A stretch of 64,000 nt of DNA from Sulfolobus sp. A20 (GTDB lineage: Archaea; Thermoproteota; Thermoprotei_A; Sulfolobales; Sulfolobaceae), in the NCBI RefSeq assembly GCF_001719125.1, contig NZ_CP017006.1:1612001-1676000 (forward strand), given 5' to 3'. How positions within the stretch are numbered: position 1 is the first letter of the stretch; each line of letters opens with the position of its first letter. Shown piece after piece: positions 1-64,000 of this stretch. Position numbers and translations under genes: made by a program. The notes beneath the pieces were generated by a model. It was not told the DNA's origin. It was given only the letters and a program-made list of their open reading frames with translations, and searched no databases.

Positions 1-344
1 AACATTTCAACCAGTTTTAAGTTGATCTTTAAAGAGTATCTGAATACATCACAATGTCGGACAACAGTTTCATTCACTTCCATAAAATTTTATTCTAACT
101 TATGTTTATGGATCTCGAGTAAATTATATTGATAACTGCACTGTATTCATACCGTCTTGAGTTTGATATGAGGTTATATTTATTTTACTCAATATTACCA
201 TTTTAATATCAAATATACATATATTTGTAAGAAAGTTTTCTAAACAAGTTATTAAAGATCCTTAGATAGAATTTTTAAAATATTAAACTAAATATTTTGT
301 TTTGGGAAAAAGTTTAAAGACGAGATTATACGCGATACTCTTTA
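1..344. other. Intergenic region upstream of sulfocyanin
   Basis: AT-rich sequence with no ORF, RNA or repeat that I can support. The only clear signal is a TATA-like element GTTTAAAG at about 311-318 preceded by a purine-rich BRE-like stretch. It lies about 27-34 bp before the ATG at 345, which fits leaderless transcription of the sulfocyanin gene. Confidence 0.5.
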
Positions 345-1049
345 ATGAACACTACAGCATTAATCGCAATAGTAGTTGTAGTAGTAGTAATAGTAGCTGC
401 AGTTGGAGCTTATCTAGCGTTATTCCATAAATCCTCTTCAACTATGATGATGACGACAACAAGTACTATGCTTCCTACAACAACCACTAGTACAACGTCA
501 TCTACGACTACTACCACTACGACAACTAGTTCAGTAAAATTACCTCCAGGAGCTAGTGAATTGCCTTATAATCCTAATAATAAGACCGTATTTATCTATC
601 TAGTAGTTTCCGTAACTGGACCTCAATTCAACTATAATGGAACCTCGTATGGACAAATGAAAATCTATGTTCCAGCCGGATGGAATGTAATGGTAATATT
701 GACTAATGATCAACCCATACCTCATAACGCTAATATAGTGCTAAACGATACACTGACTCCTAATAGTCCTAACATAACTCAAGACGGTAAGATATTATTA
801 TATGTTGGAGATAATCCCTCAGATTATTACTCTAATGGAGTACCTTCACAAGGTACAGCATCTGCAATGTTAACAAATATACAGCCTGGCTATTACTGGA
901 TAGCTTGTGGAGTTTACTCTCATGCAGAAAGCGGAATGTGGGTAGACTTAATAGTTTCCAATTCCGTCTCGGTACCTTATTCCATTATAAGCAGTTCAGC
1001 GTCGACAACGACTTCTACCTCTACATCATCTCCACCTTCATGGGGATAA
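345..1049 (+). CDS. Sulfocyanin-like membrane-anchored blue copper protein
   Basis: Type 1 copper protein of the sulfocyanin (SoxE) family, an electron carrier on the outer face of the membrane. Seen: one N-terminal membrane anchor (about residues 5-27), a Ser/Thr-rich linker (30-63), then a cupredoxin domain. The copper ligands are readable: His127 in PHNAN, and Cys188-x4-His193-x4-Met198 in ACGVYSHAESGM. A second Ser/Thr/Pro-rich tail follows the domain (about 208-234) and looks like an extension. The family usually serves the SoxM terminal oxidase, but no sox genes are nearby, so this may be a paralogue with another partner. The next gene, 8 bp downstream, is a membrane protein and probably co-transcribed. 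The ATG is favoured by a TATA box about 30 bp upstream. Confidence 0.88.
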   Translation: MNTTALIAIVVVVVVIVAAVGAYLALFHKSSSTMMMTTTSTMLPTTTTSTTSSTTTTTTTTSSVKLPPGASELPYNPNNKTVFIYLVVSVTGPQFNYNGTSYGQMKIYVPAGWNVMVILTNDQPIPHNANIVLNDTLTPNSPNITQDGKILLYVGDNPSDYYSNGVPSQGTASAMLTNIQPGYYWIACGVYSHAESGMWVDLIVSNSVSVPYSIISSSASTTTSTSTSSPPSWG

Positions 1050-1057
1050 TCTAAGTT

Positions 1058-1879
1058 ATGAGAAAATTTTTATTTTTTACTTCATATCTTAAATATATGA
1101 TTAGATATGTGCTTGCTACTATTCTTATATTTTTATCGCTAGTAGCTTATTTCTCTAGTCATTCTGATACGTTACTATGGTCTACAATATCAACTATCTC
1201 ATTCTGGACGTCCATACTACTTTTACTGCCAAAATCATTTTACAGCTTTCTCCACAGGAGAATTGTGGCTTTTAAAACTCATAAAACATTGTGGGCAGTG
1301 ATTGGAGCTTACATGACATATCACGTAATTCTTTACTCCTTCTTCTTTTACCTATTATTGCCAGGATCAATAAAGGCATTAAGCTTTCAATTTACGTTTA
1401 ATGCTGGGATAGGTTATTCAATTCCTCCCTCTTTACCTTATTTCTTGCAATGGGTCTCGACAAGCCCAGCAATCTGGTTCTTCATAGGACCTTATGAGGG
1501 TGATATCATACCTTTTTCCACTATTATTGGAATTTTTTTAGCAATATTAATAGGATTAAACGTGATTGAAATAAAGGAACTTTGGGGATTATCAAGATAT
1601 AAGGCTAGTAAAGCTGTAGTCTTAGTTCCTTCTATTGGGGTGATTTCAGGTTCATCTTGTTGCGTATTTCTACCCAGTATTATTATGTACTCGATTGCGT
1701 TATCAATAACCGCTTTAACTTCAACTATATTGTCAATATTATCAAACTACGTTTATTTCGTCTTAGCGTATTACATGTTACCAGTAATCTCAGCAATAAT
1801 CTTATTTCATAACTTGGTAGTTACGGATAAATTATTAGGTAAGATTGCCAGAAAAGGAATAACTGGGAGAAGAGAATAA
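1058..1879 (+). CDS. Polytopic membrane protein with Cys-Cys motif, next to sulfocyanin
   Basis: I do not recognise the family. The 273 residues hold about six hydrophobic segments separated by short charged loops, and a basic C-terminal tail (KIARKGITGRRE). A vicinal cysteine pair sits in GSSCCVFLPS near the start of a late membrane segment. It begins 8 bp after the sulfocyanin stop codon on the same strand, so the two are probably one transcript. Inference: the Cys-Cys motif could bind copper or another thiophilic metal, making this a partner for maturation or electron transfer of the blue copper protein. There is no direct evidence for that. It could also be an unrelated transporter. Confidence 0.7.
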   Translation: MRKFLFFTSYLKYMIRYVLATILIFLSLVAYFSSHSDTLLWSTISTISFWTSILLLLPKSFYSFLHRRIVAFKTHKTLWAVIGAYMTYHVILYSFFFYLLLPGSIKALSFQFTFNAGIGYSIPPSLPYFLQWVSTSPAIWFFIGPYEGDIIPFSTIIGIFLAILIGLNVIEIKELWGLSRYKASKAVVLVPSIGVISGSSCCVFLPSIIMYSIALSITALTSTILSILSNYVYFVLAYYMLPVISAIILFHNLVVTDKLLGKIARKGITGRRE

Positions 1880-1924
1880 TCTTAAATGAAAAGGCTTTTA
1901 TTGATATACATGAAAGAATAGATT

Positions 1925-2671
1925 GTGGAATGTGAAGAAGTAGCAAGAATGTTATTATCTTCCACTCATGCTATAGTGTTTACGGGGGCGGGAATAAGCA
2001 CTGCATCTGGAATTCCAGATTTTCGAGGTCCTAATGGACTGTGGAAAAGATATTCACCAGAACTCGCTACGATAGAGTATTTTGAAAAGGATCCTAAAGG
2101 ATTTTGGGAATTTTATTCAATCCGAATGGGAAGCCTATTTGAAGCTAAGCCTAATAGTGCTCATTACGCGATAGCTGAATTGGAAAAAATGGGTATAGTT
2201 AAGGCTGTTATTACTCAAAATATAGATGGTTTGCATCAAAAGGCTGGATCTAAAAACGTAATAGAGCTTCATGGAACTATGAGGAGATCCTATTGCTCTT
2301 CATGCTATAGAGTTTATGACTCAAAGGAAGTTCTTGAGAAGATAGGGCAAGGTGAGATTCCTCCTAAATGTTCTTGTGGAGGAATTATCAGACCAGATGT
2401 AGTGTTATTTGGTGAACCAGTTAAACAAATCTATGATGCCTTAAGTATAGCTTATGATTCTGATTTAGTGATGTCCATAGGTTCTTCATTAACAGTATAT
2501 CCTGCAAATCAAATTCCGATAATAGTAAAACATAGAGGAGGTAAACTAATAATTATAAACATGGAGGAAACTCCTATGGATAACATGGCTGATATAGTAA
2601 TTAGGGAGAAAGTTGAGACGTTTTTACCGTGTGTTTTAGATTCCATAAAGAAATTAATTTCAGCTAACTAA
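1925..2671 (+). CDS. sir2: NAD-dependent protein deacetylase, Sir2 family
   Basis: Sirtuin that removes acetyl groups from lysine using NAD+, releasing nicotinamide and O-acetyl-ADP-ribose. In Sulfolobus the known target is the chromatin protein Alba. Seen: NAD-binding GAGIS (21-25) and GIPDFRG (29-35), TQNIDGLH (97-104), catalytic His116 in ELHGT, and the zinc site Cys124-x2-Cys127 with Cys149-x-Cys151. Further NAD contacts include GSS and NMEE near the C-terminus. The length of 248 residues matches the S. solfataricus enzyme (about 247). Translation starts at GTG. A 68-residue ORF follows 27 bp downstream. Confidence 0.95.
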   Translation: MECEEVARMLLSSTHAIVFTGAGISTASGIPDFRGPNGLWKRYSPELATIEYFEKDPKGFWEFYSIRMGSLFEAKPNSAHYAIAELEKMGIVKAVITQNIDGLHQKAGSKNVIELHGTMRRSYCSSCYRVYDSKEVLEKIGQGEIPPKCSCGGIIRPDVVLFGEPVKQIYDALSIAYDSDLVMSIGSSLTVYPANQIPIIVKHRGGKLIIINMEETPMDNMADIVIREKVETFLPCVLDSIKKLISAN

Positions 2672-2698
2672 CAGTGGATAATAAAAACTAAAAAATAC

Positions 2699-2905
2699 AT
2701 GATAGATGAGATTTCCCTTATGAAAAAAATATTTCTTATAATAGAGGATAACGTACCGGAAGATTGCCGAGAATTAATAATAAAGAGAATAAAGGAGAGG
2801 CTCATTAAAGATTCCTTAAATTTAGGGGTTGAAGAAACCATAAAAAAGTGGTTATATGAGGAAGAAAAGGATGAAGATAAAGAGGAGGTAATACTATTGG
2901 AATAG
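2699..2905 (+). CDS. Small charged helical protein, unknown
   Basis: A 68-residue ORF with an ATG start, 27 bp after the sirtuin gene on the same strand, so it may be co-transcribed. It is predicted to be mostly helical, with a basic middle (IKRIKERLIKD) and a very acidic C-terminus (EEEKDEDKEEV). No motif or family is recognised. It converges with the sugar-nucleotide gene, whose stop lies only 6 bp away. Confidence 0.55.
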   Translation: MIDEISLMKKIFLIIEDNVPEDCRELIIKRIKERLIKDSLNLGVEETIKKWLYEEEKDEDKEEVILLE

Positions 2906-2911
2906 AATATT

Positions 2912-3613
2912 TCATTTGGAATTACTAAACTTATTTGTCTTAATTAAATCCTCGCTTACTTCCTCTATGTCCTTTATAGTATCTATTGATCTCCAATAAA
3001 CATTACTAAAATTAACTCCTAGTATTAGTTCCTCTTTCGCCAATTTTGGAAAGGTAAGTTTTTCCATATCTCCCTTTTCTGGCAAGTAATTAAATATTCT
3101 ACTGTTCATAAGATAAACTCCAGCATTTATCCAGTAATTTTCTAGTATTGGCTTTTCCTTAAAGTCTATTACCTTACCATCCTTAGTCTCCACTATTCCA
3201 TAAGGACTTTTCAAAGGAACTAATGCCATGGCGACAACACGCTCTCTATCTATTTTAAGCCTTGATACATCTAAGTCAGTTATTATATCTCCATTCATCA
3301 CTAAAAATACATCCTCATCCTCTAACAGCTTCTTTACTTTCTTCAGAGCTCCACCAGTGCCTAAAGGTTCCTCTTCTATAGAGAAGTATGAGGAAATGCC
3401 TAGTCTTCTTTCGTTTTCACTAACCCATTTTACTAAAACATCCCATTTATAACCGGTTAATATAATAAATGAAGTTATATTATAAGATTTAAGCCACATA
3501 ATTTGCCATTCTATTATAGGTTTTCCCGCAACTTCAATTAAAGGTTTAGGTTTGTCCTCGGTTAAAGGTCTTAATCTCTTCCCATAACCTCCAGCTAAGA
3601 TTACAGCATGCAT
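2912..3613 (-). CDS. Sugar-phosphate nucleotidyltransferase (NDP-sugar pyrophosphorylase)
   Basis: Transfers a nucleotidyl group from an NTP to a sugar 1-phosphate, making an activated sugar for glycan synthesis in the cytoplasm. Seen: the N-terminal signature [11 protein letters not shown] (8-18) with DKPKPLI, then GTGGAL for base recognition, the metal-binding NGD, and FKEKP. At 233 residues it has the catalytic Rossmann domain only, with no left-handed beta-helix acyltransferase tail. The base and sugar cannot be told from sequence: mannose-1-phosphate guanylyltransferase or glucose-1-phosphate thymidylyl/uridylyltransferase are the options. It is likely a single-gene unit. Confidence 0.85.
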
Positions 3614-3701
3614 TAGATTATTTAACTTCCAAAATAAATAATAAATTTTTTCAGTACATTAGGAAAGGAATCAAATCTTAACGCTTTCTTTAACATAATG
3701 C

Positions 3702-4169
3702 TTATGAATTTGAATTACCCTCTATTTTCACTCCTTCAAGTTCTAATAAAGCCTTCTTTAACTTAACCCCTCTAGAATATCCTCCCAATCCTTTCTCAGA
3801 TATTACCCTATGACAAGGAATTATCAATAAAATAGGGTTTTTTGACAATGCCATACCTATAGCCCTAGGGGAAGTATTCAATCTATCGGCAATCTGCTTA
3901 TACGTCTCAACCTTTCCCCAAGGTATTTTCATAACCTCCTTATATACTGATAGCCTAAAAGGATACGTCCTTAAACTAATTGGCTCTCTTAAGTCTACTG
4001 GTTTACCCTCGAAATACAAGTCTAGCTTGTGAAAAAAGTCTGTAAATACGTCATTATCTATAGACTCTTTCTCTGCACAGTTACAGAAATCTAACATTAG
4101 GAAACCTTTTTCATCTTTAGCTATAGTTATGTAACCTAATGGACTTTTATAAAGCCCATAAACTATCAT
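3702..4169 (-). CDS. ogt: Methylated-DNA--protein-cysteine methyltransferase (OGT/AGT)
   Basis: Repairs O6-alkylguanine by moving the alkyl group irreversibly onto its own cysteine. Seen: an N-terminal domain, then the helix-turn-helix that enters the minor groove (about 88-105, with the arginine finger in SPRAIG), and the active-site motif PCHRVI with Cys119. Cys29 and Cys31 near the N-terminus match the stabilising disulfide known in the S. solfataricus enzyme, and Cys119 is also its reactive residue. The length of 155 residues fits (151 in S. solfataricus). The gene stands alone between the nucleotidyltransferase and ThrRS genes. Confidence 0.95.
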   Translation of the reverse strand: MIVYGLYKSPLGYITIAKDEKGFLMLDFCNCAEKESIDNDVFTDFFHKLDLYFEGKPVDLREPISLRTYPFRLSVYKEVMKIPWGKVETYKQIADRLNTSPRAIGMALSKNPILLIIPCHRVISEKGLGGYSRGVKLKKALLELEGVKIEGNSNS

Positions 4170-4278
4170 ATCCTATCTCCTCCATCCTTATAAGACAATC
4201 TTTCTTATTCGTTTTATAATTATAGTATTACCTAGCTCAAAAAATTTTGCTATAACAAAATATTAAGCATATTTTTGT

Positions 4279-5910
4279 TTAACCTTTAAGCTTCTTTAGG
4301 GCGCTCTGTTCAACATCTCTGTCATTTATCTCAGCTTTAAGAGCGTTAAGAAAGTCTTCAAATTTAATGTTCCTAATTTCTACATTTCCTCTACCTCTCA
4401 CTGTGACCTTTCCCTCATTAGCCTCTTTCTTTCCTACTATGAGCAAATAAGGTACTCCCTCATCATAAGCAGTTTTAATCCTTTTACTCAAAGTTTCTCC
4501 TGCATAACTTATCTCCACTCTTATCTTATTACTCTTTAATTCATTAAATAGCTTCTCGGCGTAATCATTTACTTCATCAGTAATCGGCAATATTCTAACT
4601 TGAATTGGGCTAAGCCAAGTAGGTAGCTTACCCATGAAGTGTTCTAAAAGTATTGCCATACATCTATCTATAGAGCCTAAAATCGCTCTGTGTACCATTA
4701 CTGGTCTCTTTTTAGAGCCGTCTTTGTCAGTGTACTCTATCTTAAATCTCTCAGGCAAATTAAAGTCAACCTGTATAGTAGATAACTGCCACCATCTTCC
4801 TAAACTATCCCTAACGTCAAAGTCAATTTTGGGACCGTAAAATGCACCCTCTTTATCCTTTATTCCATAATTCATTCCTACCTCTTTCAATGCATCAATT
4901 AAAGCATTTGTCGCCTTTTCCCATTGCTCATCAGTTCCAATACTCTCATCTGGTCTAGTGCTAACGTACGCCCTTATATCATCTTGTTTAAACCCAAACT
5001 TACCCCAAACCTCTAATACTTTCTTTATTAACGTTTTAACCTCATCCTTCAGTTGATCTTCCCTTAAGAAAATGTGACCATCATCTTGGACTAGTCCCCT
5101 AACCCTTAAAAGCCCGTAAAGTTCTCCCTTTTTTTCCCATCTATACACATGACCAAACTCTGATAGCCTTATTGGAAGATCACGATAGGTCCTTGGCTTA
5201 GACTTATATATTAAGATGTGACCCGGGCAATTCATTGGCTTAACTCCGTATTCCTCCCCCTCCATATTAAATAATATTAATTTATCTCTATACAATGTAT
5301 AATGACCAGATATCTTCCATAGATCTGACTTATAAACGTGGCTAGTATAGACTTCTTGATAGTTCATGCTATCATTAATCTCCCTCATGAAATTGATTAG
5401 TTCGTTTCTTATTATCTGCCCTTTAGGATGAAACAAAACTAACCCTGAACCAGCTTCCTCATGAAAACTAAACAAGTCAAGCCTTTCTCCTATAAGTCTA
5501 TGATCAGTTTCTTGAGCCTTTTCTAGCCATGATAAATAGTCTTTCAATTGCTCTTCAGTCTCAAAGGCTACTCCTCTGATCCTAACGTATTGTATTCCAG
5601 GCTGAGGATGATGAGTTGATATGTTTAATATTTCGAAATACTTAGGGATTAATGAAGAAATTGGCTCATTTGCTTCTATCTTAATTTTCATTCCATTATA
5701 CTCCACAGTATCTCCACGTAACTCAAAGGCTATATCGGTCTCCTTGATTACTTTTTTCGCCTCTTCTAAACTAATACTACTATCGGATTCAATATCAACA
5801 TAAAAGTCCCTTTCTCCTAATCCAACATTCACTGGCTTATAACCTGACTTCGCAAAATTTATCGCCAGAATTATAGCACCCTTAATCCATAACGGCTTAT
5901 AATTTTCCAT
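4279..5910 (-). CDS. thrS: Threonyl-tRNA synthetase, catalytic form without editing domain
   Basis: Charges tRNA-Thr with threonine. Seen: class II core with MNCPGH (226-231, Cys228 a zinc ligand), the motif 2 region [16 protein letters not shown] with another zinc ligand, motif 3 [14 protein letters not shown], and a C-terminal anticodon-binding domain (about 430-530). The first ~105 residues are short and lack the HxxxH-type editing centre. This agrees with crenarchaea that split threonylation and editing between two ThrRS proteins; the editing partner is not in this window. At 543 residues it matches the S. solfataricus enzyme. It starts with ATG and is divergent from the glycosyltransferase gene across a 50-bp spacer. 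Confidence 0.95.
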
Positions 5911-5930
5911 AAAGTTAAGTATAAAGCTCA

Positions 5931-5940
5931 GCTTATATCT
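5931..5940. promoter_or_regulatory. Central TATA-like element shared by divergent thrS and agl24-like genes
   Basis: The 50-bp spacer between the two start codons holds one near-symmetric A/T element, CTTATATC (GATATAAG on the other strand). It is centred about 25 bp from the GTG at 5961 and about 26 bp from the ATG at 5910, the usual TATA-to-start distance for leaderless Sulfolobus genes. A second, closer TATA-like string (CTTTATACTT on the minus strand) lies only about 10 bp from thrS and is less likely. Confidence 0.45.
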
Positions 5941-5960
5941 TTAGCTGTTAAAATACAATT

Positions 5961-6923
5961 GTGAGAATTCTAATAATTGCCAGTGGTGGTGGTCACACCG
6001 GTTTTGCTAGAGCCATTGCTCAATACTTGCCAGAAAAAGCAGATTTCGTGATACCCAAAAACGATGAGTACAGTAAACTAATGATAAGAGATTACGCAAA
6101 CATAATTTACGAGGTACAAAAGGGCAGAGAGCCTAATGAGTCAAGCATCCATTTCGCTAAAAGGATTATGAAAATATTATATGAGAGCTCCAAGTTACCA
6201 AAATACGATATCATAATAGCTACTGGAAGTAATCATTCAATATTTCCCTCTTTCTTTCAATTCTTGAAAGGAGGTAAAGTCTTTGCCATAGAGAGTCAAG
6301 ATAGATTTATTACTAAAGGAAAGGCCGTTGACATAATATCTAAGTTCTCAAAAGGGGTTTTCTTACACTGGGAAGAGCAAAGGAAGTTATATAAAGATAA
6401 AAGTATAGTAGTTGGTCCCATAGTTGAAAGACCAAGGTATGAGCCTAGAGATAATGATTATATTTTAATAACTGCTGGTAGCTTGGGATTTAAGAGGTTA
6501 TTTGACATAGCCTCTAAAATTACATGGAAGAAAATAGTCATTCAAACCGGTAAAGTCGATCCAAGGCTTTATAAAAAGGAGAATGTAACGTCTTTTTCAT
6601 TCGACCCGGACCTAGAAAAGTGGATAGCTAATTCAAGTTTAGTTATCACCCATCAAGGAAAGACAGCTATGGAAGCAGTAGTAATGTATAAGAAACCGGT
6701 CATAATCGTTTACAATAAGGACTGGAAAAGTGCTACGACTTATGAGGATGCTAAAATATATGCGGAAGTATTAGGTGCTACATTCTTAGACGATCCAATT
6801 TCATGGAATAGTGACGAAATTTTATACAACGCGTTAGAAAAAGTTGGTAAACCTAAGGAAATTAAGCCGGGAACGCCTAAGCTAATTCATTATTTACGAG
6901 ATGAGGAAAACCTCATCCCTTAG
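5961..6923 (+). CDS. agl24: Agl24-like N-acetylglucosaminyltransferase (Alg14-Alg13-type, GT28)
   Basis: Probable glycosyltransferase adding the second GlcNAc to lipid-linked GlcNAc, which builds the chitobiose core of Sulfolobales N-glycans. Seen: N-terminal glycine-rich loop SGGGHTGFA with His12, then [10 protein letters not shown] and FAIESQDR with Glu111 (Alg14/MurG-like half, about 1-150). A C-terminal Rossmann half follows with [10 protein letters not shown] and [12 protein letters not shown] (Alg13-like, about 165-300). His12 and Glu111 sit where the experimentally described S. acidocaldarius Agl24 has its important His14 and Glu114. There is no membrane segment, so it should act on the inner face of the membrane. 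The start is GTG at the expected distance from the TATA element. Confidence 0.8.
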
Positions 6924-6984
6924 GGAGAGAGTAATAAAAAGTTTTTGATACTAAAAAACTATTATAAATAAAGATAGGTTCTAT

Positions 6985-7078
6985 GAGCCTCTTGAAAGCT
7001 CCTTTAACGAGAATCAATAAGGGAGACCAATGAGGCACCATAAGGGAACCTCCATCCTTTAAGGCGGAAGGAGGTCAG
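6985..7078 (+). mobile_element. Solo right-end fragment of an IS200/IS605 (tnpB) element
   Basis: Ends in GGCGGAAGGAGGTCAG (7063-7078), the same kind of end seen in the other tnpB-derived fragments of this window. It is preceded by a short hairpin around CCTTTAAGG. Reading in frame just before the hairpin gives a peptide tail of the type G-T-S-x-L-stop, as expected when a tnpB stop codon overlaps the element's end. Only about 95 bp can be recognised, the left limit is vague, and no transposase remains. Confidence 0.5.
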
Positions 7079-7129
7079 AACGATCTATGAGTATTACATT
7101 TTTATGAGAGTAAATGTATAATAAATATT

Positions 7130-7654
7130 GTGGAAATCAGAAGAATACAAGATAAGGTACATTTTGACGAATATGAGGAGACTTTTAGCATTAATGGATA
7201 TCACTTTTCGCCTTGGTTATTAGATGAACTTTATATTTATTCTGAAGAAAATAACCTTTTATTATCGTTAAGTTTTCAAGAATTCTTATCTATAATGGAA
7301 AAAATAGGAAAAGACATAGAAATTAAAAGGATTAATGTATATAACTCTGAAAAAGGTATGATTATACATATAAATAACTCTGAAGTGAGTATAGAGTCGA
7401 TTATAGACATGTACTCACAAAAAATTCTAACACTTATTAACGGTGAAAGGATAAAGAACGAACGAAAGCTTACATGTGCACTGAATGACTGCAGATATGA
7501 CGCGATATTTAATTTGAATAATTATATTTATCACTATGTATTAAACTTAAGTTTGGATTACAACGTAAATGTCAGATTACGTTCTACTAACTTTAATTTA
7601 TTAATTAATGAAATCATTATTGAAAAATTACTCAATAAGTTTAAAGTATCATAG
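7130..7654 (+). CDS. Hypothetical protein, 174 aa
   Basis: A GTG-initiated ORF lying 51 bp after the solo tnpB right end. It is rich in Asn, Ile, Tyr and acidic residues, looks soluble, and has no membrane segment or recognisable motif. Two cysteines occur close together (TCALNDCRYD). A second ORF follows 23 bp downstream on the same strand and may be co-transcribed. I cannot assign a function. Confidence 0.5.
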   Translation: MEIRRIQDKVHFDEYEETFSINGYHFSPWLLDELYIYSEENNLLLSLSFQEFLSIMEKIGKDIEIKRINVYNSEKGMIIHINNSEVSIESIIDMYSQKILTLINGERIKNERKLTCALNDCRYDAIFNLNNYIYHYVLNLSLDYNVNVRLRSTNFNLLINEIIIEKLLNKFKVS

Positions 7655-7677
7655 AAAAGATTATACTTAATGATAAA

Positions 7678-7929
7678 ATGTTAAGCTACTTATGGAAAAG
7701 TTTTAAAAAGAGAGATAGCGTATATTATCTTATGAAAGAAAGAGAAGTTGAGGCTAAAAGATTAGTGGGAAAGAAAAATGTTAGAGGTAAAGTATACGAA
7801 TATGAGTATTATACCTTACCACTCAACTTGTATCTACCTAAATCTATGGTAGAGAAGTTTGGAAAGAAATACATGCTTCAAGTCGATGAAGATAGTGGTA
7901 CAATAACAATAAAACCTAAGAGCAGTTAA
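7678..7929 (+). CDS. Small AbrB-like (swapped-hairpin) protein
   Basis: An 83-residue basic protein. Its C-terminal half, with LPLNLYLPKSMVEKFG followed by YMLQVDEDSGTITIKP, has the strand-helix-strand pattern and Pro-Lys signature of AbrB/SpoVT-type DNA-binding hairpins. The family call is by eye and tentative. The N-terminal half is Lys/Arg/Glu-rich. It starts with ATG 23 bp after the previous ORF, and its end overlaps the convergent membrane-protein gene by 4 bp. If the call is right, it is probably a dimeric DNA-binding regulator or antitoxin-like protein, but no toxin partner is recognised beside it. Confidence 0.5.
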   Translation: MLSYLWKSFKKRDSVYYLMKEREVEAKRLVGKKNVRGKVYEYEYYTLPLNLYLPKSMVEKFGKKYMLQVDEDSGTITIKPKSS

Positions 7930-8279
7930 ATTTCAAGACCAAATATTTTTCTATGAATTATAAAAGTTCTACTCTCTGTAATTATTTTGATAATTTTATT
8001 GTTCACTTCGATACCAATAATTTTCTCATATTTATCATAATTATATTTGTTTATCTCTATATAAAGTTTTACAGCATATACGCATAATACAATTAAAATT
8101 AATAATAAGACGTAAGGATTATTTAACAGTACATATGTTATCATTATAATAATAGAAGATACTAAAAGAACATAATAGAATTTTAAAATCGAAGTCTTTC
8201 TGTATGCCAGCAATTGATCTGAAATTATTGACACCACGTAATATCCATCATTACTCAAAGCAATAGCTCTTCCTTTCAC
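7926..8279 (-). CDS. Small two-helix membrane protein, unknown
   Basis: 117 residues. Two adjacent strongly hydrophobic helices lie in the middle (about 33-75), flanked by an N-terminal soluble segment and a C-terminal cytoplasmic-type segment rich in Ile and Lys. No family is recognised. The ATG is preceded by AT-rich sequence in the 86-bp divergent spacer shared with the molybdenum hydroxylase gene. Confidence 0.5.
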   Translation of the reverse strand: MKGRAIALSNDGYYVVSIISDQLLAYRKTSILKFYYVLLVSSIIIMITYVLLNNPYVLLLILIVLCVYAVKLYIEINKYNYDKYEKIIGIEVNNKIIKIITESRTFIIHRKIFGLEI

Positions 8280-8365
8280 ATATTTAAATATAGAAATGGA
8301 ACGTATAAACCTAAAATTGGTTTAAAGGAAAACTATTAAAGCATAAAATAAAATATAACGATACT

Positions 8366-10417
8366 GTGATTAAAGAAGATCTTCCCAAAATAACTGGTAA
8401 ATCTTCCTATATAGATGATATTAATCCTAAAAACTTGGCGTATTTATATATTGTCAGATCACCCATAGCAAGAGGTATAATAAAAAATATATCAAAACCT
8501 AGTAAGGCTCTTCTAACATTAACTTGGGAAGATGTAAAGCTATATATGCCAGTAAGCGGTGATCCAGAAACTTTGAAACAATCAAAAATAGTTAAGATGC
8601 CAGTATTAGCCGATGGAAGGGTTAACTATGTAGGACAGCCAGTATTAGCCTTCGTAGCAGAAGATAGGTACGAAACTGAAGATATAGCAGAAGATGTATC
8701 CATTGACTATGAAGAATTGAAGCCAATTGTAGATGTAGAGGAAGCAATGAATAGTAATGAGGAAATTCATTCCGGAGTAAAGGGTAATATTTCCGTTGAT
8801 AGACTATTAGAGGGCGGTGAACTTAGTGCTAAGAGCAAAGCTGAAGTAGTAGTCAGAAGAAAACTAAAACAGAATAGGATAATCTCTAACCCGATGGAGC
8901 CTAAAGGAATAATAGCTCATTGGGACGGAAATATATTAAATATTTATGGATCTTTTCAGTCCTCCTTTAGAATACGAAATGATCTAAGAGAAGTACTAGG
9001 AATTTCGCCAGAGAAAATCAAGGTTTATTCATCTCCTAACGTAGGGGGCGGTTTTGGAAACAAAGTACCAGCTTACCCGGAGTACGTTTTAGCATCTATA
9101 GCTTCGATGAAATTAGGAAGACCTATTAAGTGGATAGAAACCAGATTTGAACATTTAAGAAACCCTACTTTTGGGAGAGGAGTGGTTTCAGATATAAAGC
9201 TATATGCTACTAAGCAGGGTGAAATACTAGGCCTAGAAGGATATGTTATAGATGATATTGGAGCGTATAATTTTACACTTAATCCCACTACTCCCTTATT
9301 CATAGCTAGACTATTAACCGGTCCTTATAAGGTAAAATTTGCCTCAATAAGGGCTTATGGAATATTTACCAATTTACCTCCTACTGGTCCTTATAGGGGA
9401 GCTGGCAGACCTGAAGCGGCATTAATCCACGAAACACTAATTGAAGATTTAGCGGAAGAGTTGAAGATGGACCCTGTCGAGATAAGAAGGAGAAATTTAG
9501 TAGGGGACAACGGTTACGTTTCTCCCTTAGGAATTAGAATTGATCCTGCTGGATATTATGAGGTATTAAATGAGGCTGAAAAGTATTATAGAAAGGCAAA
9601 AGAACAGTATAATGATAAGGGTATCTCAATAGTAGTATTTACTGATATAGTAAGGCTGTCTCCAGGAGAGGGGGCTAGAGTTAAGATAGAAAACGGGAAG
9701 GTTAAAATATATGTTGGTAGTGGTCCTCATGGACAAGCTTACTATGATACTTTCTCTAAATTAGCATCGGAAGTACTAGGAATACCTGCTGACTTAATAG
9801 AGGTGTATAGTAACAGTACAGAATACGTCAAGGAAGGAATAGGAAGTTTTGGATCTAGAAGTGGCACTATAGCAGGATCAGCAGTAATTGAGGCTAGCAG
9901 GCAACTGCTAAATAAAGTGAAGGACATAAATAAGGCTTTAAAGGAGATGGATGGAGTTGAGGTTGAGGTATTCTATAAGTCAGATGATATATTCTCTCCC
10001 GGAGCTTATGTAGCAGTAGTTGATTATGATAAGGATACTGGATTTCCAAAAGTTATAGAAATCTTTGCTGTAGATGATGTTGGCAGAGTATTGGTTAAGG
10101 ATGAGGTAGAAGGACAAATAATTGGTGGGGTTCTACAAGGGGTTTCACAAGTATTATGGGAGCAAACACCCTATGATGATAATGGAAATCCCCTGTTCTC
10201 ATCGATAGCTGAAGCTGGGGTACCTACAGCAGTTGAAGCAAAATATAAAGTCACCTTGAATGAAATAGAGTTTCCCTCAGCATTACCAGCTAAAAGTAGG
10301 GGTGTAGGAGAAGCAGGAACGACAGGAGCATTGCCAGCAGTTTTCATAGCACTGGAGAAGGTGACCAAGAAGAAATTCAATAAAACACCAATCCTACCTT
10401 GGGACATAATAGGCTAG
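8366..10417 (+). CDS. Molybdopterin-binding large subunit, xanthine oxidase/aldehyde oxidoreductase family
   Basis: Catalytic subunit of the molybdenum hydroxylase family (aldehyde/glyceraldehyde oxidoreductase, CO dehydrogenase or xanthine dehydrogenase-like). These oxidise aldehydes or N-heterocycles with water as oxygen source. Seen: an a/b-hammerhead N-terminal domain (about 5-110) and cofactor motifs GSFQSSFRIR, GGGFGNK and PYRGAGRPEA. The C-terminal RGVGEAG carries the expected catalytic Glu. It lacks the Ala-Tyr-x-Cys-Ser-Phe-Arg type loop of CO dehydrogenase, so CO is unlikely as substrate. At 683 residues it is shorter than most homologues (about 740-780). The usual FAD and 2Fe-2S subunits are absent nearby, so it must borrow them, use another acceptor, or be divergent. 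GTG start; single gene. Confidence 0.85.
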   Translation: MIKEDLPKITGKSSYIDDINPKNLAYLYIVRSPIARGIIKNISKPSKALLTLTWEDVKLYMPVSGDPETLKQSKIVKMPVLADGRVNYVGQPVLAFVAEDRYETEDIAEDVSIDYEELKPIVDVEEAMNSNEEIHSGVKGNISVDRLLEGGELSAKSKAEVVVRRKLKQNRIISNPMEPKGIIAHWDGNILNIYGSFQSSFRIRNDLREVLGISPEKIKVYSSPNVGGGFGNKVPAYPEYVLASIASMKLGRPIKWIETRFEHLRNPTFGRGVVSDIKLYATKQGEILGLEGYVIDDIGAYNFTLNPTTPLFIARLLTGPYKVKFASIRAYGIFTNLPPTGPYRGAGRPEAALIHETLIEDLAEELKMDPVEIRRRNLVGDNGYVSPLGIRIDPAGYYEVLNEAEKYYRKAKEQYNDKGISIVVFTDIVRLSPGEGARVKIENGKVKIYVGSGPHGQAYYDTFSKLASEVLGIPADLIEVYSNSTEYVKEGIGSFGSRSGTIAGSAVIEASRQLLNKVKDINKALKEMDGVEVEVFYKSDDIFSPGAYVAVVDYDKDTGFPKVIEIFAVDDVGRVLVKDEVEGQIIGGVLQGVSQVLWEQTPYDDNGNPLFSSIAEAGVPTAVEAKYKVTLNEIEFPSALPAKSRGVGEAGTTGALPAVFIALEKVTKKKFNKTPILPWDIIG

Positions 10418-10594
10418 ATCAGTATTACAATCCCTTAAGAGATAAGGCTTGTGTTATAGAAATTAGCAAAAAGTGGCAAAATAACGGCAAAAACACATTA
10501 AGTTGATGAAATAACTGTAAGCCTAACTTTTTAAGGAGGAGGAAAATTCTTTAAACAACGAGAATAACTTCTCTTTATGATAATCTCACCCCTA
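10418..10594. other. Intergenic sequence, nothing firm
   Basis: Sequence between the molybdenum hydroxylase gene and the tnpB debris. A short string TTTTTAAGGAGGAGG near 10530-10545 resembles element-end hairpins seen nearby, but it is too short to call. I see no gene or RNA here. Confidence 0.35.
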
Positions 10595-10848
10595 CTAACT
10601 TCCTCCTTGCCTTAAAAGGTGGAAGTTCCGCTGAGGTTTTTGACGTCATCTCTCTTTATGGAGATTACTCCATTTGAAGAGAATAGGAAAGAAAGAGGCT
10701 TCCTCAACACGTTAATAACTTTTTCCCCTAACCTCATCATATTCGTAGCACGATTAACGTCACTACTGTTAAGCTTATGATAAAGGAAAGGCAAGCCTAG
10801 CCCTTCATGGAATGTGAAGAACGTTGAGGAAAGCCTAAAAAAGGACAA
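10595..10848 (-). pseudogene. Remnant of tnpB (IS200/IS605 OrfB): C-terminal end plus right end
   Basis: Read on the minus strand, a broken ORF (10612-10848) carries SSDVNRATNMMRLGEKV. This resembles the last RuvC motif of TnpB proteins, where Asp-x-x-Asn is conserved. It ends in the tail L-S-G-T-S-T-F-stop. The stop overlaps a hairpin (CCACCTTTTAAGG) and the end string AAGGAGGAAGTTAG, matching the right-end consensus of the other fragments here. Only roughly the last 70-80 codons can be read, and the first part of the ORF may belong to the neighbouring opposite-strand element. No full transposase can be reconstructed. Confidence 0.5.
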
Positions 10849-11036
10849 ATGAGAATGTTCCTCGATACATATCTTTAATCACCAAGGAGGGTAGGGAAAA
10901 GGGGTAATGTGAGTGAGAACCTAGCCTTTGCTGGACGAATTGAGTTTGTGTTAAAAACGCCCACTAGCTATGAAGGTGGTAAACCTATGAATATTCTTAG
11001 GTGAACCATCGCCTTTCAAGACGCAGAGGAGGTCAG
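10822..11036 (+). mobile_element. tnpB-less IS605-type right-end/omega-RNA-like element
   Basis: Homologous by eye to the elements at 34371-34667 and 37177-37445. Shared parts in order: hairpin arms GTTGAGGAA...TTCCTCGAT, ACCAAGGAGG, AAAACGCCCACTAG, TATGAAGGTGGTAAACCTATGAA, and the end GGAGGTCAG at 11028-11036. The longer shared strings are broken by single differences between copies. It abuts the minus-strand tnpB remnant head to head. No coding sequence is intact. It probably descends from the 3' part of a tnpB element, the part that encodes the guide RNA scaffold. Confidence 0.5.
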
Positions 11037-11245
11037 ATATTTCGAAATATGCTTAATATAAAAAACATATTTTATTATATGTATACTTTGCACTAAAAGA
11101 TATTTATTCTCTCTAATCAAATTTTTATTAACCTACAATATAAATTTTATATATCTATATTGAAATGTGTAATTTTAAAAAACTTCTTTTAAATCCAAAC
11201 TTCTTTTACAAAAGCTTATAATCTCACCATCATATATATAATGTT

Positions 11246-11644
11246 ATGGATCCATCATTGCTCAAAGATAGGGCTAAACAGCTCTTAGACGTTTTGTTCG
11301 TTGATGCTCAAAAGATGTCATATGATACTGCGATCGTCCTAATCTCTGAAGCTTTGTACTTATACCTATGTAGTTTACTTTCAGAACTGGATATCAATAA
11401 TCCGTGGTCCTATAATTTTCAACAAATATTTAAAGTATTAAGTGAAAAAATAATGGATAAAAAATTTCATAAAATAGTTGATGAGAATCTGGATAAGGTT
11501 AGACTCCTGGATAAGGTTAGATTTGAAAATATGCAATTAATAAGAGTAAATAATAAAATATTATATGAGATTTACAATTTTTCTAGATTAGTTATAGATT
11601 ATTTGTCTTCATACAAAAACTTAGAATACGTTCTAGAGAATTGA
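11246..11644 (+). CDS. Hypothetical helical protein, HEPN-like
   Basis: 132 residues, predicted all-helical and soluble. The N-terminal half (DRAKQLLDVLF, AIVLISEALYLYLCSLL) has the amphipathic long-helix pattern of HEPN-type domains, but the R-x4-6-H ribonuclease motif is not visible. The assignment is therefore weak and catalytic activity should not be assumed. It begins with ATG after a long AT-rich spacer with a TATA-like stretch. A convergent 90-residue ORF begins 4 bp after its stop. No nucleotidyltransferase partner is seen. Confidence 0.5.
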   Translation: MDPSLLKDRAKQLLDVLFVDAQKMSYDTAIVLISEALYLYLCSLLSELDINNPWSYNFQQIFKVLSEKIMDKKFHKIVDENLDKVRLLDKVRFENMQLIRVNNKILYEIYNFSRLVIDYLSSYKNLEYVLEN

Positions 11645-11648
11645 TTGC

Positions 11649-11921
11649 TCATAGTGCACGGGTAGTCATCTCATTTCTTTCATTAAAAATGCTTTCAAGA
11701 TTTACGTCATTACTTATATGTATAGGTGTGATTATTACATTATTACCTTCATACTTTATGTTTAAGTGAATTTTAGTCAAATTATTATATAATAATACGT
11801 TAATCACACGGTTATCATAGTATATATCAATTTTTAGGTTATTTTTACTCGCAAATTCCAGTAAACTATTCATTAATTTACAAGTGTCTAAGCCATCTAT
11901 AGATATAGAATGTTCCATCAT
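11649..11921 (-). CDS. Hypothetical protein, 90 aa
   Basis: A short ORF on the minus strand, converging with the previous gene. The composition (Asn, Ile, Leu, Asp rich) and alternating hydrophobic pattern suggest a small alpha/beta protein. No motif is recognised. The start could be either of the two Met codons at the N-terminus. Its reality rests on the ORF and on the spacing only. Confidence 0.4.
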   Translation of the reverse strand: MMEHSISIDGLDTCKLMNSLLEFASKNNLKIDIYYDNRVINVLLYNNLTKIHLNIKYEGNNVIITPIHISNDVNLESIFNERNEMTTRAL

Positions 11922-12119
11922 GGATTTAATTATATTATAGGTTATATTTAATTTTTAGTCTATCTCAACGTATAAAAATTTTAAACATGATACAGTTTAA
12001 ACTATCTCATATAATAAAGTATGTTAGCTTTTTACTCCATGCTTATATAGTTTTTACTAAAATTTTATTATAAAATAAAGAATTTTTGATATAAATTAAA
12101 TTTATAGATATACGCTAGG

Positions 12120-12833
12120 TTAATGTCTTTTCTTCCTAGTATACAAGAAAAATATTATTACTACTATTACTAAAATAGGTATAAGGATAAACAATGAGGT
12201 ATTTGAGTATGTGTTAGGAGGAGATATAGTTAAAGTAGTTTCTAAAAATACTTCTCCACTGTTAGAATAATTTGATTGAATATAATTAATAAATCCATTT
12301 TTATATATTATATATTGAGATTCATAATATACAGGAATGGAGGTTAGATTAAGATCTGAAAACCTTAATGATATAATACCATTGTTAATTGTAATATTTC
12401 CGTAACTCATCACTTGAAACGTTACCTTATTATCGCTTAGATTCATTACGTCGATAACGACATAGACTGAAGAATTTTTATTGAAATTGTAAGGCATATA
12501 GAAAGGATACAGTACAAATACGTTAGAGTAATTATATGAATAATACTTTATACTTAGCGTATCATTATTGAGGTCTATTAAGTAATAATAAGAGCCTTTC
12601 ACGGTTTCACTTATACCTAAAGAACTATTATACCCCTTTCCTACCTCATATACTGTAACGTTATATTCGTTCTGTGAGATTTTAACATAATTCAAATTAA
12701 TACTTAAAGACACGTCCAGACCAGAAAAAATACCCTTATACCCTACTAATTGTGATCCATGAAAAGCTATAGTCATAAATAACAAAAATAATAATAGAAT
12801 ACTAGTATAAGTGACATGCAACCTTATGCCCAC
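12120..12833 (-). CDS. Secreted/membrane-anchored protein of the first ABC operon, unknown
   Basis: 237 residues with an N-terminal hydrophobic segment (about 10-28), an extracytoplasmic domain with many N-x-S/T sequons and Tyr/Asn-rich beta-like sequence, then a C-terminal membrane helix (about 212-231) and a basic KKRH tail. The GTG start lies inside the upstream ATPase gene, overlapping it by 32 bp in another frame, so translation is probably coupled. It is the last gene of the importer operon. The topology resembles a surface accessory protein anchored through the C-terminus. No family is recognised. Confidence 0.65.
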   Translation of the reverse strand: MGIRLHVTYTSILLLFLLFMTIAFHGSQLVGYKGIFSGLDVSLSINLNYVKISQNEYNVTVYEVGKGYNSSLGISETVKGSYYYLIDLNNDTLSIKYYSYNYSNVFVLYPFYMPYNFNKNSSVYVVIDVMNLSDNKVTFQVMSYGNITINNGIISLRFSDLNLTSIPVYYESQYIIYKNGFINYIQSNYSNSGEVFLETTLTISPPNTYSNTSLFILIPILVIVVIIFFLYTRKKRH

Positions 12834-13785
12834 CTTCTACTTCTTTAAACTCAGGTTCCTTATCCTTACATACTGGCATGGCAAAAGGACATCTATTATA
12901 GAATACACAACCTTTTGGGAGATCAATAGGACTAGGTATCTCCCCCTTAATATTAGGTTCTTTTATTCCTACATCTGGATCTGGTATGGGAACTGCTTGC
13001 ATTAAAGCCTGAGTATACGGATGCAGAGGTTTATTGATCACTCTATCTGTTAATCCTATTTCTACTATCTTTCCCAAATACATAACACCTATTCTATCGG
13101 AAACATAGCTAGCAATAGATATGTCATGAGTTATAAAGAGGAATGCTGTGCCATTCCTTTCCTTCTCTTGAAGTATAAACTCAAGTATCTGTCCTCTCGT
13201 GGAAGCATCTAACATCGATACAGGTTCGTCAGCTACTATAAATTTAGGCCTTAGCAATAAAGCTCTTGCAACCACTACTCTCTGTCTCTGTCCTCCAGAA
13301 AGTTCAAATGGTCTCTTGTTTATGAAGGCCTCTGGAGGAGATAGTTTAACAGTTTTTAGCATTTCATAAATCATCTCTTTTTCTTCTTCTTTATTACTAG
13401 CTAACCCATGAAGCCTAATTCCTTCTGCCAAAATTTCATAAATTGTGTACCTAGGATCTAATGAACCATATGGATCTTGTTGTATCATTTGATAATATCT
13501 TCTTAAAGGTCTTAATTGCTTATCATTTATTTTTGACACTTCTACGTTTTCCCAGTAAATAGAGCCGGTATGAATGTTTATTAATTTTAGAATAGCTTTC
13601 CCTAATGTTGTTTTGCCGGAACCACTCTCACCAATTATTCCTAATATTTCTCCCTTACCAACTTCAACATTCACTCCATTTACTGCATTAACATAGAGTC
13701 TCTTAAATAGTCCAACTCTTGCAAATGGGTACTTGACATATAAATTATTAACTCTTATTAGTGGTTCCGACATCCTTCCTCTCAC
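12802..13785 (-). CDS. Oligopeptide-type ABC transporter ATP-binding protein, OppF/DppF-like (importer 1)
   Basis: One of two cytoplasmic ATPases that power importer 1. Seen: Walker A GESGSGKTTLGK, Q-loop MIQQDPYGSLDPR, signature LSGGQRQR, Walker B FIVADEPVSMLD and switch His in FITHD. It also has the C-terminal Opp/Dpp extension with four cysteines (CVFYNRCPFAMPVC ... VACHLY). In Opp/Dpp ATPases that cysteine motif is a probable Fe-S site. Walker B has Val-Ser-Met where most have Thr-Thr-Ala. The gene overlaps the OppD gene by 38 bp, so the operon is tightly packed. The family imports peptides, but in Sulfolobus also oligosaccharides, so the substrate is open. Confidence 0.92.
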   Translation of the reverse strand: MRGRMSEPLIRVNNLYVKYPFARVGLFKRLYVNAVNGVNVEVGKGEILGIIGESGSGKTTLGKAILKLINIHTGSIYWENVEVSKINDKQLRPLRRYYQMIQQDPYGSLDPRYTIYEILAEGIRLHGLASNKEEEKEMIYEMLKTVKLSPPEAFINKRPFELSGGQRQRVVVARALLLRPKFIVADEPVSMLDASTRGQILEFILQEKERNGTAFLFITHDISIASYVSDRIGVMYLGKIVEIGLTDRVINKPLHPYTQALMQAVPIPDPDVGIKEPNIKGEIPSPIDLPKGCVFYNRCPFAMPVCKDKEPEFKEVEGGHKVACHLY

Positions 13786-14734
13786 CTACTAGATGACACG
13801 AAACAAGTCTTCCATCTACTAATCGTAATTCTGGTTCCTTCGTAAAACATATGCTCTCAGCCATTTTACACCTAGGCGCAAAAGGACATCCCTTAATTTC
13901 CTTTGTTAAATCTGGTGGATCGCCCGGTATGTAATTAAGCTTCCTAACTCTACCGTACCTTATATCAGGTACTGATGATAATAGACCTATTGTATAGGGA
14001 TGTAAAGGTTCCTTAAATATTTTCCTAACATCACCTAATTCCATAATTTTTCCCGCGTAAAGCGTAGCCACCTTAGTAGATAAATTGGCTACTAAGGCTA
14101 TATCATGAGTTATGTAAATCAAACTTCTTGATGAATTTAGAATCTCTCTCCTTATTAAGCTAATAACTCTAGCTTGGTTAATAACGTCTAAGGCAGTAGT
14201 AGGTTCATCTGCAATCACAACTTCAGGATTTAATAGAAGAGCTGAAACTATAACTGCTCTCTGCCTCTGTCCTCCAGAAAGTTCATCAGGGTATTTTCTA
14301 AAAGTCTCTGGAGGAAGACCAACTTGCTCAAATAGCTTCATTACCTTCTCGAAAGCTTGATGTACATCCATTTCAGTATGTTCAAGGATTATTTGGACTA
14401 ATTGATCCCCCACCCTTTTTATAGGATTAAAAGAATTCATAGAGTATTGAGGTATTATAGATATTCTCTTCCACCTAATACTCCTTCTAAATTCCTCTTT
14501 GTCCATACTAAGAATATCTTTACCGTCAAGCAGGACAGATCCTCTAACTTCAGCGTTTTCTGGTAAAACCCTCATTATGGCAGATGCTATAGTAGTCTTT
14601 CCAGAACCGGTTTCACCTATTATGCCTAATGCTTCTCCCTTTTCTAGGCTAAAGGATACTCCGCTAACAGCTCTAACGTACGTATTATCATCTAAATAGT
14701 ATTTAACTTCTAAATCATTTACTTGTAATGTCAA
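13748..14734 (-). CDS. Oligopeptide-type ABC transporter ATP-binding protein, OppD/DppD-like (importer 1)
   Basis: Second ATPase of importer 1. Seen: Walker A GETGSGKTTIA, Q-loop IPQYSMNSFNPIKR, signature LSGGQRQR, Walker B VVIADEPTTALD, and the C-terminal Cys motif CPFAPRCKMAESIC ... VSCHL. The first methionine (MTLQVNDLEV) is well placed. It overlaps the permease gene by 4 bp upstream and the OppF gene by 38 bp downstream, so it is translated as part of the same operon. OppD and OppF differ enough in sequence to form a heterodimer. Confidence 0.92.
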   Translation of the reverse strand: MTLQVNDLEVKYYLDDNTYVRAVSGVSFSLEKGEALGIIGETGSGKTTIASAIMRVLPENAEVRGSVLLDGKDILSMDKEEFRRSIRWKRISIIPQYSMNSFNPIKRVGDQLVQIILEHTEMDVHQAFEKVMKLFEQVGLPPETFRKYPDELSGGQRQRAVIVSALLLNPEVVIADEPTTALDVINQARVISLIRREILNSSRSLIYITHDIALVANLSTKVATLYAGKIMELGDVRKIFKEPLHPYTIGLLSSVPDIRYGRVRKLNYIPGDPPDLTKEIKGCPFAPRCKMAESICFTKEPELRLVDGRLVSCHLVGERKDVGTTNKS

Positions 14735-16299
14735 CGACTTTCACCACTTGTCAAACCATAAAATCTCGTTATAGCTTCTCCGATATAATACAATGAAATC
14801 CCCAAAAGGAACAATGCAATACCAGGTGGTAAAATCCACCACCAAGCAAAATAAGGTGCTGAGGTAGCTGCATGAGCTGAAAAACCTAACATGTTTCCCC
14901 ATGTAGGGAAAGTTATTATACCTATCCCTAAGAAATCAAGCCCACTTTCTATACCTATAACCGCAGGTATATCAAATATGAGCTGAGCTATAATGATGGG
15001 TATTACATGTCTTACAACATGCTTTCTCAGTATCTGAAAGTTAGACATTCCTAATACTTTAGCCGCCTCTACGAAACCCATATTCCTAATACTTAACGTT
15101 TGTCCTCTGATTATTCTAGCAGTAGGAGGCCATGACAAAAGAACTAAAACTGCTGCAATTAGTAGTACTTTGGAACTTGAAATAAATATCTGTTGAAATA
15201 TAGTTATTAAAACTATTAGTAACGCTAAGCCAGGTAAAAGTAGGATAAAATCGGAAATGGAAATCAAAACTTGGTCAGTCTTTCCGCTATAATAACCAGC
15301 TAAAAGTCCAGTTATGGCTCCAACCCCAACTATCACAGCACCTACTATTAAAGCTAAAATTAGATCAAATGCACCTCCTTGCACATATTCCGCAAAAACG
15401 CTAGCTCCATTATCATCCGTGCCCAATAACCCATACCTACTACCTAGGAACTTGAATAATAGATCTGAAAGATATATGATTATACTGGAATTCTTACCTG
15501 ATGGGATATAAGATATTTGGTATTGCACAGTATAAGTCCCAGTAAGGTTAAAAACTGAATGTAAGAATATAGAATTGGCGAAAGCTTGTTCAGAAGGGGG
15601 AAGATTAGCAGTATAATACCAAGGAGTTAGTGAGGCATCACCAGATGTTGCTAAAACATATATCCATGTCTTAGGGGAAATATATTTCTCTACAGTAGCT
15701 AAAGTCGGTATTATGTAATTCCCAGAAGTTAACATCCAATAGGTTTCATTCTTAGAATTAACAATATATCCATTAAACAAGAATTGTGACCCAGAAGATT
15801 CATAGTAAATACTAGCCTGCATTAAAAAAGAGTCTAAACTGGAGGGCAATAGATAATTGTAATAAAAAGTATGATATAGTGTAATATTAACTGGATTATC
15901 ACCTTTAATTATTACTTCTATGCTACCATTCCCGGTATTACCAAAGGTAGACATTGTCTTTTCAAAGGATTCACCCGTAGGACCAAAATTACTAACCCAT
16001 AAGACTTCTACTTGATCCCCGTTTATAGACATATTACGGAGATTCCAATAAGTGATTACTGAAGGACTCTTGGCTGCTATTAGTGAATAGCTAGAGGGTA
16101 CCATAATATCAGGTGGTAAATTGCCATAAAATGCATTAGCCCAGCTTGGTACTGCATAAGGAGCAGCGGCTTCTTGACCTGCTGGTGTGTAAGGATTAGC
16201 TTTTGGTATTGTGAAGTAGCCTATTACAATAGGACCAACAAGTATGACTAAAAAAGCTAATGATATTATGAAGTACTTTGATCTAAATATTGGATTCAA
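14731..16299 (-). CDS. ABC transporter permease, OppC/DppC-like with large external insertion (importer 1)
   Basis: Membrane subunit of importer 1. An N-terminal membrane helix (about 10-30) is followed by roughly 270 residues of hydrophilic extracytoplasmic sequence. The usual permease core comes after (about 305-515), with the ATPase-contacting EAA-type loop EAAKVLGMSNFQILRKHVV. Typical DppC proteins have about 300 residues and no domain of this size between helices 1 and 2. The homologue in importer 2 has a shorter insertion of the same placement; importer 3 has none. The insertion may dock the substrate-binding protein. It follows the OppB gene by 7 bp. Confidence 0.9.
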   Translation of the reverse strand: MNPIFRSKYFIISLAFLVILVGPIVIGYFTIPKANPYTPAGQEAAAPYAVPSWANAFYGNLPPDIMVPSSYSLIAAKSPSVITYWNLRNMSINGDQVEVLWVSNFGPTGESFEKTMSTFGNTGNGSIEVIIKGDNPVNITLYHTFYYNYLLPSSLDSFLMQASIYYESSGSQFLFNGYIVNSKNETYWMLTSGNYIIPTLATVEKYISPKTWIYVLATSGDASLTPWYYTANLPPSEQAFANSIFLHSVFNLTGTYTVQYQISYIPSGKNSSIIIYLSDLLFKFLGSRYGLLGTDDNGASVFAEYVQGGAFDLILALIVGAVIVGVGAITGLLAGYYSGKTDQVLISISDFILLLPGLALLIVLITIFQQIFISSSKVLLIAAVLVLLSWPPTARIIRGQTLSIRNMGFVEAAKVLGMSNFQILRKHVVRHVIPIIIAQLIFDIPAVIGIESGLDFLGIGIITFPTWGNMLGFSAHAATSAPYFAWWWILPPGIALFLLGISLYYIGEAITRFYGLTSGESR

Positions 16300-16306
16300 G
16301 TTAAAC

Positions 16307-17290
16307 TCACCTCAACTTTATTCTAGGATCTACAAGGGGATATATTAAATCGTTAACGTAAAGGATAGCTAAAGCGTAGGCTGTTAATATGAAGAAAGAT
16401 CCCTCAAGTAAAGGTAAGTTAAGTTCCAATGCAGCATAAGTTAAGAGATATCCCATACCTGGTATACCAAAAATGTATTCTACGAAGAATATTCCGGATA
16501 ATATAAATGCAACATCGATTGCAGTTCTGGTAATAACTGGTATAAGAGAATTTCTACGTGCTATCCCTCTAACAATCTTTTCCTTATAACCTACTAATCT
16601 GGCATACTTAACGAAATCAGAATCAAGTACGTCTATCATTGTGTTCCTCATAAGAATACCCCTAACAGGGAAGCCAAATATAAAGGTAATAACTACCCAC
16701 GGTAACCAGTATGCTTTTAAGATAGTTATTGGACTAGACCAGTTTATTACGGACACATCAGATATAGGTATTACTTTGACATAAATTGCTAATAATACCC
16801 AAAGTATTACCAAGATGAAAAACCCTGGAATATTATATTGAAGTACTAAATAATTGGAAATTATGTGATCAACCAATTTATTTCTCTTTATAGCTGCATA
16901 TGAACCTAAAAGAATAGCCAATATGGTTTGAAATATTAAAGGAGGTACAGTAAGAACTATAGTGTAGGGTAAAGCTCTCATAATTTCACCAACAACATAC
17001 TCATGATGTTGGAAGTCGTAAAACTTTAGGGTAAAAAGAAGATAAAAGTAATGTGCAAATTGAACGTAAATCGGTTTGTTAAATCCATAAAGATTTGTTA
17101 GAGCAACTAATAGGCTATGTTGAAACTGTGAAGATCTACCTATTTGACCTATGGGTAAAAACCATAGGGCTGGATCTATCCCTAACGCCTCAGGAAGACC
17201 CTCTAATAGAAACCAGTTTAAAATTACTAAGGCGATAAGTAATAATAGTCTATCCACAGCTCTCCTCACAGCATAGGTCCCAAATCCCAT
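16307..17290 (-). CDS. ABC transporter permease, OppB/DppB-like (importer 1)
   Basis: Membrane subunit of importer 1 with about six helices and the permease loop near VGYKEKIVRGIARRN. The ORF is open to 17311, but I place the start at the internal ATG at 17290. The protein then begins MGFGTY, exactly like the OppB of importer 2, and the seven residues before it look non-conserved. It ends LVDPRIKLR, the classic C-terminus of the family. A 94-bp gap separates it from the substrate-binding protein gene upstream. Confidence 0.9.
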   Translation of the reverse strand: MGFGTYAVRRAVDRLLLLIALVILNWFLLEGLPEALGIDPALWFLPIGQIGRSSQFQHSLLVALTNLYGFNKPIYVQFAHYFYLLFTLKFYDFQHHEYVVGEIMRALPYTIVLTVPPLIFQTILAILLGSYAAIKRNKLVDHIISNYLVLQYNIPGFFILVILWVLLAIYVKVIPISDVSVINWSSPITILKAYWLPWVVITFIFGFPVRGILMRNTMIDVLDSDFVKYARLVGYKEKIVRGIARRNSLIPVITRTAIDVAFILSGIFFVEYIFGIPGMGYLLTYAALELNLPLLEGSFFILTAYALAILYVNDLIYPLVDPRIKLR

Positions 17291-17384
17291 ATGTTTATTA
17301 CAGAACGCCACAGTTAAAAATTTTTTTCCTATCGTGATTGGAGTAGATTAAAAATTGTATGTAAAAAAAAGGTTATTTTTTAAA

Positions 17385-19871
17385 TTATTTTCTTCTAAAC
17401 ACTAAGGCTACTATTAGTGCTATTATAACTACAACTATCCCAACTCCAAGTGATCCATACACTGCAGTGGAGGTGGTTATGACTACCGTGCTAACTGCCG
17501 GTGGAGATGGTGGAGTGTAGCTCGCTACTGGAGAAATAGTTGACACCACAGTCGTTGTAGTCGTAGTAGTTGTAGTCGTAGTAGTTGTAGTCGTAGTAGT
17601 CACTGGAGTTACTGGAGATAGTATGTTAAATGTGTAATATGCATAGTAAACATGAGGAACATCCACAATCCTAACTCCAGATCCAATACTGTTAGCACTC
17701 ATGTTGAGTACTAAAGGTTCCGTATAAGTAGCGTTAACAAACAACACATAAGTAAAACCAGGTTTTAATTGATTAACGGGTATTGATACCTCATATTCGT
17801 TACCCATAACATGAGTTATTGGAACACTCATCATTGGAGTTGTACTACCATATATCCATATCCAAGCATTACCTGTAGCGTTTGTTATTGGAACTAAAGG
17901 TAGACTTACTGTAGGTTTACCGTTTATATACGCTGGGGCAGCATATACTTGAGTTATATTAAACGTGAAAGTATACGTTGATGTACTCCCATAAGTTATA
18001 TTAGCGATGAAATTAGCTAATGGATCTAGCTTGAAATAACCGTCGTTTCTTATAAAGGTAGAGCCCACACTCTTGTTCCAAGCATATAAGTAGTAAGGAC
18101 CAGATCCTATAACTTGACCGTTGGTTGAAACGGAATATACGTCAGCTCCCAAGTACTGTGGAGGTATATTTTCGAATATCGAGGGAGGAACTATATATAT
18201 TCCAGATAGGCTGTAAATATTCCAATAACTACTATCATTAAAGTATATGTATATTGTATAAGGATTATTTGAGGGAACATAGGAATAAACTAGATTTGGC
18301 AGAGTACCAAACCACTCAAATGATGGGAACATTGCCTCAGCTGTATAGTTAAGTATAACTGGCTTTCCATAATATGTACCTATATATACTGTATCTTGTG
18401 ACGGATTGAATGGATTAGAAGCATATCCACCCATATCGAAATACCACATAGTAAAGTTTATGGCTAAAGCATTTAATGGAAATCCATTCTGGAAAGTATC
18501 ATTGTGAACTAAGTTCAGTATAATTTCTTGACCATTAACTATTTTTATATTAGTACCCGGAATTGTTTCGTTTAAGTGGCTAATGACAGTCCAGTTTGAA
18601 ACAATCCATGGCAATAGTTGTAAAGCATTAAATGGAGGGCTTGTTAATGGTGTATCATAAACTTCTCCTAATCCGTCAAACTCACACACCGTCTCTGCGG
18701 TATAAACGTCATATGTAGTTGGAGCAGCACTCTCTGGAGCTAATCCCCAGTTAAACTTACCATGAGTTGAGTTAGATACATGAACATCTATTAATGAAAT
18801 TCCTCCACCTACCGTAGGAACATAATTGGCATAGCCTGGTAAATAAGCTCCAATAACATCGTTAGCCCAACCTGCTACTATCTCGGGTACCGCAGCTTGT
18901 AAGTAATAAACAGCTTGTTTAGTATAATATTCACTTTGGTTAAGATTTGATGATAAAACATAAGCTTGAGTTAAAAGCTGATTAATAGTGGCGTTAACGA
19001 AAGCATCATCACTAGTACTTGGAGCTAATGGACCATCAATGAAATATAACCAATCAGGGGCTATAGCGTTTACACTCCAACCAAACGTTATGAGATCATA
19101 ATTTTCCGTTAATAAATCTTGTATCAAAGTAGGCGTGAAAGGAACAACTTGGTATTGTATATTTAATCCAATCTCTTTTGCAGCTTGCGTGACTATTTCT
19201 GCTAATTTAAGTGCAGGTGGAGAGTTTGCTGGTATTATCCAAGTTATAGTTACTGGTGTTCCATTCGGATAAGTCCACGTTCCTAAGGAAGAACTATAAA
19301 CTAAACCAGCATCTTGTAGATAAATTCTAGCCCTAGTTAAATTAAAACTCTCATGAGTCTGATAGAATATGGTTGCGTTAGGATTGAAGAAGTAAGCATA
19401 TAGTGAAGGATCAACATACCAAGGCATGGCTGTGCCTAATAGCCCATTATCGAAAACCTGCTGTTGCACTAACTGGTAGTTAACTAAGCTAAAAATAGCC
19501 CATCTAAAATAAGTGTTGTTCATAGGGTATCTATTGAAGTTGAACTGAATTATTGGACCAAAACCGTAGACTGGTTGATCATATAGATATAAGTTAGGAT
19601 CATGTTCGGCTTGAAGTATTTGACTCTCATGAACAATACCAGCCATTTGAACTTGACCAGCTACTAGTGCTTCATAAAGTGCAGTGTTCGAAGTGTAGTC
19701 CCATACCTCATTTAATACTGCAACATAAGGAGTTAAGTTTCTATATTCTGCGGCAGGAAGAACTGGTACATTAAAATTGCTTATCACTGCATATCCGCTG
19801 CTTACTATTACTGATGATAATCCTAGCATAAAAAACATTAACAAAGCAGTTAAAATTATACCCTTTTGCAT
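17385..19871 (-). CDS. Extracellular substrate-binding protein, family 5, membrane anchored (importer 1)
   Basis: Captures substrate outside the cell for importer 1. Seen: an N-terminal signal/anchor segment (about 4-28), a long extracytoplasmic region (about 30-765) of the SBP_bac_5 type with many N-glycosylation sequons, then a run of threonines (about 770-790). A C-terminal membrane helix follows and ends in RRK. This Sulfolobus design ties the binding protein to the membrane through a glycosylated stalk. The 828 residues exceed bacterial family 5 proteins (500-600). The first gene of the operon; the ATG lies about 25-30 bp from a TATA-like T/A-rich string on the minus strand. Confidence 0.9.
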   Translation of the reverse strand: MQKGIILTALLMFFMLGLSSVIVSSGYAVISNFNVPVLPAAEYRNLTPYVAVLNEVWDYTSNTALYEALVAGQVQMAGIVHESQILQAEHDPNLYLYDQPVYGFGPIIQFNFNRYPMNNTYFRWAIFSLVNYQLVQQQVFDNGLLGTAMPWYVDPSLYAYFFNPNATIFYQTHESFNLTRARIYLQDAGLVYSSSLGTWTYPNGTPVTITWIIPANSPPALKLAEIVTQAAKEIGLNIQYQVVPFTPTLIQDLLTENYDLITFGWSVNAIAPDWLYFIDGPLAPSTSDDAFVNATINQLLTQAYVLSSNLNQSEYYTKQAVYYLQAAVPEIVAGWANDVIGAYLPGYANYVPTVGGGISLIDVHVSNSTHGKFNWGLAPESAAPTTYDVYTAETVCEFDGLGEVYDTPLTSPPFNALQLLPWIVSNWTVISHLNETIPGTNIKIVNGQEIILNLVHNDTFQNGFPLNALAINFTMWYFDMGGYASNPFNPSQDTVYIGTYYGKPVILNYTAEAMFPSFEWFGTLPNLVYSYVPSNNPYTIYIYFNDSSYWNIYSLSGIYIVPPSIFENIPPQYLGADVYSVSTNGQVIGSGPYYLYAWNKSVGSTFIRNDGYFKLDPLANFIANITYGSTSTYTFTFNITQVYAAPAYINGKPTVSLPLVPITNATGNAWIWIYGSTTPMMSVPITHVMGNEYEVSIPVNQLKPGFTYVLFVNATYTEPLVLNMSANSIGSGVRIVDVPHVYYAYYTFNILSPVTPVTTTTTTTTTTTTTTTTTVVSTISPVASYTPPSPPAVSTVVITTSTAVYGSLGVGIVVVIIALIVALVFRRK

Positions 19872-19920
19872 ATAAACGAATTAGATTAAGGGTTAAAAAA
19901 TATTTTCCCATCTTTAAGCT

Positions 19921-21111
19921 TTATCTTGGTAAAATAGTTATAATCTGATTAAAAGTCAAGTCATTGATTATATTAACTCCCGTCACTTGGAAAACTCCTT
20001 GAGGTAATAATACTTCATTAAACTGTAAATTAGTATATTCCGTGTACGTTGAACCATTATATAGAATAATATTTAACTCTCCATAAACGCTAACTGTACC
20101 TTGCTCATTAGAGGTATACGAAATGCTGAAATAATAGGGTTCAAATGAAAGGGACTTTATCTCTTTTGGCAAAATCGTATCGATAAAATTACTTAATACG
20201 ACGGTAGATGGAGTATAATTACCCATGTATGGGGGAGATGCTATATAAACGTAAGTTGGATAAGGTCCTATTAATATCGACTGTAGCTGTCCTAAGTTTT
20301 TGGTCTCCATATCTTGAACAACTGTTAAAGCAGTTTCTATCATCCTATACTGATATTGTGAGATAGCGTTATCAACCTTAAAGTAAACTATCTGCCAATT
20401 AGTTGAGTTAATATGTCTTAATGTTACTGTTACTATAGCATAAGTATTAATAATACTACCATTAGCTAGAGTGTCCTGAAAAGCTATTAATCCCTCTCCT
20501 AATGTATAATTGCCGAATGGAAATATTATTACCGCCCTATCAAATTCCCTTACTGAGATATAGTCGAAGAAGGCTGATATTGAAGCACCTAGCTCTCCTA
20601 TTACAGTTGATGCGTTAGATGGGGTTAGATAAAATGTTGCGTTACCAGGAGGAGAAGTAATTTGATAGAACACTGGATAGGGGCCAATCATCATATTTTC
20701 GATTGATTGAGTATTAATTTGAGATAAATAGTTAAATACGGAGAGAGCGTCAGCTACACCGGAGAGTGTAATGTAATTATTAGATAGATTGGAGTAAGCC
20801 TGAGAAAGATTATTATATTCTGATGAAAGTGTAGCGTATTTTGCGGATAAATTAGTGTAGTCTATATACAATGTAGTATACTTAGATGCTAGAGAGTTAT
20901 AATCACTTACAATAGAAGTGTAATAGGAGTAAAGTGTAGAATAATTAGATTTAAGGTTATTATATAGATTACTAAGACTTCCATAATCCATATATAATGT
21001 ATTATAGGCGGATTGTAAAGTAGTTACTTCTGAATTTAAATAAAATATAAATGCTATATTTACTACAAAAAGTACTATAATCAAGATCACTAAAACATAT
21101 TTTATATCCAT
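19921..21111 (-). CDS. Membrane-anchored coiled-coil protein with a tandem-repeat external domain
   Basis: No known family. Seen: an N-terminal membrane helix (about 5-24), then a heptad array (about 27-115) in which Tyr and Leu alternate every 3-4 residues (units like YNSLASK, YTTLYID, YATLSSE), predicting a long coiled-coil stalk. Two copies of a ~139-residue unit follow. The first is marked by IGPYPVFYQITSPP (from 142) and the second by IGPYPTYVYIASPP (from 281). There is no C-terminal anchor, so the head points outward or the protein is tethered by its N-terminus. It sits 49 bp upstream of the importer 1 binding-protein gene on the same strand and may be co-expressed with it. Confidence 0.7.
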   Translation of the reverse strand: MDIKYVLVILIIVLFVVNIAFIFYLNSEVTTLQSAYNTLYMDYGSLSNLYNNLKSNYSTLYSYYTSIVSDYNSLASKYTTLYIDYTNLSAKYATLSSEYNNLSQAYSNLSNNYITLSGVADALSVFNYLSQINTQSIENMMIGPYPVFYQITSPPGNATFYLTPSNASTVIGELGASISAFFDYISVREFDRAVIIFPFGNYTLGEGLIAFQDTLANGSIINTYAIVTVTLRHINSTNWQIVYFKVDNAISQYQYRMIETALTVVQDMETKNLGQLQSILIGPYPTYVYIASPPYMGNYTPSTVVLSNFIDTILPKEIKSLSFEPYYFSISYTSNEQGTVSVYGELNIILYNGSTYTEYTNLQFNEVLLPQGVFQVTGVNIINDLTFNQIITILPR

Positions 21112-21349
21112 ACTTAATTACTACTTATAAACCGTTTATAAATTTTATCAAAAGGGGAAACTTATGCATTTATGCCTTCCTCAGTAAAAATGGTTAGGCA
21201 ATAAACGTATTATCATTAGATGGTAATAATATAGTGTATATAAAGAAAATTGATTAGGGAATTTATATAAAAATAAAATTAAAGAAGTCATTATTATTTG
21301 TATAAGAGTAGATATCAGAAAAATTAAAATATGTATCTTTACTTCAGTC

Positions 21350-21589
21350 CTAAAACATTATAATAATTTTATTATTAAAGTTAATAATAAATAATTTATT
21401 CGAATCATCAACCACAACGCATTCTCCATTTTCCCTATCACACTCTATCCAAAGGTTATCTATCCTTATACCGTTTTCCTTTACCTTATCAACTAAATCT
21501 CTTGGCTTTCTTTTCTTCCTTTCAATCTTAAAGCCAAATTTTTGTGGCGTCTCTATGAGATCTTTAATATCAGATAATGCTAATCCCAT
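21350..21589 (-). CDS. Hypothetical protein, 79 aa
   Basis: A small ORF whose middle is very basic (KIERKKRKPRDLVDKVK) and whose C-terminal half looks like short beta strands (WIECDRENGECVVVDD, KLFIINFNNK). No family is recognised. It lies 32 bp downstream of another small ORF on the same strand, and the pair could be co-transcribed. It could be a small nucleic-acid-binding or regulatory protein, but that is a guess from charge only. Confidence 0.45.
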   Translation of the reverse strand: MGLALSDIKDLIETPQKFGFKIERKKRKPRDLVDKVKENGIRIDNLWIECDRENGECVVVDDSNKLFIINFNNKIIIMF

Positions 21590-21621
21590 ACAAAAATTAA
21601 TGAAAATAGGGAATATAAAAT

Positions 21622-21882
21622 CTAACTTATGTCATCTAATAATAAATTACTATCAAAATTACGTATATAAATGTAATCATTAACTTTCAACATATCATTT
21701 ACATTCAAGATATATTCTTCATCACCCCCTCTCTCCTTTAGTATTACCGTTTTATCATCTATTAGCTTACCCTCAAAAACTCCATTTCGCTCATTATCAA
21801 CCACAATCAGTAAAGCTTTACCATTTTTACACAAGTATAAAAGTAGTTTACTATTCGTTATATCATTTAATGAACTTAACAT
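21622..21882 (-). CDS. Hypothetical protein, 86 aa
   Basis: A small ORF starting with ATG. The sequence alternates hydrophobic and charged residues (KALLIVVDNERNGVFEGKLID, YILNVNDMLKVNDYIYIRN is the tail), suggesting an all-beta fold such as an OB- or SH3-like barrel. The first gene of a possible two-gene unit with the 79-residue ORF. No family is recognised. Confidence 0.45.
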   Translation of the reverse strand: MLSSLNDITNSKLLLYLCKNGKALLIVVDNERNGVFEGKLIDDKTVILKERGGDEEYILNVNDMLKVNDYIYIRNFDSNLLLDDIS

Positions 21883-22040
21883 GAGGAGAAAATTTGCATA
21901 TTTTATATAAAAGGATTTTGGCTCTTTATGACATGAGGAAACCTTTCATTCTTTAGGGCGGGAAAGAATTTTAAGTTCTCTTTTATTTCATGAAAATGGG
22001 AGTTAATAATAAGAGTGGGATCGCAATAAAGGGTACACAC

Positions 22041-22106
22041 CATATACATTTTAAACGGGACCATAACCAGAATTTATAGCTTCATGATTTCATCATATCC
22101 ACACTC
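22041..22106 (+). repeat. 66-bp dispersed repeat, copy A
   Basis: Matches 61503-61568 in the same orientation at roughly 80% by eye. The best conserved pieces are AACCAGAATTTATA and ATATCCACACTC. The second copy lies at the right end of a degenerate insertion sequence, so this copy is probably a solo end of the same element type. No transposase remains beside it. Confidence 0.5.
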
Positions 22107-22204
22107 TTCAGTATTTGCGAAAAATATAGTAATCCTTCCACGATTCATAGTTTGACAATGCCGTGGTAAGCATTTTCAGTGAGAAAATTAAGTTTATAAT
22201 TGAT

Positions 22205-22432
22205 ATCTTACATGGCACTGGATGAAAAAGGTCTTACCCCCAGATGTGGGCATATATCCCGAAAGGGAGGTAAGACAACTTGAGATGTGCGGGATCCCCA
22301 CTGTGGGTTGGGGTTATCCCGCTAATGGGACAGAGGAGGGTGAAGGCGAAAATTTCGCTTGACTCCCGTGAAGCCCAAGGGTTGATATATATGAGATCTG
22401 ATGAAACCCAAACCCCTTAGTATATATCAAAA
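22205..22432. ncRNA. Candidate structured GC-rich RNA or mobile-element end
   Basis: A GC-rich island inside an AT-rich intergenic region, with several strong nested stems. These are GTCTTACC/GGTAAGAC around a GGG...CCC hairpin, GCGGGAT/ATCCCGC around CCCAC-T-GTGGG, and GCGAAA-A-TTTCGC inside GGG...CCC. A terminal stem TTGATATATA/TATATATCAA comes last. In low-GC hyperthermophiles, such islands are usually structured RNAs. On the minus strand part of it is also open for about 40 codons, and the terminal hairpin resembles insertion-sequence ends, so a transposon origin is possible. I do not recognise RNase P RNA, SRP RNA or tRNA in it. The strand is undetermined. Confidence 0.45.
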
Positions 22433-22598
22433 ACTAGAGTTTATAGAGATTTTTTAATTCTTTAGAGACCCAATGTATGCGCCTATCTTAATAACTGAAT
22501 TATTAAAAATTTAGTATTTAGACTAATTCTGTATACTTCATTAATGTTCCGCATAACTAACATATATTCCTTCATATTATCTAAATAAAAAATCTTAA

Positions 22599-23945
22599 TC
22601 ATTTAGATAACTCCTCTAACTCGATCTTAGATGCCTTAGGTCCTAAGATAGCTACGTCTATCATAACCACTATTGACATTATAAAAACTATCGTGTACAT
22701 TGCAATAGGACCTTTAGAAAATAGAACTATGGGAAGTATAGTTAACCATATGTAATTTCCAAGTCTGCTTAAAGAATATTGTACGCCATCAGCGAAGGCT
22801 CTTACCCTAGTTGGATACAGCTCTGCACCGTATTGATGAAATGCGTTAGAGAAGATGTTCGAGAGAAAACCAAATATGAAACCAGTAATTATAACCTCCA
22901 CAGGTGTTATGGAAAAACCGAAAGCTAGACCAGTTATTCCCATTAATAGCATCACTATGCTTACCTGCCATTTTCTATCAAACTTAGTGCTGTCAATTAT
23001 AAATATCGAAGCTAAAGAACTGAGAAAGTATGACGTATAAATTAACATAGAGTATTGTAAGGTGTGAACCAGAGTGAATCCTTTTGCGTATAATACTGAA
23101 GGGGCTAAAGACGCAAAGCCGTAATAGACCCCAGCCTGTAAGAACTCAAAGATCCAAAGCATTGTTGTCCTTTTCCTATAAAGTGGCGAGAACAATTCTG
23201 AGATCTTTACCTTTTGCGAAGTAATAACTTGAACTTGAACTGGCTCACCTAAGTTACCCTTTTCCCTTATAGCTACCTCTTCTATTCTTCTAACTATTTT
23301 ATCAGCCTCATCTATTCTGCCCTTGTTCTCTAACCATCTAGGTGACTCTGGTATTAAGAACCTGAATGGAATTATCGTTAATATACCTAATCCTCCTATG
23401 ATATATAGCCATTGCCAACCTAATAAGGCATATTTGTGGGGTATCAGAAGGTAAGCTAATGCCGCAACTACTATTGGAGCAGTCCATGATGCGGTATAGC
23501 CTATGGCTAACGCTTTTCCTCTAAATGCGGAGGGAAAGAACTCAGTAATCATCACATCTAAAACTATCAACGCCTCTGGCCCTACTCCCAAACCTATTAT
23601 GAATCTTAAGAGACCTAGAACGTAAATGTTAGGTGAGAAAGGAACTAATAGAAGACCTATTCCAGCAATTATCATATTTAATATCAATGCTGTTCTTCTA
23701 CCTAAAGCATCCCCAATATAGGTGAAAATAACGCAGCCAACAAAAGCTCCTAAAAAGAATATTGCAACGTTGTAATATATAGCCTCTGCCGAAGCCACTT
23801 TGTAGAAAGAGGCTATAGGTTGATTTACAAAACCTCCTACGAAAAGATCATATAATTCAAAAAACTCGCCTATACTGAGTAGTGCTAACAACTTCGTGTG
23901 AAATGAGGTCCAAGGCAGTCTTTCTAATCTACCCGCAATCGACAT
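22599..23945 (-). CDS. MFS transporter, sugar porter-like
   Basis: 448 residues with 12 predicted membrane helices. The MFS loop 2-3 signature is seen as GDALGRRTALI, and the sugar-porter mark PESPRWLENKGR lies after helix 6. An amphipathic cytoplasmic loop follows it (about 200-245). The family moves sugars, organic acids or other metabolites, generally with protons, so no substrate can be named. It is transcribed alone on the minus strand. The ATG start lies just before a long AT-rich spacer of about 180 bp containing TATA-like strings. Confidence 0.88.
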   Translation of the reverse strand: MSIAGRLERLPWTSFHTKLLALLSIGEFFELYDLFVGGFVNQPIASFYKVASAEAIYYNVAIFFLGAFVGCVIFTYIGDALGRRTALILNMIIAGIGLLLVPFSPNIYVLGLLRFIIGLGVGPEALIVLDVMITEFFPSAFRGKALAIGYTASWTAPIVVAALAYLLIPHKYALLGWQWLYIIGGLGILTIIPFRFLIPESPRWLENKGRIDEADKIVRRIEEVAIREKGNLGEPVQVQVITSQKVKISELFSPLYRKRTTMLWIFEFLQAGVYYGFASLAPSVLYAKGFTLVHTLQYSMLIYTSYFLSSLASIFIIDSTKFDRKWQVSIVMLLMGITGLAFGFSITPVEVIITGFIFGFLSNIFSNAFHQYGAELYPTRVRAFADGVQYSLSRLGNYIWLTILPIVLFSKGPIAMYTIVFIMSIVVMIDVAILGPKASKIELEELSK

Positions 23946-24125
23946 GTATGCTTATTTACCTTTGTGATATATAAGCCTTTCATATATTTATTAGCGTTTT
24001 TTATATTGAAACGTGTTTTAGAGAAAAACTCTAAATCGAGAAACACATATCCATGTGATCTTACCATAATCCTTATCCGCTAGAAACGGCAACTCAAAAT
24101 TACACTAACCAATGTTAGACACATC

Positions 24126-24356
24126 TTGAAAAAGGAAAATTTAATAATGTTATTTACAAATCATAATCTAATGAGGTCAATATTTAAAGTGATCATTGGT
24201 TTGCTCATGCTTTCTTCTGCTATAGCAATAGATTATGTCGGCTATATGTTTCAAAGTTTAAGTATATTAATGTTATCAATGATCTTAGCAGTTGCTGGTG
24301 CTTTAGTAGGAATAAGAGGTTTAATAGAATTTTTAGGAGACAGATTCTCAAAGTAA
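24126..24356 (+). CDS. Small two-helix membrane protein, unknown
   Basis: 76 residues from a TTG, or fewer if translation starts at the ATG at 24147 or 24171. Two hydrophobic helices (about 20-40 and 45-65) with a C-terminal Arg/Lys end. No family is recognised. It ends 4 bp before the convergent end of the importer 2 operon. The start is uncertain because the leading residues (KKENLIMLFTNHNLMR) are not clearly protein-like. Confidence 0.45.
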   Translation: MKKENLIMLFTNHNLMRSIFKVIIGLLMLSSAIAIDYVGYMFQSLSILMLSMILAVAGALVGIRGLIEFLGDRFSK

Positions 24357-24360
24357 AGAA

Positions 24361-25344
24361 TTAATACAACCAACAAGCAACATAATGCCCTTGTTCTACT
24401 TCTTTTAAGCTTGGCTCCTGCTCCCTACATTTTTCTAAAGCAAAAGGACACCTTGGATGAAATACACACCCTTTATCTGGCCTTATAATATCTGGCTTTA
24501 TCTTAATCTCTTTTAGTTTATCTTTTTGAGATGGATCTATCTTAGGATAAACATCAATTAAACCTTGGGTATAAGGATGTAAAGGCTTTTCTATTACATC
24601 ATTAGCCCTCCCTATTTCAACTATTTTGCCTAAGTATAACACAGTTATCCTATCTGATATTATTTTAGCTATAGGTAATTCATGAGTTATAAGCATGAAA
24701 GTTATCCCCTTTTTCTCTCTCGCATCCTTTATAATCTTCAATATCTCTCCTTTTAATGAAGCGTCTAACATCGTAGTAGGTTCGTCAGCCACTATGTAAT
24801 CTGGGTTAACAACTACGGCTCTAGCTATACTTAGTCTTTGCCTCTGACCTCCAGAAAGCTGATATACTCTATTTTCCAGAAGTTGTAAGGGAAGTCCTAC
24901 TAAATTCATTGCATCAGTTATTTTACTCTCGATCTCCTTCTCTTTTCTATACTTTAGTGGTAATGATAGTACATCATAAACTTTCATAATGGGATCTATT
25001 GAAGAATATGGATCTTGGTAAATCATTTGAGCATGTTTACCTAATTCCTTTAACCTAGTCTTTGATACATTGATCTCCTTACCGTTCTTTGTCTTGATAT
25101 AAACCTCTCCTTTAGTTGGTTTTTGAAGACCTAGCGTAACTCTTCCTAATGTTGTCTTACCCGATCCACTTTCCCCTACTATTCCAATAATCTCTGCTCT
25201 CTTTATATTTAGCGTTATCCCATCCAATGCCTTCGTTACTAATTTACTTCCTCCAAATAAGGACTTCCTCTTAGTAAAGTATACCTTCAAATCTTTTATT
25301 TTAATTATATAATCATCAGTAGAGCCAGCAAGCAACCTCGTCAC
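24361..25344 (-). CDS. Oligopeptide-type ABC transporter ATP-binding protein, OppF/DppF-like (importer 2)
   Basis: Last gene of the second Opp/Dpp importer. Seen: Walker A GESGSGKTTLGR, Q-loop MIYQDPYSSIDP, signature LSGGQRQR, Walker B YIVADEPTTMLD, switch His in LITHE, and the C-terminal Cys motif CVFHPRCPFALEKC ... VACWLY. It overlaps the OppD gene by 29 bp. Its nearest relative in the window is the ATPase at 12802-13785, with the same layout and ending. Confidence 0.92.
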   Translation of the reverse strand: MTRLLAGSTDDYIIKIKDLKVYFTKRKSLFGGSKLVTKALDGITLNIKRAEIIGIVGESGSGKTTLGRVTLGLQKPTKGEVYIKTKNGKEINVSKTRLKELGKHAQMIYQDPYSSIDPIMKVYDVLSLPLKYRKEKEIESKITDAMNLVGLPLQLLENRVYQLSGGQRQRLSIARAVVVNPDYIVADEPTTMLDASLKGEILKIIKDAREKKGITFMLITHELPIAKIISDRITVLYLGKIVEIGRANDVIEKPLHPYTQGLIDVYPKIDPSQKDKLKEIKIKPDIIRPDKGCVFHPRCPFALEKCREQEPSLKEVEQGHYVACWLY

Positions 25345-26254
25345 CTTCCGAAAATAGTCTAAATTTAGGTTCCTCTTTAAAACATATATCTTTAGCGAAA
25401 GGGCATCTAGTATTAAACTTACATCCCTTGGGAGGATTGGATAAATCCGGCATAAAACCAGGGATTCCTTTTATTACGTTTTTATCTAAGGTCGCAATAG
25501 ACTCTATTAATAATTGTGTATATGGATGCCTAGGTTTCTTAAATATTATCTCGGACTTACCGTTTTCCATCACCTTTCCGGCATATAGAACATATATTCT
25601 ATCCGCAAGTTCTGATAATAGTGCCAAATCGTGAGTTATAAATATGATTGATAGATTAAGCTCTTTTCTAAGCTTTTTAAGCAGATTAATTATTTGTGCT
25701 TGAACAACAACGTCTAATGCCGTAGTAGGTTCATCTGCAATTAAAACTTGTGGATTCAGAGCTAAAGCCATAGCTATGAACGCTCTTTGTTTTTGCCCCC
25801 CTGATAGTTCATGGGGATATTTGTCAGCTAAAGCAGGGTCCATACTAACCATTTTAAAAAGTTCTTTAACCCTCTCATCGTAATCTCCCTCCCAATCGTG
25901 GATTTTCAGAATCTCAATTATTTGATCCTTAATCTTAAAGACTGGCGTGAAACCAGACATAGAACCTTGAAAAACCATTGCTATCCTCTTCCATCTATAA
26001 TTTCTTCTGAAATCACTTTCATCTAACACCAAAATATCATTTCCTTTGAAAAGTATCTTACCTCCCTCAACCTTTCCTGGAAAGGGAACTAATCTCATAA
26101 TGGCATACCCTATTGTACTTTTCCCAGATCCGCTTTCTCCAGCTAACCCTATTATCTCCCCTTCTTCCAAGTTTAAGCTAACATCATCCACGGCTTTAAC
26201 GACTCCTCTCTTAGTGTAAAAATAAACTTTCAAATTTTTTACTTCTAATAGCAT
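25316..26254 (-). CDS. Oligopeptide-type ABC transporter ATP-binding protein, OppD/DppD-like (importer 2)
   Basis: ATPase partner of the OppF-like protein of importer 2. Seen: Walker A GESGSGKSTIGYA, Q-loop FQGSMSGFTPVFK, signature LSGGQKQRA, Walker B VLIADEPTTALD, switch His in FITHD, and the C-terminal motif CKFNTRCPFAKDIC ... VACWLY. The 312 residues are typical. It starts with ATG 1 bp after the permease gene stop codon and overlaps the next ATPase gene by 29 bp. Confidence 0.92.
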   Translation of the reverse strand: MLLEVKNLKVYFYTKRGVVKAVDDVSLNLEEGEIIGLAGESGSGKSTIGYAIMRLVPFPGKVEGGKILFKGNDILVLDESDFRRNYRWKRIAMVFQGSMSGFTPVFKIKDQIIEILKIHDWEGDYDERVKELFKMVSMDPALADKYPHELSGGQKQRAFIAMALALNPQVLIADEPTTALDVVVQAQIINLLKKLRKELNLSIIFITHDLALLSELADRIYVLYAGKVMENGKSEIIFKKPRHPYTQLLIESIATLDKNVIKGIPGFMPDLSNPPKGCKFNTRCPFAKDICFKEEPKFRLFSEGDEVACWLY

Positions 26255-26255
26255 T

Positions 26256-27611
26256 TTACCTCTCCCCTAATGCTACCCTCTCAATTGCAAAACCAATTAG
26301 AACAAAGGGTATTGCAACAATTACTATCATAGCTCCCGGAAACACTACCCACCACCACCAACCGTTAACTTGGGCTTGATAAGTTTCAGCTGCATCCAAA
26401 ATTCCACCCCAAGTTACAATATTTGCAGGAGCGATACCTAAAAAGGCTAACGTTTGGGCTAATAATATTCCAGCTGGAACACCTAGAGCCATGTATGCAA
26501 TAGTTACGGGAATAAGTCTAGGCATAAAGTGAAGAAGAAAAACTCTATATGAGGGAACACCTAATAACCTATCAGCCTCGACATAACTATTAGACTTTAT
26601 AGATAGAGCCATTGACCTAGCTATTATTGCATAGAATGGCCATGATAAGAAAGCTATTAATAATGCCTCTAAAACGAGATTTGGCTCAGTTACGAATGAT
26701 ACAGCCACTAAAAATGGTAAAGCCGGTAATGCTAAGAATACTAGTGTAAACCACTGAATTACAGAGTCCTTATTCCCACCTAAATAACCCGAAATACCTC
26801 CTACAAATATTCCTACAAGGACGGAAACCAAAGAAGTTAATGCACCTATTTCCAACGCATTAGGAAGTCCTAAAAGTATACCTAAGTCTAGTGGCCTTCC
26901 GAAGTAATCAGTACCCATTAATCCATATGAGTTGCCCAGCAATAATATCTCAGCTTTAGTTTGGTTCATGGGACGGGAAGATATGATTTCTACCTTAACT
27001 AGATATTTTCCATCTTCTGTTACAGTTAAATTAGATTTTGGTGAATTGAATAACGCTGAAGATAATACAGTACTATTAATTATACTAGGAGTTTTTCCGG
27101 TTATTGATGTTATATAACTTAGAATGGTATTTCTGATTGACGTAAGGTCGAAAGGTATATTAAACTCCTCACTAGGAATCGTGAGTTGAATAGTACTCCC
27201 ATCCGGTTTTGTCCAGTATATTACTTCCTCTATAATACTAGTGTTAGTTGATACTATAAAATAAACGTTATATGCCGGAAGAGTCTTAGTCCAATTAAAA
27301 CTAAACGTAATGATATTGATATAAATGTTTTTAGATGGAGAAAAATAGGTTGTGTTTGTTGGTGAAATTTTTTGTGTAGTAAAATATTTATTAGGATAAA
27401 AAATTGAAATCCAAGACGGAGGAACGTGAGCAGGATATTCACTCCATGCTGCTGGATTATTCCAAGAAGAATAAACTTTACTTGGAATAGATAATGCTAT
27501 CCCAGTAAAGACTAGCAAAACTAACAATATTATTAAACCAGCTAAACCTATTTTTGTACCAATGAATTCCTTAAATTGCTTATACAGACTAGATTCTTTC
27601 ACTCTACTCAT
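26256..27611 (-). CDS. ABC transporter permease, OppC/DppC-like with external insertion (importer 2)
   Basis: Membrane subunit of importer 2. Helix 1 (about 20-45) is followed by some 190 residues of external sequence, then the permease core (about 240-445) with the ATPase-contacting loop EADRLLGVPSYRVFLLHFM. A 'GLMGTDYFGRPLD' stretch before the core corresponds to the conserved LGTDxxGRD of DppC proteins. The insertion is placed as in importer 1 but is shorter and not obviously alike in sequence. Start and stop overlap neighbouring genes by 0-1 bp. Confidence 0.9.
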   Translation of the reverse strand: MSRVKESSLYKQFKEFIGTKIGLAGLIILLVLLVFTGIALSIPSKVYSSWNNPAAWSEYPAHVPPSWISIFYPNKYFTTQKISPTNTTYFSPSKNIYINIITFSFNWTKTLPAYNVYFIVSTNTSIIEEVIYWTKPDGSTIQLTIPSEEFNIPFDLTSIRNTILSYITSITGKTPSIINSTVLSSALFNSPKSNLTVTEDGKYLVKVEIISSRPMNQTKAEILLLGNSYGLMGTDYFGRPLDLGILLGLPNALEIGALTSLVSVLVGIFVGGISGYLGGNKDSVIQWFTLVFLALPALPFLVAVSFVTEPNLVLEALLIAFLSWPFYAIIARSMALSIKSNSYVEADRLLGVPSYRVFLLHFMPRLIPVTIAYMALGVPAGILLAQTLAFLGIAPANIVTWGGILDAAETYQAQVNGWWWWVVFPGAMIVIVAIPFVLIGFAIERVALGER

Positions 27612-28657
27612 TATTCACCAACCTTAATTCTAGGATCTAATATTCCATAAACTAATTCGCCTAAAAATAAACCTATTAAAAGGACTATTGTTAGCACGTA
27701 TGTTACTCCTAATATTACGGGCAAGTCATTTAAAGTTATTGCAACATAAGTTAATAGCCCAACACCAGGCCATTCAAACACAACCTCGGTAGTTAAGCTC
27801 CCACCTAAGGATCCAGCTAATGCAAGTATTGCTTGGGTAGCTATCGAGGGTGAGGCAGTTCTTAATACGTGCCTATATAGTATTCTAGAGTCGGGCAATC
27901 CCCTAGCCTTTGCAGTAATTATGAAATCTTCCTTCATAATTGATGACACTAAGCTTCTAACAATATAAGCAAATCCACCTACATTCACTATAAATATTGT
28001 GATTAAAGGTAAGGACATATGATATAATACGCTTATCCCATAATCAAATGGATCTTTAGGAGGAGGAACAGATGTCATTCCACCCGGAGGGAATACCCTT
28101 ATTGCGTATGCTAAAGCAGCTATTAATACGAAGCCTAGCCACCAGGTTGGAATACTTGAATGGATTACAGCTATAATAGCAATCACTTTTTCCCAGAACC
28201 GCGACTTAGCGGATAACAATCCTATTATAGTACCTATCACAATAAATATTATTGTCGCTGTGGTAAACAGAAGAATCGTGTTAGGTAAATAATATGCTAT
28301 AATAGCACTTACATCTCTGGAACCTGATGGAGCTTGTATGAAATATGCCGTACCAAAGTTAAGACGTAGGAGGTTATACATCTGAATAAAGTATTTATCT
28401 ATTACAGGTTTATTTAAACCGTACGCATTTATTAAAGTCTCCTTATATTTCTCCTCGGCAAGTTGAATTTGGGTTGAGTTTAAGTTATGAGAGCTCTTCA
28501 ATAATGTTTGAGCAAATTGGGCTACTTGAAAATTAATACTTTTAGCTATTATCTCTTGAAGAACGGGAAAGGTAAAAATATAAAGAATAGTTAAAGTAGC
28601 AATTAAAACAGAAAAATAAATTAATACCTTTTTAATTATATATGTTCCGAATCCCAT
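27611..28657 (-). CDS. ABC transporter permease, OppB/DppB-like (importer 2)
   Basis: Membrane subunit of importer 2, 348 residues, about six helices. It starts MGFGTYIIKK and ends GILDPRIKVGE, both typical of the family. The coupling loop is near ARGLPDSRILYRHVL. It follows the binding-protein gene by 12 bp, and its stop overlaps the OppC start by 1 bp, so translation is coupled. Confidence 0.92.
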   Translation of the reverse strand: MGFGTYIIKKVLIYFSVLIATLTILYIFTFPVLQEIIAKSINFQVAQFAQTLLKSSHNLNSTQIQLAEEKYKETLINAYGLNKPVIDKYFIQMYNLLRLNFGTAYFIQAPSGSRDVSAIIAYYLPNTILLFTTATIIFIVIGTIIGLLSAKSRFWEKVIAIIAVIHSSIPTWWLGFVLIAALAYAIRVFPPGGMTSVPPPKDPFDYGISVLYHMSLPLITIFIVNVGGFAYIVRSLVSSIMKEDFIITAKARGLPDSRILYRHVLRTASPSIATQAILALAGSLGGSLTTEVVFEWPGVGLLTYVAITLNDLPVILGVTYVLTIVLLIGLFLGELVYGILDPRIKVGE

Positions 28658-28669
28658 TTACAATCACTC

Positions 28670-31390
28670 TTATCTTCTTCTTAGTAATAATGCTACTAGA
28701 ACTATGATAATGATTACTAGAACTATGATAGCAGCTATATAGCCGACATTCGATACGGCTTTCGTTATCGTAGAAGTTATTACACTACTAATAATGCTAG
28801 TCACAGTAGAAACTGAGGAAATTACTGAGGTCACAGTGCTTACGGAAGTAGTAGTAGTAACGGTAGTAGTAGTGGAGGTGCTAGTTGTAGTACTTGTTGT
28901 CGTAGTAGTCGTAATGGCTGGAGTGACAACTATTGTGTATGTCACTGGATTTATGAGTATTGAAGTATTCTGATAAGCTGAAATACTAAGTAAATAAGAT
29001 CCTGGTAAAATATCTGACGGTAACGTGAATGCAAATTGACCACTGCTATTAGTAAGTTCTCTCGTTGAACTTATTACAGTTCCATTAGGATATAATAGCT
29101 CAAGGACTACAGTAGTATTCGGAGTGGGCTGTGAAGTAGTGGTTCCTGCAGGAGTTCCCATCACAGTCCCAACTAGAGTTTCTCCGGGTGATACTGTAGG
29201 AGGAACACTCAGAGACACTGAGAACATTTCCGGAAGTGATAAAGCTTGTGTCGGTGGAATTAAGTGGAAATAGGGGCTCTTAACAAGTTTAGCGTAAGGC
29301 GGAGATGCACTCGGATTCCAAGCTACAAGAATGAATGGACCATCTCCGATCATTGCATTACCATATGTTTTCATAAAACTAATAGCTGCTTGATAACCAG
29401 CTAATGCTTGCTGTGGAGTTACTAATGTTATATTACTCAGCTTTTCAACCTGAATTAAACTCTGGGGGATATAAGTCATTGCTGAAGCATTTTGTAAAGC
29501 TGAGATTATATAGCCTACATCAGTTGGACTAACCAGGTTAAGCCAGTCTATTCCCTTAGATTGAGCAGCACCTTCAGACCACGCTGCTTTACCTTCAGCT
29601 ACAACATCTTTCATACCTACGTATAATTGCCATGGGAAGTATCCTGCATAAGGCTCTTCAGCGTATCCTAACGGATTAAAGGCTAAGAATAAACCAGTAG
29701 CGGCAACATTAGGATCGAAGAACCAATCGTTACCCCATATTTCGATTGCAGTTGAATTAATAATTTTAAATCCTTTGATAGTTTGTAATCCCGGACCATA
29801 GGCAGAAGATGCCTCAGAATCATAAATTGGGTTACTACTGTTTAGTGACATTTCGGATGCAATAATGTATTGATAAATTATATCAGCCATAGTTATACTT
29901 TGTCCATCAGCCCATTTATCATTATTAAACAGTGGAGCGAGATTATATATTACAGCCATCTGAGCAGTAGTATTAGGTGATACATAAGTTACTGCTTGCT
30001 TTGATGGATTCCACCAGAGTGCATTAGTTGGCACTTTTACTGCTGAAGAGTTGGGGCTTAGGGACACTATCTTATAAGTATAAATGTAAGGTATTTGATA
30101 GCCAGATCCGGGGACATATAAATACTGTGGAGCAAATAGTCCATTAGCTATCTCATCAGTGTAAGCATCTGTGAAACCTACACCAGGATTGGCTGAGCCT
30201 TGGCTCAAATATCTAACACCTATGGTAACATTTGGATAGCTTCCATTAGCAATTTCAAGATAAGTTTGGAAGTTAAGTAGAGTCCCTTGAGCATAGCTGG
30301 GATAAACACCTGAAATCGTAGGTAGAACATACTGAGGTATTAAACTTATTCCTAAACCAATTCTAACAGACATATTTATTCCCACATTTACTATATCATT
30401 TTCTAACTGATAGTACTCTTGCTCACTAGTAAACTGACTTTGAGCCAAAATTAATGACCAGTTGTCTATCTCATTAGCTTCTTTAAGTAATAATTGAGGC
30501 TCATATTTAGAATCATTATATGTTCCAAAAGATAATCCATAATAGGATGTAAATGGAGCATCACCAGCTAAAGTTCCGTACAAACCTTCTGCTAAACCAG
30601 CATCATAATAACCATAAGTTCCTCCCCATGCCTCGATTAATATATCCCAAGTTGTATTTGCTGGATCGCTACCGTAAACAAATGAAATTTCTTTTTGCAA
30701 ATTACCTTGTACTTGTTGTACAGTAAATCCCAATTTCTCCAATTGTGTAATGAAATATTCAGCATACTCACGCCTTACTGTAGCATCCGTTCTGACAAAA
30801 ACATACACTACAATCGGCTTACCATTATAATACCATTTTCCATTTACATACTGTGCTCCATGAGCAGTTAACACTCTATATATAGTCTCATTAGCATAAG
30901 TAAAGTTATAATGTATATACGCATATTTAGCAAGAGTATTTTGAAGATGTAAAACATCTTGCTCGCCAGCGTATAGTGTAATTGACGGTATTCCGTAACC
31001 GTGTAAGATGTTGTCTACAAAATATGTTCTATTCACGATAAAATTAAGCGCAAATCTTACTTCTTGAAATTGGAAAGGATTAAAGCCGAAACTAGTATTT
31101 AAAGGATTAACTAGAACATCATAATAGGTTGCTGGCATCAGATAAGCTTTGGCTCCAGGTGGTAAAGCAGTGTATTCAGAGGGTGGAACGGAATAAGCAT
31201 AAAACCCTATTTGCCCATGTTCAAACGCTAGTATTCCATTTGCATCATTACCATTATATGATATAATTGTTATTGACGTGGATGCCGGTAAGGAGTTGGC
31301 AGATTGGGACACTACGTATAGGGAGCTAATTAACATGGCAAATAATACTAAAAGTGACAATACTTTCCCAAATTTGTTACCAGCTTTCAT
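28670..31390 (-). CDS. Extracellular substrate-binding protein, family 5, membrane anchored (importer 2)
   Basis: 906 residues. An N-terminal hydrophobic signal (about 8-30) leads into a long extracytoplasmic family 5 binding region. An Ig-like segment (about 740-830, with PPTVSPGETLVGTV and GSYLLSISAYQNTS) comes next. A Thr/Ser-rich stalk and C-terminal membrane helix ending LLLRRR finish the protein. The Ig-like spacer is absent from the importer 3 protein. The first gene of the operon; a TATA-like TTTTTATAC lies about 35-40 bp before the ATG on the minus strand. The substrate may be a peptide or an oligosaccharide. Confidence 0.9.
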   Translation of the reverse strand: MKAGNKFGKVLSLLVLFAMLISSLYVVSQSANSLPASTSITIISYNGNDANGILAFEHGQIGFYAYSVPPSEYTALPPGAKAYLMPATYYDVLVNPLNTSFGFNPFQFQEVRFALNFIVNRTYFVDNILHGYGIPSITLYAGEQDVLHLQNTLAKYAYIHYNFTYANETIYRVLTAHGAQYVNGKWYYNGKPIVVYVFVRTDATVRREYAEYFITQLEKLGFTVQQVQGNLQKEISFVYGSDPANTTWDILIEAWGGTYGYYDAGLAEGLYGTLAGDAPFTSYYGLSFGTYNDSKYEPQLLLKEANEIDNWSLILAQSQFTSEQEYYQLENDIVNVGINMSVRIGLGISLIPQYVLPTISGVYPSYAQGTLLNFQTYLEIANGSYPNVTIGVRYLSQGSANPGVGFTDAYTDEIANGLFAPQYLYVPGSGYQIPYIYTYKIVSLSPNSSAVKVPTNALWWNPSKQAVTYVSPNTTAQMAVIYNLAPLFNNDKWADGQSITMADIIYQYIIASEMSLNSSNPIYDSEASSAYGPGLQTIKGFKIINSTAIEIWGNDWFFDPNVAATGLFLAFNPLGYAEEPYAGYFPWQLYVGMKDVVAEGKAAWSEGAAQSKGIDWLNLVSPTDVGYIISALQNASAMTYIPQSLIQVEKLSNITLVTPQQALAGYQAAISFMKTYGNAMIGDGPFILVAWNPSASPPYAKLVKSPYFHLIPPTQALSLPEMFSVSLSVPPTVSPGETLVGTVMGTPAGTTTSQPTPNTTVVLELLYPNGTVISSTRELTNSSGQFAFTLPSDILPGSYLLSISAYQNTSILINPVTYTIVVTPAITTTTTTSTTTSTSTTTTVTTTTSVSTVTSVISSVSTVTSIISSVITSTITKAVSNVGYIAAIIVLVIIIIVLVALLLRRR

Positions 31391-31700
31391 CCCTTATTCA
31401 TCTCAAAACTAAACTCGAGAGTAAAGTATAAAAATTTATCCGGATGAAAAGTTGCTTCATTATTCGATTTTATCAGTACAATGATAACATGCATATTTTA
31501 ATTCTTATATAGTAATGATAAGATTTTCCATACTCGAAATACTTATTATTAAATATTCTACGCTTATTTTAAAAATGACAGTATAGGCTTAAATCGCTCT
31601 AAATACGACTACTAAAATTTAAGCAATATATATTCGGGATATTTTTAATAATAACGAAAATATATAATGATACAAAAAGATAATTCATAATACAAACTTC
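31391..31700. other. Intergenic region with importer 2 promoter
   Basis: AT-rich spacer between the importer 2 operon and the tldE gene, which points the same way. The importer 2 promoter (TTTTTATAC on the minus strand, about 31424-31432) is the only signal I can support. No gene, RNA or repeat is seen in the rest. Confidence 0.45.
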
Positions 31701-32957
31701 TTAAGATACGCTTAAGCCACTGATTAACAGATCACCGGTTATTATATTACGATATTGTTTAACGTTATTGCTTTCAGCTATTATACCTCTTAATAAGTTA
31801 ACTAAACTGCCCGTGAGTGTAGTCTCTCTAACGCCTTCATTGCTTTTAGAAAACCACGAAACAGAAGTTACTACACTAAACTCTCCAGTATCAAAGTTAC
31901 TTGTGTGAACTCCTTGAATCTCATCCACCACAAGGTAATCTTCATCCTCGCTCAGCTTCTCCCTATGCTCTATCTTTATGTTCGTCGGTGATATATAGGG
32001 AATTGATGTATAACTTCTTGCGGCCGACGCTGTAGGTTCTTTACCAGCCTTTAAAGACCAATACCAATTATTTAAAAACATCTTCACTTCATTATCTATT
32101 ATAACATTAACCTTAGATTGTAATCCTTCACCATCAAATGACCTACTATAGATTGAATTGGGTATGGTGGGATCGTCAATAATCTTGAGCCCAGCATTTA
32201 TTTCCATACCTTCTTTAATGCTAGATTTACCCCTATATGCGTTCTCTTGACTTACAGCATGAGCCAATAACGGACCTATGAGAATAGAAGAGGCTTTGGG
32301 AGTAAAGATTACAACGCTTAACTTCCCTCCTCTTTTGCTAATCAAATCTTCCAACTTGCTTCTTTTCTTACTTACATTGACCTTAAATTCCAAATCTCTC
32401 TTCATCTCTTCTACTATTTCAAAGGAAGGTCTTCTAGACGATTTAACCTCATGAATTTCTGGGGTTACAACATTACCATCTTTATAATTAGCAAATACCG
32501 ACAAAACAATTCCGGATCTCGATTCTCTCTGATCTAAACCCTCAGTATTCACTATTCCTACTTCATTAATGTAAGACTCGCAAGTTATGTTTACAAAATT
32601 CACCTTCATATCATTAAACGATTGGATAAATTCTTTACAAACCTCAACTTTATCAAAGTCGTAATATAAGGGTATTTTTACATTAACCTTATCCCCTCTA
32701 GGGATCTCATTTGAATTATCTGCCTCAGATACCTTCCACGATTTGATTGCCCTATCTAAAAGAGACTCGCTTAAAACCGTAGAATATGCAAAACCCATTT
32801 TCTTATCTTTAAAAACTCTTAAACCATAACCTTCTTCCGTTAACTCTCTCGAACGTGATTGTCTCTCTAATTCTAGTGAATATTCATCCCTCCTCATATA
32901 AAAAATTTCAGCTGAATAGCCTAAGGATTTAGCTTTTGATAATATCTTGTCAAGCAA
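31701..32957 (-). CDS. tldE: TldE/PmbA-type protein, metalloprotease-like partner of TldD
   Basis: Member of the TldD/PmbA family, 418 residues. In bacteria TldD and TldE form a heterodimeric peptidase that degrades unfolded or modified peptides. TldE carries no metal site, and none is seen here (no HExxxH). It overlaps the tldD gene by 8 bp on the same strand and follows it, so the two are translated together, as expected of obligate partners. The C-terminus contains the conserved NxxTGxFS-like pattern as [11 protein letters not shown]. The function in archaea is known only by analogy. Confidence 0.88.
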
Positions 32958-34290
32958 TCCCTCCCACCTTTATTCTGACTTTAACATATGGACCACCGTC
33001 ACCTACTGGAACACTTTGTCCATGCTTTCCACAATAGCCTGAGCTGAAATTAAATTCTTTTGATATTGCCGATATTTTACTCAGAGTTTCTATTGTATAA
33101 CCAGAAATTCCAACGTTTCTTAAAGACCCGGTAATCTCTCCGTTTTCTATCTTATATCCCTCTTGAATTCCAAACTGAAAAGTACCGTCTGGGCTGGTCT
33201 GCCCTCCTAAAGTGGAGACTAAAAAATAACCGTCCTTAATACTCTTCATCATCTCGTCTAAACTCCAATCCCCTGGCATCATATAAGTATTTCTCATCCT
33301 TATTATCATTGGGCTTCTGAAGCTCTCTGCTCTTGCATTACCAGTAGGTCTCTCTCCAAAGTAGGCTGAGTAAAACCTATCTAGGAGGAACTCTGAAACT
33401 ATTCCCTTATCTATAATTTTCACATCCCTACCCTCTACTCCTTCATCATCGTAAGGAGTTAGCCCTATTGCATTGTCATAACCATTTACTAAAGGAGAGT
33501 CTACTACAGAGACGAAATCTGGTGCGATTTTCTTACCCCTTAAGGGATTTAATATGCCATTTACTGCTAGGTCAGCCTCAGCTAGATGACCTAGGGCTTC
33601 GTGAGTGAACACTCCAACAACTTCTGGGGCTAAGATAACATCATATTCTCCGCTCTTCGGGAGACCACCTTTAATTTGACCTTCCAATCTTCTCTTGAGA
33701 ATTGAGATCATTTCATTTAAATCAAATATCTCCAATGCATATCCACGAAAAGTTCTATTGAATACATAAGATGATGCTGTAATATCTCCTTCCTTAGCCA
33801 CTGCTGAAATTGATATGCTACTTAATGAATATTGTAAGGTTATTTCCCTATCCTCCGTACTATAATACTCCTTATAAACGTCATCTTGACTGTACCTTAT
33901 CGTAATACTTTTAATCCTTTTATCTTTAATTAGCTCATTCTTAATTTTTTCAAGATCTTTGACTATCTCCTCTACACTCTTGTTCACTACTTTCTCTTGT
34001 TTTATATTTACCTCGTCATGTTTAGGAGGTAAGTAAACTATGTTTGTCTTTCCGTTTCCATAAGCGCTTTTAATAGCCCTTTCAGCTTCATCTCCCCTCG
34101 GCATCACAAAACTGTAATAACCAAAGTTTCCGTCATAAATCACCCTCAACGAATAACCTTCATCCATACCGTTAGTAGGAATATATTGCCTATTTTCGGT
34201 AACCAGTATCGAAATAGAGTTGACTTTATAGTGACGTAAGTCGACAAACGAAGCACCTAACTTTTCAGCTTTACTCAACATTTCATACAT
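32950..34290 (-). CDS. tldD: TldD-type zinc metalloprotease
   Basis: Catalytic partner of TldE, 446 residues. Seen: the zinc motif HEALGH (His230, Glu231, His235), the TldD hallmark DEGVEG ([10 protein letters not shown]), and the C-terminal Cys in [10 protein letters not shown], corresponding to the third metal ligand of the E. coli enzyme. The first gene of a two-gene unit. The ATG sits upstream of AT-rich promoter-like sequence, then the mobile-element-derived region at 34371. It is soluble and cytoplasmic. Confidence 0.92.
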
Positions 34291-34370
34291 GACATTCTGA
34301 CATTAACTTTGTAACATAATAAAACTTCCCTTGAAGGTTGCTTAAATTATTATGACAAAACGAGCGATAA

Positions 34371-34667
34371 GCCTCATCTTTTAAGGCGGGGTAAAAGTTC
34401 TTATTTTCGGTAAAGGAATGTTATTGAGGGGAGGAAGACCCAAAAGGGGCTAAACGTGTGTGTCCCTCCTCAATACATGTCCCCGAGTACCAAGGAGGTG
34501 GAGTGTCACCCAAGAGATAGGGATAATTTGGCTGAAGACCCAGCTAATGGTCTACCAATGGACAAATGAAGCGTGATGGGTGTCAAAAACGCCCACTAGT
34601 CATGAAGGTGATAAACCTGTGAACCGCTCTAGGGGAACCCTCGCCCTTTAGGGTGGGGTGAAAGTCG
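34371..34667 (+). mobile_element. tnpB-less IS605-type element (about 300 bp), copy 1
   Basis: Bounded on the left by a hairpin around CATCTTTTAAGGCGGGG (from 34374) and on the right by CCCTTTAGGGTGGGG followed by the end GTGAAAGTCG (34658-34667). Inside it has the hairpin arms TATTGAGG...CCTCAATA, then ACCAAGGAGG, AAAACGCCCACTAG and GTGAACCGCTCTA. Read in frame at the right end, codons give S-R-G-T-L-A-L-stop, a tnpB-like tail. There is no transposase. Homologous to 37177-37445 and 10822-11036. Size and structure resemble the non-autonomous Sulfolobus elements derived from IS200/IS605, such as SMN1. Confidence 0.6.
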
Positions 34668-34758
34668 GATTCACCAGAATAAAGCTTAAATTAGAAAACT
34701 TGCGAGATGCTTTATCCTTAAAAGATTTTTTAGATTACTTTAACAACATATAATATTC

Positions 34759-35424
34759 ATGTGGAACGATTTCATAAATAGGTTGATAAACTGTAATAAA
34801 TGTCAAAGACTAGTTGAGTATAGGAATTCATTCCCAGAGGGCTATTGGAGAAAACCTGTTCCTCCGAATGGGGATATTAACGCCGAGATAGTGATAGTGG
34901 GTTTAGCTCCTGCAGCTCATGGAGGGAATAGAACTGGGAGAATGTTTACCGGGGATGAAAGTTCAGACAACTTAACTAAAGCATTATATTATTCTAGGTT
35001 GTCAAATCAGCCTTTCTCAAAGGATAAAGGTGATGGTTTAACACTTTATAACGTTTATATTACCTCCTCAGTTAAATGTGCCCCTCCTAACAATAAACCA
35101 AACTCTTCTGAGGTTAACAATTGTCTAGACTACTTGAAAGAAGAGATGGAAATGTTGAAAAACGCTAAAGTGTTCATAGCATTAGGAAGATTAGCCTGGG
35201 ATTCTCTATTAAAGGTATTTAAGGAATTAGGATATAAGGTTCCTAATTCTATAGAATTTTCTCATGGAAAATTAATAAAAATTGAGAAAAAGGACTCATC
35301 CATTATATGGTTAATTGGATCTTATCACCCGAGTCCCAGAAACGTAAAGACTGGAAGATTAACAATAGATATGCTTGTAGAAATTTTCAATATGGCTAAG
35401 AAACTTACAAACAATTCGTCTTAA
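34759..35424 (+). CDS. Uracil-DNA glycosylase, family 5 (UDGb)
   Basis: Removes uracil, and in this family also hypoxanthine and similar bases, from DNA to start base-excision repair. Seen: motif A GLAPAAHGGNRTGRMFTGD (47-65), diagnostic of family 5 rather than family 4 (which has GEGPG). Four cysteines for a 4Fe-4S cluster come as Cys13-x2-Cys16 (NCNKC), then VKCAPPNN and NNCLDYL. Motif C is HPSPRNVKTGRL. The 221 residues fit the family. ATG start, about 45 bp before the SDR gene; possibly one transcript with the pterin genes, though no functional link is known. Confidence 0.93.
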   Translation: MWNDFINRLINCNKCQRLVEYRNSFPEGYWRKPVPPNGDINAEIVIVGLAPAAHGGNRTGRMFTGDESSDNLTKALYYSRLSNQPFSKDKGDGLTLYNVYITSSVKCAPPNNKPNSSEVNNCLDYLKEEMEMLKNAKVFIALGRLAWDSLLKVFKELGYKVPNSIEFSHGKLIKIEKKDSSIIWLIGSYHPSPRNVKTGRLTIDMLVEIFNMAKKLTNNSS

Positions 35425-35468
35425 TCTTTGAATACTCGATTTATATTCTAAGGCATCGATAGAATAAT

Positions 35469-36200
35469 ATGGAGATCCGAAATAAAACTGCTTTAATAAC
35501 TGGTGGTGCTAGAAGGATTGGAAGGGAAATAGCACTAGGCTTGGCAAAAGAGGGAGTTAACATATTACTACATTATAATACCTCAGAAGAAGATGCGATT
35601 AAGACTCGAGAGGAAATTAAAAGTCATGGTGTGGATTGCTGGCTAATAAAAGGTGATTTGTCTCAAGAATATTCGACTCTAATTGAAAAAGGATTTAATA
35701 TCGTTAGTGAGATAGATTTTCTAATTAACAATGCCTCAATATTTCCACTCAGGACATTCGAGGAGATAACTATCAATGATCTAAATAATACAGTTTTGTT
35801 GAATAGTTGGGCTCCGCTTTTTCTTATAAAAAAATTTGTTTCTCATACTAAGGAGGGGAAAATAATAAATGTTTTAGATTCAATAGTATCTGGTTATAAT
35901 TTTGAGAGATACGCTTACTATTTAAGTAAAAAGTTATTAGAGATTATTACCCTATCCCTCGCTTTAAAATTAGCACCCAACTTTACAGTTAATGCTATCG
36001 CACCGGGGATTATCCTTCCACCCGAGGGAAAAGATTATTCTTACTTAGAATCCCTAAAAGATGCAGTTCCATTGAAGAAGTATGGATCTGTTAGTGAAAT
36101 TGTAAGTGCAGTAATCTTTCTCCTCAAGAGTGACTTCATTACAGGACAGATAATTTATGTTGATGGAGGAGAACATTTAAAACCTAGAGTGATATTATGA
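35469..36200 (+). CDS. SDR-family oxidoreductase resembling pteridine reductase
   Basis: Short-chain dehydrogenase, 243 residues. Seen: the NADPH-binding turn TGGARRIGREIA, with the Arg typical of pteridine reductases, NNASIFP, and the active-site Tyr-x3-Lys in YYLSKK. An Asp stands in place of the usual catalytic Ser (NVLDSI), as in trypanosomatid PTR1 and bacterial FolM. Its stop codon overlaps the start of the FolB-FolK fusion by 4 bp (ATGA). This supports a role in reducing a pterin precursor, probably for the sulfopterin-type cofactor of Sulfolobales. A generic FabG-like reductase remains possible. Confidence 0.8.
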   Translation: MEIRNKTALITGGARRIGREIALGLAKEGVNILLHYNTSEEDAIKTREEIKSHGVDCWLIKGDLSQEYSTLIEKGFNIVSEIDFLINNASIFPLRTFEEITINDLNNTVLLNSWAPLFLIKKFVSHTKEGKIINVLDSIVSGYNFERYAYYLSKKLLEIITLSLALKLAPNFTVNAIAPGIILPPEGKDYSYLESLKDAVPLKKYGSVSEIVSAVIFLLKSDFITGQIIYVDGGEHLKPRVIL

Positions 36201-37087
36201 TCTATAAAGTATCGATAGAAGATTTGAGAGTTAAAACTGTAATAGGTATTAATCCTAATGAGAGAATAGAGAAACAAGAAGTATCAATTAATGTAGATAT
36301 ATGGTCCGATTTATCAAAAAGTGTAATAACAGATTCGATAAATGATACGATAGATTATAAAGTTATTAAGAAGGAAATAATATCTTACGTTGAGAATTCG
36401 TCCTTCAATTTGCTAGAGACATTAACTTATAAGATAGGTAAAGTAGTGCTACAAGATCACAGAATTAGGAAAGTCAGAGTAAGAGTTAGTAAACCAGGAG
36501 CACTAAGCTACGCCAAAAACGTTTCAGTTGAAGTAAAAATGAGAAGGAAAGATAATTTAGCTAAAACCTACATAGCCTTAGGGTCTAACATATCGCCAGA
36601 GGAAAATATCAAAAAGGCTCTTAAGTTATTGAAAGAGAGGTTAGGAGCATTAAAAATATCAACTGTATATTTGACTAAGCCACTTCCTCCCTTCATTAGC
36701 CAGCCTAACTTTTACAACTGTGTTGTAGAAACTAATGCTTCACTAGACCCATATAACATTAAATTCAATATCTTAAGAGGTATTGAGAAGGAGCTAGGAA
36801 GGGTAAGAGATCCTAATGATAAATTCGCCCCTAGAACGATAGATTTAGACTTAATACTATATGGTAATCTTATCGTAAATAGTAAGGATTTAGTAATACC
36901 AGACCCCGAAATCGAGAAAAGACCCTTCTTAGCTTTGCCATTATACGAACTAAATGAGGATTTAGTAATACCCGGAATTAACAAGTCTATTAAGGAAATA
37001 GTGAAAAAATTCAGTGAAAACATTGATATGACACCATTATATGATTATACTGAGAAGTTAAGAAGAGAAATATTAGAAGATTTTTAA
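36197..37087 (+). CDS. folK: Bifunctional dihydroneopterin aldolase / HPPK (FolB-FolK fusion)
   Basis: Two enzymes in one chain. Residues about 1-117 are a dihydroneopterin aldolase (IEDLRVKTVIGINPNER, then INDTIDYKVIKKEI and NLLETLTYKIG). Residues about 122-296 are 6-hydroxymethyl-7,8-dihydropterin pyrophosphokinase (YIALGSNISPEENI, FYNCVVE, and the signature FAPRTIDLDLILYG). Together they turn dihydroneopterin into the pyrophosphate donor for pterin cofactor synthesis. Most archaea use the unrelated MptD and MptE for these steps, so a bacterial-type fusion is notable. It is translationally coupled to the SDR gene. Confidence 0.93.
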   Translation: MIYKVSIEDLRVKTVIGINPNERIEKQEVSINVDIWSDLSKSVITDSINDTIDYKVIKKEIISYVENSSFNLLETLTYKIGKVVLQDHRIRKVRVRVSKPGALSYAKNVSVEVKMRRKDNLAKTYIALGSNISPEENIKKALKLLKERLGALKISTVYLTKPLPPFISQPNFYNCVVETNASLDPYNIKFNILRGIEKELGRVRDPNDKFAPRTIDLDLILYGNLIVNSKDLVIPDPEIEKRPFLALPLYELNEDLVIPGINKSIKEIVKKFSENIDMTPLYDYTEKLRREILEDF

Positions 37088-37176
37088 TCCCTTTAATTTT
37101 CATCAATAATTATTACCCGTTTAGCCTAAAATAGTGTTAAAGATATCATGGTCGCTTTGATAAAAAAAGAACAGCA

Positions 37177-37445
37177 AACCTCGCCTTTTAAGGCAGGGTA
37201 ATGTTTTTAGTGAAGGATTATTATTGAGGAAAGTCAAAAATGAGTAGTGAGAACGTGTCCTTCCTCCTCAATACTAGTCTCGAGGAGGGTGAGGAAAAAG
37301 GGATAGGGGTAATTTAGCTGAAGAACTATCACTGGACAAGTAAAGTGGTTGGTAATGTCCACTAGCTGTGAAGCGATGAAAAAGAAGTTAGTTAACCATA
37401 AACATGTGAACCGCTCTAAGGGAACCCTCTAGGGGAGAAGGTCAG
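37177..37445 (+). mobile_element. tnpB-less IS605-type element (about 270 bp), copy 2
   Basis: Left hairpin CCTCGCCTTTTAAGGCAGGG (from 37179) and right end CTCTAGGGGAGAAGGTCAG (37427-37445). Shared with copy 1 at 34371: hairpin arms TATTGAGG...CCTCAATA, GGATAGGGGTAATTTAGCTG (variant in copy 1), CCACTAG, GTGAACCGCTCTA. It has a small insertion before the right end and several point changes, so the two copies are old or independently derived. No transposase. It lies in the spacer between the pterin genes and the aminotransferase gene. Confidence 0.58.
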
Positions 37446-37580
37446 TACTATATATAAAGTAGAGTTTGCCTCTAGACTCTACTGACAACTTTTTCACACT
37501 CTTGCACAATCTAGATAAGCTGATGCAGGACTAAGCACTTTTCAAATACACTTTTTAATCTTAAGTTAGGAGAAGTAATT

Positions 37581-38903
37581 ATGGAAAATCTAGATAATAG
37601 CATACTTAACGCTCCTTTAATAAAGGTTTCACCACCTGGTCCAAAGTCTTTGCAAATACTTAAACAGCAAGAAGAGTATGAGACTTCAGCAATAAACTAT
37701 CCTAAATATTTTAAGATAGCTGTAGATAGGGCACAAGGTTCAACAATAGTAGACGTAGATGGAAACGTGTACATTGATATGGTAACCGGAATATCTGTAA
37801 TAAATTTAGGTCATAACAACCCTTACGTAAAGAGTGCTGTTGAAGAACAATTAAACAAAGTTTGGCACACTCTTGAGGTTCCAACAGAAATAAGGACAAA
37901 TTTCAGTAAGAAGTTATTATCAACACTTGATTTTAAAGCTAAGTTGCTCTTTACCACGACAGGTGCTGATGCCGTCGAGGCTGGCGTAAAGATAGCTAGG
38001 TGGATTACAGGCAAGAAGACAATCATTTCCTTTGAGGGTTCCTATCATGGAATTACAGCTGGTACGCTGGGTTTTACGGGGGCAAATAAGTATAGAGAAT
38101 TCCAAGAGTTTTTTGATAATAGAGTTGTGAAGTTTCCTTATCCTTATCCCTATAGGTGTCCATTTAAAGATTGCCTAAATGACGTATTAAGCTTAATAGA
38201 ATATGCATTATCGAATCCAGGCTATCTGGGAAACGACGTAGCAGGTATACTTGTAGAACCAATACAAGGGGAAGGAGGTTACGTAATACCCCCGAAGGGT
38301 TTCTTAAAAGGACTAAGGGAGATAGCTGATAAATATGGAATATTACTAATTGTTGATGAAGTTCAGACTGGTATGGGAAGAACTGGAAAAATGTGGGCTT
38401 ATCAATGGGAAGGAATAAAACCCGATATTGTATGTATTTCGAAAGCAGTAGGGGAGGGAATTCCACTATCGATGGTAGCATTTAGACACGACTTAGATAA
38501 ATTGCCTACTGGTTTTCATTTAGGGACTTACAGAGGAAATCCTTTAGGATTAGCTGCGGGATTAGCTTCATTAGAATTTATAGAAAAATATGATATACTA
38601 TCAAGGGTTCAAAGATTAGGCAATAAGATCTTAAAAGAGTTATCCACGAGAATAAGTAATCAACACGTAGGGGATATAAGGGGATTAGGATTCATGATAG
38701 GGATAGAGCTAGTAAGTGATGGAAAATCTCCTTGGAGCGAAGGGACAAAGAAAGTGATAGATGAATCACTGAAAAGAGGATTATTAGTATACAAGGCTGG
38801 AAGATGGGATAATGTAATAAGATTAATGCCACCCTTAACTATTCCTGAGAGTTTACTTGATGAATCGTTGAAAATTTTACAAGAAACCTTAAATGATTTA
38901 TAA
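37581..38903 (+). CDS. Class III aminotransferase, 4-aminobutyrate aminotransferase-like
   Basis: PLP enzyme, 440 residues, moving an amino group from an omega-amine (GABA, ornithine, putrescine or similar) to a keto acid. Seen: cofactor phosphate loop TTTGADAVEAG, YHGITAGTLG, EPIQGEGGY, the Asp-x-x-Gln motif DEVQTGMGRTG and the PLP Lys in CISKAVGEGIP. The substrate cannot be fixed from sequence. The context suggests amine or guanidino compound degradation: an APC permease gene starts 67 bp after it and an agmatinase-family gene is 2.5 kb away. ATG start with a TATA-like TTTTTAATC about 30 bp upstream. Confidence 0.9.
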   Translation: MENLDNSILNAPLIKVSPPGPKSLQILKQQEEYETSAINYPKYFKIAVDRAQGSTIVDVDGNVYIDMVTGISVINLGHNNPYVKSAVEEQLNKVWHTLEVPTEIRTNFSKKLLSTLDFKAKLLFTTTGADAVEAGVKIARWITGKKTIISFEGSYHGITAGTLGFTGANKYREFQEFFDNRVVKFPYPYPYRCPFKDCLNDVLSLIEYALSNPGYLGNDVAGILVEPIQGEGGYVIPPKGFLKGLREIADKYGILLIVDEVQTGMGRTGKMWAYQWEGIKPDIVCISKAVGEGIPLSMVAFRHDLDKLPTGFHLGTYRGNPLGLAAGLASLEFIEKYDILSRVQRLGNKILKELSTRISNQHVGDIRGLGFMIGIELVSDGKSPWSEGTKKVIDESLKRGLLVYKAGRWDNVIRLMPPLTIPESLLDESLKILQETLNDL

Positions 38904-38940
38904 AGATTTTTGTAAAGTTTTTAACTTCTTAGCTTTAAAA

Positions 38941-38948
38941 TTTATATA
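38941..38948 (+). promoter_or_regulatory. TATA box deciding the start of the APC permease
   Basis: TTTATATA, preceded by an AAAA stretch that fits a BRE, lies 23-30 bp before the ATG at 38971. This is the standard spacing for a leaderless Sulfolobus gene. It supports using that ATG rather than the longer reading frame that starts at 38893 inside the aminotransferase gene. Confidence 0.6.
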
Positions 38949-38970
38949 CCCATTTAATCCAGATAGACAC

Positions 38971-40530
38971 ATGCCGGAAACTAAAAGAGGTGCGTTCCTA
39001 AGAGAATCTTCTGGGTTAGTCAGAGAATTCGGTTTGATAGATGCACTCTGGTTTAATATAGCACTGTTAGGACTACTGTTCTCTACATACTATGTAGCGT
39101 CTACTGGACCACTAGTAGGAGGAAGTCCACTATTAGGTTTGATATTACCTCTTATAGGGTTTTTGTTCGTAGGTTTAACGTTCTCCTACATAGGATCTAA
39201 AATACCAAGGGTAGCTGCAGATTACGTTTACGTTAGCAGAAACTTACATCCTGCCTTAGGCTTTGTCGGTAATGCTGGATATTTCTTGGCTACAGTACCA
39301 TTGTTTATGGGAATAACCGGAATAACACTCCAAACCTTTGGCTTAATTCCTTTATTAACTATTTTAGGCTACTATACTCACAACTACGCATTAATCTCCT
39401 TGGGTTCTGCTATTGATTCCAACACTTACTTAATAATGGCTATAGGAGCTGTTGAAATAATAGTAATGTCACTAATTTCGATTTTTGGAAATAAGGTTTA
39501 TAGAGCATTACAGTGGGTTGCCATACCTTTAGCTCTTATAGCTGCTATCGGTATGATAATAGTTGAAGCAGTTATACCTCATACATTGGCTATATCCAGG
39601 TTAAATAACTTCGCATTAGTCTATGCTAATGTTTCTAACCTATATAATAATGTTACATCGTCTAGCGTTGCGGTACCAGCTTATTATAGCTTAAACAACA
39701 TCTTGTCATTAAACCCAGTTTACGTAGTGGGATTTTCTTATATAATAAACACGGTTTATATTGCAGGAGAAGTTAGAAATCCAAAAAGAAGCATGCCATT
39801 CAGTATTTTAAGCACGTTATTAATAACCGGGTTCATCTTTACAGCTGCCCTAGCCTTGGAGTATTACCAGTTAGGATACGGATTTACAACAAAGATGATG
39901 TATTTAAGTATAGTTCAGTCAAGTCTTCCAATACCTACTCCTTATTTAGATTTGATTGAGGGAATTTCAAGCGGTAATGTAGTTTTGGGAGTATTATTCG
40001 CGTTAGCGAGTATTGTGCAACTCCTAATGTATCTAGCTGCAGCTTCATTCGTAGGAAGCAGGTTGCTATTATCTTATGCGATGGACAGAATAATGCCAGA
40101 CTTTGTCGGAGAGGTCAGTGAGAAGAGACATGTTCCAATTAAGGCAATCATTCTTTCGATGATAGCTGGACTAATTGGTCTAATAGTATTTAGCTTACCG
40201 GTTACTTCAGCTGGAGCGTTCTTACTTTCAAGCGTAGCAGTAGCTATACTGATAATTTTCCCTATGACTGTAGTATCTATAGCAGTATTAAAGACGGAAA
40301 AAGGAAATAAGGTCATGAGAATAATAGCTAGCCTAGCTATAGTGTACCTAATCTACACATTTTATCAATACTTAACAGTTCCAGCTATAGGTGCAGACAC
40401 CCTAGTAGGATATGCAATATTGGCTGGATCAATAATAGTACTATTTGCCATTTTTTACGTCGCTAAGCTTGTTAGGGCTAGACAAGGAATAGATTTCGAT
40501 TTAATATTTAAAGAAATACCACCGGAGTAG
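38971..40530 (+). CDS. APC-family amino acid/amine permease (copy 1)
   Basis: Membrane transporter with about 12 helices. The frame is open from 38893, but I choose the ATG at 38971. A TATA box sits just upstream, and the protein then begins MPETKRGAFLRESSGLVREFG, aligning with the other APC permease here (SLFIRQSSGLIREVS). Seen: G-rich helix 1 end, the conserved FSYIGSKIPRVAADYVYVSR loop in helix 2-3, and the C-terminus DFDLIFKEIPPE, nearly identical to that of the paralogue. The substrate is unknown. A metallophosphoesterase gene follows 8 bp downstream. Confidence 0.88.
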   Translation: MPETKRGAFLRESSGLVREFGLIDALWFNIALLGLLFSTYYVASTGPLVGGSPLLGLILPLIGFLFVGLTFSYIGSKIPRVAADYVYVSRNLHPALGFVGNAGYFLATVPLFMGITGITLQTFGLIPLLTILGYYTHNYALISLGSAIDSNTYLIMAIGAVEIIVMSLISIFGNKVYRALQWVAIPLALIAAIGMIIVEAVIPHTLAISRLNNFALVYANVSNLYNNVTSSSVAVPAYYSLNNILSLNPVYVVGFSYIINTVYIAGEVRNPKRSMPFSILSTLLITGFIFTAALALEYYQLGYGFTTKMMYLSIVQSSLPIPTPYLDLIEGISSGNVVLGVLFALASIVQLLMYLAAASFVGSRLLLSYAMDRIMPDFVGEVSEKRHVPIKAIILSMIAGLIGLIVFSLPVTSAGAFLLSSVAVAILIIFPMTVVSIAVLKTEKGNKVMRIIASLAIVYLIYTFYQYLTVPAIGADTLVGYAILAGSIIVLFAIFYVAKLVRARQGIDFDLIFKEIPPE

Positions 40531-40538
40531 GAAGAAAA

Positions 40539-41453
40539 ATGGCAAGAGATATAAGAATTGTTTTTTCTTCTGATTTTCACGGTAATGAGATCGTATTTAG
40601 GAAAGCTTTAAATGTAACTAAGGCTATTAAGGCAGATTACCTTATATTAGGAGGAGACTTTGCTGGAAAGGGAGTGATAATAATTTTAAAGAGAGGAGAG
40701 GAGTATTACATTGGTAATGAATCTGTAACCAAAGAGGATATAGAAAGTTATCAGAAGAATGGTTATTACATTTACATTTCAGAATCTAAAGAAGAGGTTA
40801 ATGATATTGAATCGAGCAATGAGAAGATAATGAGGCTTTTTTATGATCTAGCAAAAAGCCAGTTGGAACGTTGGATATCCTTGGTTAATGAAAAACTCAA
40901 GGATACAAAGGTTATATGGAGCGTAGGGAATGATGATCCTTTCATAATAGATGATGTATTTAAGTCTTATAAAATAGAATTTGAAGGATTAACTGAAATT
41001 GACAGTTCCTCATCTCCCCTTATGGTAATAAGTTATGGCTTTACTAATCAAACTCCTTACAAGTCATTTAGGGTGGTGCCAGAGTATACAATATATAATA
41101 AAGGAATTGAATTACTCAACAAGGTAATTATTAACACAAAAAATATTATTTTGAACTTTCATGTCCCTCCTTATAATACTAAACTAGATAACGCTTATAT
41201 TAATGGGAGATGGGTTCATGTGGGGTCTACCTCATTAAGGGAACTAATAGAGAGATATAATCCTTTATTAGGGTTACATGGACATATTCATGAATCTTCA
41301 GGTATTGATAGTATAAACGGAACAGTACTAATAAATCCTGGTAGTCTCTATTTCGAGAATATACTTAAATATGCGGTAATAACGATTAGAAAAAATGTGG
41401 AGAGTTTTTCGGTCAAATATAAAATTGTAAATAAAGGTATCTACCAAGGTTAA
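40539..41453 (+). CDS. Calcineurin-like metallophosphoesterase (copy 1)
   Basis: Two-metal phosphoesterase, 304 residues. Seen: the metal motifs D-x-H in SSDFHGNE, GGDFAGK, GNDDP (an Asp where many have His), FHVPP, and [11 protein letters not shown]. It belongs to the same subfamily as the protein at 44351. The start is ATG, 8 bp after the APC permease stop, so the two are probably one transcript. The substrate is not known. The repeated pairing with a permease suggests a linked role, perhaps hydrolysing a nucleotide or signalling compound. Confidence 0.88.
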   Translation: MARDIRIVFSSDFHGNEIVFRKALNVTKAIKADYLILGGDFAGKGVIIILKRGEEYYIGNESVTKEDIESYQKNGYYIYISESKEEVNDIESSNEKIMRLFYDLAKSQLERWISLVNEKLKDTKVIWSVGNDDPFIIDDVFKSYKIEFEGLTEIDSSSSPLMVISYGFTNQTPYKSFRVVPEYTIYNKGIELLNKVIINTKNIILNFHVPPYNTKLDNAYINGRWVHVGSTSLRELIERYNPLLGLHGHIHESSGIDSINGTVLINPGSLYFENILKYAVITIRKNVESFSVKYKIVNKGIYQG

Positions 41454-42367
41454 AGAGTTAAGGAAAGGATGCTCATTCCTTCATATATAATGTTTGCAGC
41501 CAACATAGTAGTTAATTCACTTAGATCATAGGGTGGGGAAACCTCAACAACATCAAATCCAACTAGCTTATTAAACCTTAACTGTCTAATGATCTCGATT
41601 ATCTCGAAACTACTCAATCCACCAACTTCTGGAGTACCAGTACCTGGTGCAAAGGCAGGATCAACAACGTCTATATCTATCGAAAAGTATGTAGGACCTT
41701 CTAGTGAGTTTATTTCGTCAATAACAGCTCTTGTATTATATTTTAAGTCCCTTATAGTATAACTCCTTATTCCTAGCTTTCTCTTATCATCCAAATCTTC
41801 TTTAGAAAAGGTTGAAGCTCTTATGCCTGCTTGTATCGCTTTATTAATTAGACCCTCTTCTAATGATCTTCTAAGCCATGTGCCATGAGTATACTTCTTA
41901 CCCCAGTAAGAGTCCCAGAAATCATAATGAGAATCGAAATGAATTACGTTAAGGCTACCATATTTTTTGTATAATGCTCTCAAAATTGGTAAAGTTATTG
42001 AGTGATCACCACCAGCTATGAATGGCACGAAATTTCTTTTATTCAACATATCATATATACTATTCTCTATTATTCTCATAGTATCCTCAATATAGCCTGG
42101 AATTATATTTATATCGCCCATGTCACAAGCATTTAAGTTATCAAAAGGATATGTGTCTAGAAACTGATTATATGGTCTTAGTAGTCTCGAACCTTGTCTA
42201 ATACCCATTGGACCAAATCTGGCTCCGGGTCTATAAGTTGTAGCATCATCAAATGGAATACCTATAAATCCAGCTTTAATTTCCTCATCTTCTTTACATA
42301 TTGGTAATCTTGCAAAAGTGGAGATTTGAGTAAACCGAGGGGATTTTAAAGCATCTATCTGCCTCAT
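41450..42367 (-). CDS. speB: Agmatinase/ureohydrolase family enzyme
   Basis: Hydrolyses a guanidino compound to an amine plus urea. Seen: manganese ligands in GGDHSITLPIL, then HFDSHYDFWDS (Asp-x-His-x-Asp), and SIDIDVVDPAFAPGTGTPE. The HFDSHYD variant has Ser where arginases have Ala. The most common member is agmatinase, making putrescine from agmatine, but guanidinobutyrase or guanidinopropionase activity is equally possible and would fit the neighbouring GABA-type aminotransferase. It converges on the metallophosphoesterase with a 4-bp overlap. ATG start; the upstream region contains a TATA-like string. Confidence 0.9.
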   Translation of the reverse strand: MRQIDALKSPRFTQISTFARLPICKEDEEIKAGFIGIPFDDATTYRPGARFGPMGIRQGSRLLRPYNQFLDTYPFDNLNACDMGDINIIPGYIEDTMRIIENSIYDMLNKRNFVPFIAGGDHSITLPILRALYKKYGSLNVIHFDSHYDFWDSYWGKKYTHGTWLRRSLEEGLINKAIQAGIRASTFSKEDLDDKRKLGIRSYTIRDLKYNTRAVIDEINSLEGPTYFSIDIDVVDPAFAPGTGTPEVGGLSSFEIIEIIRQLRFNKLVGFDVVEVSPPYDLSELTTMLAANIIYEGMSILSLTL

Positions 42368-42448
42368 GATTGATTCTTCTGTTATCTAAATATTTGAAAT
42401 TAACTGAGGAAGGTATAAAAACGGAAGTTATCATGATAAAATTCAATA

Positions 42449-44056
42449 TCACTCTGGTGGTATTTCACTAAATAATAATTTCATTTGTATTCCTCGCCTC
42501 GAATTAATGAAGTAAGATGTAAGGAAAATTATTATTCCACTTACATAAATCACCCCTAATGAAACTAGTGTTGGCACATTTATAGGTAACAAAACGGGGT
42601 TTCCCCATGTCATAGTCAATGCATATAGCAGGAACCCAAACACTGGAAAACCTATGAGCGATACTATTGGGATTCTTCCAATTCTCATCTTAACGGGGAC
42701 GATACGATTAAATAGATCTTTCTTTATAAATGGCATTAAGGCTGAGGTAAAAGCAAAAATAGCATAACTAATTTCAAAGACTACTGTAACATCTACGATA
42801 GAAATAGCAGGGACGAAAGCGTAAAGTAATAGACCTAATATACCGACTCCTATAGAAATTATCGTAGCCTTTAATGGAATGTGGAACCTTTCATTCACGT
42901 CTGCTAAGCTCTCTGGTAATATCCTATCAAAAGACCAAGCGAAAAGATATCTAGTTAACGCTATCGTTAATGGTGACAGACTATAGAAGTTGGGTAGCCA
43001 TAATGCAATCCACATTAGAATGTAGATAACTATATTGTGATTAACTAATAGAGCAAAGAAAGGTGAGAATACGCCTATTGACCCTAACTTATCATAGACT
43101 ACTGAACTATTTACATTATTTGCTAGAATATAAGACCATGAGGTTAAGAAATTCTCGCCAAAGGCATGAAAATTAAGAAAAGTATACAATATATAATATA
43201 TTCCTACAAAAAGTATCCCTAGAATTATTGATAATAAAGCATTAACTTTCACCTTTCTCATTTCACCACTCCAAGAGGCTGGCAAGTTATACCACACGTA
43301 ATAATACCATACTACTGGAATTGCGAGTAGCGCCCCTTGTAATGGAGATACGAATGAAAGACCGTTAGAAGTAGCTGAGCTTACAACATCTTTGTAAGCG
43401 TCAGAAACTCCGGTAAAAGATGACAAAGATGAATAAAACTTCACGGGATTGATTAAACCTAGTTCAACAAATGTTATTAAAGTAGCTATAATTGAGATTA
43501 ACCCCGCTAATAATATGAACCTCCAACCATACTTTCCAGTAGAGGATACAATTGAACTGACGCCTAAAATTACTATCCCTACAATCACACTACCCAAAGT
43601 TGACGTAAAAAACGTACCTATATTAACTAAGGAAGCATTATCGTAGTACAATCCAATCCCGGTAAAGAGATAAGCAAACCATTGTGCCCCTAGATAACTG
43701 TACAATCCTAAAGATAATGCGAAGGCTATCCATAATCCCCAATAGTTTACAAAACCTACAATAGGATGTGAAGACCTGGTATTAAAAACGTAATCTCCAC
43801 CCGCTCTAGGAGTTGAGACTGCGGCAATATAGAACAAAAATGCCATGCCTAATGTAGGAATTAGTGTTATCAAGTACGATAAAGTCCAATTTGCACCTGG
43901 GGACAAATAAAGCCAAGTCAATATAAGAATAGGTATACCTCCCGTTACTAACCCAAATACTGCAAAAAATGATGACCAAGGACTTACTTCTCTTATTAAC
44001 CCGGAGGATTGCCTAATAAACAATGATTGATTTTTATCAGAACTGCTTTTTGACAT
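42449..44056 (-). CDS. APC-family amino acid/amine permease (copy 2)
   Basis: 535 residues, about 12-14 helices. The N-terminal FIRQSSGLIREVSPWSS, the loop AVSTPRAGGDYVFNTRSSHP and the C-terminus KLLFSEIPPE match the permease at 38971-40530, so these are paralogues. The position is mirror-like: permease 1 is followed by a phosphoesterase on the plus strand, while permease 2 is divergent from the second phosphoesterase gene (spacer 294 bp). Substrate unknown. Confidence 0.88.
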   Translation of the reverse strand: MSKSSSDKNQSLFIRQSSGLIREVSPWSSFFAVFGLVTGGIPILILTWLYLSPGANWTLSYLITLIPTLGMAFLFYIAAVSTPRAGGDYVFNTRSSHPIVGFVNYWGLWIAFALSLGLYSYLGAQWFAYLFTGIGLYYDNASLVNIGTFFTSTLGSVIVGIVILGVSSIVSSTGKYGWRFILLAGLISIIATLITFVELGLINPVKFYSSLSSFTGVSDAYKDVVSSATSNGLSFVSPLQGALLAIPVVWYYYVWYNLPASWSGEMRKVKVNALLSIILGILFVGIYYILYTFLNFHAFGENFLTSWSYILANNVNSSVVYDKLGSIGVFSPFFALLVNHNIVIYILMWIALWLPNFYSLSPLTIALTRYLFAWSFDRILPESLADVNERFHIPLKATIISIGVGILGLLLYAFVPAISIVDVTVVFEISYAIFAFTSALMPFIKKDLFNRIVPVKMRIGRIPIVSLIGFPVFGFLLYALTMTWGNPVLLPINVPTLVSLGVIYVSGIIIFLTSYFINSRRGIQMKLLFSEIPPE

Positions 44057-44350
44057 TTCATTTTTTAATAACTATTGAATGGTTTAAAAACTTAAATAGA
44101 CAAAGCTTAGTAAAGTGTTTAAAACAATATTGCTAGCCGAAATCGTTTTATTCGAAAATTTTTAAAAAGTTATTTAAGACACCAATCTTTATGTAATTCA
44201 TTTGATCATATAATCCCTTTTATTAAATAGTTTAAAAACTCATCAATGTATGAGAGATACGTTACTGATATGTACATAAAGTTACTTTCAACGTAATTAC
44301 TCTTATCTTTAGAAAAGTTTTTAACTAATGGTATAAAACTAATTATCATA

Positions 44351-45325
44351 ATGGGGCTCTTCAAGAAAAATAAACCTGAGACGAATAGGCTAGGAAATCT
44401 TAAAATACTATTTACCACAGATTTACACGGATCAGAGACCGCATTTAGAAAATTTCTTAACACGGCATTGATGACAAAGGCTGATGTCTTGATAATTGGG
44501 GGTGATTTAGCTGGAAAATCTTTAGTGCCAATATTAGCCCTAAGTGAAGGCAAATTCAAGGTTTTGGATAAGGTTGTAGGGAGAGAAGGCTTAGAAGATA
44601 TAATAAAACATTATAAGTCAATTGGAACTTATTATACAATAGTTGACGAGAAAGAATACCATGAGTTAGAAGAAGATAAAAATAAGTTAGAGGAAGAATT
44701 TAAGAAGGTAATATTGGAAAGGTTAAACGAATGGAGCAGAATAGCAGAAGAGAAGTTAAAAGGAACAAATCTAGTGATATATACCAATCTAGGAAATGAT
44801 GATCCTTTATACATGTTTGACGCAATCAAACAGAGCGAAAGATTAGTGAAGTGTGAAGGAGAGGTTATAGATATTAACGGTTACGAAATGATAACGTTTG
44901 GATACGTCAATCCCACTCCTTGGAATACGCCTAGAGAAATGAGTGAAGAGGAAATATATTCATACTTAAAAAATGAGGTAAGTAAATTACAAAGACCGGA
45001 GAAGGCAATATTTAATCTGCATGCACCGCCGTATGGAACTAACTTAGATAACGCGCCATTATTAGATAGTAATCTTAAGCCAGTGGTAAGAGGAGGGGAA
45101 ATAGTAATGACAAATGTTGGATCAAAGGCTGTAAGAAAAATTGAGGAAGAAATACAACCCATTTTGGGTCTACATGGGCATATCCATGAATCTAGAGGCT
45201 TTGATAAGATTGGCAAAACTACAGTACTAAACCCGGGTAGTGAATACAATTTGGGAATTCTTCACGCATCCTATATAGTCCTAGAAGATAACAAGATAAA
45301 GGTTCATCAATTTGTAATTGGTTAA
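44351..45325 (+). CDS. Calcineurin-like metallophosphoesterase (copy 2)
   Basis: Paralogue of the protein at 40539. Seen: [37 protein letters not shown], and [11 protein letters not shown], the full set of metal motifs. It carries a coiled acidic segment (about 95-120, [13 protein letters not shown]) before the GNDD motif. A short N-terminal extension [12 protein letters not shown] is basic. It is divergent from APC permease 2 and is followed 86 bp downstream by the aminotransferase gene at 45412. Confidence 0.88.
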
Positions 45326-45411
45326 TTTATTTTCTAATTAATTGTTAGATAATAAACATACTTATCGTTAGCAAAATTTTAATATAAAAATCAATGATAT
45401 CTTATACTTAG

Positions 45412-46755
45412 GTGGTCGAATTGAGATACGATCCCATCAATATGTATGAAAGTAAAACTAAAAAGTCAAAGCATATTTTCAACGAGGCGTCAACTCATTT
45501 ACCTTTGGGAGTTTCTAGTAATTATAGGTATTTTGACCCTTACCCAATATACCTATCTAAGGGTAAGGGGAGTAGAGTATGGGACGTTGACGGCAACGAA
45601 TACATAGACTTCATATTAGGATTCGGAGTAATGGAGGTTGGTCATGCTAATCCTAGGGTTGTTGATGAGGTTAATAGGGCTGTTAATGATGGTAGTATTC
45701 TTGGCTTTGAGTATGAGAAGAGTGTTGAGTTAGCTAAAATCATTAAGAATAGGTATAATGTTGACATGGTTAGATTCTCATCAACCGGTACTGAAGCAAC
45801 AATGCACGCAATAAGACTAGCAAGAGCATACACAAGAAGAAAAAAGATAATAAAATTCGAAGGACACTACCACGGCTCACACGACCAACTACTAATAAAC
45901 GTTAATCCCATAAAGCTAGAGAATCGTGTCCCTACTTCTCTTGGAATACCAGAAGAAACACTTTCAAATACTTTGATTGCTGAGTGGAATAATTTGGATT
46001 CTGTTGAGAAATTGGTTAAGCAAAATAGGGATGATATAGCCGGTGTAATAATGGAACCCGTCCCAATGAATATGGGCCTAGTACTTCCAGATGTTGATTT
46101 TCTTAAGGGTATCTTTGATTTGGCTGATGATTATGGTTTTGTTGTTATTTTTGATGAGGTTAAGACGGGTGGGAAGTATTTTAGTGGTGCTTCTGGTTAT
46201 TATAATTTAAAGCCTGATATTATCACCTTGGGTAAGGCTATTGCTGGTGGTTTCCCCTTGAGTGTTATTGCCGGTAAGAGGGAGATTATGGAGTTGATTG
46301 GACCGGGGAAGGTCGCACATGGGGGAACATTTAACGCAAACCCAATATCAGTAAGAGTAGCAATAGTAACACTAAAAGAAATACTAACAGAACAAGCTTT
46401 TCATCATATGCACAGACTGAGTGAAAAACTAAAGAAAGGATATGAAGATATTGCAGAGGATCTAAAAGTAGACTTAGCCGTAACACACTGGGGACCTAGT
46501 GGGATGATCTACTTTAGTGATAAAGCTCCAAAAAATTATAGAGAATTCATAAAACTAGACTTTAAATCTTGGTTCACATATTTCTACTATATGATATATA
46601 AGGGAATATTACCAATGGCGGGTTTCAATGAGCAGTGGACGGTATCGGTAATGCATACAGAAGAGGAGATAGATAAACATCTGGAAGCTTCAAATGAAGC
46701 TATTAAATTAGCTAAGGTTCAGAAAACTGAGGGAAGCATATTTGAGGCTTTTTAG
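45412..46755 (+). CDS. Class III aminotransferase, glutamate-1-semialdehyde-aminotransferase-like (copy 1)
   Basis: PLP enzyme of the GSA aminotransferase/beta-amino acid aminotransferase branch, 447 residues. Seen: [36 protein letters not shown], and the PLP Lys in [10 protein letters not shown]. Two such genes in an amino-acid region, and no haem genes here, argue for amino or beta-amino acid metabolism rather than haem synthesis. Several blocks of DNA (in total over 0.65 kb) are identical to the gene at 55204 on the other strand. GTG start at 45412; a TTG at 45421 after GGTG is an alternative. Confidence 0.88.
45508..46396 (+). repeat. Inverted near-identical repeat, arm 1 (in aminotransferase copy 1)
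   Basis: About 889 bp matching 55581-56472 in opposite orientation. By direct reading, 45508-45613, 45634-45899 and 46090-46396 are identical to the partner including third codon positions. 45967-46089 has scattered differences, and the short gaps between are clearly diverged. The mosaic pattern fits gene conversion. Confidence 0.85.
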
Positions 46756-48074
46756 CCTCTAAATTCCTTGTCCGCTTCTTTTAAAACATCGTCAATAGCA
46801 TTAACCCCTTCATCTATCTCTTCCTTATTTATTATAAGAGGTGGAGAAATTATTAACCAAGACGGACCATTATATACATAAACACCTTTCTCCAATAACT
46901 TCTTCGTTATAAGATCAATTAACGTTGGTCTACCTTCATACTTATCCTCGTAATCGCCAAATGGACTGTTGTTTTTATCCTTAACTAACTCTATAGCCCA
47001 GAACAATCCAACTCCTCTTACATCTCCTATACTAATATGCCTATTCTTCAGTTCATTTAATCTCTCTCCTAGATACTTCCCCATAGCTTTCACGTGAGCT
47101 AGTAGATCTAATCTCTTATATTCTTCAACTACAGCGGGTATAGCAGAGAGGGAGACCGGATGTGCTTCGAATGTATGACCGTGTGGAAATATATTCTCTT
47201 CGAAGAAATCGCCGATTTCTTTTGTAAATCCAGTGATACCTATTGGAACATAAGATGCTGAAGCACCTTTGGCTGTGGTTAAAATATCCGGTTCTATTCC
47301 CCATAATTTTACGGCGAACCACTCTCCTACTCTACCCCAGCCTGTCATTACCTCATCTGCTATAAACAAAATATCGTTTTCCTTAGCTATCTTCCTTATT
47401 AATGGCATGTATTCTTTCGGAGGCACGATAACTCCATTAGTACCAGTAATAGGTTCAATTATTATTCCAGCTACATTGTGTTCTTGTTTAATAACGTATT
47501 CAACGTAATTAGCACAAGCAATGTTGCATTCTGGGTACTTCAACTTTAAAGGACATCTAAAACAGTAGGGCTCTGGTATTCTAACTACTCCTTGCATTAT
47601 ATTTGGCTCAACAAACCACCTCCTATAGTCTCCGGTAACTGATATAGAAGCTAACGTAGAACCATGATAAGATCTGTATCTGGCTAATATCTTATATGCT
47701 GGTTTCTTGTAAATCCTCGCCACTTTAATTGCAGCCTCGTTAGCTTCAGTACCAGAAGTCGAAAAGAAGAACTTTCTAATACTATTAGGCATAACTTCAA
47801 TTAATGCTTTCGTTGCCTTTGCTCTAATTTGAGCCCCAAAAGAGGGATTTATATATTGTAAGGTATCTAATTGCTCTTTGATTGAACTGATTACTCTTTC
47901 ATTTCCATAACCCAAATTAACGTTAACGAATTGTGATGAGAAGTCTAAGTACCTTTTACCCTCGTTATCATAGAAATAGACTCCTTTAGCGCTTGAGACG
48001 ATAATAGGATCCCAACCTCTTTGTTTACTCCACGTCTTAAACGTATGATCCTTAATAATCTTCTTCTCCTCCAT
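46752..48074 (-). CDS. Class III aminotransferase, omega-amino acid type
   Basis: PLP enzyme, 440 residues. Seen: [12 protein letters not shown], the [12 protein letters not shown] motif, [26 protein letters not shown] and the PLP Lys in [11 protein letters not shown] Cys-rich insert ([17 protein letters not shown]) sits after the cofactor domain; the related gene at 37581 has a shorter version. Candidates are taurine- or beta-alanine-pyruvate and 4-aminobutyrate aminotransferases. Its stop overlaps that of the convergent GSA-like aminotransferase by 4 bp. It is divergent from the Lrp-type regulator, which is probably its controller. Confidence 0.9.
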
Positions 48075-48103
48075 AATATTTGTTCTAAGTAAAATGGATT
48101 ATA

Positions 48104-48124
48104 AACTTGTATTACGTTCAAGTT
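48104..48124. promoter_or_regulatory. Inverted repeat between aminotransferase and Lrp-type regulator
   Basis: Arms AACTTG and CAAGTT separated by 9 bp, in the 173-bp spacer between two divergent genes, about 30-50 bp before the aminotransferase start. Lrp/AsnC regulators bind such dyads, so it may be an operator. This is an inference from position and symmetry only. Confidence 0.3.
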
Positions 48125-48247
48125 GGACGTTATATGATGGATCGTTTGAAAAGTAGGATGCTGATTGTTTTTCAGATAATTATGATGGGTGATAATGGAA
48201 CTCTGTTCAATATAATCTTTATATATTTGTAATATATCTCATTTATT

Positions 48248-48712
48248 ATGGCATTGGAAATAGATAAAATAGACCTTGAGATTTTAAAGATGCTTCAAAA
48301 CAATGCTAAGTATTCCTTAGAAGAAATAGGACAAAAACTAAGAGTTCCTAAATCGACAATAGCATATAGAATAAAAAGGCTTGAAAACTTGGGAATAATA
48401 AAAGGATACTATGCACATCTTGATCCTGGCTTATTGAATTTTGACTACACGGTTATAAGCCTCATTAGAGCTAAGTACGGAAAGGACTACCACGTTAATT
48501 TAGGCTCTAAAATAGCTGAATTACCAGGTGTTTGGGGAGTTTACTTCGTTTTAGGAGATATTGACTTCATTGTGATGGCAAGATACAGAAATAGAGAAGA
48601 GTTCATGAGAAATTTCCTAGAGAGGTTAATGAACTTACCAGAAATTGAAAGATCTAGTACTCAAGTAGTAGTAAAGGTAATAAAAGAAACACCAAATACA
48701 GTCTTATGGTAA
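48248..48712 (+). CDS. Lrp/AsnC-family transcriptional regulator
   Basis: 154 residues. N-terminal winged HTH (about 5-55; LEEIGQKLRVPKSTIAYRIKRLENLGII, where the SxxAxRxxRLE recognition helix is standard) and a C-terminal RAM ligand-binding domain (about 65-150; VWGVYFVLGDIDFIVMARY). Such proteins respond to amino acids and form dimers or octamers. The gene is divergent from the omega-amino acid aminotransferase, and the following ABC importer ends toward it, so it probably senses an amino compound and controls these genes. ATG start, with a TATA-like TTATATATTTG about 28 bp upstream. Confidence 0.92.
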   Translation: MALEIDKIDLEILKMLQNNAKYSLEEIGQKLRVPKSTIAYRIKRLENLGIIKGYYAHLDPGLLNFDYTVISLIRAKYGKDYHVNLGSKIAELPGVWGVYFVLGDIDFIVMARYRNREEFMRNFLERLMNLPEIERSSTQVVVKVIKETPNTVLW

Positions 48713-48820
48713 ATAGTACTTTAGATAAATGAAGACAGTAAAAAATGTGATGCAGGAAAAATTGGTAATTTATAAGTACGCCATAATTTTAATATATTGC
48801 ATATTCTCTATTTATGGATA

Positions 48821-49759
48821 TTACCTCTTATAATAAAGCCAGCAAGATACGATCCTGCCATTCTCCTTAACATTAGGAGGTTCCTCAATTTTACAAATAT
48901 CCATCATATATGGGCATCTCGGATGAAATCTACATCCTTTAGGAGGATTTATTAAACTAGGGGCTTCTCCTAAAGGAGGTGATAAATCTTTTCTATAAAG
49001 CTTAGGTACAGATGAGACTAGATGTTGAGTGTAAGGGTGAAGAGGTCTTTCTAATATTTCATCGCTCTTACCTTGTTCAACTACTTTACCCGCATATAAT
49101 ACAATCATTCTATCTGAAATGTAATTTGCAACTATTATATTATGGGTAATAAAAAGATAAGTGATGTTTAATTCTTTTCTTAAATCTAATAGCAAGTTAA
49201 GTATTTGTGCTTGGATTGACGCGTCAAGGGCTGATGTAGGCTCGTCTAGAATTAGAAGAGTTGGATTTTTAGCTAAGGCTTTAGCTATCGAGACTCTTTG
49301 TACTTGTCCTCCAGATAACTCATTAGGATACTTGTCCTTTACATAATCGTAAGCTAATCCTACAAGCTCTAACAATTCTTTAGTTCTATTAATATCTTTA
49401 GACACCTCTGTGATTATTTCCTCAACTGTCATTCTAGGATTAAGAGAAGATAAGGGATTCTGAAACACTATCCCTATGTTCTTTCTAACTAACTCAATAT
49501 TTTTAAATACGTCCTTACCCATGAAATAGAGCTCTCCTTCACTGGGTTTCTCAATGGTCGCTATTATCTTGGCTAAAGTAGTTTTTCCACAACCGCTCTC
49601 TCCTATAACTCCTAAAGTCTCCCCCTTAATTATGTTTATTGAAACGCCATCTAATGCTTTAAGGAAAATATGATCCTTCAAAAAAATACGCTCTAGTACA
49701 CCCCTTCCTCCCAGAGGATAATACTTCCTTATATTCTTACCTACAAAAATATCCATCAA
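48821..49759 (-). CDS. Oligopeptide-type ABC transporter ATP-binding protein, OppF-like, only ATPase of importer 3
   Basis: Seen: Walker A GESGCGKTTLAK, Q-loop VFQNPLSSLNPR, signature LSGGQVQR, Walker B LLILDEPTSALD, switch His in FITHN, and the C-terminal Cys motif CRFHPRCPYMMDIC ... VSCWLYYKR. The operon (SBP-B-C-F) contains no second ATPase, unlike importers 1 and 2. It therefore either forms a homodimer or pairs with an OppD from elsewhere. The start overlaps the permease stop by 4 bp. 312 residues. Confidence 0.92.
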   Translation of the reverse strand: MMDIFVGKNIRKYYPLGGRGVLERIFLKDHIFLKALDGVSINIIKGETLGVIGESGCGKTTLAKIIATIEKPSEGELYFMGKDVFKNIELVRKNIGIVFQNPLSSLNPRMTVEEIITEVSKDINRTKELLELVGLAYDYVKDKYPNELSGGQVQRVSIAKALAKNPTLLILDEPTSALDASIQAQILNLLLDLRKELNITYLFITHNIIVANYISDRMIVLYAGKVVEQGKSDEILERPLHPYTQHLVSSVPKLYRKDLSPPLGEAPSLINPPKGCRFHPRCPYMMDICKIEEPPNVKENGRIVSCWLYYKR

Positions 49760-50646
49760 TACATCACTTCGCCCATAATTATTTCTTGAATTCTATCTCC
49801 CAACAATGAAAATCCTATAACTATTAACAGTATTGTTAGCCCAGGGAATAGTGGCCACCACCAAGCTTCTGGTAATCCTGATAAGCCATTAGAAGCCATT
49901 TCTCCCAACTCCGGTATTGGTGGAGTTATTCCTATCCCTATGAATGCCAAAGTAGAATACGTTAGTATAACGTTTCCAAAGTCTAGTGTAGCATAAGCTA
50001 TTATTGGATCTATCACGTTTAAAAATATATATTTATAAAATAATCTGAATCTGGATACTTTGTATATTGTTGTAGAAATTATATAATCAGTGTTTTTAAC
50101 TTCTAATGTCTGGGCTCTAAATAATCTAGCATATGTCGGCCACCATACTAATGATAAACCTAAAATTACTCCTAGATAGCTAGCTTTAAGTGGGACTGAA
50201 ATAGCTATTACTAAAATCAGAGGAGGCAATGATAAGAAAGCGTCAGTTATCCTCATAAAAACTTCATCAACTACACCTCCAATATATCCAGCAATAATAC
50301 CTATTATTCCACCGACCAGAATTGAAGAAAAAACGACGACTATAGCAACTAAAGCGTCTCTTGGCAATGCATAAAGTATCCTTGAAAAGACATCTTCTCC
50401 AGCCCCATTAGTTCCCATTATATAATTTATATTAGGCGGATGAAGAGCCTCTGAAGGATTAACTGCAAATGGATTATGAGGAAGAAGTAAATATCCAAGT
50501 CTAGGATTTCTAGTATATTGTGATATTAACTCAATAATGCCTTGAATCAAAGACCATGAAATGAACACAAGAACTATTAACAATCCTAATAATCCAGAGG
50601 GGTCTTTCACTATTAATTTTAAAATGGTTTTATATTTACTAACCAC
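49756..50646 (-). CDS. ABC transporter permease, OppC/DppC-like (importer 3)
   Basis: 296 residues, the normal size for DppC, without the external insertion of the homologues in importers 1 and 2. Seen: N-terminal helix (about 18-38), MGTNGAGEDVFSR (the LGTDxxGRD-type motif) and a permease core with about five more helices. It overlaps OppB by 8 bp and the ATPase gene by 4 bp. Substrates may be peptides or other small amino compounds. Confidence 0.92.
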   Translation of the reverse strand: MVSKYKTILKLIVKDPSGLLGLLIVLVFISWSLIQGIIELISQYTRNPRLGYLLLPHNPFAVNPSEALHPPNINYIMGTNGAGEDVFSRILYALPRDALVAIVVVFSSILVGGIIGIIAGYIGGVVDEVFMRITDAFLSLPPLILVIAISVPLKASYLGVILGLSLVWWPTYARLFRAQTLEVKNTDYIISTTIYKVSRFRLFYKYIFLNVIDPIIAYATLDFGNVILTYSTLAFIGIGITPPIPELGEMASNGLSGLPEAWWWPLFPGLTILLIVIGFSLLGDRIQEIIMGEVMY

Positions 50647-51610
50647 CTACTCTCACCCTAGGATCTAGCACACTGTATAGAATATCTGCTACCAGATTAG
50701 CAACAATTATGAATACCGCTACAATGACCGTTGTCGATAAAATACCTACATAGTCGAGGTTTAGTAAGGAATTAGTTATAAACCAGCCCATTCCATGATA
50801 CTGAAAAATATCTTCGACTGCAACTGAGCCCGCTATCGATGAGCCAAATAACAATGCTATTAACGTCACTATGGGTATTGAGGCATTCCTTAGCACGACT
50901 CCATAAACTACTCTTCTCCTACTTAAACCCTTAACTAGACTTAATTTCGCGTAATCGGAGTTCATATGGACGAGCATTGAAGATCTTGAAAGTCTAGTAA
51001 CTATACCAAAATTAGCCACTGCAAGAGAAGTTACTGGTAATATCATATGCCTTAATACGCTAACGAAATAAACCCAATCTCCGGCTATTGCCGAATCTAT
51101 AAGTGGAAAACCCGTAATTCTAGATGGAGATGTTAAAGCAGGATTCACTATTCCATAAGGTGGGAGTAACTTGAGGTAATATGCTACTCCTAGCTGAAGA
51201 ACAGTTGCTATAAGAAACGTTGGAGATGACCAAGTTACCAAGTATACTCCTCTCACGAAATAATCCAAAACCTTACCTCTGTTTGACGCTCCTATAGCCC
51301 CGGTTACTAAGCCAATTATGACTGATAAAACTGTAGCTGGTATCGTTATCTCTAGAGTTCTGGGAATATATTTTGATAATAGGTTTACAACTGGAACTTT
51401 ATATACTGGATCCATTCCCAAATTTCCATGAAATAAATTTGAAATATAATTAATTATCTGAACATATAGTGGCTTATTCAGACCGTACTTCCTCTCTATA
51501 ACTATTAATTGCGCATAAGTTGGATGAGGATTACCAGAATATATTTTTGCTAAGGTTAGTGGATTTGGTGCAATTACGTGAATAAGTATAAAAATAACTA
51601 CTATTAACAT
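50639..51610 (-). CDS. ABC transporter permease, OppB/DppB-like, unusual start (importer 3)
   Basis: 323 residues from the first available ATG, with the family C-terminus SVLDPRVRVGG. Starting there cuts the normal first membrane helix. The frame is open for 23 codons further upstream to 51679 and encodes VTQGNLFLFIIRRIINAIIT, which is the expected N-terminal membrane lead of DppB proteins. None of those codons is ATG, GTG or TTG. The frame is continuous with the binding-protein gene through its TGA at 51680-51682. A non-canonical start (ATT or ATC), stop readthrough, or use of the internal ATG are the options. Confidence 0.8.
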   Translation of the reverse strand: MLIVVIFILIHVIAPNPLTLAKIYSGNPHPTYAQLIVIERKYGLNKPLYVQIINYISNLFHGNLGMDPVYKVPVVNLLSKYIPRTLEITIPATVLSVIIGLVTGAIGASNRGKVLDYFVRGVYLVTWSSPTFLIATVLQLGVAYYLKLLPPYGIVNPALTSPSRITGFPLIDSAIAGDWVYFVSVLRHMILPVTSLAVANFGIVTRLSRSSMLVHMNSDYAKLSLVKGLSRRRVVYGVVLRNASIPIVTLIALLFGSSIAGSVAVEDIFQYHGMGWFITNSLLNLDYVGILSTTVIVAVFIIVANLVADILYSVLDPRVRVGG

Positions 51611-51679
51611 TATAATAGTTATTATTGCATTTATGATACGCCTAATGATAAATAAAAATAGGTTCCCTTGCGTTACCTT

Positions 51680-53836
51680 TCACCTTCTTCCCCTCAAGAA
51701 CAATATTATTCCAACGATAATTACTATTATCACTACTATTACAGCTATTATTACATCTAATGTTATAGATGAAGAACTATGTGTAGTAGTTGTTGTCAGT
51801 GTTGTGGTAGGAGTTGTTATAGTTGTAGAAGAAGTCGTTGAAACACTAGTAGTAGTTGACGTAGTTGGGGATACTAAAGTAAATGTTATGGGCTGATAAT
51901 ACAACATGTTATAGAAGTAGTAAGCTAGTTCTTGTGCTACAAACCCTTTCACATAGGGCTGAACGAGATAATACAAGGTTGGTGTAGGCATCCATATATA
52001 AGGTGCGTAATTGTATATGATTTTATAAGCTTGTGCAACCAATTGAAGCTGTTGTGTTTGATTAGTAATGAAGGGAAGAGTATTATACATGTTTTGTAGT
52101 ATAGTTAAGTTCACCCAAGCCCAATTCCCACTAATACCTCCAAAGAATGCATCCGTCAGAGGCAATAGTTGCTGGAATACTGGATCCGGCCAGTCCGCTG
52201 AGTATATCGCATAAGCCAAGTTAGGTGATACTTGAGCGTTAGTCCAGCTGTCTATTACTGAAGGTAATACTGATTTTATAGCCGTTGGGATACCTATTTT
52301 TTCTAAATCTTCTTGAATTATCTGTAACTCCTCTTCTAATATTGCAGTCGGACGTGATACAGTTATGTAAATATCCAGAGTTGGTAATGGATTACCCTTC
52401 GGATTACCTATTATTGTCCCATTAGGTAAGGTAACGTAAAAGTCACCCTCATATCCCGCTTCATTTAAGTAGTGTAAGGCTAAAGAGATATTATAGCTAT
52501 AAAGTGATAAATGAGTTATATTAAGTACTTTATAATATATTGGGTAAGTGGAAGGAATTGGTCCTAAAGCTTCCCTAGCTAGTAAAGTACCATTAAATTC
52601 ATATAAATCTAACAATGCTGTATAATTAATTGCATGAACAATTGCTAGCCTAAGAGCTGTTATATTAGTGGGATAAACCTGGGTATTCATACCAATATAA
52701 TCAATACACCCTTGAATCTCATTCGCTAAATAGAACACTTGATTGAAGCTCACGTACTGTTTGTAGACATAGTTATTGTATAGATAGCCCAAGTATTGAG
52801 GGCTTACATAAGATAATTGGGCAAAATTATTATCGAAGTCTTCTAGTCTAGTTTCATGGGAAAGACCATAGTAAATTATCACTACTGGTATATGAGCTGG
52901 TTGTAGCTCAGGTGGTAAACCTGTTACGTTATTTCCCCAATAATTAGGATTCTTAACGAGCACAACCGTTGAATAGGATGAACCAACCGACTTTATCATA
53001 TATGGACCGCTACCCGGCATACCGTATTCATCAATATATGAATTGGGAGTATTAGCTTGAACTCCTCCATGTTCGTCAATGAACACAGGATCTTGTATAG
53101 CTCCCCACCAATAAGCTATGTCTAATATGAAATACCTATAGGGGTGTAATAGGTTAAATTGAACTTCATAAGGACCCTTAACCACTACAGCTTGATAAGG
53201 ATATTCCATTATTTTTAAGATGGTTTGATTGTTAGCGTTAAAGTGAGAAAGTATTGAAGCTAGAATTGTGGCAGTTAAATTAGCGTTATTAGATGTGGGC
53301 AAACCAGTTACGTTTTCAATCGCATTTCCTACTCCCCAAGGGAGTGCAAAACCTGTGTCTTCGTACTGTGTACTATTAAACAACAAGTTAATATAATTAT
53401 TTACACCGGGACCCTGACCCATTAATATCGTTCTATAAAAAGAGAACCAAACTGTTGTAGCGTTTATCTTAACACCATCACTAAAGTATGCATTATTTCT
53501 TAAATAAAATGTCCAATTTTGATAGTTAGTAGTAGTCCAATTATAAGCTAACCCTGGTACAACTTGTAATGGATTACTTACATTTGGCTCAACTAATTGT
53601 TGGTAAACTACGTTAAAAATAACTTGATCTGGATCACAAAATCCCGTTGCAGGATCTAATGCATCAGGAGGATATGTCCAAGCTACGTCTATTAACTCTG
53701 AGGAATTTTTGGGTTGGATAATGATAGTTTGTGAGTGAACTATAGTTGATACTGCAGAGATGCTAACAAGCAAAATAGTAAATAAGGTAACAGAAGTAAG
53801 TAAAAATCCAAGAAATTTTTTTGAGGAGTATTTCAT
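51680..53836 (-). CDS. Extracellular substrate-binding protein, family 5, membrane anchored (importer 3)
   Basis: 718 residues: N-terminal signal/anchor (about 8-30), family 5 binding region (about 45-660), then a Thr/Ser-rich stalk and a C-terminal membrane helix ending LFLRGRR. The opening WTYPPDALDPATGF is the standard family 5 beginning (predicting substrates such as peptides, oligosaccharides or nickel chelates). The first gene of the importer 3 operon. A spacer of 293 bp upstream contains the promoter; no other signal is seen there. Confidence 0.9.
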   Translation of the reverse strand: MKYSSKKFLGFLLTSVTLFTILLVSISAVSTIVHSQTIIIQPKNSSELIDVAWTYPPDALDPATGFCDPDQVIFNVVYQQLVEPNVSNPLQVVPGLAYNWTTTNYQNWTFYLRNNAYFSDGVKINATTVWFSFYRTILMGQGPGVNNYINLLFNSTQYEDTGFALPWGVGNAIENVTGLPTSNNANLTATILASILSHFNANNQTILKIMEYPYQAVVVKGPYEVQFNLLHPYRYFILDIAYWWGAIQDPVFIDEHGGVQANTPNSYIDEYGMPGSGPYMIKSVGSSYSTVVLVKNPNYWGNNVTGLPPELQPAHIPVVIIYYGLSHETRLEDFDNNFAQLSYVSPQYLGYLYNNYVYKQYVSFNQVFYLANEIQGCIDYIGMNTQVYPTNITALRLAIVHAINYTALLDLYEFNGTLLAREALGPIPSTYPIYYKVLNITHLSLYSYNISLALHYLNEAGYEGDFYVTLPNGTIIGNPKGNPLPTLDIYITVSRPTAILEEELQIIQEDLEKIGIPTAIKSVLPSVIDSWTNAQVSPNLAYAIYSADWPDPVFQQLLPLTDAFFGGISGNWAWVNLTILQNMYNTLPFITNQTQQLQLVAQAYKIIYNYAPYIWMPTPTLYYLVQPYVKGFVAQELAYYFYNMLYYQPITFTLVSPTTSTTTSVSTTSSTTITTPTTTLTTTTTHSSSSITLDVIIAVIVVIIVIIVGIILFLRGRR

Positions 53837-54129
53837 GAGTTTTAACTTAATAAAATCGTTTATAAACTTATTTCATGTATTCATGTTAAACATTTTTTAA
53901 TAAGAGGTCAAAAACTACTAATCAATTAATCAAACTAAGAGGATTTGTTGGATAGTTTTCAATCAAATCTCATGAGCACATACATTTATTGCTGATCAAA
54001 TGACGTATTTCGTTTAAATTCCAACAGCACTGACCTATTCATGAATAAATTAAGGTAGTTTAAAGGCAAATCGCGTGTCCAAAAGCGTCGCGTCTAAAAA
54101 ATTTTACAACAATATTACTAAAGGTCACG

Positions 54130-55200
54130 TTAGTTTCCCAGATTCTCTCTATATATAACATAAATTTCAAAACCCCTCCTCCTTAGTTCCTTGAAGAAAA
54201 CGTCCGGTCTTACTACTTTTTCTGGTGGTAAGACACCATTTCCACTAACTTTCATTTGAACAGCTATGCTTGATGGAACTCCAGCTCCATATTGAGTTCC
54301 ATCAAATCCACCTTTAGGTGGTATCACCACCTCAAATTCCACTGAAGTGCTGTCATACTCAAAAATAACCTTAGCTGACTCCCACTCATCCCCTTGAGCA
54401 CCTATTAAGTTCTTTAACCTTAAAAGTTCCTTTAAATATTTCCTAGCCTTTATCCCATAAACTTCTGCATCATCTCCGAATATCCTACCTAAATTTGCAA
54501 CTACTTCGAATCCATCACCTCCTTCCATCCAATCAACGTATTTCACTCCTCTGAAAGAAAATGGGAAAGTAGCTAGCTCACTATGTATGGTTAAGTACGT
54601 CTTTACTTTACCAACCGGTTCATGAAAATAGACTTCTTCACTCATACTTAACGGTTTGTAATACACATATTTTCCATCCTCCCAAACCGGAGCGTCCATC
54701 GTAATTTCGTCCATTTGTGTATCTACGCTCCAATTGAATTTAAAACTGGAACTAAGGGACCTCCAGCCGTTCCTTATTCTGATCCTTCTAGGTATTCCAT
54801 ATTTGTCAACTAGATATCTAGCTCCTACATTCGTTATACCTGGCTCCGCACCCATACCTATAAGCGCTAGTAGTCCATTTTTCTCGAACTCATTATTCTT
54901 ATCCAACTGTTTTAATGTCATCCAGAACAATCCGCCTAAATCAACATAGTTCACCCCTGCTCTTAAACACGCTTCCATTGCGTTTAGATTGAAATAATAT
55001 TGGGCAGTGTTTATAACGTAGTCACTATCCTTTATTTTTCTTGCAATTTCATCAATATTATTTAAATCACCGTAAACGTACTCTACGTCCAGTTTAGGTT
55101 TAACTACGTCAATTACCTTTACATCTATGTTATTATCTAACAAATCCTTAACTGTAACTGAACCGACTTGTCCACTACCTCCGATTACGCTAACTCTCAT
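54130..55200 (-). CDS. Saccharopine dehydrogenase-like NAD(P)-binding oxidoreductase
   Basis: 356 residues. Seen: N-terminal Rossmann motif GGSGQVGS (8-15), NTAQYYFNLNAMEACLRAGVNYVD (split in two by the active-site region) and LIGMGAEPGITNVGAR, typical of the saccharopine dehydrogenase/lysine 6-dehydrogenase superfamily. It starts 3 bp after the stop codon of the GSA-like aminotransferase at 55204, so the two are coupled. Possible role: oxidation of an aminated intermediate made by the aminotransferase, or reduction of an imine. The substrate is unknown. Confidence 0.85.
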   Translation of the reverse strand: MRVSVIGGSGQVGSVTVKDLLDNNIDVKVIDVVKPKLDVEYVYGDLNNIDEIARKIKDSDYVINTAQYYFNLNAMEACLRAGVNYVDLGGLFWMTLKQLDKNNEFEKNGLLALIGMGAEPGITNVGARYLVDKYGIPRRIRIRNGWRSLSSSFKFNWSVDTQMDEITMDAPVWEDGKYVYYKPLSMSEEVYFHEPVGKVKTYLTIHSELATFPFSFRGVKYVDWMEGGDGFEVVANLGRIFGDDAEVYGIKARKYLKELLRLKNLIGAQGDEWESAKVIFEYDSTSVEFEVVIPPKGGFDGTQYGAGVPSSIAVQMKVSGNGVLPPEKVVRPDVFFKELRRRGFEIYVIYRENLGN

Positions 55201-55203
55201 CGT

Positions 55204-56550
55204 TTACCACACTTCTTCAATACTAGACATCTTAATGAGTTCATTCACGTTTTTTAACTCATCTATCTTTCTAAGGGATTCATACGCTCTTTCTAGATGG
55301 GCATAAATGTCCCCTAAACTATGAGACACTGAAATAGTCCATTGCTCTTGAAATGCCATCGGTATTATTCCTTGAACTAACATTGAATAGAAGTATCCAG
55401 CATAAGCCTTAAGATCACTGTAACTGACTATCTCTTTATAATTTCTAGGCTGATTACTTGCTGGTATAACAGTCCCGCTAACTCCCCAACTATTTACTAC
55501 TAAATCTAAATCTAAGTCCTCAGAAATATCCTTATAACCCTTTACTAGCTCAGAATTTAGCATATTCATTCTATAGAAACCTTGTTCTGTTAGTATTTCT
55601 TTTAGTGTTACTATTGCTACTCTTACTGATATTGGGTTTGCGTTAAATGTTCCCCCATGTGCGACCTTCCCCGGTCCAATCAACTCCATAATCTCCCTCT
55701 TACCGGCAATAACACTCAAGGGGAAACCACCAGCAATAGCCTTACCCAAGGTGATAATATCAGGCTTTAAATTATAATAACCAGAAGCACCACTAAAATA
55801 CTTCCCACCCGTCTTAACCTCATCAAAAATAACAACAAAACCATAATCATCAGCCAAATCAAAGATACCCTTAAGAAAATCAACATCCGGGGTTAACAAG
55901 AACATGTTCATTGGGACGGGTTCCATTATTATACCGGCAATATCATCCCTATTTTGCTTAACTAATTTCTCAACAGAATCCAAATTATTCCACTCAGCAA
56001 TCAAAGTATTATTAACTAATTCATCTACTATGCCTAAAGACGATATTACCCTTTGACCATTAGGATTTGGAGGAGTATTATTTATTAGTAGTTGGTCGTG
56101 TGAGCCGTGGTAGTGTCCTTCGAATTTTATTATCTTTTTTCTTCTTGTGTATGCTCTTGCTAGTCTTATTGCGTGCATTGTTGCTTCAGTACCGGTTGAT
56201 GAGAATCTAACCATGTCAACATTATACCTATTCTTAATGATTTTAGCTAACTCAACACTCTTCTCATACTCAAAGCCAAGAATACTACCATCATTAACAG
56301 CCCTATTAACCTCATCAACAACCCTAGGATTAGCATGACCAACCTCTAATGCACCAAAACCCATGTTGAAGTCTATGTATTCGTTGCCGTCAACGTCCCA
56401 TACTCTACTCCCCTTACCCTTAGATAGGTATATTGGGTAAGGGTCAAAATACCTATAATTACTAGAAACTCCTAGAGGCATCACAGTTTTCGCTTCTCTA
56501 TAAAGAGATAGAGATCTTAAAGTACGTCTCTTGTACTCGTCTACTACCAT
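55204..56550 (-). CDS. Class III aminotransferase, glutamate-1-semialdehyde-aminotransferase-like (copy 2)
   Basis: Paralogue of the gene at 45412, with the same motifs ([36 protein letters not shown]), but the N-terminus and the last ~100 residues differ. The ORF reaches back to 56559 (GTG). I use the ATG at 56550 because GGTGA, a good ribosome-binding site, lies 5 bp before it. The first gene of a two-gene unit with the saccharopine-dehydrogenase-like gene. The differing C-terminal third ([14 protein letters not shown] here) suggests a different substrate from copy 1. Confidence 0.88.
55581..56472 (-). repeat. Inverted near-identical repeat, arm 2 (in aminotransferase copy 2)
   Basis: Partner of 45508-46396. 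The arms are about 9.2 kb apart in opposite orientation. Recombination between them would invert importer 3, the Lrp regulator and the omega-aminotransferase together. Confidence 0.85.
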
Positions 56551-56797
56551 AAGAATCACCGAAAATTAATCACTACGGAGAATATAACATATACATTTCT
56601 AAAAACGTGAACAGTATATGAGAGTATTTTACAACTTTTCTCGATGGTCTCAATTCAACCACCCTTATAATATATAATATCCGATAGGGTATATATATTT
56701 TCATGAGAGAAGAATGTATTATATAACTTAACTATTTATTTAACCATTTAGAAATATAAATTGACTACATAATAAGAAAATGCTTTTAAAAGCATTT

Positions 56798-58021
56798 TTA
56801 GGACTCGCCCAATATGTTAATTGTCTTTTCTAGGACGTTCAAACCATTGGTCATATCTTGATCTGAGGAGAACTCTTCCTTAGCGTGACTTATCCCTAAA
56901 TGGGAAGGAATAAAAATCATTCCAACCTTAGAAATTCTAGTCATGTACTGGGCATCGTGACCAGCCCAACTATACATAAACTTATACCTTATATTTAGCT
57001 CCTTACATGCTCTTTCTATTGCATTAATGACTTCTTTGTCAAAATCTACACCCTCAGCAGTCCACAAGTGTCTATAACTGACTTCTAACTTTTCTTCATC
57101 AGCTATCTCCTTGGCAATATTTATCGCCTCATTAATCGTCTTTTCCCTTTCATTCTTCTCAATACTCCTCACATCTAATGTAAGAGTTGCTACCCTAGGA
57201 ATAGCGTTATAAACGTTCGGTAAAACATTAATAATACCCACAGTTGCTCTTACACTGTCCCCCTTAGATCTTACCAAGTCTCTAACTCTTGTAGTGAACT
57301 TAGAAGCACCAATTAACGCATCTCTTCTCCTGCTCATGGGAGTTGGTCCTGCTTGACTCGACTGTCCCCTAAATGTAAATTCGTATACGCTTAAACCAAC
57401 TATTCCTAAAGGTATGCCTATTTGATAACCTTCTTCCTCCAATATAGGCCCTTGTTCTATGTGCAACTCTATGTAATATTTAGGCTTATTATATTCAAGT
57501 CTATTACTTTTATCTCCCATGAAACCTGAAGTGATTAACGCTTTTTCGAAAGATATTCCGTTCTTATCGGTTCTGGAATAAACAAAATCTCTGCTAAAAA
57601 CCCCAGTAGTTAAGCCAGAACCTAATAATGAAGGTTGGAATCTAGCTCCTTCTTCATTAGTGAAGTCTATAAGACAAAGAGAATGGTTTAATCTAACCTT
57701 ATGATCTGTAATCCCTCTCAAAATCTCTAATCCAGCCATTACTCCATAAAATCCGTCAAACCTCCCACCATAAGGTACGGAATCCATATGTGAACCTATT
57801 GCTATTAGCTCATCTGACTTACCCTTTACCTTACTAATTATATTACCCCCGTCATCGATATTAATTTCACTCCCAATACTGGACAAGAGCTTAATAACTT
57901 CTTCCCTAACCTTAATGTCATACTCATTTAAAGCTATCCTCATTACGCCTTCTTCTGTCCACCCTATGTTTGTCATAGAATGGAAGGTATTTAGAAATCT
58001 TTGAGTGTTTATTAAGGTCAT
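56798..58021 (-). CDS. N-carbamoyl-amino acid hydrolase / allantoate amidohydrolase-type M20 enzyme
   Basis: 407 residues, M20 amidase fold with two metals. Seen: GSHMDSVPYGGRFDG, FTNEEGARF (Glu pair), ELHIEQGP, a dimerisation domain (about 215-330), and SWAGHDAQYM near the end. The family releases CO2 and ammonia from N-carbamoyl-L-amino acids, N-carbamoyl-beta-alanine or allantoate. The amino acid or beta-amino acid product would feed the aminotransferases nearby. ATG start; separate transcript from the pair at 54130-56550 (spacer of 247 bp). Confidence 0.9.
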   Translation of the reverse strand: MTLINTQRFLNTFHSMTNIGWTEEGVMRIALNEYDIKVREEVIKLLSSIGSEINIDDGGNIISKVKGKSDELIAIGSHMDSVPYGGRFDGFYGVMAGLEILRGITDHKVRLNHSLCLIDFTNEEGARFQPSLLGSGLTTGVFSRDFVYSRTDKNGISFEKALITSGFMGDKSNRLEYNKPKYYIELHIEQGPILEEEGYQIGIPLGIVGLSVYEFTFRGQSSQAGPTPMSRRRDALIGASKFTTRVRDLVRSKGDSVRATVGIINVLPNVYNAIPRVATLTLDVRSIEKNEREKTINEAINIAKEIADEEKLEVSYRHLWTAEGVDFDKEVINAIERACKELNIRYKFMYSWAGHDAQYMTRISKVGMIFIPSHLGISHAKEEFSSDQDMTNGLNVLEKTINILGES

Positions 58022-58143
58022 AGAAATAACTTTTACTAGGAAATATATATTATTTCTTCTTAGGAAATTAAATTAGTCAACCATCACTAAGTTTTGGGAA
58101 AAAGGTACAAGTATATAAGCTTTCGAGATAATATATTGTTGAG

Positions 58144-58530
58144 ATGGGAGAAAGTAGTAAGATACTAACTGCCTCTGATGTTCTCATAGAGGAGGCTGAT
58201 GATCTATTATCTAAAGGTGATATTACACAAGCATCCGAAAAATATTATAAAGCCGCAGAAGAATCAATAAAACTACTAGTAAAAATACTAGACATAAAAG
58301 AAATAATGGAAAAAGTTGAGAAAGATGGATATTGGGATTTGGGAACATTGGATGAGGCAGTACAAAAAATAAGTGAAAAAGTAAAGAAAAGTGAAGTTTT
58401 TGAATATTGGATGTCAGCTGTAGCAATACTTACAGCTAACCTATCAGTAGATGAATTGGAGAATGAAGCTAAAGAAGTGAGGAAACTTGTCAGAATCGCA
58501 GACGAGATCGTTAATTCTGGAATGGCTTAA
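58144..58530 (+). CDS. PaREP1-family protein (copy 1)
   Basis: 128 residues, all-helical: LIEEADDLLSKGDITQASEKYYKAAEE is the family core, split by the repeat block. PaREP1 proteins occur in many crenarchaeal copies, and their function is not known. The start ATG follows a TATA-like AGTATATAAG (about 58110-58119). A block of 126 bp of this gene (58192-58317, residues about 17-58) is copied exactly at 58532-58657 in the next gene. Its last part (LSVDELENEAKEVRKLV) has no match in the second gene. Confidence 0.75.
   Translation: MGESSKILTASDVLIEEADDLLSKGDITQASEKYYKAAEESIKLLVKILDIKEIMEKVEKDGYWDLGTLDEAVQKISEKVKKSEVFEYWMSAVAILTANLSVDELENEAKEVRKLVRIADEIVNSGMA
58192..58317 (+). repeat. 126-bp perfect direct repeat, copy 1
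   Basis: Identical as read to 58532-58657, offset 340 bp, which is not a multiple of three, so the two copies lie in different reading frames. It covers the PaREP1 helical core. Confidence 0.9.
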
Positions 58531-58867
58531 AGAGGCTGATGATCTATTATCTAAAGGTGATATTACACAAGCATCCGAAAAATATTATAAAGCCGCAGAA
58601 GAATCAATAAAACTACTAGTAAAAATACTAGACATAAAAGAAATAATGGAAAAAGTTAGAAGGAGGAAAACTTGGGAGTCGAGTATACTATTTAAGGCTG
58701 CAAGACTAATAGCTAGGAAGACTAATAAATATGAAGTTATAAGAATATGGAGAGCTGCTTGGTACTTACATATCTTAGGCTTTCATGAAATGAAGATTAA
58801 AAAAGAGAGAGTCAAAGAACTGTCTTTATTAGTACATGAGATAGAAAAGCTGTTGCAATTTTATTAG
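58487..58867 (+). CDS. PaREP1-family protein (copy 2), start doubtful
   Basis: The frame opens from a TTG inside the 3' end of the previous gene. The first ~15 residues (LSESQTRSLILEWLK) come from out-of-frame reading of that gene's end, so they are not native PaREP1 sequence. From 58532 the protein matches copy 1, then diverges (VRRRKTWESS to the end KLLQFY) with normal PaREP1-like helices. The true start is therefore unclear, and the gene may be untranslated or use a coupled start near 58530. Its stop codon overlaps the merA stop by 4 bp on the other strand. Confidence 0.6.
   Translation: MSESQTRSLILEWLKEADDLLSKGDITQASEKYYKAAEESIKLLVKILDIKEIMEKVRRRKTWESSILFKAARLIARKTNKYEVIRIWRAAWYLHILGFHEMKIKKERVKELSLLVHEIEKLLQFY
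58532..58657 (+). repeat. 126-bp perfect direct repeat, copy 2
   Basis: Copy of 58192-58317. It begins 1 bp after the stop codon of PaREP1 copy 1 and supplies the N-terminal part of PaREP1 copy 2. Confidence 0.9.
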
Positions 58868-60228
58868 TCTACACAGCAACTCATTCTGCTTACATCTCTA
58901 ACAAAGGACATGGCAACTATTTTTAGACTTTCACTCATTGTGGGGAAGACGTGAATGGTATCTATTATATCATCTATAGTAGCCCTGAACTTAATTGCTA
59001 GAGCTGCTTCATTTATTACCTCAGCAGCGTATTTACCAAACATCTGAACCCCTAAAATAGTTCTAAACTTTTTATCAATAACCATCTTTATTAACCCTTC
59101 ACTTTCTCTCAATATTCTAGCCTTAGCTACATTATCCATTTTAACTACTCTATAGTCTATCTGATATCCCTTTTTTTCAGCCTCTATTTGGGTTAATCCT
59201 ACTCTGGCAGCGTTAGGTTCAATGAATATCGCTTGAGGAATACTAAGTCTATCAATCTTTCTGTGAGAATTAAGAATAGCATTTTCAGCAGCTATTGCAC
59301 CCTCTTTTCCTGCTAAAGATTCCAACATTAAATCTCCTATCACATCCCCTGCGGCATAAATGTTAGGATTACTACTTTTTAGCTCGTCATCAACCTTTAT
59401 TCCCCCTCTTTCATTTAGCTCAACGCCTGCAGAGGGTAGATTCAAGTCCACGTTCGGTCTTCTCCCAGTTGCGAGTAATATCTCATCCGCTTCTACTTCT
59501 CCTTTATCAGTAACTATTACTTTGGTATGTTCTTTCTTAACTATTTCCTTAACTCTAACATCTATCATAATGGGGATATGATCATATTCCTCCAAATACT
59601 CTTTTACTACTAACGATATTTCTGGTTCCCAATCTGGAATTATTAACTTACTCCTTTGCAATATAATAGTATCAACCCCTAACCTCTTATACATTTGGGC
59701 AAACTCTAAGGCTAATGCTCTCCCACCTATTATTGCTAGGGATTCAATTTTCCTATCTGGAGATAACGCTTCTATATTAGTCCAGTATCCAGCTTCCCTT
59801 AAACCCTTGATATCTGGTATATAAGTAGATGACCCAGTACATATAATAAACTTCTTAGCTTCAATGACTTCCCCATTTACTTTAATCGAATTGGGAGATA
59901 TGAAATGTGCTTTACCATTAATTAACTTTACATCATAACTATCCAGAACGTTCTCGTATTTTTCTTTACGTAATTTAGATACTATGTCACTTTTATCTTC
60001 AAATGATTTAAAAAAGTCCGGATAGATTTGATTACCTAATATTTTAGAAGCGTAATTATATAGTTCTCCTATTCTAAGCATTCTCTTTGATGGAACACAG
60101 CCAACATTAACACAAGTGCCACCTATCTCTCCATGCCCTACTAAAACTGGTTTAACCCCTAATTCATTAGCCCTAATTATCGCTGCGAAACCTGCTGCTC
60201 CATAGCCTATAACTACTAAATCCTCCAC
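58864..60228 (-). CDS. merA: Mercuric reductase
   Basis: Reduces Hg(II) to volatile Hg(0) with NADPH. Seen: FAD-binding GYGAAG (8-13), redox pair in GGTCVNVGCVPSK (Cys39 and Cys44), NAD(P)-binding GGRALA, TGRRPNVD, AAGDVIGD, and a C-terminal vicinal pair Cys451-Cys452 (MSCCVD), which separates MerA from dihydrolipoamide dehydrogenase. There is no N-terminal heavy-metal-associated domain, as in other archaeal MerA. It follows merH by 10 bp in one operon. The reported third gene of the S. solfataricus merHAI operon, merI, is not present downstream; a convergent PaREP1 gene is there instead. Confidence 0.93.
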   Translation of the reverse strand: MEDLVVIGYGAAGFAAIIRANELGVKPVLVGHGEIGGTCVNVGCVPSKRMLRIGELYNYASKILGNQIYPDFFKSFEDKSDIVSKLRKEKYENVLDSYDVKLINGKAHFISPNSIKVNGEVIEAKKFIICTGSSTYIPDIKGLREAGYWTNIEALSPDRKIESLAIIGGRALALEFAQMYKRLGVDTIILQRSKLIIPDWEPEISLVVKEYLEEYDHIPIMIDVRVKEIVKKEHTKVIVTDKGEVEADEILLATGRRPNVDLNLPSAGVELNERGGIKVDDELKSSNPNIYAAGDVIGDLMLESLAGKEGAIAAENAILNSHRKIDRLSIPQAIFIEPNAARVGLTQIEAEKKGYQIDYRVVKMDNVAKARILRESEGLIKMVIDKKFRTILGVQMFGKYAAEVINEAALAIKFRATIDDIIDTIHVFPTMSESLKIVAMSFVRDVSRMSCCVD

Positions 60229-60238
60229 TAATTGTCAC

Positions 60239-60442
60239 CTAAAGAGAACAACAACCGTCCCCATCTAAGTTACCTAATCTACTTTCGTACTTATCAGCAC
60301 AATGAGAACAACAGAAGTAATGGTCTTGCCCATTTATCAGCCTAACATAGATATTGTCCTCCTTTAACTCTACTCCACAATTCTCACACTTCAAATCTGA
60401 CCCTTGCCTCATGTTAATCCTCAGTTTTACCATGCATTTCAC
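60239..60442 (-). CDS. merH: MerH, TRASH-domain mercury-trafficking protein
   Basis: 67 residues. TRASH-type zinc/mercury knuckle: Cys19-x2-Cys22 (KCENCG) and Cys44...Cys48 (YFCCSHC), plus a C-terminal GCCSL. In S. solfataricus, MerH is a metal chaperone or trafficking protein encoded before merA, and this gene has the same position. The frame is open from a GTG at 60442. The ATG at 60433 (MVKLRINMRQ) is more likely, since AGGTGA lies 5-6 bp before it. The promoter region contains a palindrome and a TATA box. Confidence 0.85.
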   Translation of the reverse strand: MKCMVKLRINMRQGSDLKCENCGVELKEDNIYVRLINGQDHYFCCSHCADKYESRLGNLDGDGCCSL

Positions 60443-60460
60443 CTAATATTACTGTTACAT

Positions 60461-60499
60461 AAAATATATATAAGTTTATTCTTCATATGAACATATGAA
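60461..60499 (-). promoter_or_regulatory. merH promoter with upstream palindromic operator candidate
   Basis: Minus strand reads TATA-like CTTATATATATTTT (60474-60461). About 8-25 bp upstream of it lies TTCATATG-TT-CATATGAA (60499-60482), two 8-bp arms around a 2-bp centre. A dyad placed just before the BRE/TATA region is what a local ArsR-type repressor or activator of merHA would need. It is not the same sequence as the palindrome before the arsR-like gene. Confidence 0.5.
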
Positions 60500-60584
60500 T
60501 TTACGTTCATGAATTAACATAAGATAAGATCTAATACGCAGATGACAATTTTGGTATCATAATTTCTAGAGAGATCCTTTTAAA

Positions 60585-60630
60585 CTGACTTCCTCCCCGC
60601 TATAGACGCTTTCCTCAACATTGTAATATA
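60585..60630 (-). mobile_element. Solo right-end fragment of an IS605-type element
   Basis: On the minus strand, GCGGGGAGGAAGTCAG (60600-60585) matches the right-end consensus of the tnpB-less elements. GTTGAGGAAAG lies just upstream (about 60621-60611), the same arm seen at 10823. The rest of the element is missing. Confidence 0.45.
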
Positions 60631-60982
60631 GAGGAGCAGCACAAAGTACTGGGTAATATATTTGAAATTATTAATCCCACTACTGACTTAGATATTCAAA
60701 TTTCTCCAGGGAAAGAATAAATAGTAAAAAATCAAGGGACATTCCCATAAATACTGAAAGTATAACGGATATCATTGCTATATAATATAGAAAGAGGCCT
60801 CTAAATATTAGATAACCAAAAAATAAAAAAGAAAATAATATCCTAGCTCAAGAGTTAAAATGAGTAGTATTGCAATAAACAGTGGAAAACATAAGTCGTA
60901 AAGCGGTCTTAATATATGAAAATATTCTCATATCTACAGATGTAATAATATATGCCCAATAAAGTTTTGCATAATATGAATG
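60631..60982. other. Intergenic stretch, nothing recognised
   Basis: AT-rich sequence without an ORF, strong hairpin or RNA that I can support. It contains short purine-rich runs only. It may be further insertion-sequence debris, but I see no matching end. Confidence 0.35.
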
Positions 60983-61568
60983 TGTGTAGATATAGCGCCG
61001 TTATGAAGTTAAAAAACATTAACCCCTTTAGTATTACTTATGGGTAAAAGGAGTAAGAAGAAGGTTTATATGGATATGCATTATTTTTAATGGCCATCCC
61101 TTTGTTACGGGTAAGTAGGGGGTATATAGAAAGTTTCTTAAGGATGTAAAGCATAAGCGTGTTAAGGAGTTAGCCTTGAATATGCTATTTCAAGGGTTCT
61201 AAATAGGGGTAATGCCTTCACTTGGGTATGGCAAGTGTTTGTTGAACTGTGAGACCTCTAAGGCAATATTAAAATTAATAGACTTGAACATAAAGGATTA
61301 TAGAAGTAGATATTCAAAATAATAAGCAGCCAAGGTAATATATCTAGGTAAAGACGAGAAAAACTTCTAAGGAAACTAAGATGCATGGATAAGCTATAAT
61401 TACAACGTGCTACATTGAGAAAACACACAAAACCCGGTAAACTAGAGCATAAACTCGTCAATGAGAGAAAAAGATAAAAGAGAAACAAAGCAGTAAAACA
61501 CTCATATACGTTTGAAATAAGACTACAACCAGAATTTATACCTTTATGATTGCATTATATCCACACTC
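60983..61568 (+). mobile_element. Degenerate insertion sequence with imperfect terminal inverted repeats
   Basis: The left end GTGTAGATATAG (from 60984) and the reverse complement of the right end (GTGTGGATATAA, 61568 inward) match at roughly two thirds of 32 positions. Inside, the plus strand holds scraps of a broken reading frame (MGKRSKKKVYMDMHYF then stop; KELALNMLFQGF; LKLIDLNIKDY). These suggest a DDE transposase eroded by stops, frameshifts and deletion, as the whole is only about 590 bp. The IS family cannot be named. The right 66 bp recur at 22041-22106. It lies between the mer operon and its likely regulator. Confidence 0.5.
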
Positions 61569-61581
61569 CATATGACTTTAG

Positions 61582-61599
61582 AAAGATTAATTAATCTTT
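61582..61599. promoter_or_regulatory. 18-bp perfect palindrome before the ArsR-type regulator gene
   Basis: AAAGATTAATTAATCTTT reads the same on both strands and ends 18 bp before the ATG at 61618, overlapping the place where the TATA box must lie. A dyad here is a natural site for autoregulation by the ArsR-like dimer. Confidence 0.5.
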
Positions 61600-61617
61600 T
61601 TATTCTTACCTTAATAT

Positions 61618-61962
61618 ATGGAGTCATTATTGACGGAGTTGGACATGCTTTTCTCCTCATTGGCCGATAGGACTAGACTGAGTATAGTATTATTTCTATT
61701 GGACAAAAAAGAAGCTACTGTTGATGAGATTAGTAAAAAATTGGAAAAATCACAATCTTTAATTTCTCATCACTTGTCTTGCTTAAGGAATTGCGGAGTT
61801 GTTAAGGTTAGAAAAGAAGGAAAGTTTTCATATTATTCACTGAGTAGTGATGAAGTTATTGAGCTAATTAAGATAGCTATAAATCACGTTAGAAACCATA
61901 GCCAATCTATATTGTCATGTGAAGTTTTAGAAGAAGAGAAAGGTATAAAGGTTAAACAGTGA
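61618..61962 (+). CDS. ArsR-family metal-sensing transcription regulator (archaeal MerR candidate)
   Basis: 114 residues, winged helix-turn-helix dimer (recognition helix near QSLISHHLSCLRNCGVV). Metal ligands are suggested by Cys55-x3-Cys59 (LSCLRNCG) in the recognition region and Cys101 near the C-terminus (LSCEV). This spacing parallels the Cys57, Cys61, Cys102 site of the CmtR sensor. The classic ArsR ELCVCDL motif is absent. Proximity to merH and merA makes it the likely mercury sensor, now separated from them by insertion-sequence debris. ATG start. Confidence 0.85.
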   Translation: MESLLTELDMLFSSLADRTRLSIVLFLLDKKEATVDEISKKLEKSQSLISHHLSCLRNCGVVKVRKEGKFSYYSLSSDEVIELIKIAINHVRNHSQSILSCEVLEEEKGIKVKQ

Positions 61963-62013
61963 TGATGAACGCCGGCTATCCTTGAATTAATGAGATTCCT
62001 AGGCCAAAGCTGA
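61962..62013 (+). ncRNA. Candidate C/D-box guide sRNA overlapping the regulator's stop codon
   Basis: Elements in order: box C ATGATGA (61962-61968), a 13-nt guide-like segment, D' TTGA (61982-61985, weak), a 4-nt spacer, C' ATGAGA (61990-61995, weak), a 14-nt segment and box D CTGA (62010-62013). The total length of 52 nt and both guide lengths fit archaeal C/D sRNAs. The segment is GC-rich against the local background. The 5' end overlaps the last base of the regulator's stop codon. Boxes D' and C' are imperfect, and I cannot check rRNA targets. Confidence 0.42.
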
Positions 62014-62019
62014 TTTTAA

Positions 62020-62757
<738 letters not shown>

Positions 62758-62768
62758 GAAAAAGACCA

Positions 62769-63629
62769 TTACTGTTCTAACTTAAATCTATAATTTGGTA
62801 ATCCCTTTACGTTTACCTCAGCTGTGAACAGTTTTCCTGCCAAGGGATCTGGGCTCTTACCTGCAGTTGATATGAACACTTGGCTCATTTCCGGAGTTCC
62901 AAAGGTTATTGAAGTAACGTAAGTAGCAGGAACTTTAATTTCATCGACCTTTTTTCCATTTTTTGGGTTCCATCTACTAACCTTACCACCTCCCCAATGG
63001 GCTACCCAAATTAATCCTTCCTCGTCTATTGTCATGCCATCTGGATTCCCCGGTTCATTTCCGAAATCTACAGCAACTCTCTTATTATATATTTCTCCTT
63101 TATTTAAGTCAAAATCGAATACGAATACTTTTCTTGTAGGAGTATCAATTAAGTACATCACCTTATCGTCGCTATCCCACGCTAAACCATTAGATATCGT
63201 TAAGCCCTCTAATAATTTTGTAACCTTCTTACCCTCTAACTTATAGAAATTGCCAGTGGGCTTTCTTTCCGTCATGTTCATGGTTCCCGCCCAATATCTA
63301 CCTAATTTATCGCATTTGCCATCGTTAAACCTATTACTCTCCATGTCACTTTCGACTTCAGCTACTTTTGTAAACGAATTTTTAGATAGATCTACTATAT
63401 AGAATGTGTGCCTAATTGTAGCAATTACCCTCTTATCATCTATTACACATAGGGAAGAGACCAAATCTGGCATATCATAAACTACCTCAGCACCGCTGTT
63501 CAAATCATTCGTGATTACTTTTTTACCTTCAATATCTACCCAAAACAGCTTGTTTAGCTCTTTGTCGTAAACTGGACCCTCACCTAAGATTGCCTTATAG
63601 TTACTTAAAACGATTAGTTTAGTTTCCAT
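62769..63629 (-). CDS. SMP-30/gluconolactonase/regucalcin-family lactonase
   Basis: Six-bladed beta-propeller hydrolase, 286 residues, using a divalent metal. Seen: the entry [19 protein letters not shown] with the metal Glu in [21 protein letters not shown] (Asn/Asp metal ligands), [12 protein letters not shown] and [12 protein letters not shown] (metal Asp). It probably opens glucono-, galactono- or related lactones in the branched Entner-Doudoroff pathway, the role assigned to this family in Sulfolobus. ATG start and a promoter in the AT-rich 5' spacer. Confidence 0.9.
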
Positions 63630-63862
63630 TATAGCTCAAGTTAAGTAAGAGTATAAATTAAAATGTTTTAACGACAATTAACTATCTAGAGAATGCATTC
63701 ATTAAATATTTTGAAAATTTTTCTATGACTAAATGCGATCGTCTCAAAATCGTTAACGCCTACTATTCCGTCTTAATTTTTTATCTTCAACTTTTGAGAT
63801 TATTCATATTTCTAAGTTATTAAAAACAATAAAAAGTTGAAAGAGTTAAGAAAATGTTTCTT

Positions 63863-64000
63863 TACTGTTTTACCTTAGTATTACCGCCTAAAATAGATAG
63901 AATGATTGAGACAAATATTATTACTGATGATACTAAGAATGCAAAATGCAATCCATTTACAAAAGCCATGCTAACCTTTCCGTCTAGAACGTTAGTTCCT
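63863..64000 (-). CDS. C-terminal end of an MFS-type efflux transporter (partial)
   Basis: The gene continues beyond the window. The last ~45 codons on the minus strand read GTNVLDGKVSMAFVNGLHFA, then a hydrophobic helix (FLVSSVIIFVSIILSIL) and a short polar tail. This is the usual ending of EmrB/QacA-like 14-helix MFS drug exporters. Too little is visible for a substrate or a firm family. The exact stop coordinate is approximate (a base either way). Confidence 0.5.

Follow-up and report, generated by a model that had tools for sequence, protein, structure and literature searches.

The window analysed here is a stretch of 64,000 nt (positions 1,612,001-1,676,000 of the contig) in the 2,688,317-bp genome of Sulfolobus sp. 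A20. It contains three short elements of the IS200/IS605 type, here called solo elements, whose right ends resemble the part of tnpB that encodes omega-RNA (Table 1). With the target motif included, their true boundaries are 34353-34668 (solo element 1, the 34371 copy), 37158-37445 (solo element 2, the 37177 copy) and 10778-11036 (solo element 3, the 10822 copy), which is wider than first given. An Rfam scan of the window at gathering thresholds returned no match. Solo element 3 starts exactly at the edge of a TnpB remnant on the - strand (10624-10779), which belongs to another A20 group and matches the TnpB of locus L009 at 58%. In addition, a right-end-like hairpin ending in GGTCAG, without an omega-RNA scaffold, is found on the + strand at 7024-7077.

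Table 1. Parts of the three solo elements, numbered from the first nucleotide of the window.
Feature	Position	Strand	Basis or remark
TGAC target motif (putative TAM), solo element 1	34353-34356	+	TGAC found before the left end of complete elements and of most solos
Left end, solo element 1	34357-34420	+	left-end alignment
TATA-like box AAAGTTCTTATTTT, solo element 1	34395-34408	+	about 15-25 nt ahead of P1
P1 hairpin (TATTGAGG arms), solo element 1	34422-34475	+	fold; P1 covariation over 33 elements
Omega-RNA scaffold / right end (from tnpB 3' end), solo element 1	34474-34668	+	nhmmer E=5e-42
Putative guide (flank) ATTCACCAGAATAAAGCTTA, solo element 1	34669-34688	+	adjoins right end
TGAT target motif (decayed TGAC), solo element 2	37158-37161	+	read against aligned left ends
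Left end, solo element 2	37162-37222	+	left-end alignment
P1 hairpin, shortened, solo element 2	37223-37274	+	
Omega-RNA scaffold / right end, decayed, ends GGTCAG, solo element 2	37274-37445	+	nhmmer E=2e-31
Putative guide TACTATATATAAAGTAGAGT, solo element 2	37446-37465	+	
TGAT target motif, adjoining another tnpB remnant, solo element 3	10778-10781	+	direct reading
Left end and reduced P1, solo element 3	10782-10865	+	
Omega-RNA scaffold / right end, strongly decayed, ends GGTCAG, solo element 3	10866-11036	+	nhmmer E=9e-27
Putative guide, solo element 3	11037-11056	+	position only

The initial annotation had described these as IS200/IS605 elements that lack tnpB, have a right end of the omega-RNA type and share a series of ordered motifs. 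All the motifs were found at the places given, with a resemblance far beyond chance, and homology to the 3' ends of complete elements bears out the assignment. The GGTCAG-type ending also attributed to all three is seen in the 37177 and 10822 copies but not in the 34371 copy, whose right cleavage motif is GTCGG, mutated from GTCAG. Because of this mutated end, the guide of solo element 1 would begin one position later than the proposed start immediately after 34667, while the start proposed after 37445 stands. The tnpB-tail peptide exists as a short local stretch only, the reading frame being interrupted over the region derived from tnpB.

It should be noted that the three window copies rank among the less intact of their family in this genome. 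Solo element 1 retains P1 and much of the scaffold, which is matched by covariance model R1 at E=5e-33, and its fold compared with shuffles gives z=-2.15 on the + strand and -0.69 on the - strand. The 37177 and 10822 copies are more decayed and both have lost much structure, the fold of the former being no better than that of shuffles (z=+0.46). The corresponding value for a better-preserved copy, L006, is z=-2.56.

Profile and tree work recovered about 20 full or partial copies in the A20 genome, among them close relatives of the 34371 element (best E=2e-54), and the well-preserved L006, used as a query, found matches in 25 of the 31 Sulfolobaceae genomes. Many of these matches are the tnpB 3' end and right end of complete IS200/IS605 elements carrying both tnpA and tnpB; similarly, annotated tnpB genes of the virus SMV1 and of the plasmids pHVE14 and pMGB1 are matched at their 3' ends by the 3' ~194 nt of a better-kept copy. 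The tnpA of pHVE14 is annotated as ISSis2 family. Complete elements begin after TGAC (TTGACAAATGAACGACAAGCCTCGCC...) and finish in ...GGTCAG. The solos show the same TGAC...GTCAG ends, with flanks that are unrelated from copy to copy, and a solo is therefore composed of a left end, the hairpin P1 and the tnpB 3' end with the right end. Multiple copies with such precise boundaries are present in A20 (about 20) and in two other genomes (11 in G023 and nine in G030). Sequence comparison indicates that the solos are deletion derivatives of an ISSis2-like IS200/IS605 transposon containing tnpA and tnpB. Translation in the parental frame is open up to a stop near the normal place in 16 of 17 tnpB-linked copies versus 3 of 40 solos.

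Still smaller elements of about 50 bp, consisting of the termini only, occur in A20; the loci noted for them are L006, L008, L019, L028, L030, L031 and L079. In these, the left and right ends are fused around one palindrome, as in the 52-bp PATEs of Haloquadratum, and several carry a TTTAC motif on the left. A different rearrangement was observed at L036 (G014), L039 and L110 (G012) and L049 (G015), where the right-end hairpin is broken at one common point by CGGTAGAYC..., as if another element preferentially inserts there. Several of the new CRISPR spacers of S. solfataricus P2 are known to match the omega-RNA/right-end part of the pMGB1 and SMV1 copies (PMC3839810, Table 7).

P1 is a hairpin upstream of the tnpB tail, and the TATTGAGG arms form its outer strands. 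Judged by location and core motif, its counterpart in the parent is a hairpin within the stretch of tnpB that codes for the zinc ribbon (TGCGGGGAAGCCC...GTGTCCCCGCA). In the parent element some 330 nt separate P1 from the right end; in the solos the coding spacer that divides P1 from the scaffold has shrunk from roughly 40-45 nt to a few nucleotides. The P1 stems differ between genomes yet pair (GGAGGAGGGAAGCC/GTGTCCCTCCTCC in A20, GCGTGAGGAAACCC/GTGTCCTCATGC in G023, GTGCGGGGAAGCCC/GTGTCCCCGCAC in G030), and the same holds between solos and complete elements, whose stems differ on both sides. Over 33 distinct elements, two-sided changes were seen at 14 of the 16 pairs. They amount to 102 two-sided cells versus 51.2±5.4 in shuffled data, with a covariation score of 0.428 versus 0.213±0.017 (0/500), with the provisos that the apical motif served as a manual anchor in aligning the arms and that relatedness inflates the shuffle test. 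Sliding the arms, a control free of this inflation, gave a score of at most 0.220. RNAalifold applied to the A20 copies as aligned by MAFFT alone gave almost no consensus because gaps spoiled P1, and anchoring at the apical motif resolved this.

In most copies, direct reading of the left end located a TATA-like box, for example AAAGTTTTTAA, at a distance of some 20-35 nt ahead of P1. This promoter-like box sits just before the RNA, from which we infer that the solos would be transcribed. The solos of G012, G020 and G029 have GTGTCCCC-GTAA-GGGGATGCCC-loop-GGGC in place of P1, i.e. the same strands in reversed order, and a simpler version is found in G017 and G009. Since the 3' arm in complete copies can fold on itself, this form may be a local substitute, and not a true permutation.

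Covariation extends into the scaffold. For helix P2c, two-sided changes numbered 18 in complete copies (4.6 in shuffles) and 16 in solos (3.1 in shuffles); in the solos, P3 had 4 versus 0.8 and P5 had 7 versus 3.9. Within A20 alone the scaffold helices are retained with no clear excess over shuffles, several copies carry one-sided deletions, and only P1 is convincing. Read on the + strand, the non-Watson-Crick cells of the scaffold helices of solos comprise 193 G-U and 34 A-C, an excess that fits a structure formed by RNA of the + strand. A GACC/GGCC sequence in the P3 loop is complementary to the 3' GGTC in most copies, as would be required for an ISDra2-like pseudoknot, and because this loop is nearly invariant no covariation was seen for that pairing. 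Near the 3' end, the long-range P4 pairing and a local hairpin compete for one GGCGGT strand. Absence of compensatory pairing with the omega-RNAs of tnpB-linked copies had been named in the initial annotation as what would speak against a guide RNA; a conserved, covarying structure is in fact common to solos and tnpB-linked copies, most strongly at P1 and P2c, so that this objection falls. The solos also share with omega-RNA genes their origin from the tnpB 3' end and right end and a guide position, defined by position only, immediately 3' of it. Of 197 Sulfolobales genomes scanned with the covariance model of the scaffold, 57 contain the RNA, including three (G176, G102 and G157) that have several RNA copies each and no cognate TnpB at E<=1e-25.

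In a tree of 75 right ends, 33 rows from A20 (G000), G010, G023 and G003 form a solo-only clade (support 96/84) that covers several genera. Other solos adjoin tnpB-linked copies, some of them from the same genome (G030, G012, G020), and, given the starred branches, the tnpB-linked label must have changed at least five times. The topology indicates that solos arose repeatedly.

No Y1 TnpA at all was found in the A20 genome, nor any TnpB of the cognate type at E<=1e-40. The seven OrfB hits of A20 are all decayed or of another group; TnpBs of that group have about 34-48% identity to the cognate TnpB, and their right end shares only the terminal hairpin with the solos. The longest A20 OrfB, L009 (at 1,445,601), is missing its N-terminal part, which is located upstream in another frame. 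Y1 TnpA is likewise absent from G023, G010, G022, G019, G003 and G014, and the only TnpB matches in G023 are of about 51%, confined to the N-terminal part. Y1 TnpA is present in G030, G012, G017 and G020. In G030 the nine solos are nearly identical and coexist with complete elements, and the genome carries seven Y1 TnpA genes as well as several intact TnpBs, including the cognate one. By eye, the ISSis2-type TnpB (L063-L065) reads IIGYP at the expected RuvC-II glutamate motif, which possibly points to a rearranged catalytic site. The idea that the guide RNAs of solos are used in trans by a TnpB located elsewhere thus has no candidate partners within A20 itself, and appears most plausible in genomes like G030, since solos and complete elements occur there together.

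A search of viruses for matches to the flanks had also been proposed, and for the 34371 and 37177 copies it yielded nothing beyond chance. The guide of solo element 1 had no exact 18-nt match in viral contigs, while that of solo element 2 had seven; none of these follows TGAC, and they were taken as chance matches because of this and of the AT-rich DNA. Comparison of the flanks revealed no guide shared among solo copies. A search within the genus for the empty site of the 37177 element found its flanks not to be syntenic in relatives.

IS200/IS605 elements are moved in single-stranded form by TnpA, and their retention is promoted by TnpB, which together with the omega-RNA cleaves the empty site. 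On balance, we think that the solos are probably PATE/MITE-like elements selected for a complete omega-RNA and probably served in trans by the TnpA and TnpB of other elements, the A20 copies being relics of this arrangement. Deletion of tnpA and most of tnpB from an ISSis2-like parent would have joined a left end with a promoter-like box to a complete omega-RNA gene (P1, helices P2-P5 and the right-end hairpin), with the flanking sequence as its guide. Such a solo would be moved by TnpA supplied by a complete element, a virus or a plasmid. The solo's own promoter would drive synthesis of the omega-RNA; a TnpB likewise supplied in trans would bind this RNA and cleave the TGAC+guide site left empty, causing the solo to be copied back and retained. 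A20 now lacks the helpers, and its copies are decaying. Selection by TnpB-driven retention would explain why the RNA fold is kept though the protein frame is lost. Mobility alone does not explain some 250 nt of RNA structure, considering that terminal-only elements of about 50 bp exist and that 52-bp ones appear to be mobilised in Haloquadratum (PMC3119063); retention by a TnpB in trans does account for it, and is therefore the preferred reading.

The main rival, which we regard as unlikely, is that the solos are passive relics, i.e. internal deletions of the PATE/MITE type whose fold is inherited from the parent's omega-RNA and lost its function along with tnpB. There is a precedent in the Haloquadratum PATE HqIRS71, where a portion of the tnpB C-terminal region survives although the ORFs are disrupted (PMC3119063), and both the decay of the window copies (the fold of 37177, the GTCGG end of 34371) and the lack of helpers in A20 fit it. 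Mere inheritance, however, does not readily produce P1 stems that have changed on both sides relative to complete elements and still pair, a P1 that is kept after removal of the coding stretch separating it from the scaffold, or a solo-only clade extending over genera. It is improbable that the solo RNAs are kept for host or element regulation, for instance to guide nuclease-dead TnpB-like proteins or to titrate TnpB by competition: truncated TnpB ORFs do persist in A20, where solos far outnumber long tnpB ORFs, but these TnpBs belong to the divergent group described above, and the solo copies decay independently and have no guide in common. More improbable still is a role at the DNA level, with hairpins acting in TnpA recognition or strand choice, because, although IS200/IS605 transposition through single-stranded DNA with hairpin ends is established and the G-U/A-C asymmetry would equally fit a single-stranded + strand of DNA, the terminal-only elements of A20 and Haloquadratum indicate that internal helices are unnecessary for mobility, and the internal structure agrees with that of tnpB's omega-RNA region.

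Within the preferred reading, selection for an omega-RNA served in trans, the function of P1 deserves comment. In the ISDra2 structure the omega-RNA is disordered over its far 5' part (nt -231 to -117), and a 5'-trimmed version has been tested; 116 nt make up the scaffold proper (PMC10097598). As P1 lies upstream of the region matching this scaffold proper, it may be dispensable for TnpB, and may serve another role, e.g. in RNA stability or processing.

Compared with the ISSis2-like elements of pHVE14, pMGB1 and SMV1, the solos have the same ends, omega-RNA scaffold region and guide position, but they lack tnpA and nearly all of tnpB, have lost the frame and the coding spacer, and carry a P1 sequence replaced by a different pairing one. 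SisTnpB1 of S. islandicus provides the point of comparison for an ISSis2-like omega-RNA (PMC10640517). With no transposase gene, IS200/IS605 ends and subterminal palindromes, the solos fall among IS200/IS605-derived MITEs. They are like the PATEs of Haloquadratum walsbyi, which are transposase-free deletion derivatives without terminal inverted repeats and with IS605-type palindromes near their termini, but PATEs are not described as guide-RNA genes in PMC3119063, whereas the RNA fold of the solos covaries. SMN1, which is about 320 bp long and mobilised by ISC1733, and SMN2 are also Sulfolobus elements of similar size thought to be mobilised in trans by an IS200/IS605 TnpA, SMN1 being likened to the solos by its description (PMC3718332, PMC3839810). 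SMN2 was rejected as the same element, as it has no sequence similarity to the solos. Standalone trans omega-RNAs of IscB were reportedly described by Altae-Tran and colleagues in 2021; there, as here, the guide RNA is encoded apart from the nuclease, which is however IscB and not TnpB.

A more far-reaching view, which we offer tentatively, is that guide-RNA-only mobile elements may form a long-lived class in Sulfolobales, made up of ends, promoter and omega-RNA, of repeated origin, in some lineages with an apparently circularly permuted P1, and parasitic on other elements, viral and conjugative-plasmid ones included, for both TnpA and TnpB. If trans use is real, TnpB would serve nuclease-less relatives besides its own transposon, and a guide-RNA gene would be separated from its nuclease as with the trans omega-RNAs of IscB or with CRISPR arrays and Cas12. 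The solos, with the coding part stripped and the RNA kept, would then represent a natural test of what an omega-RNA requires, and genomes with both solos and complete elements, such as G030, would offer a system for measuring trans use.
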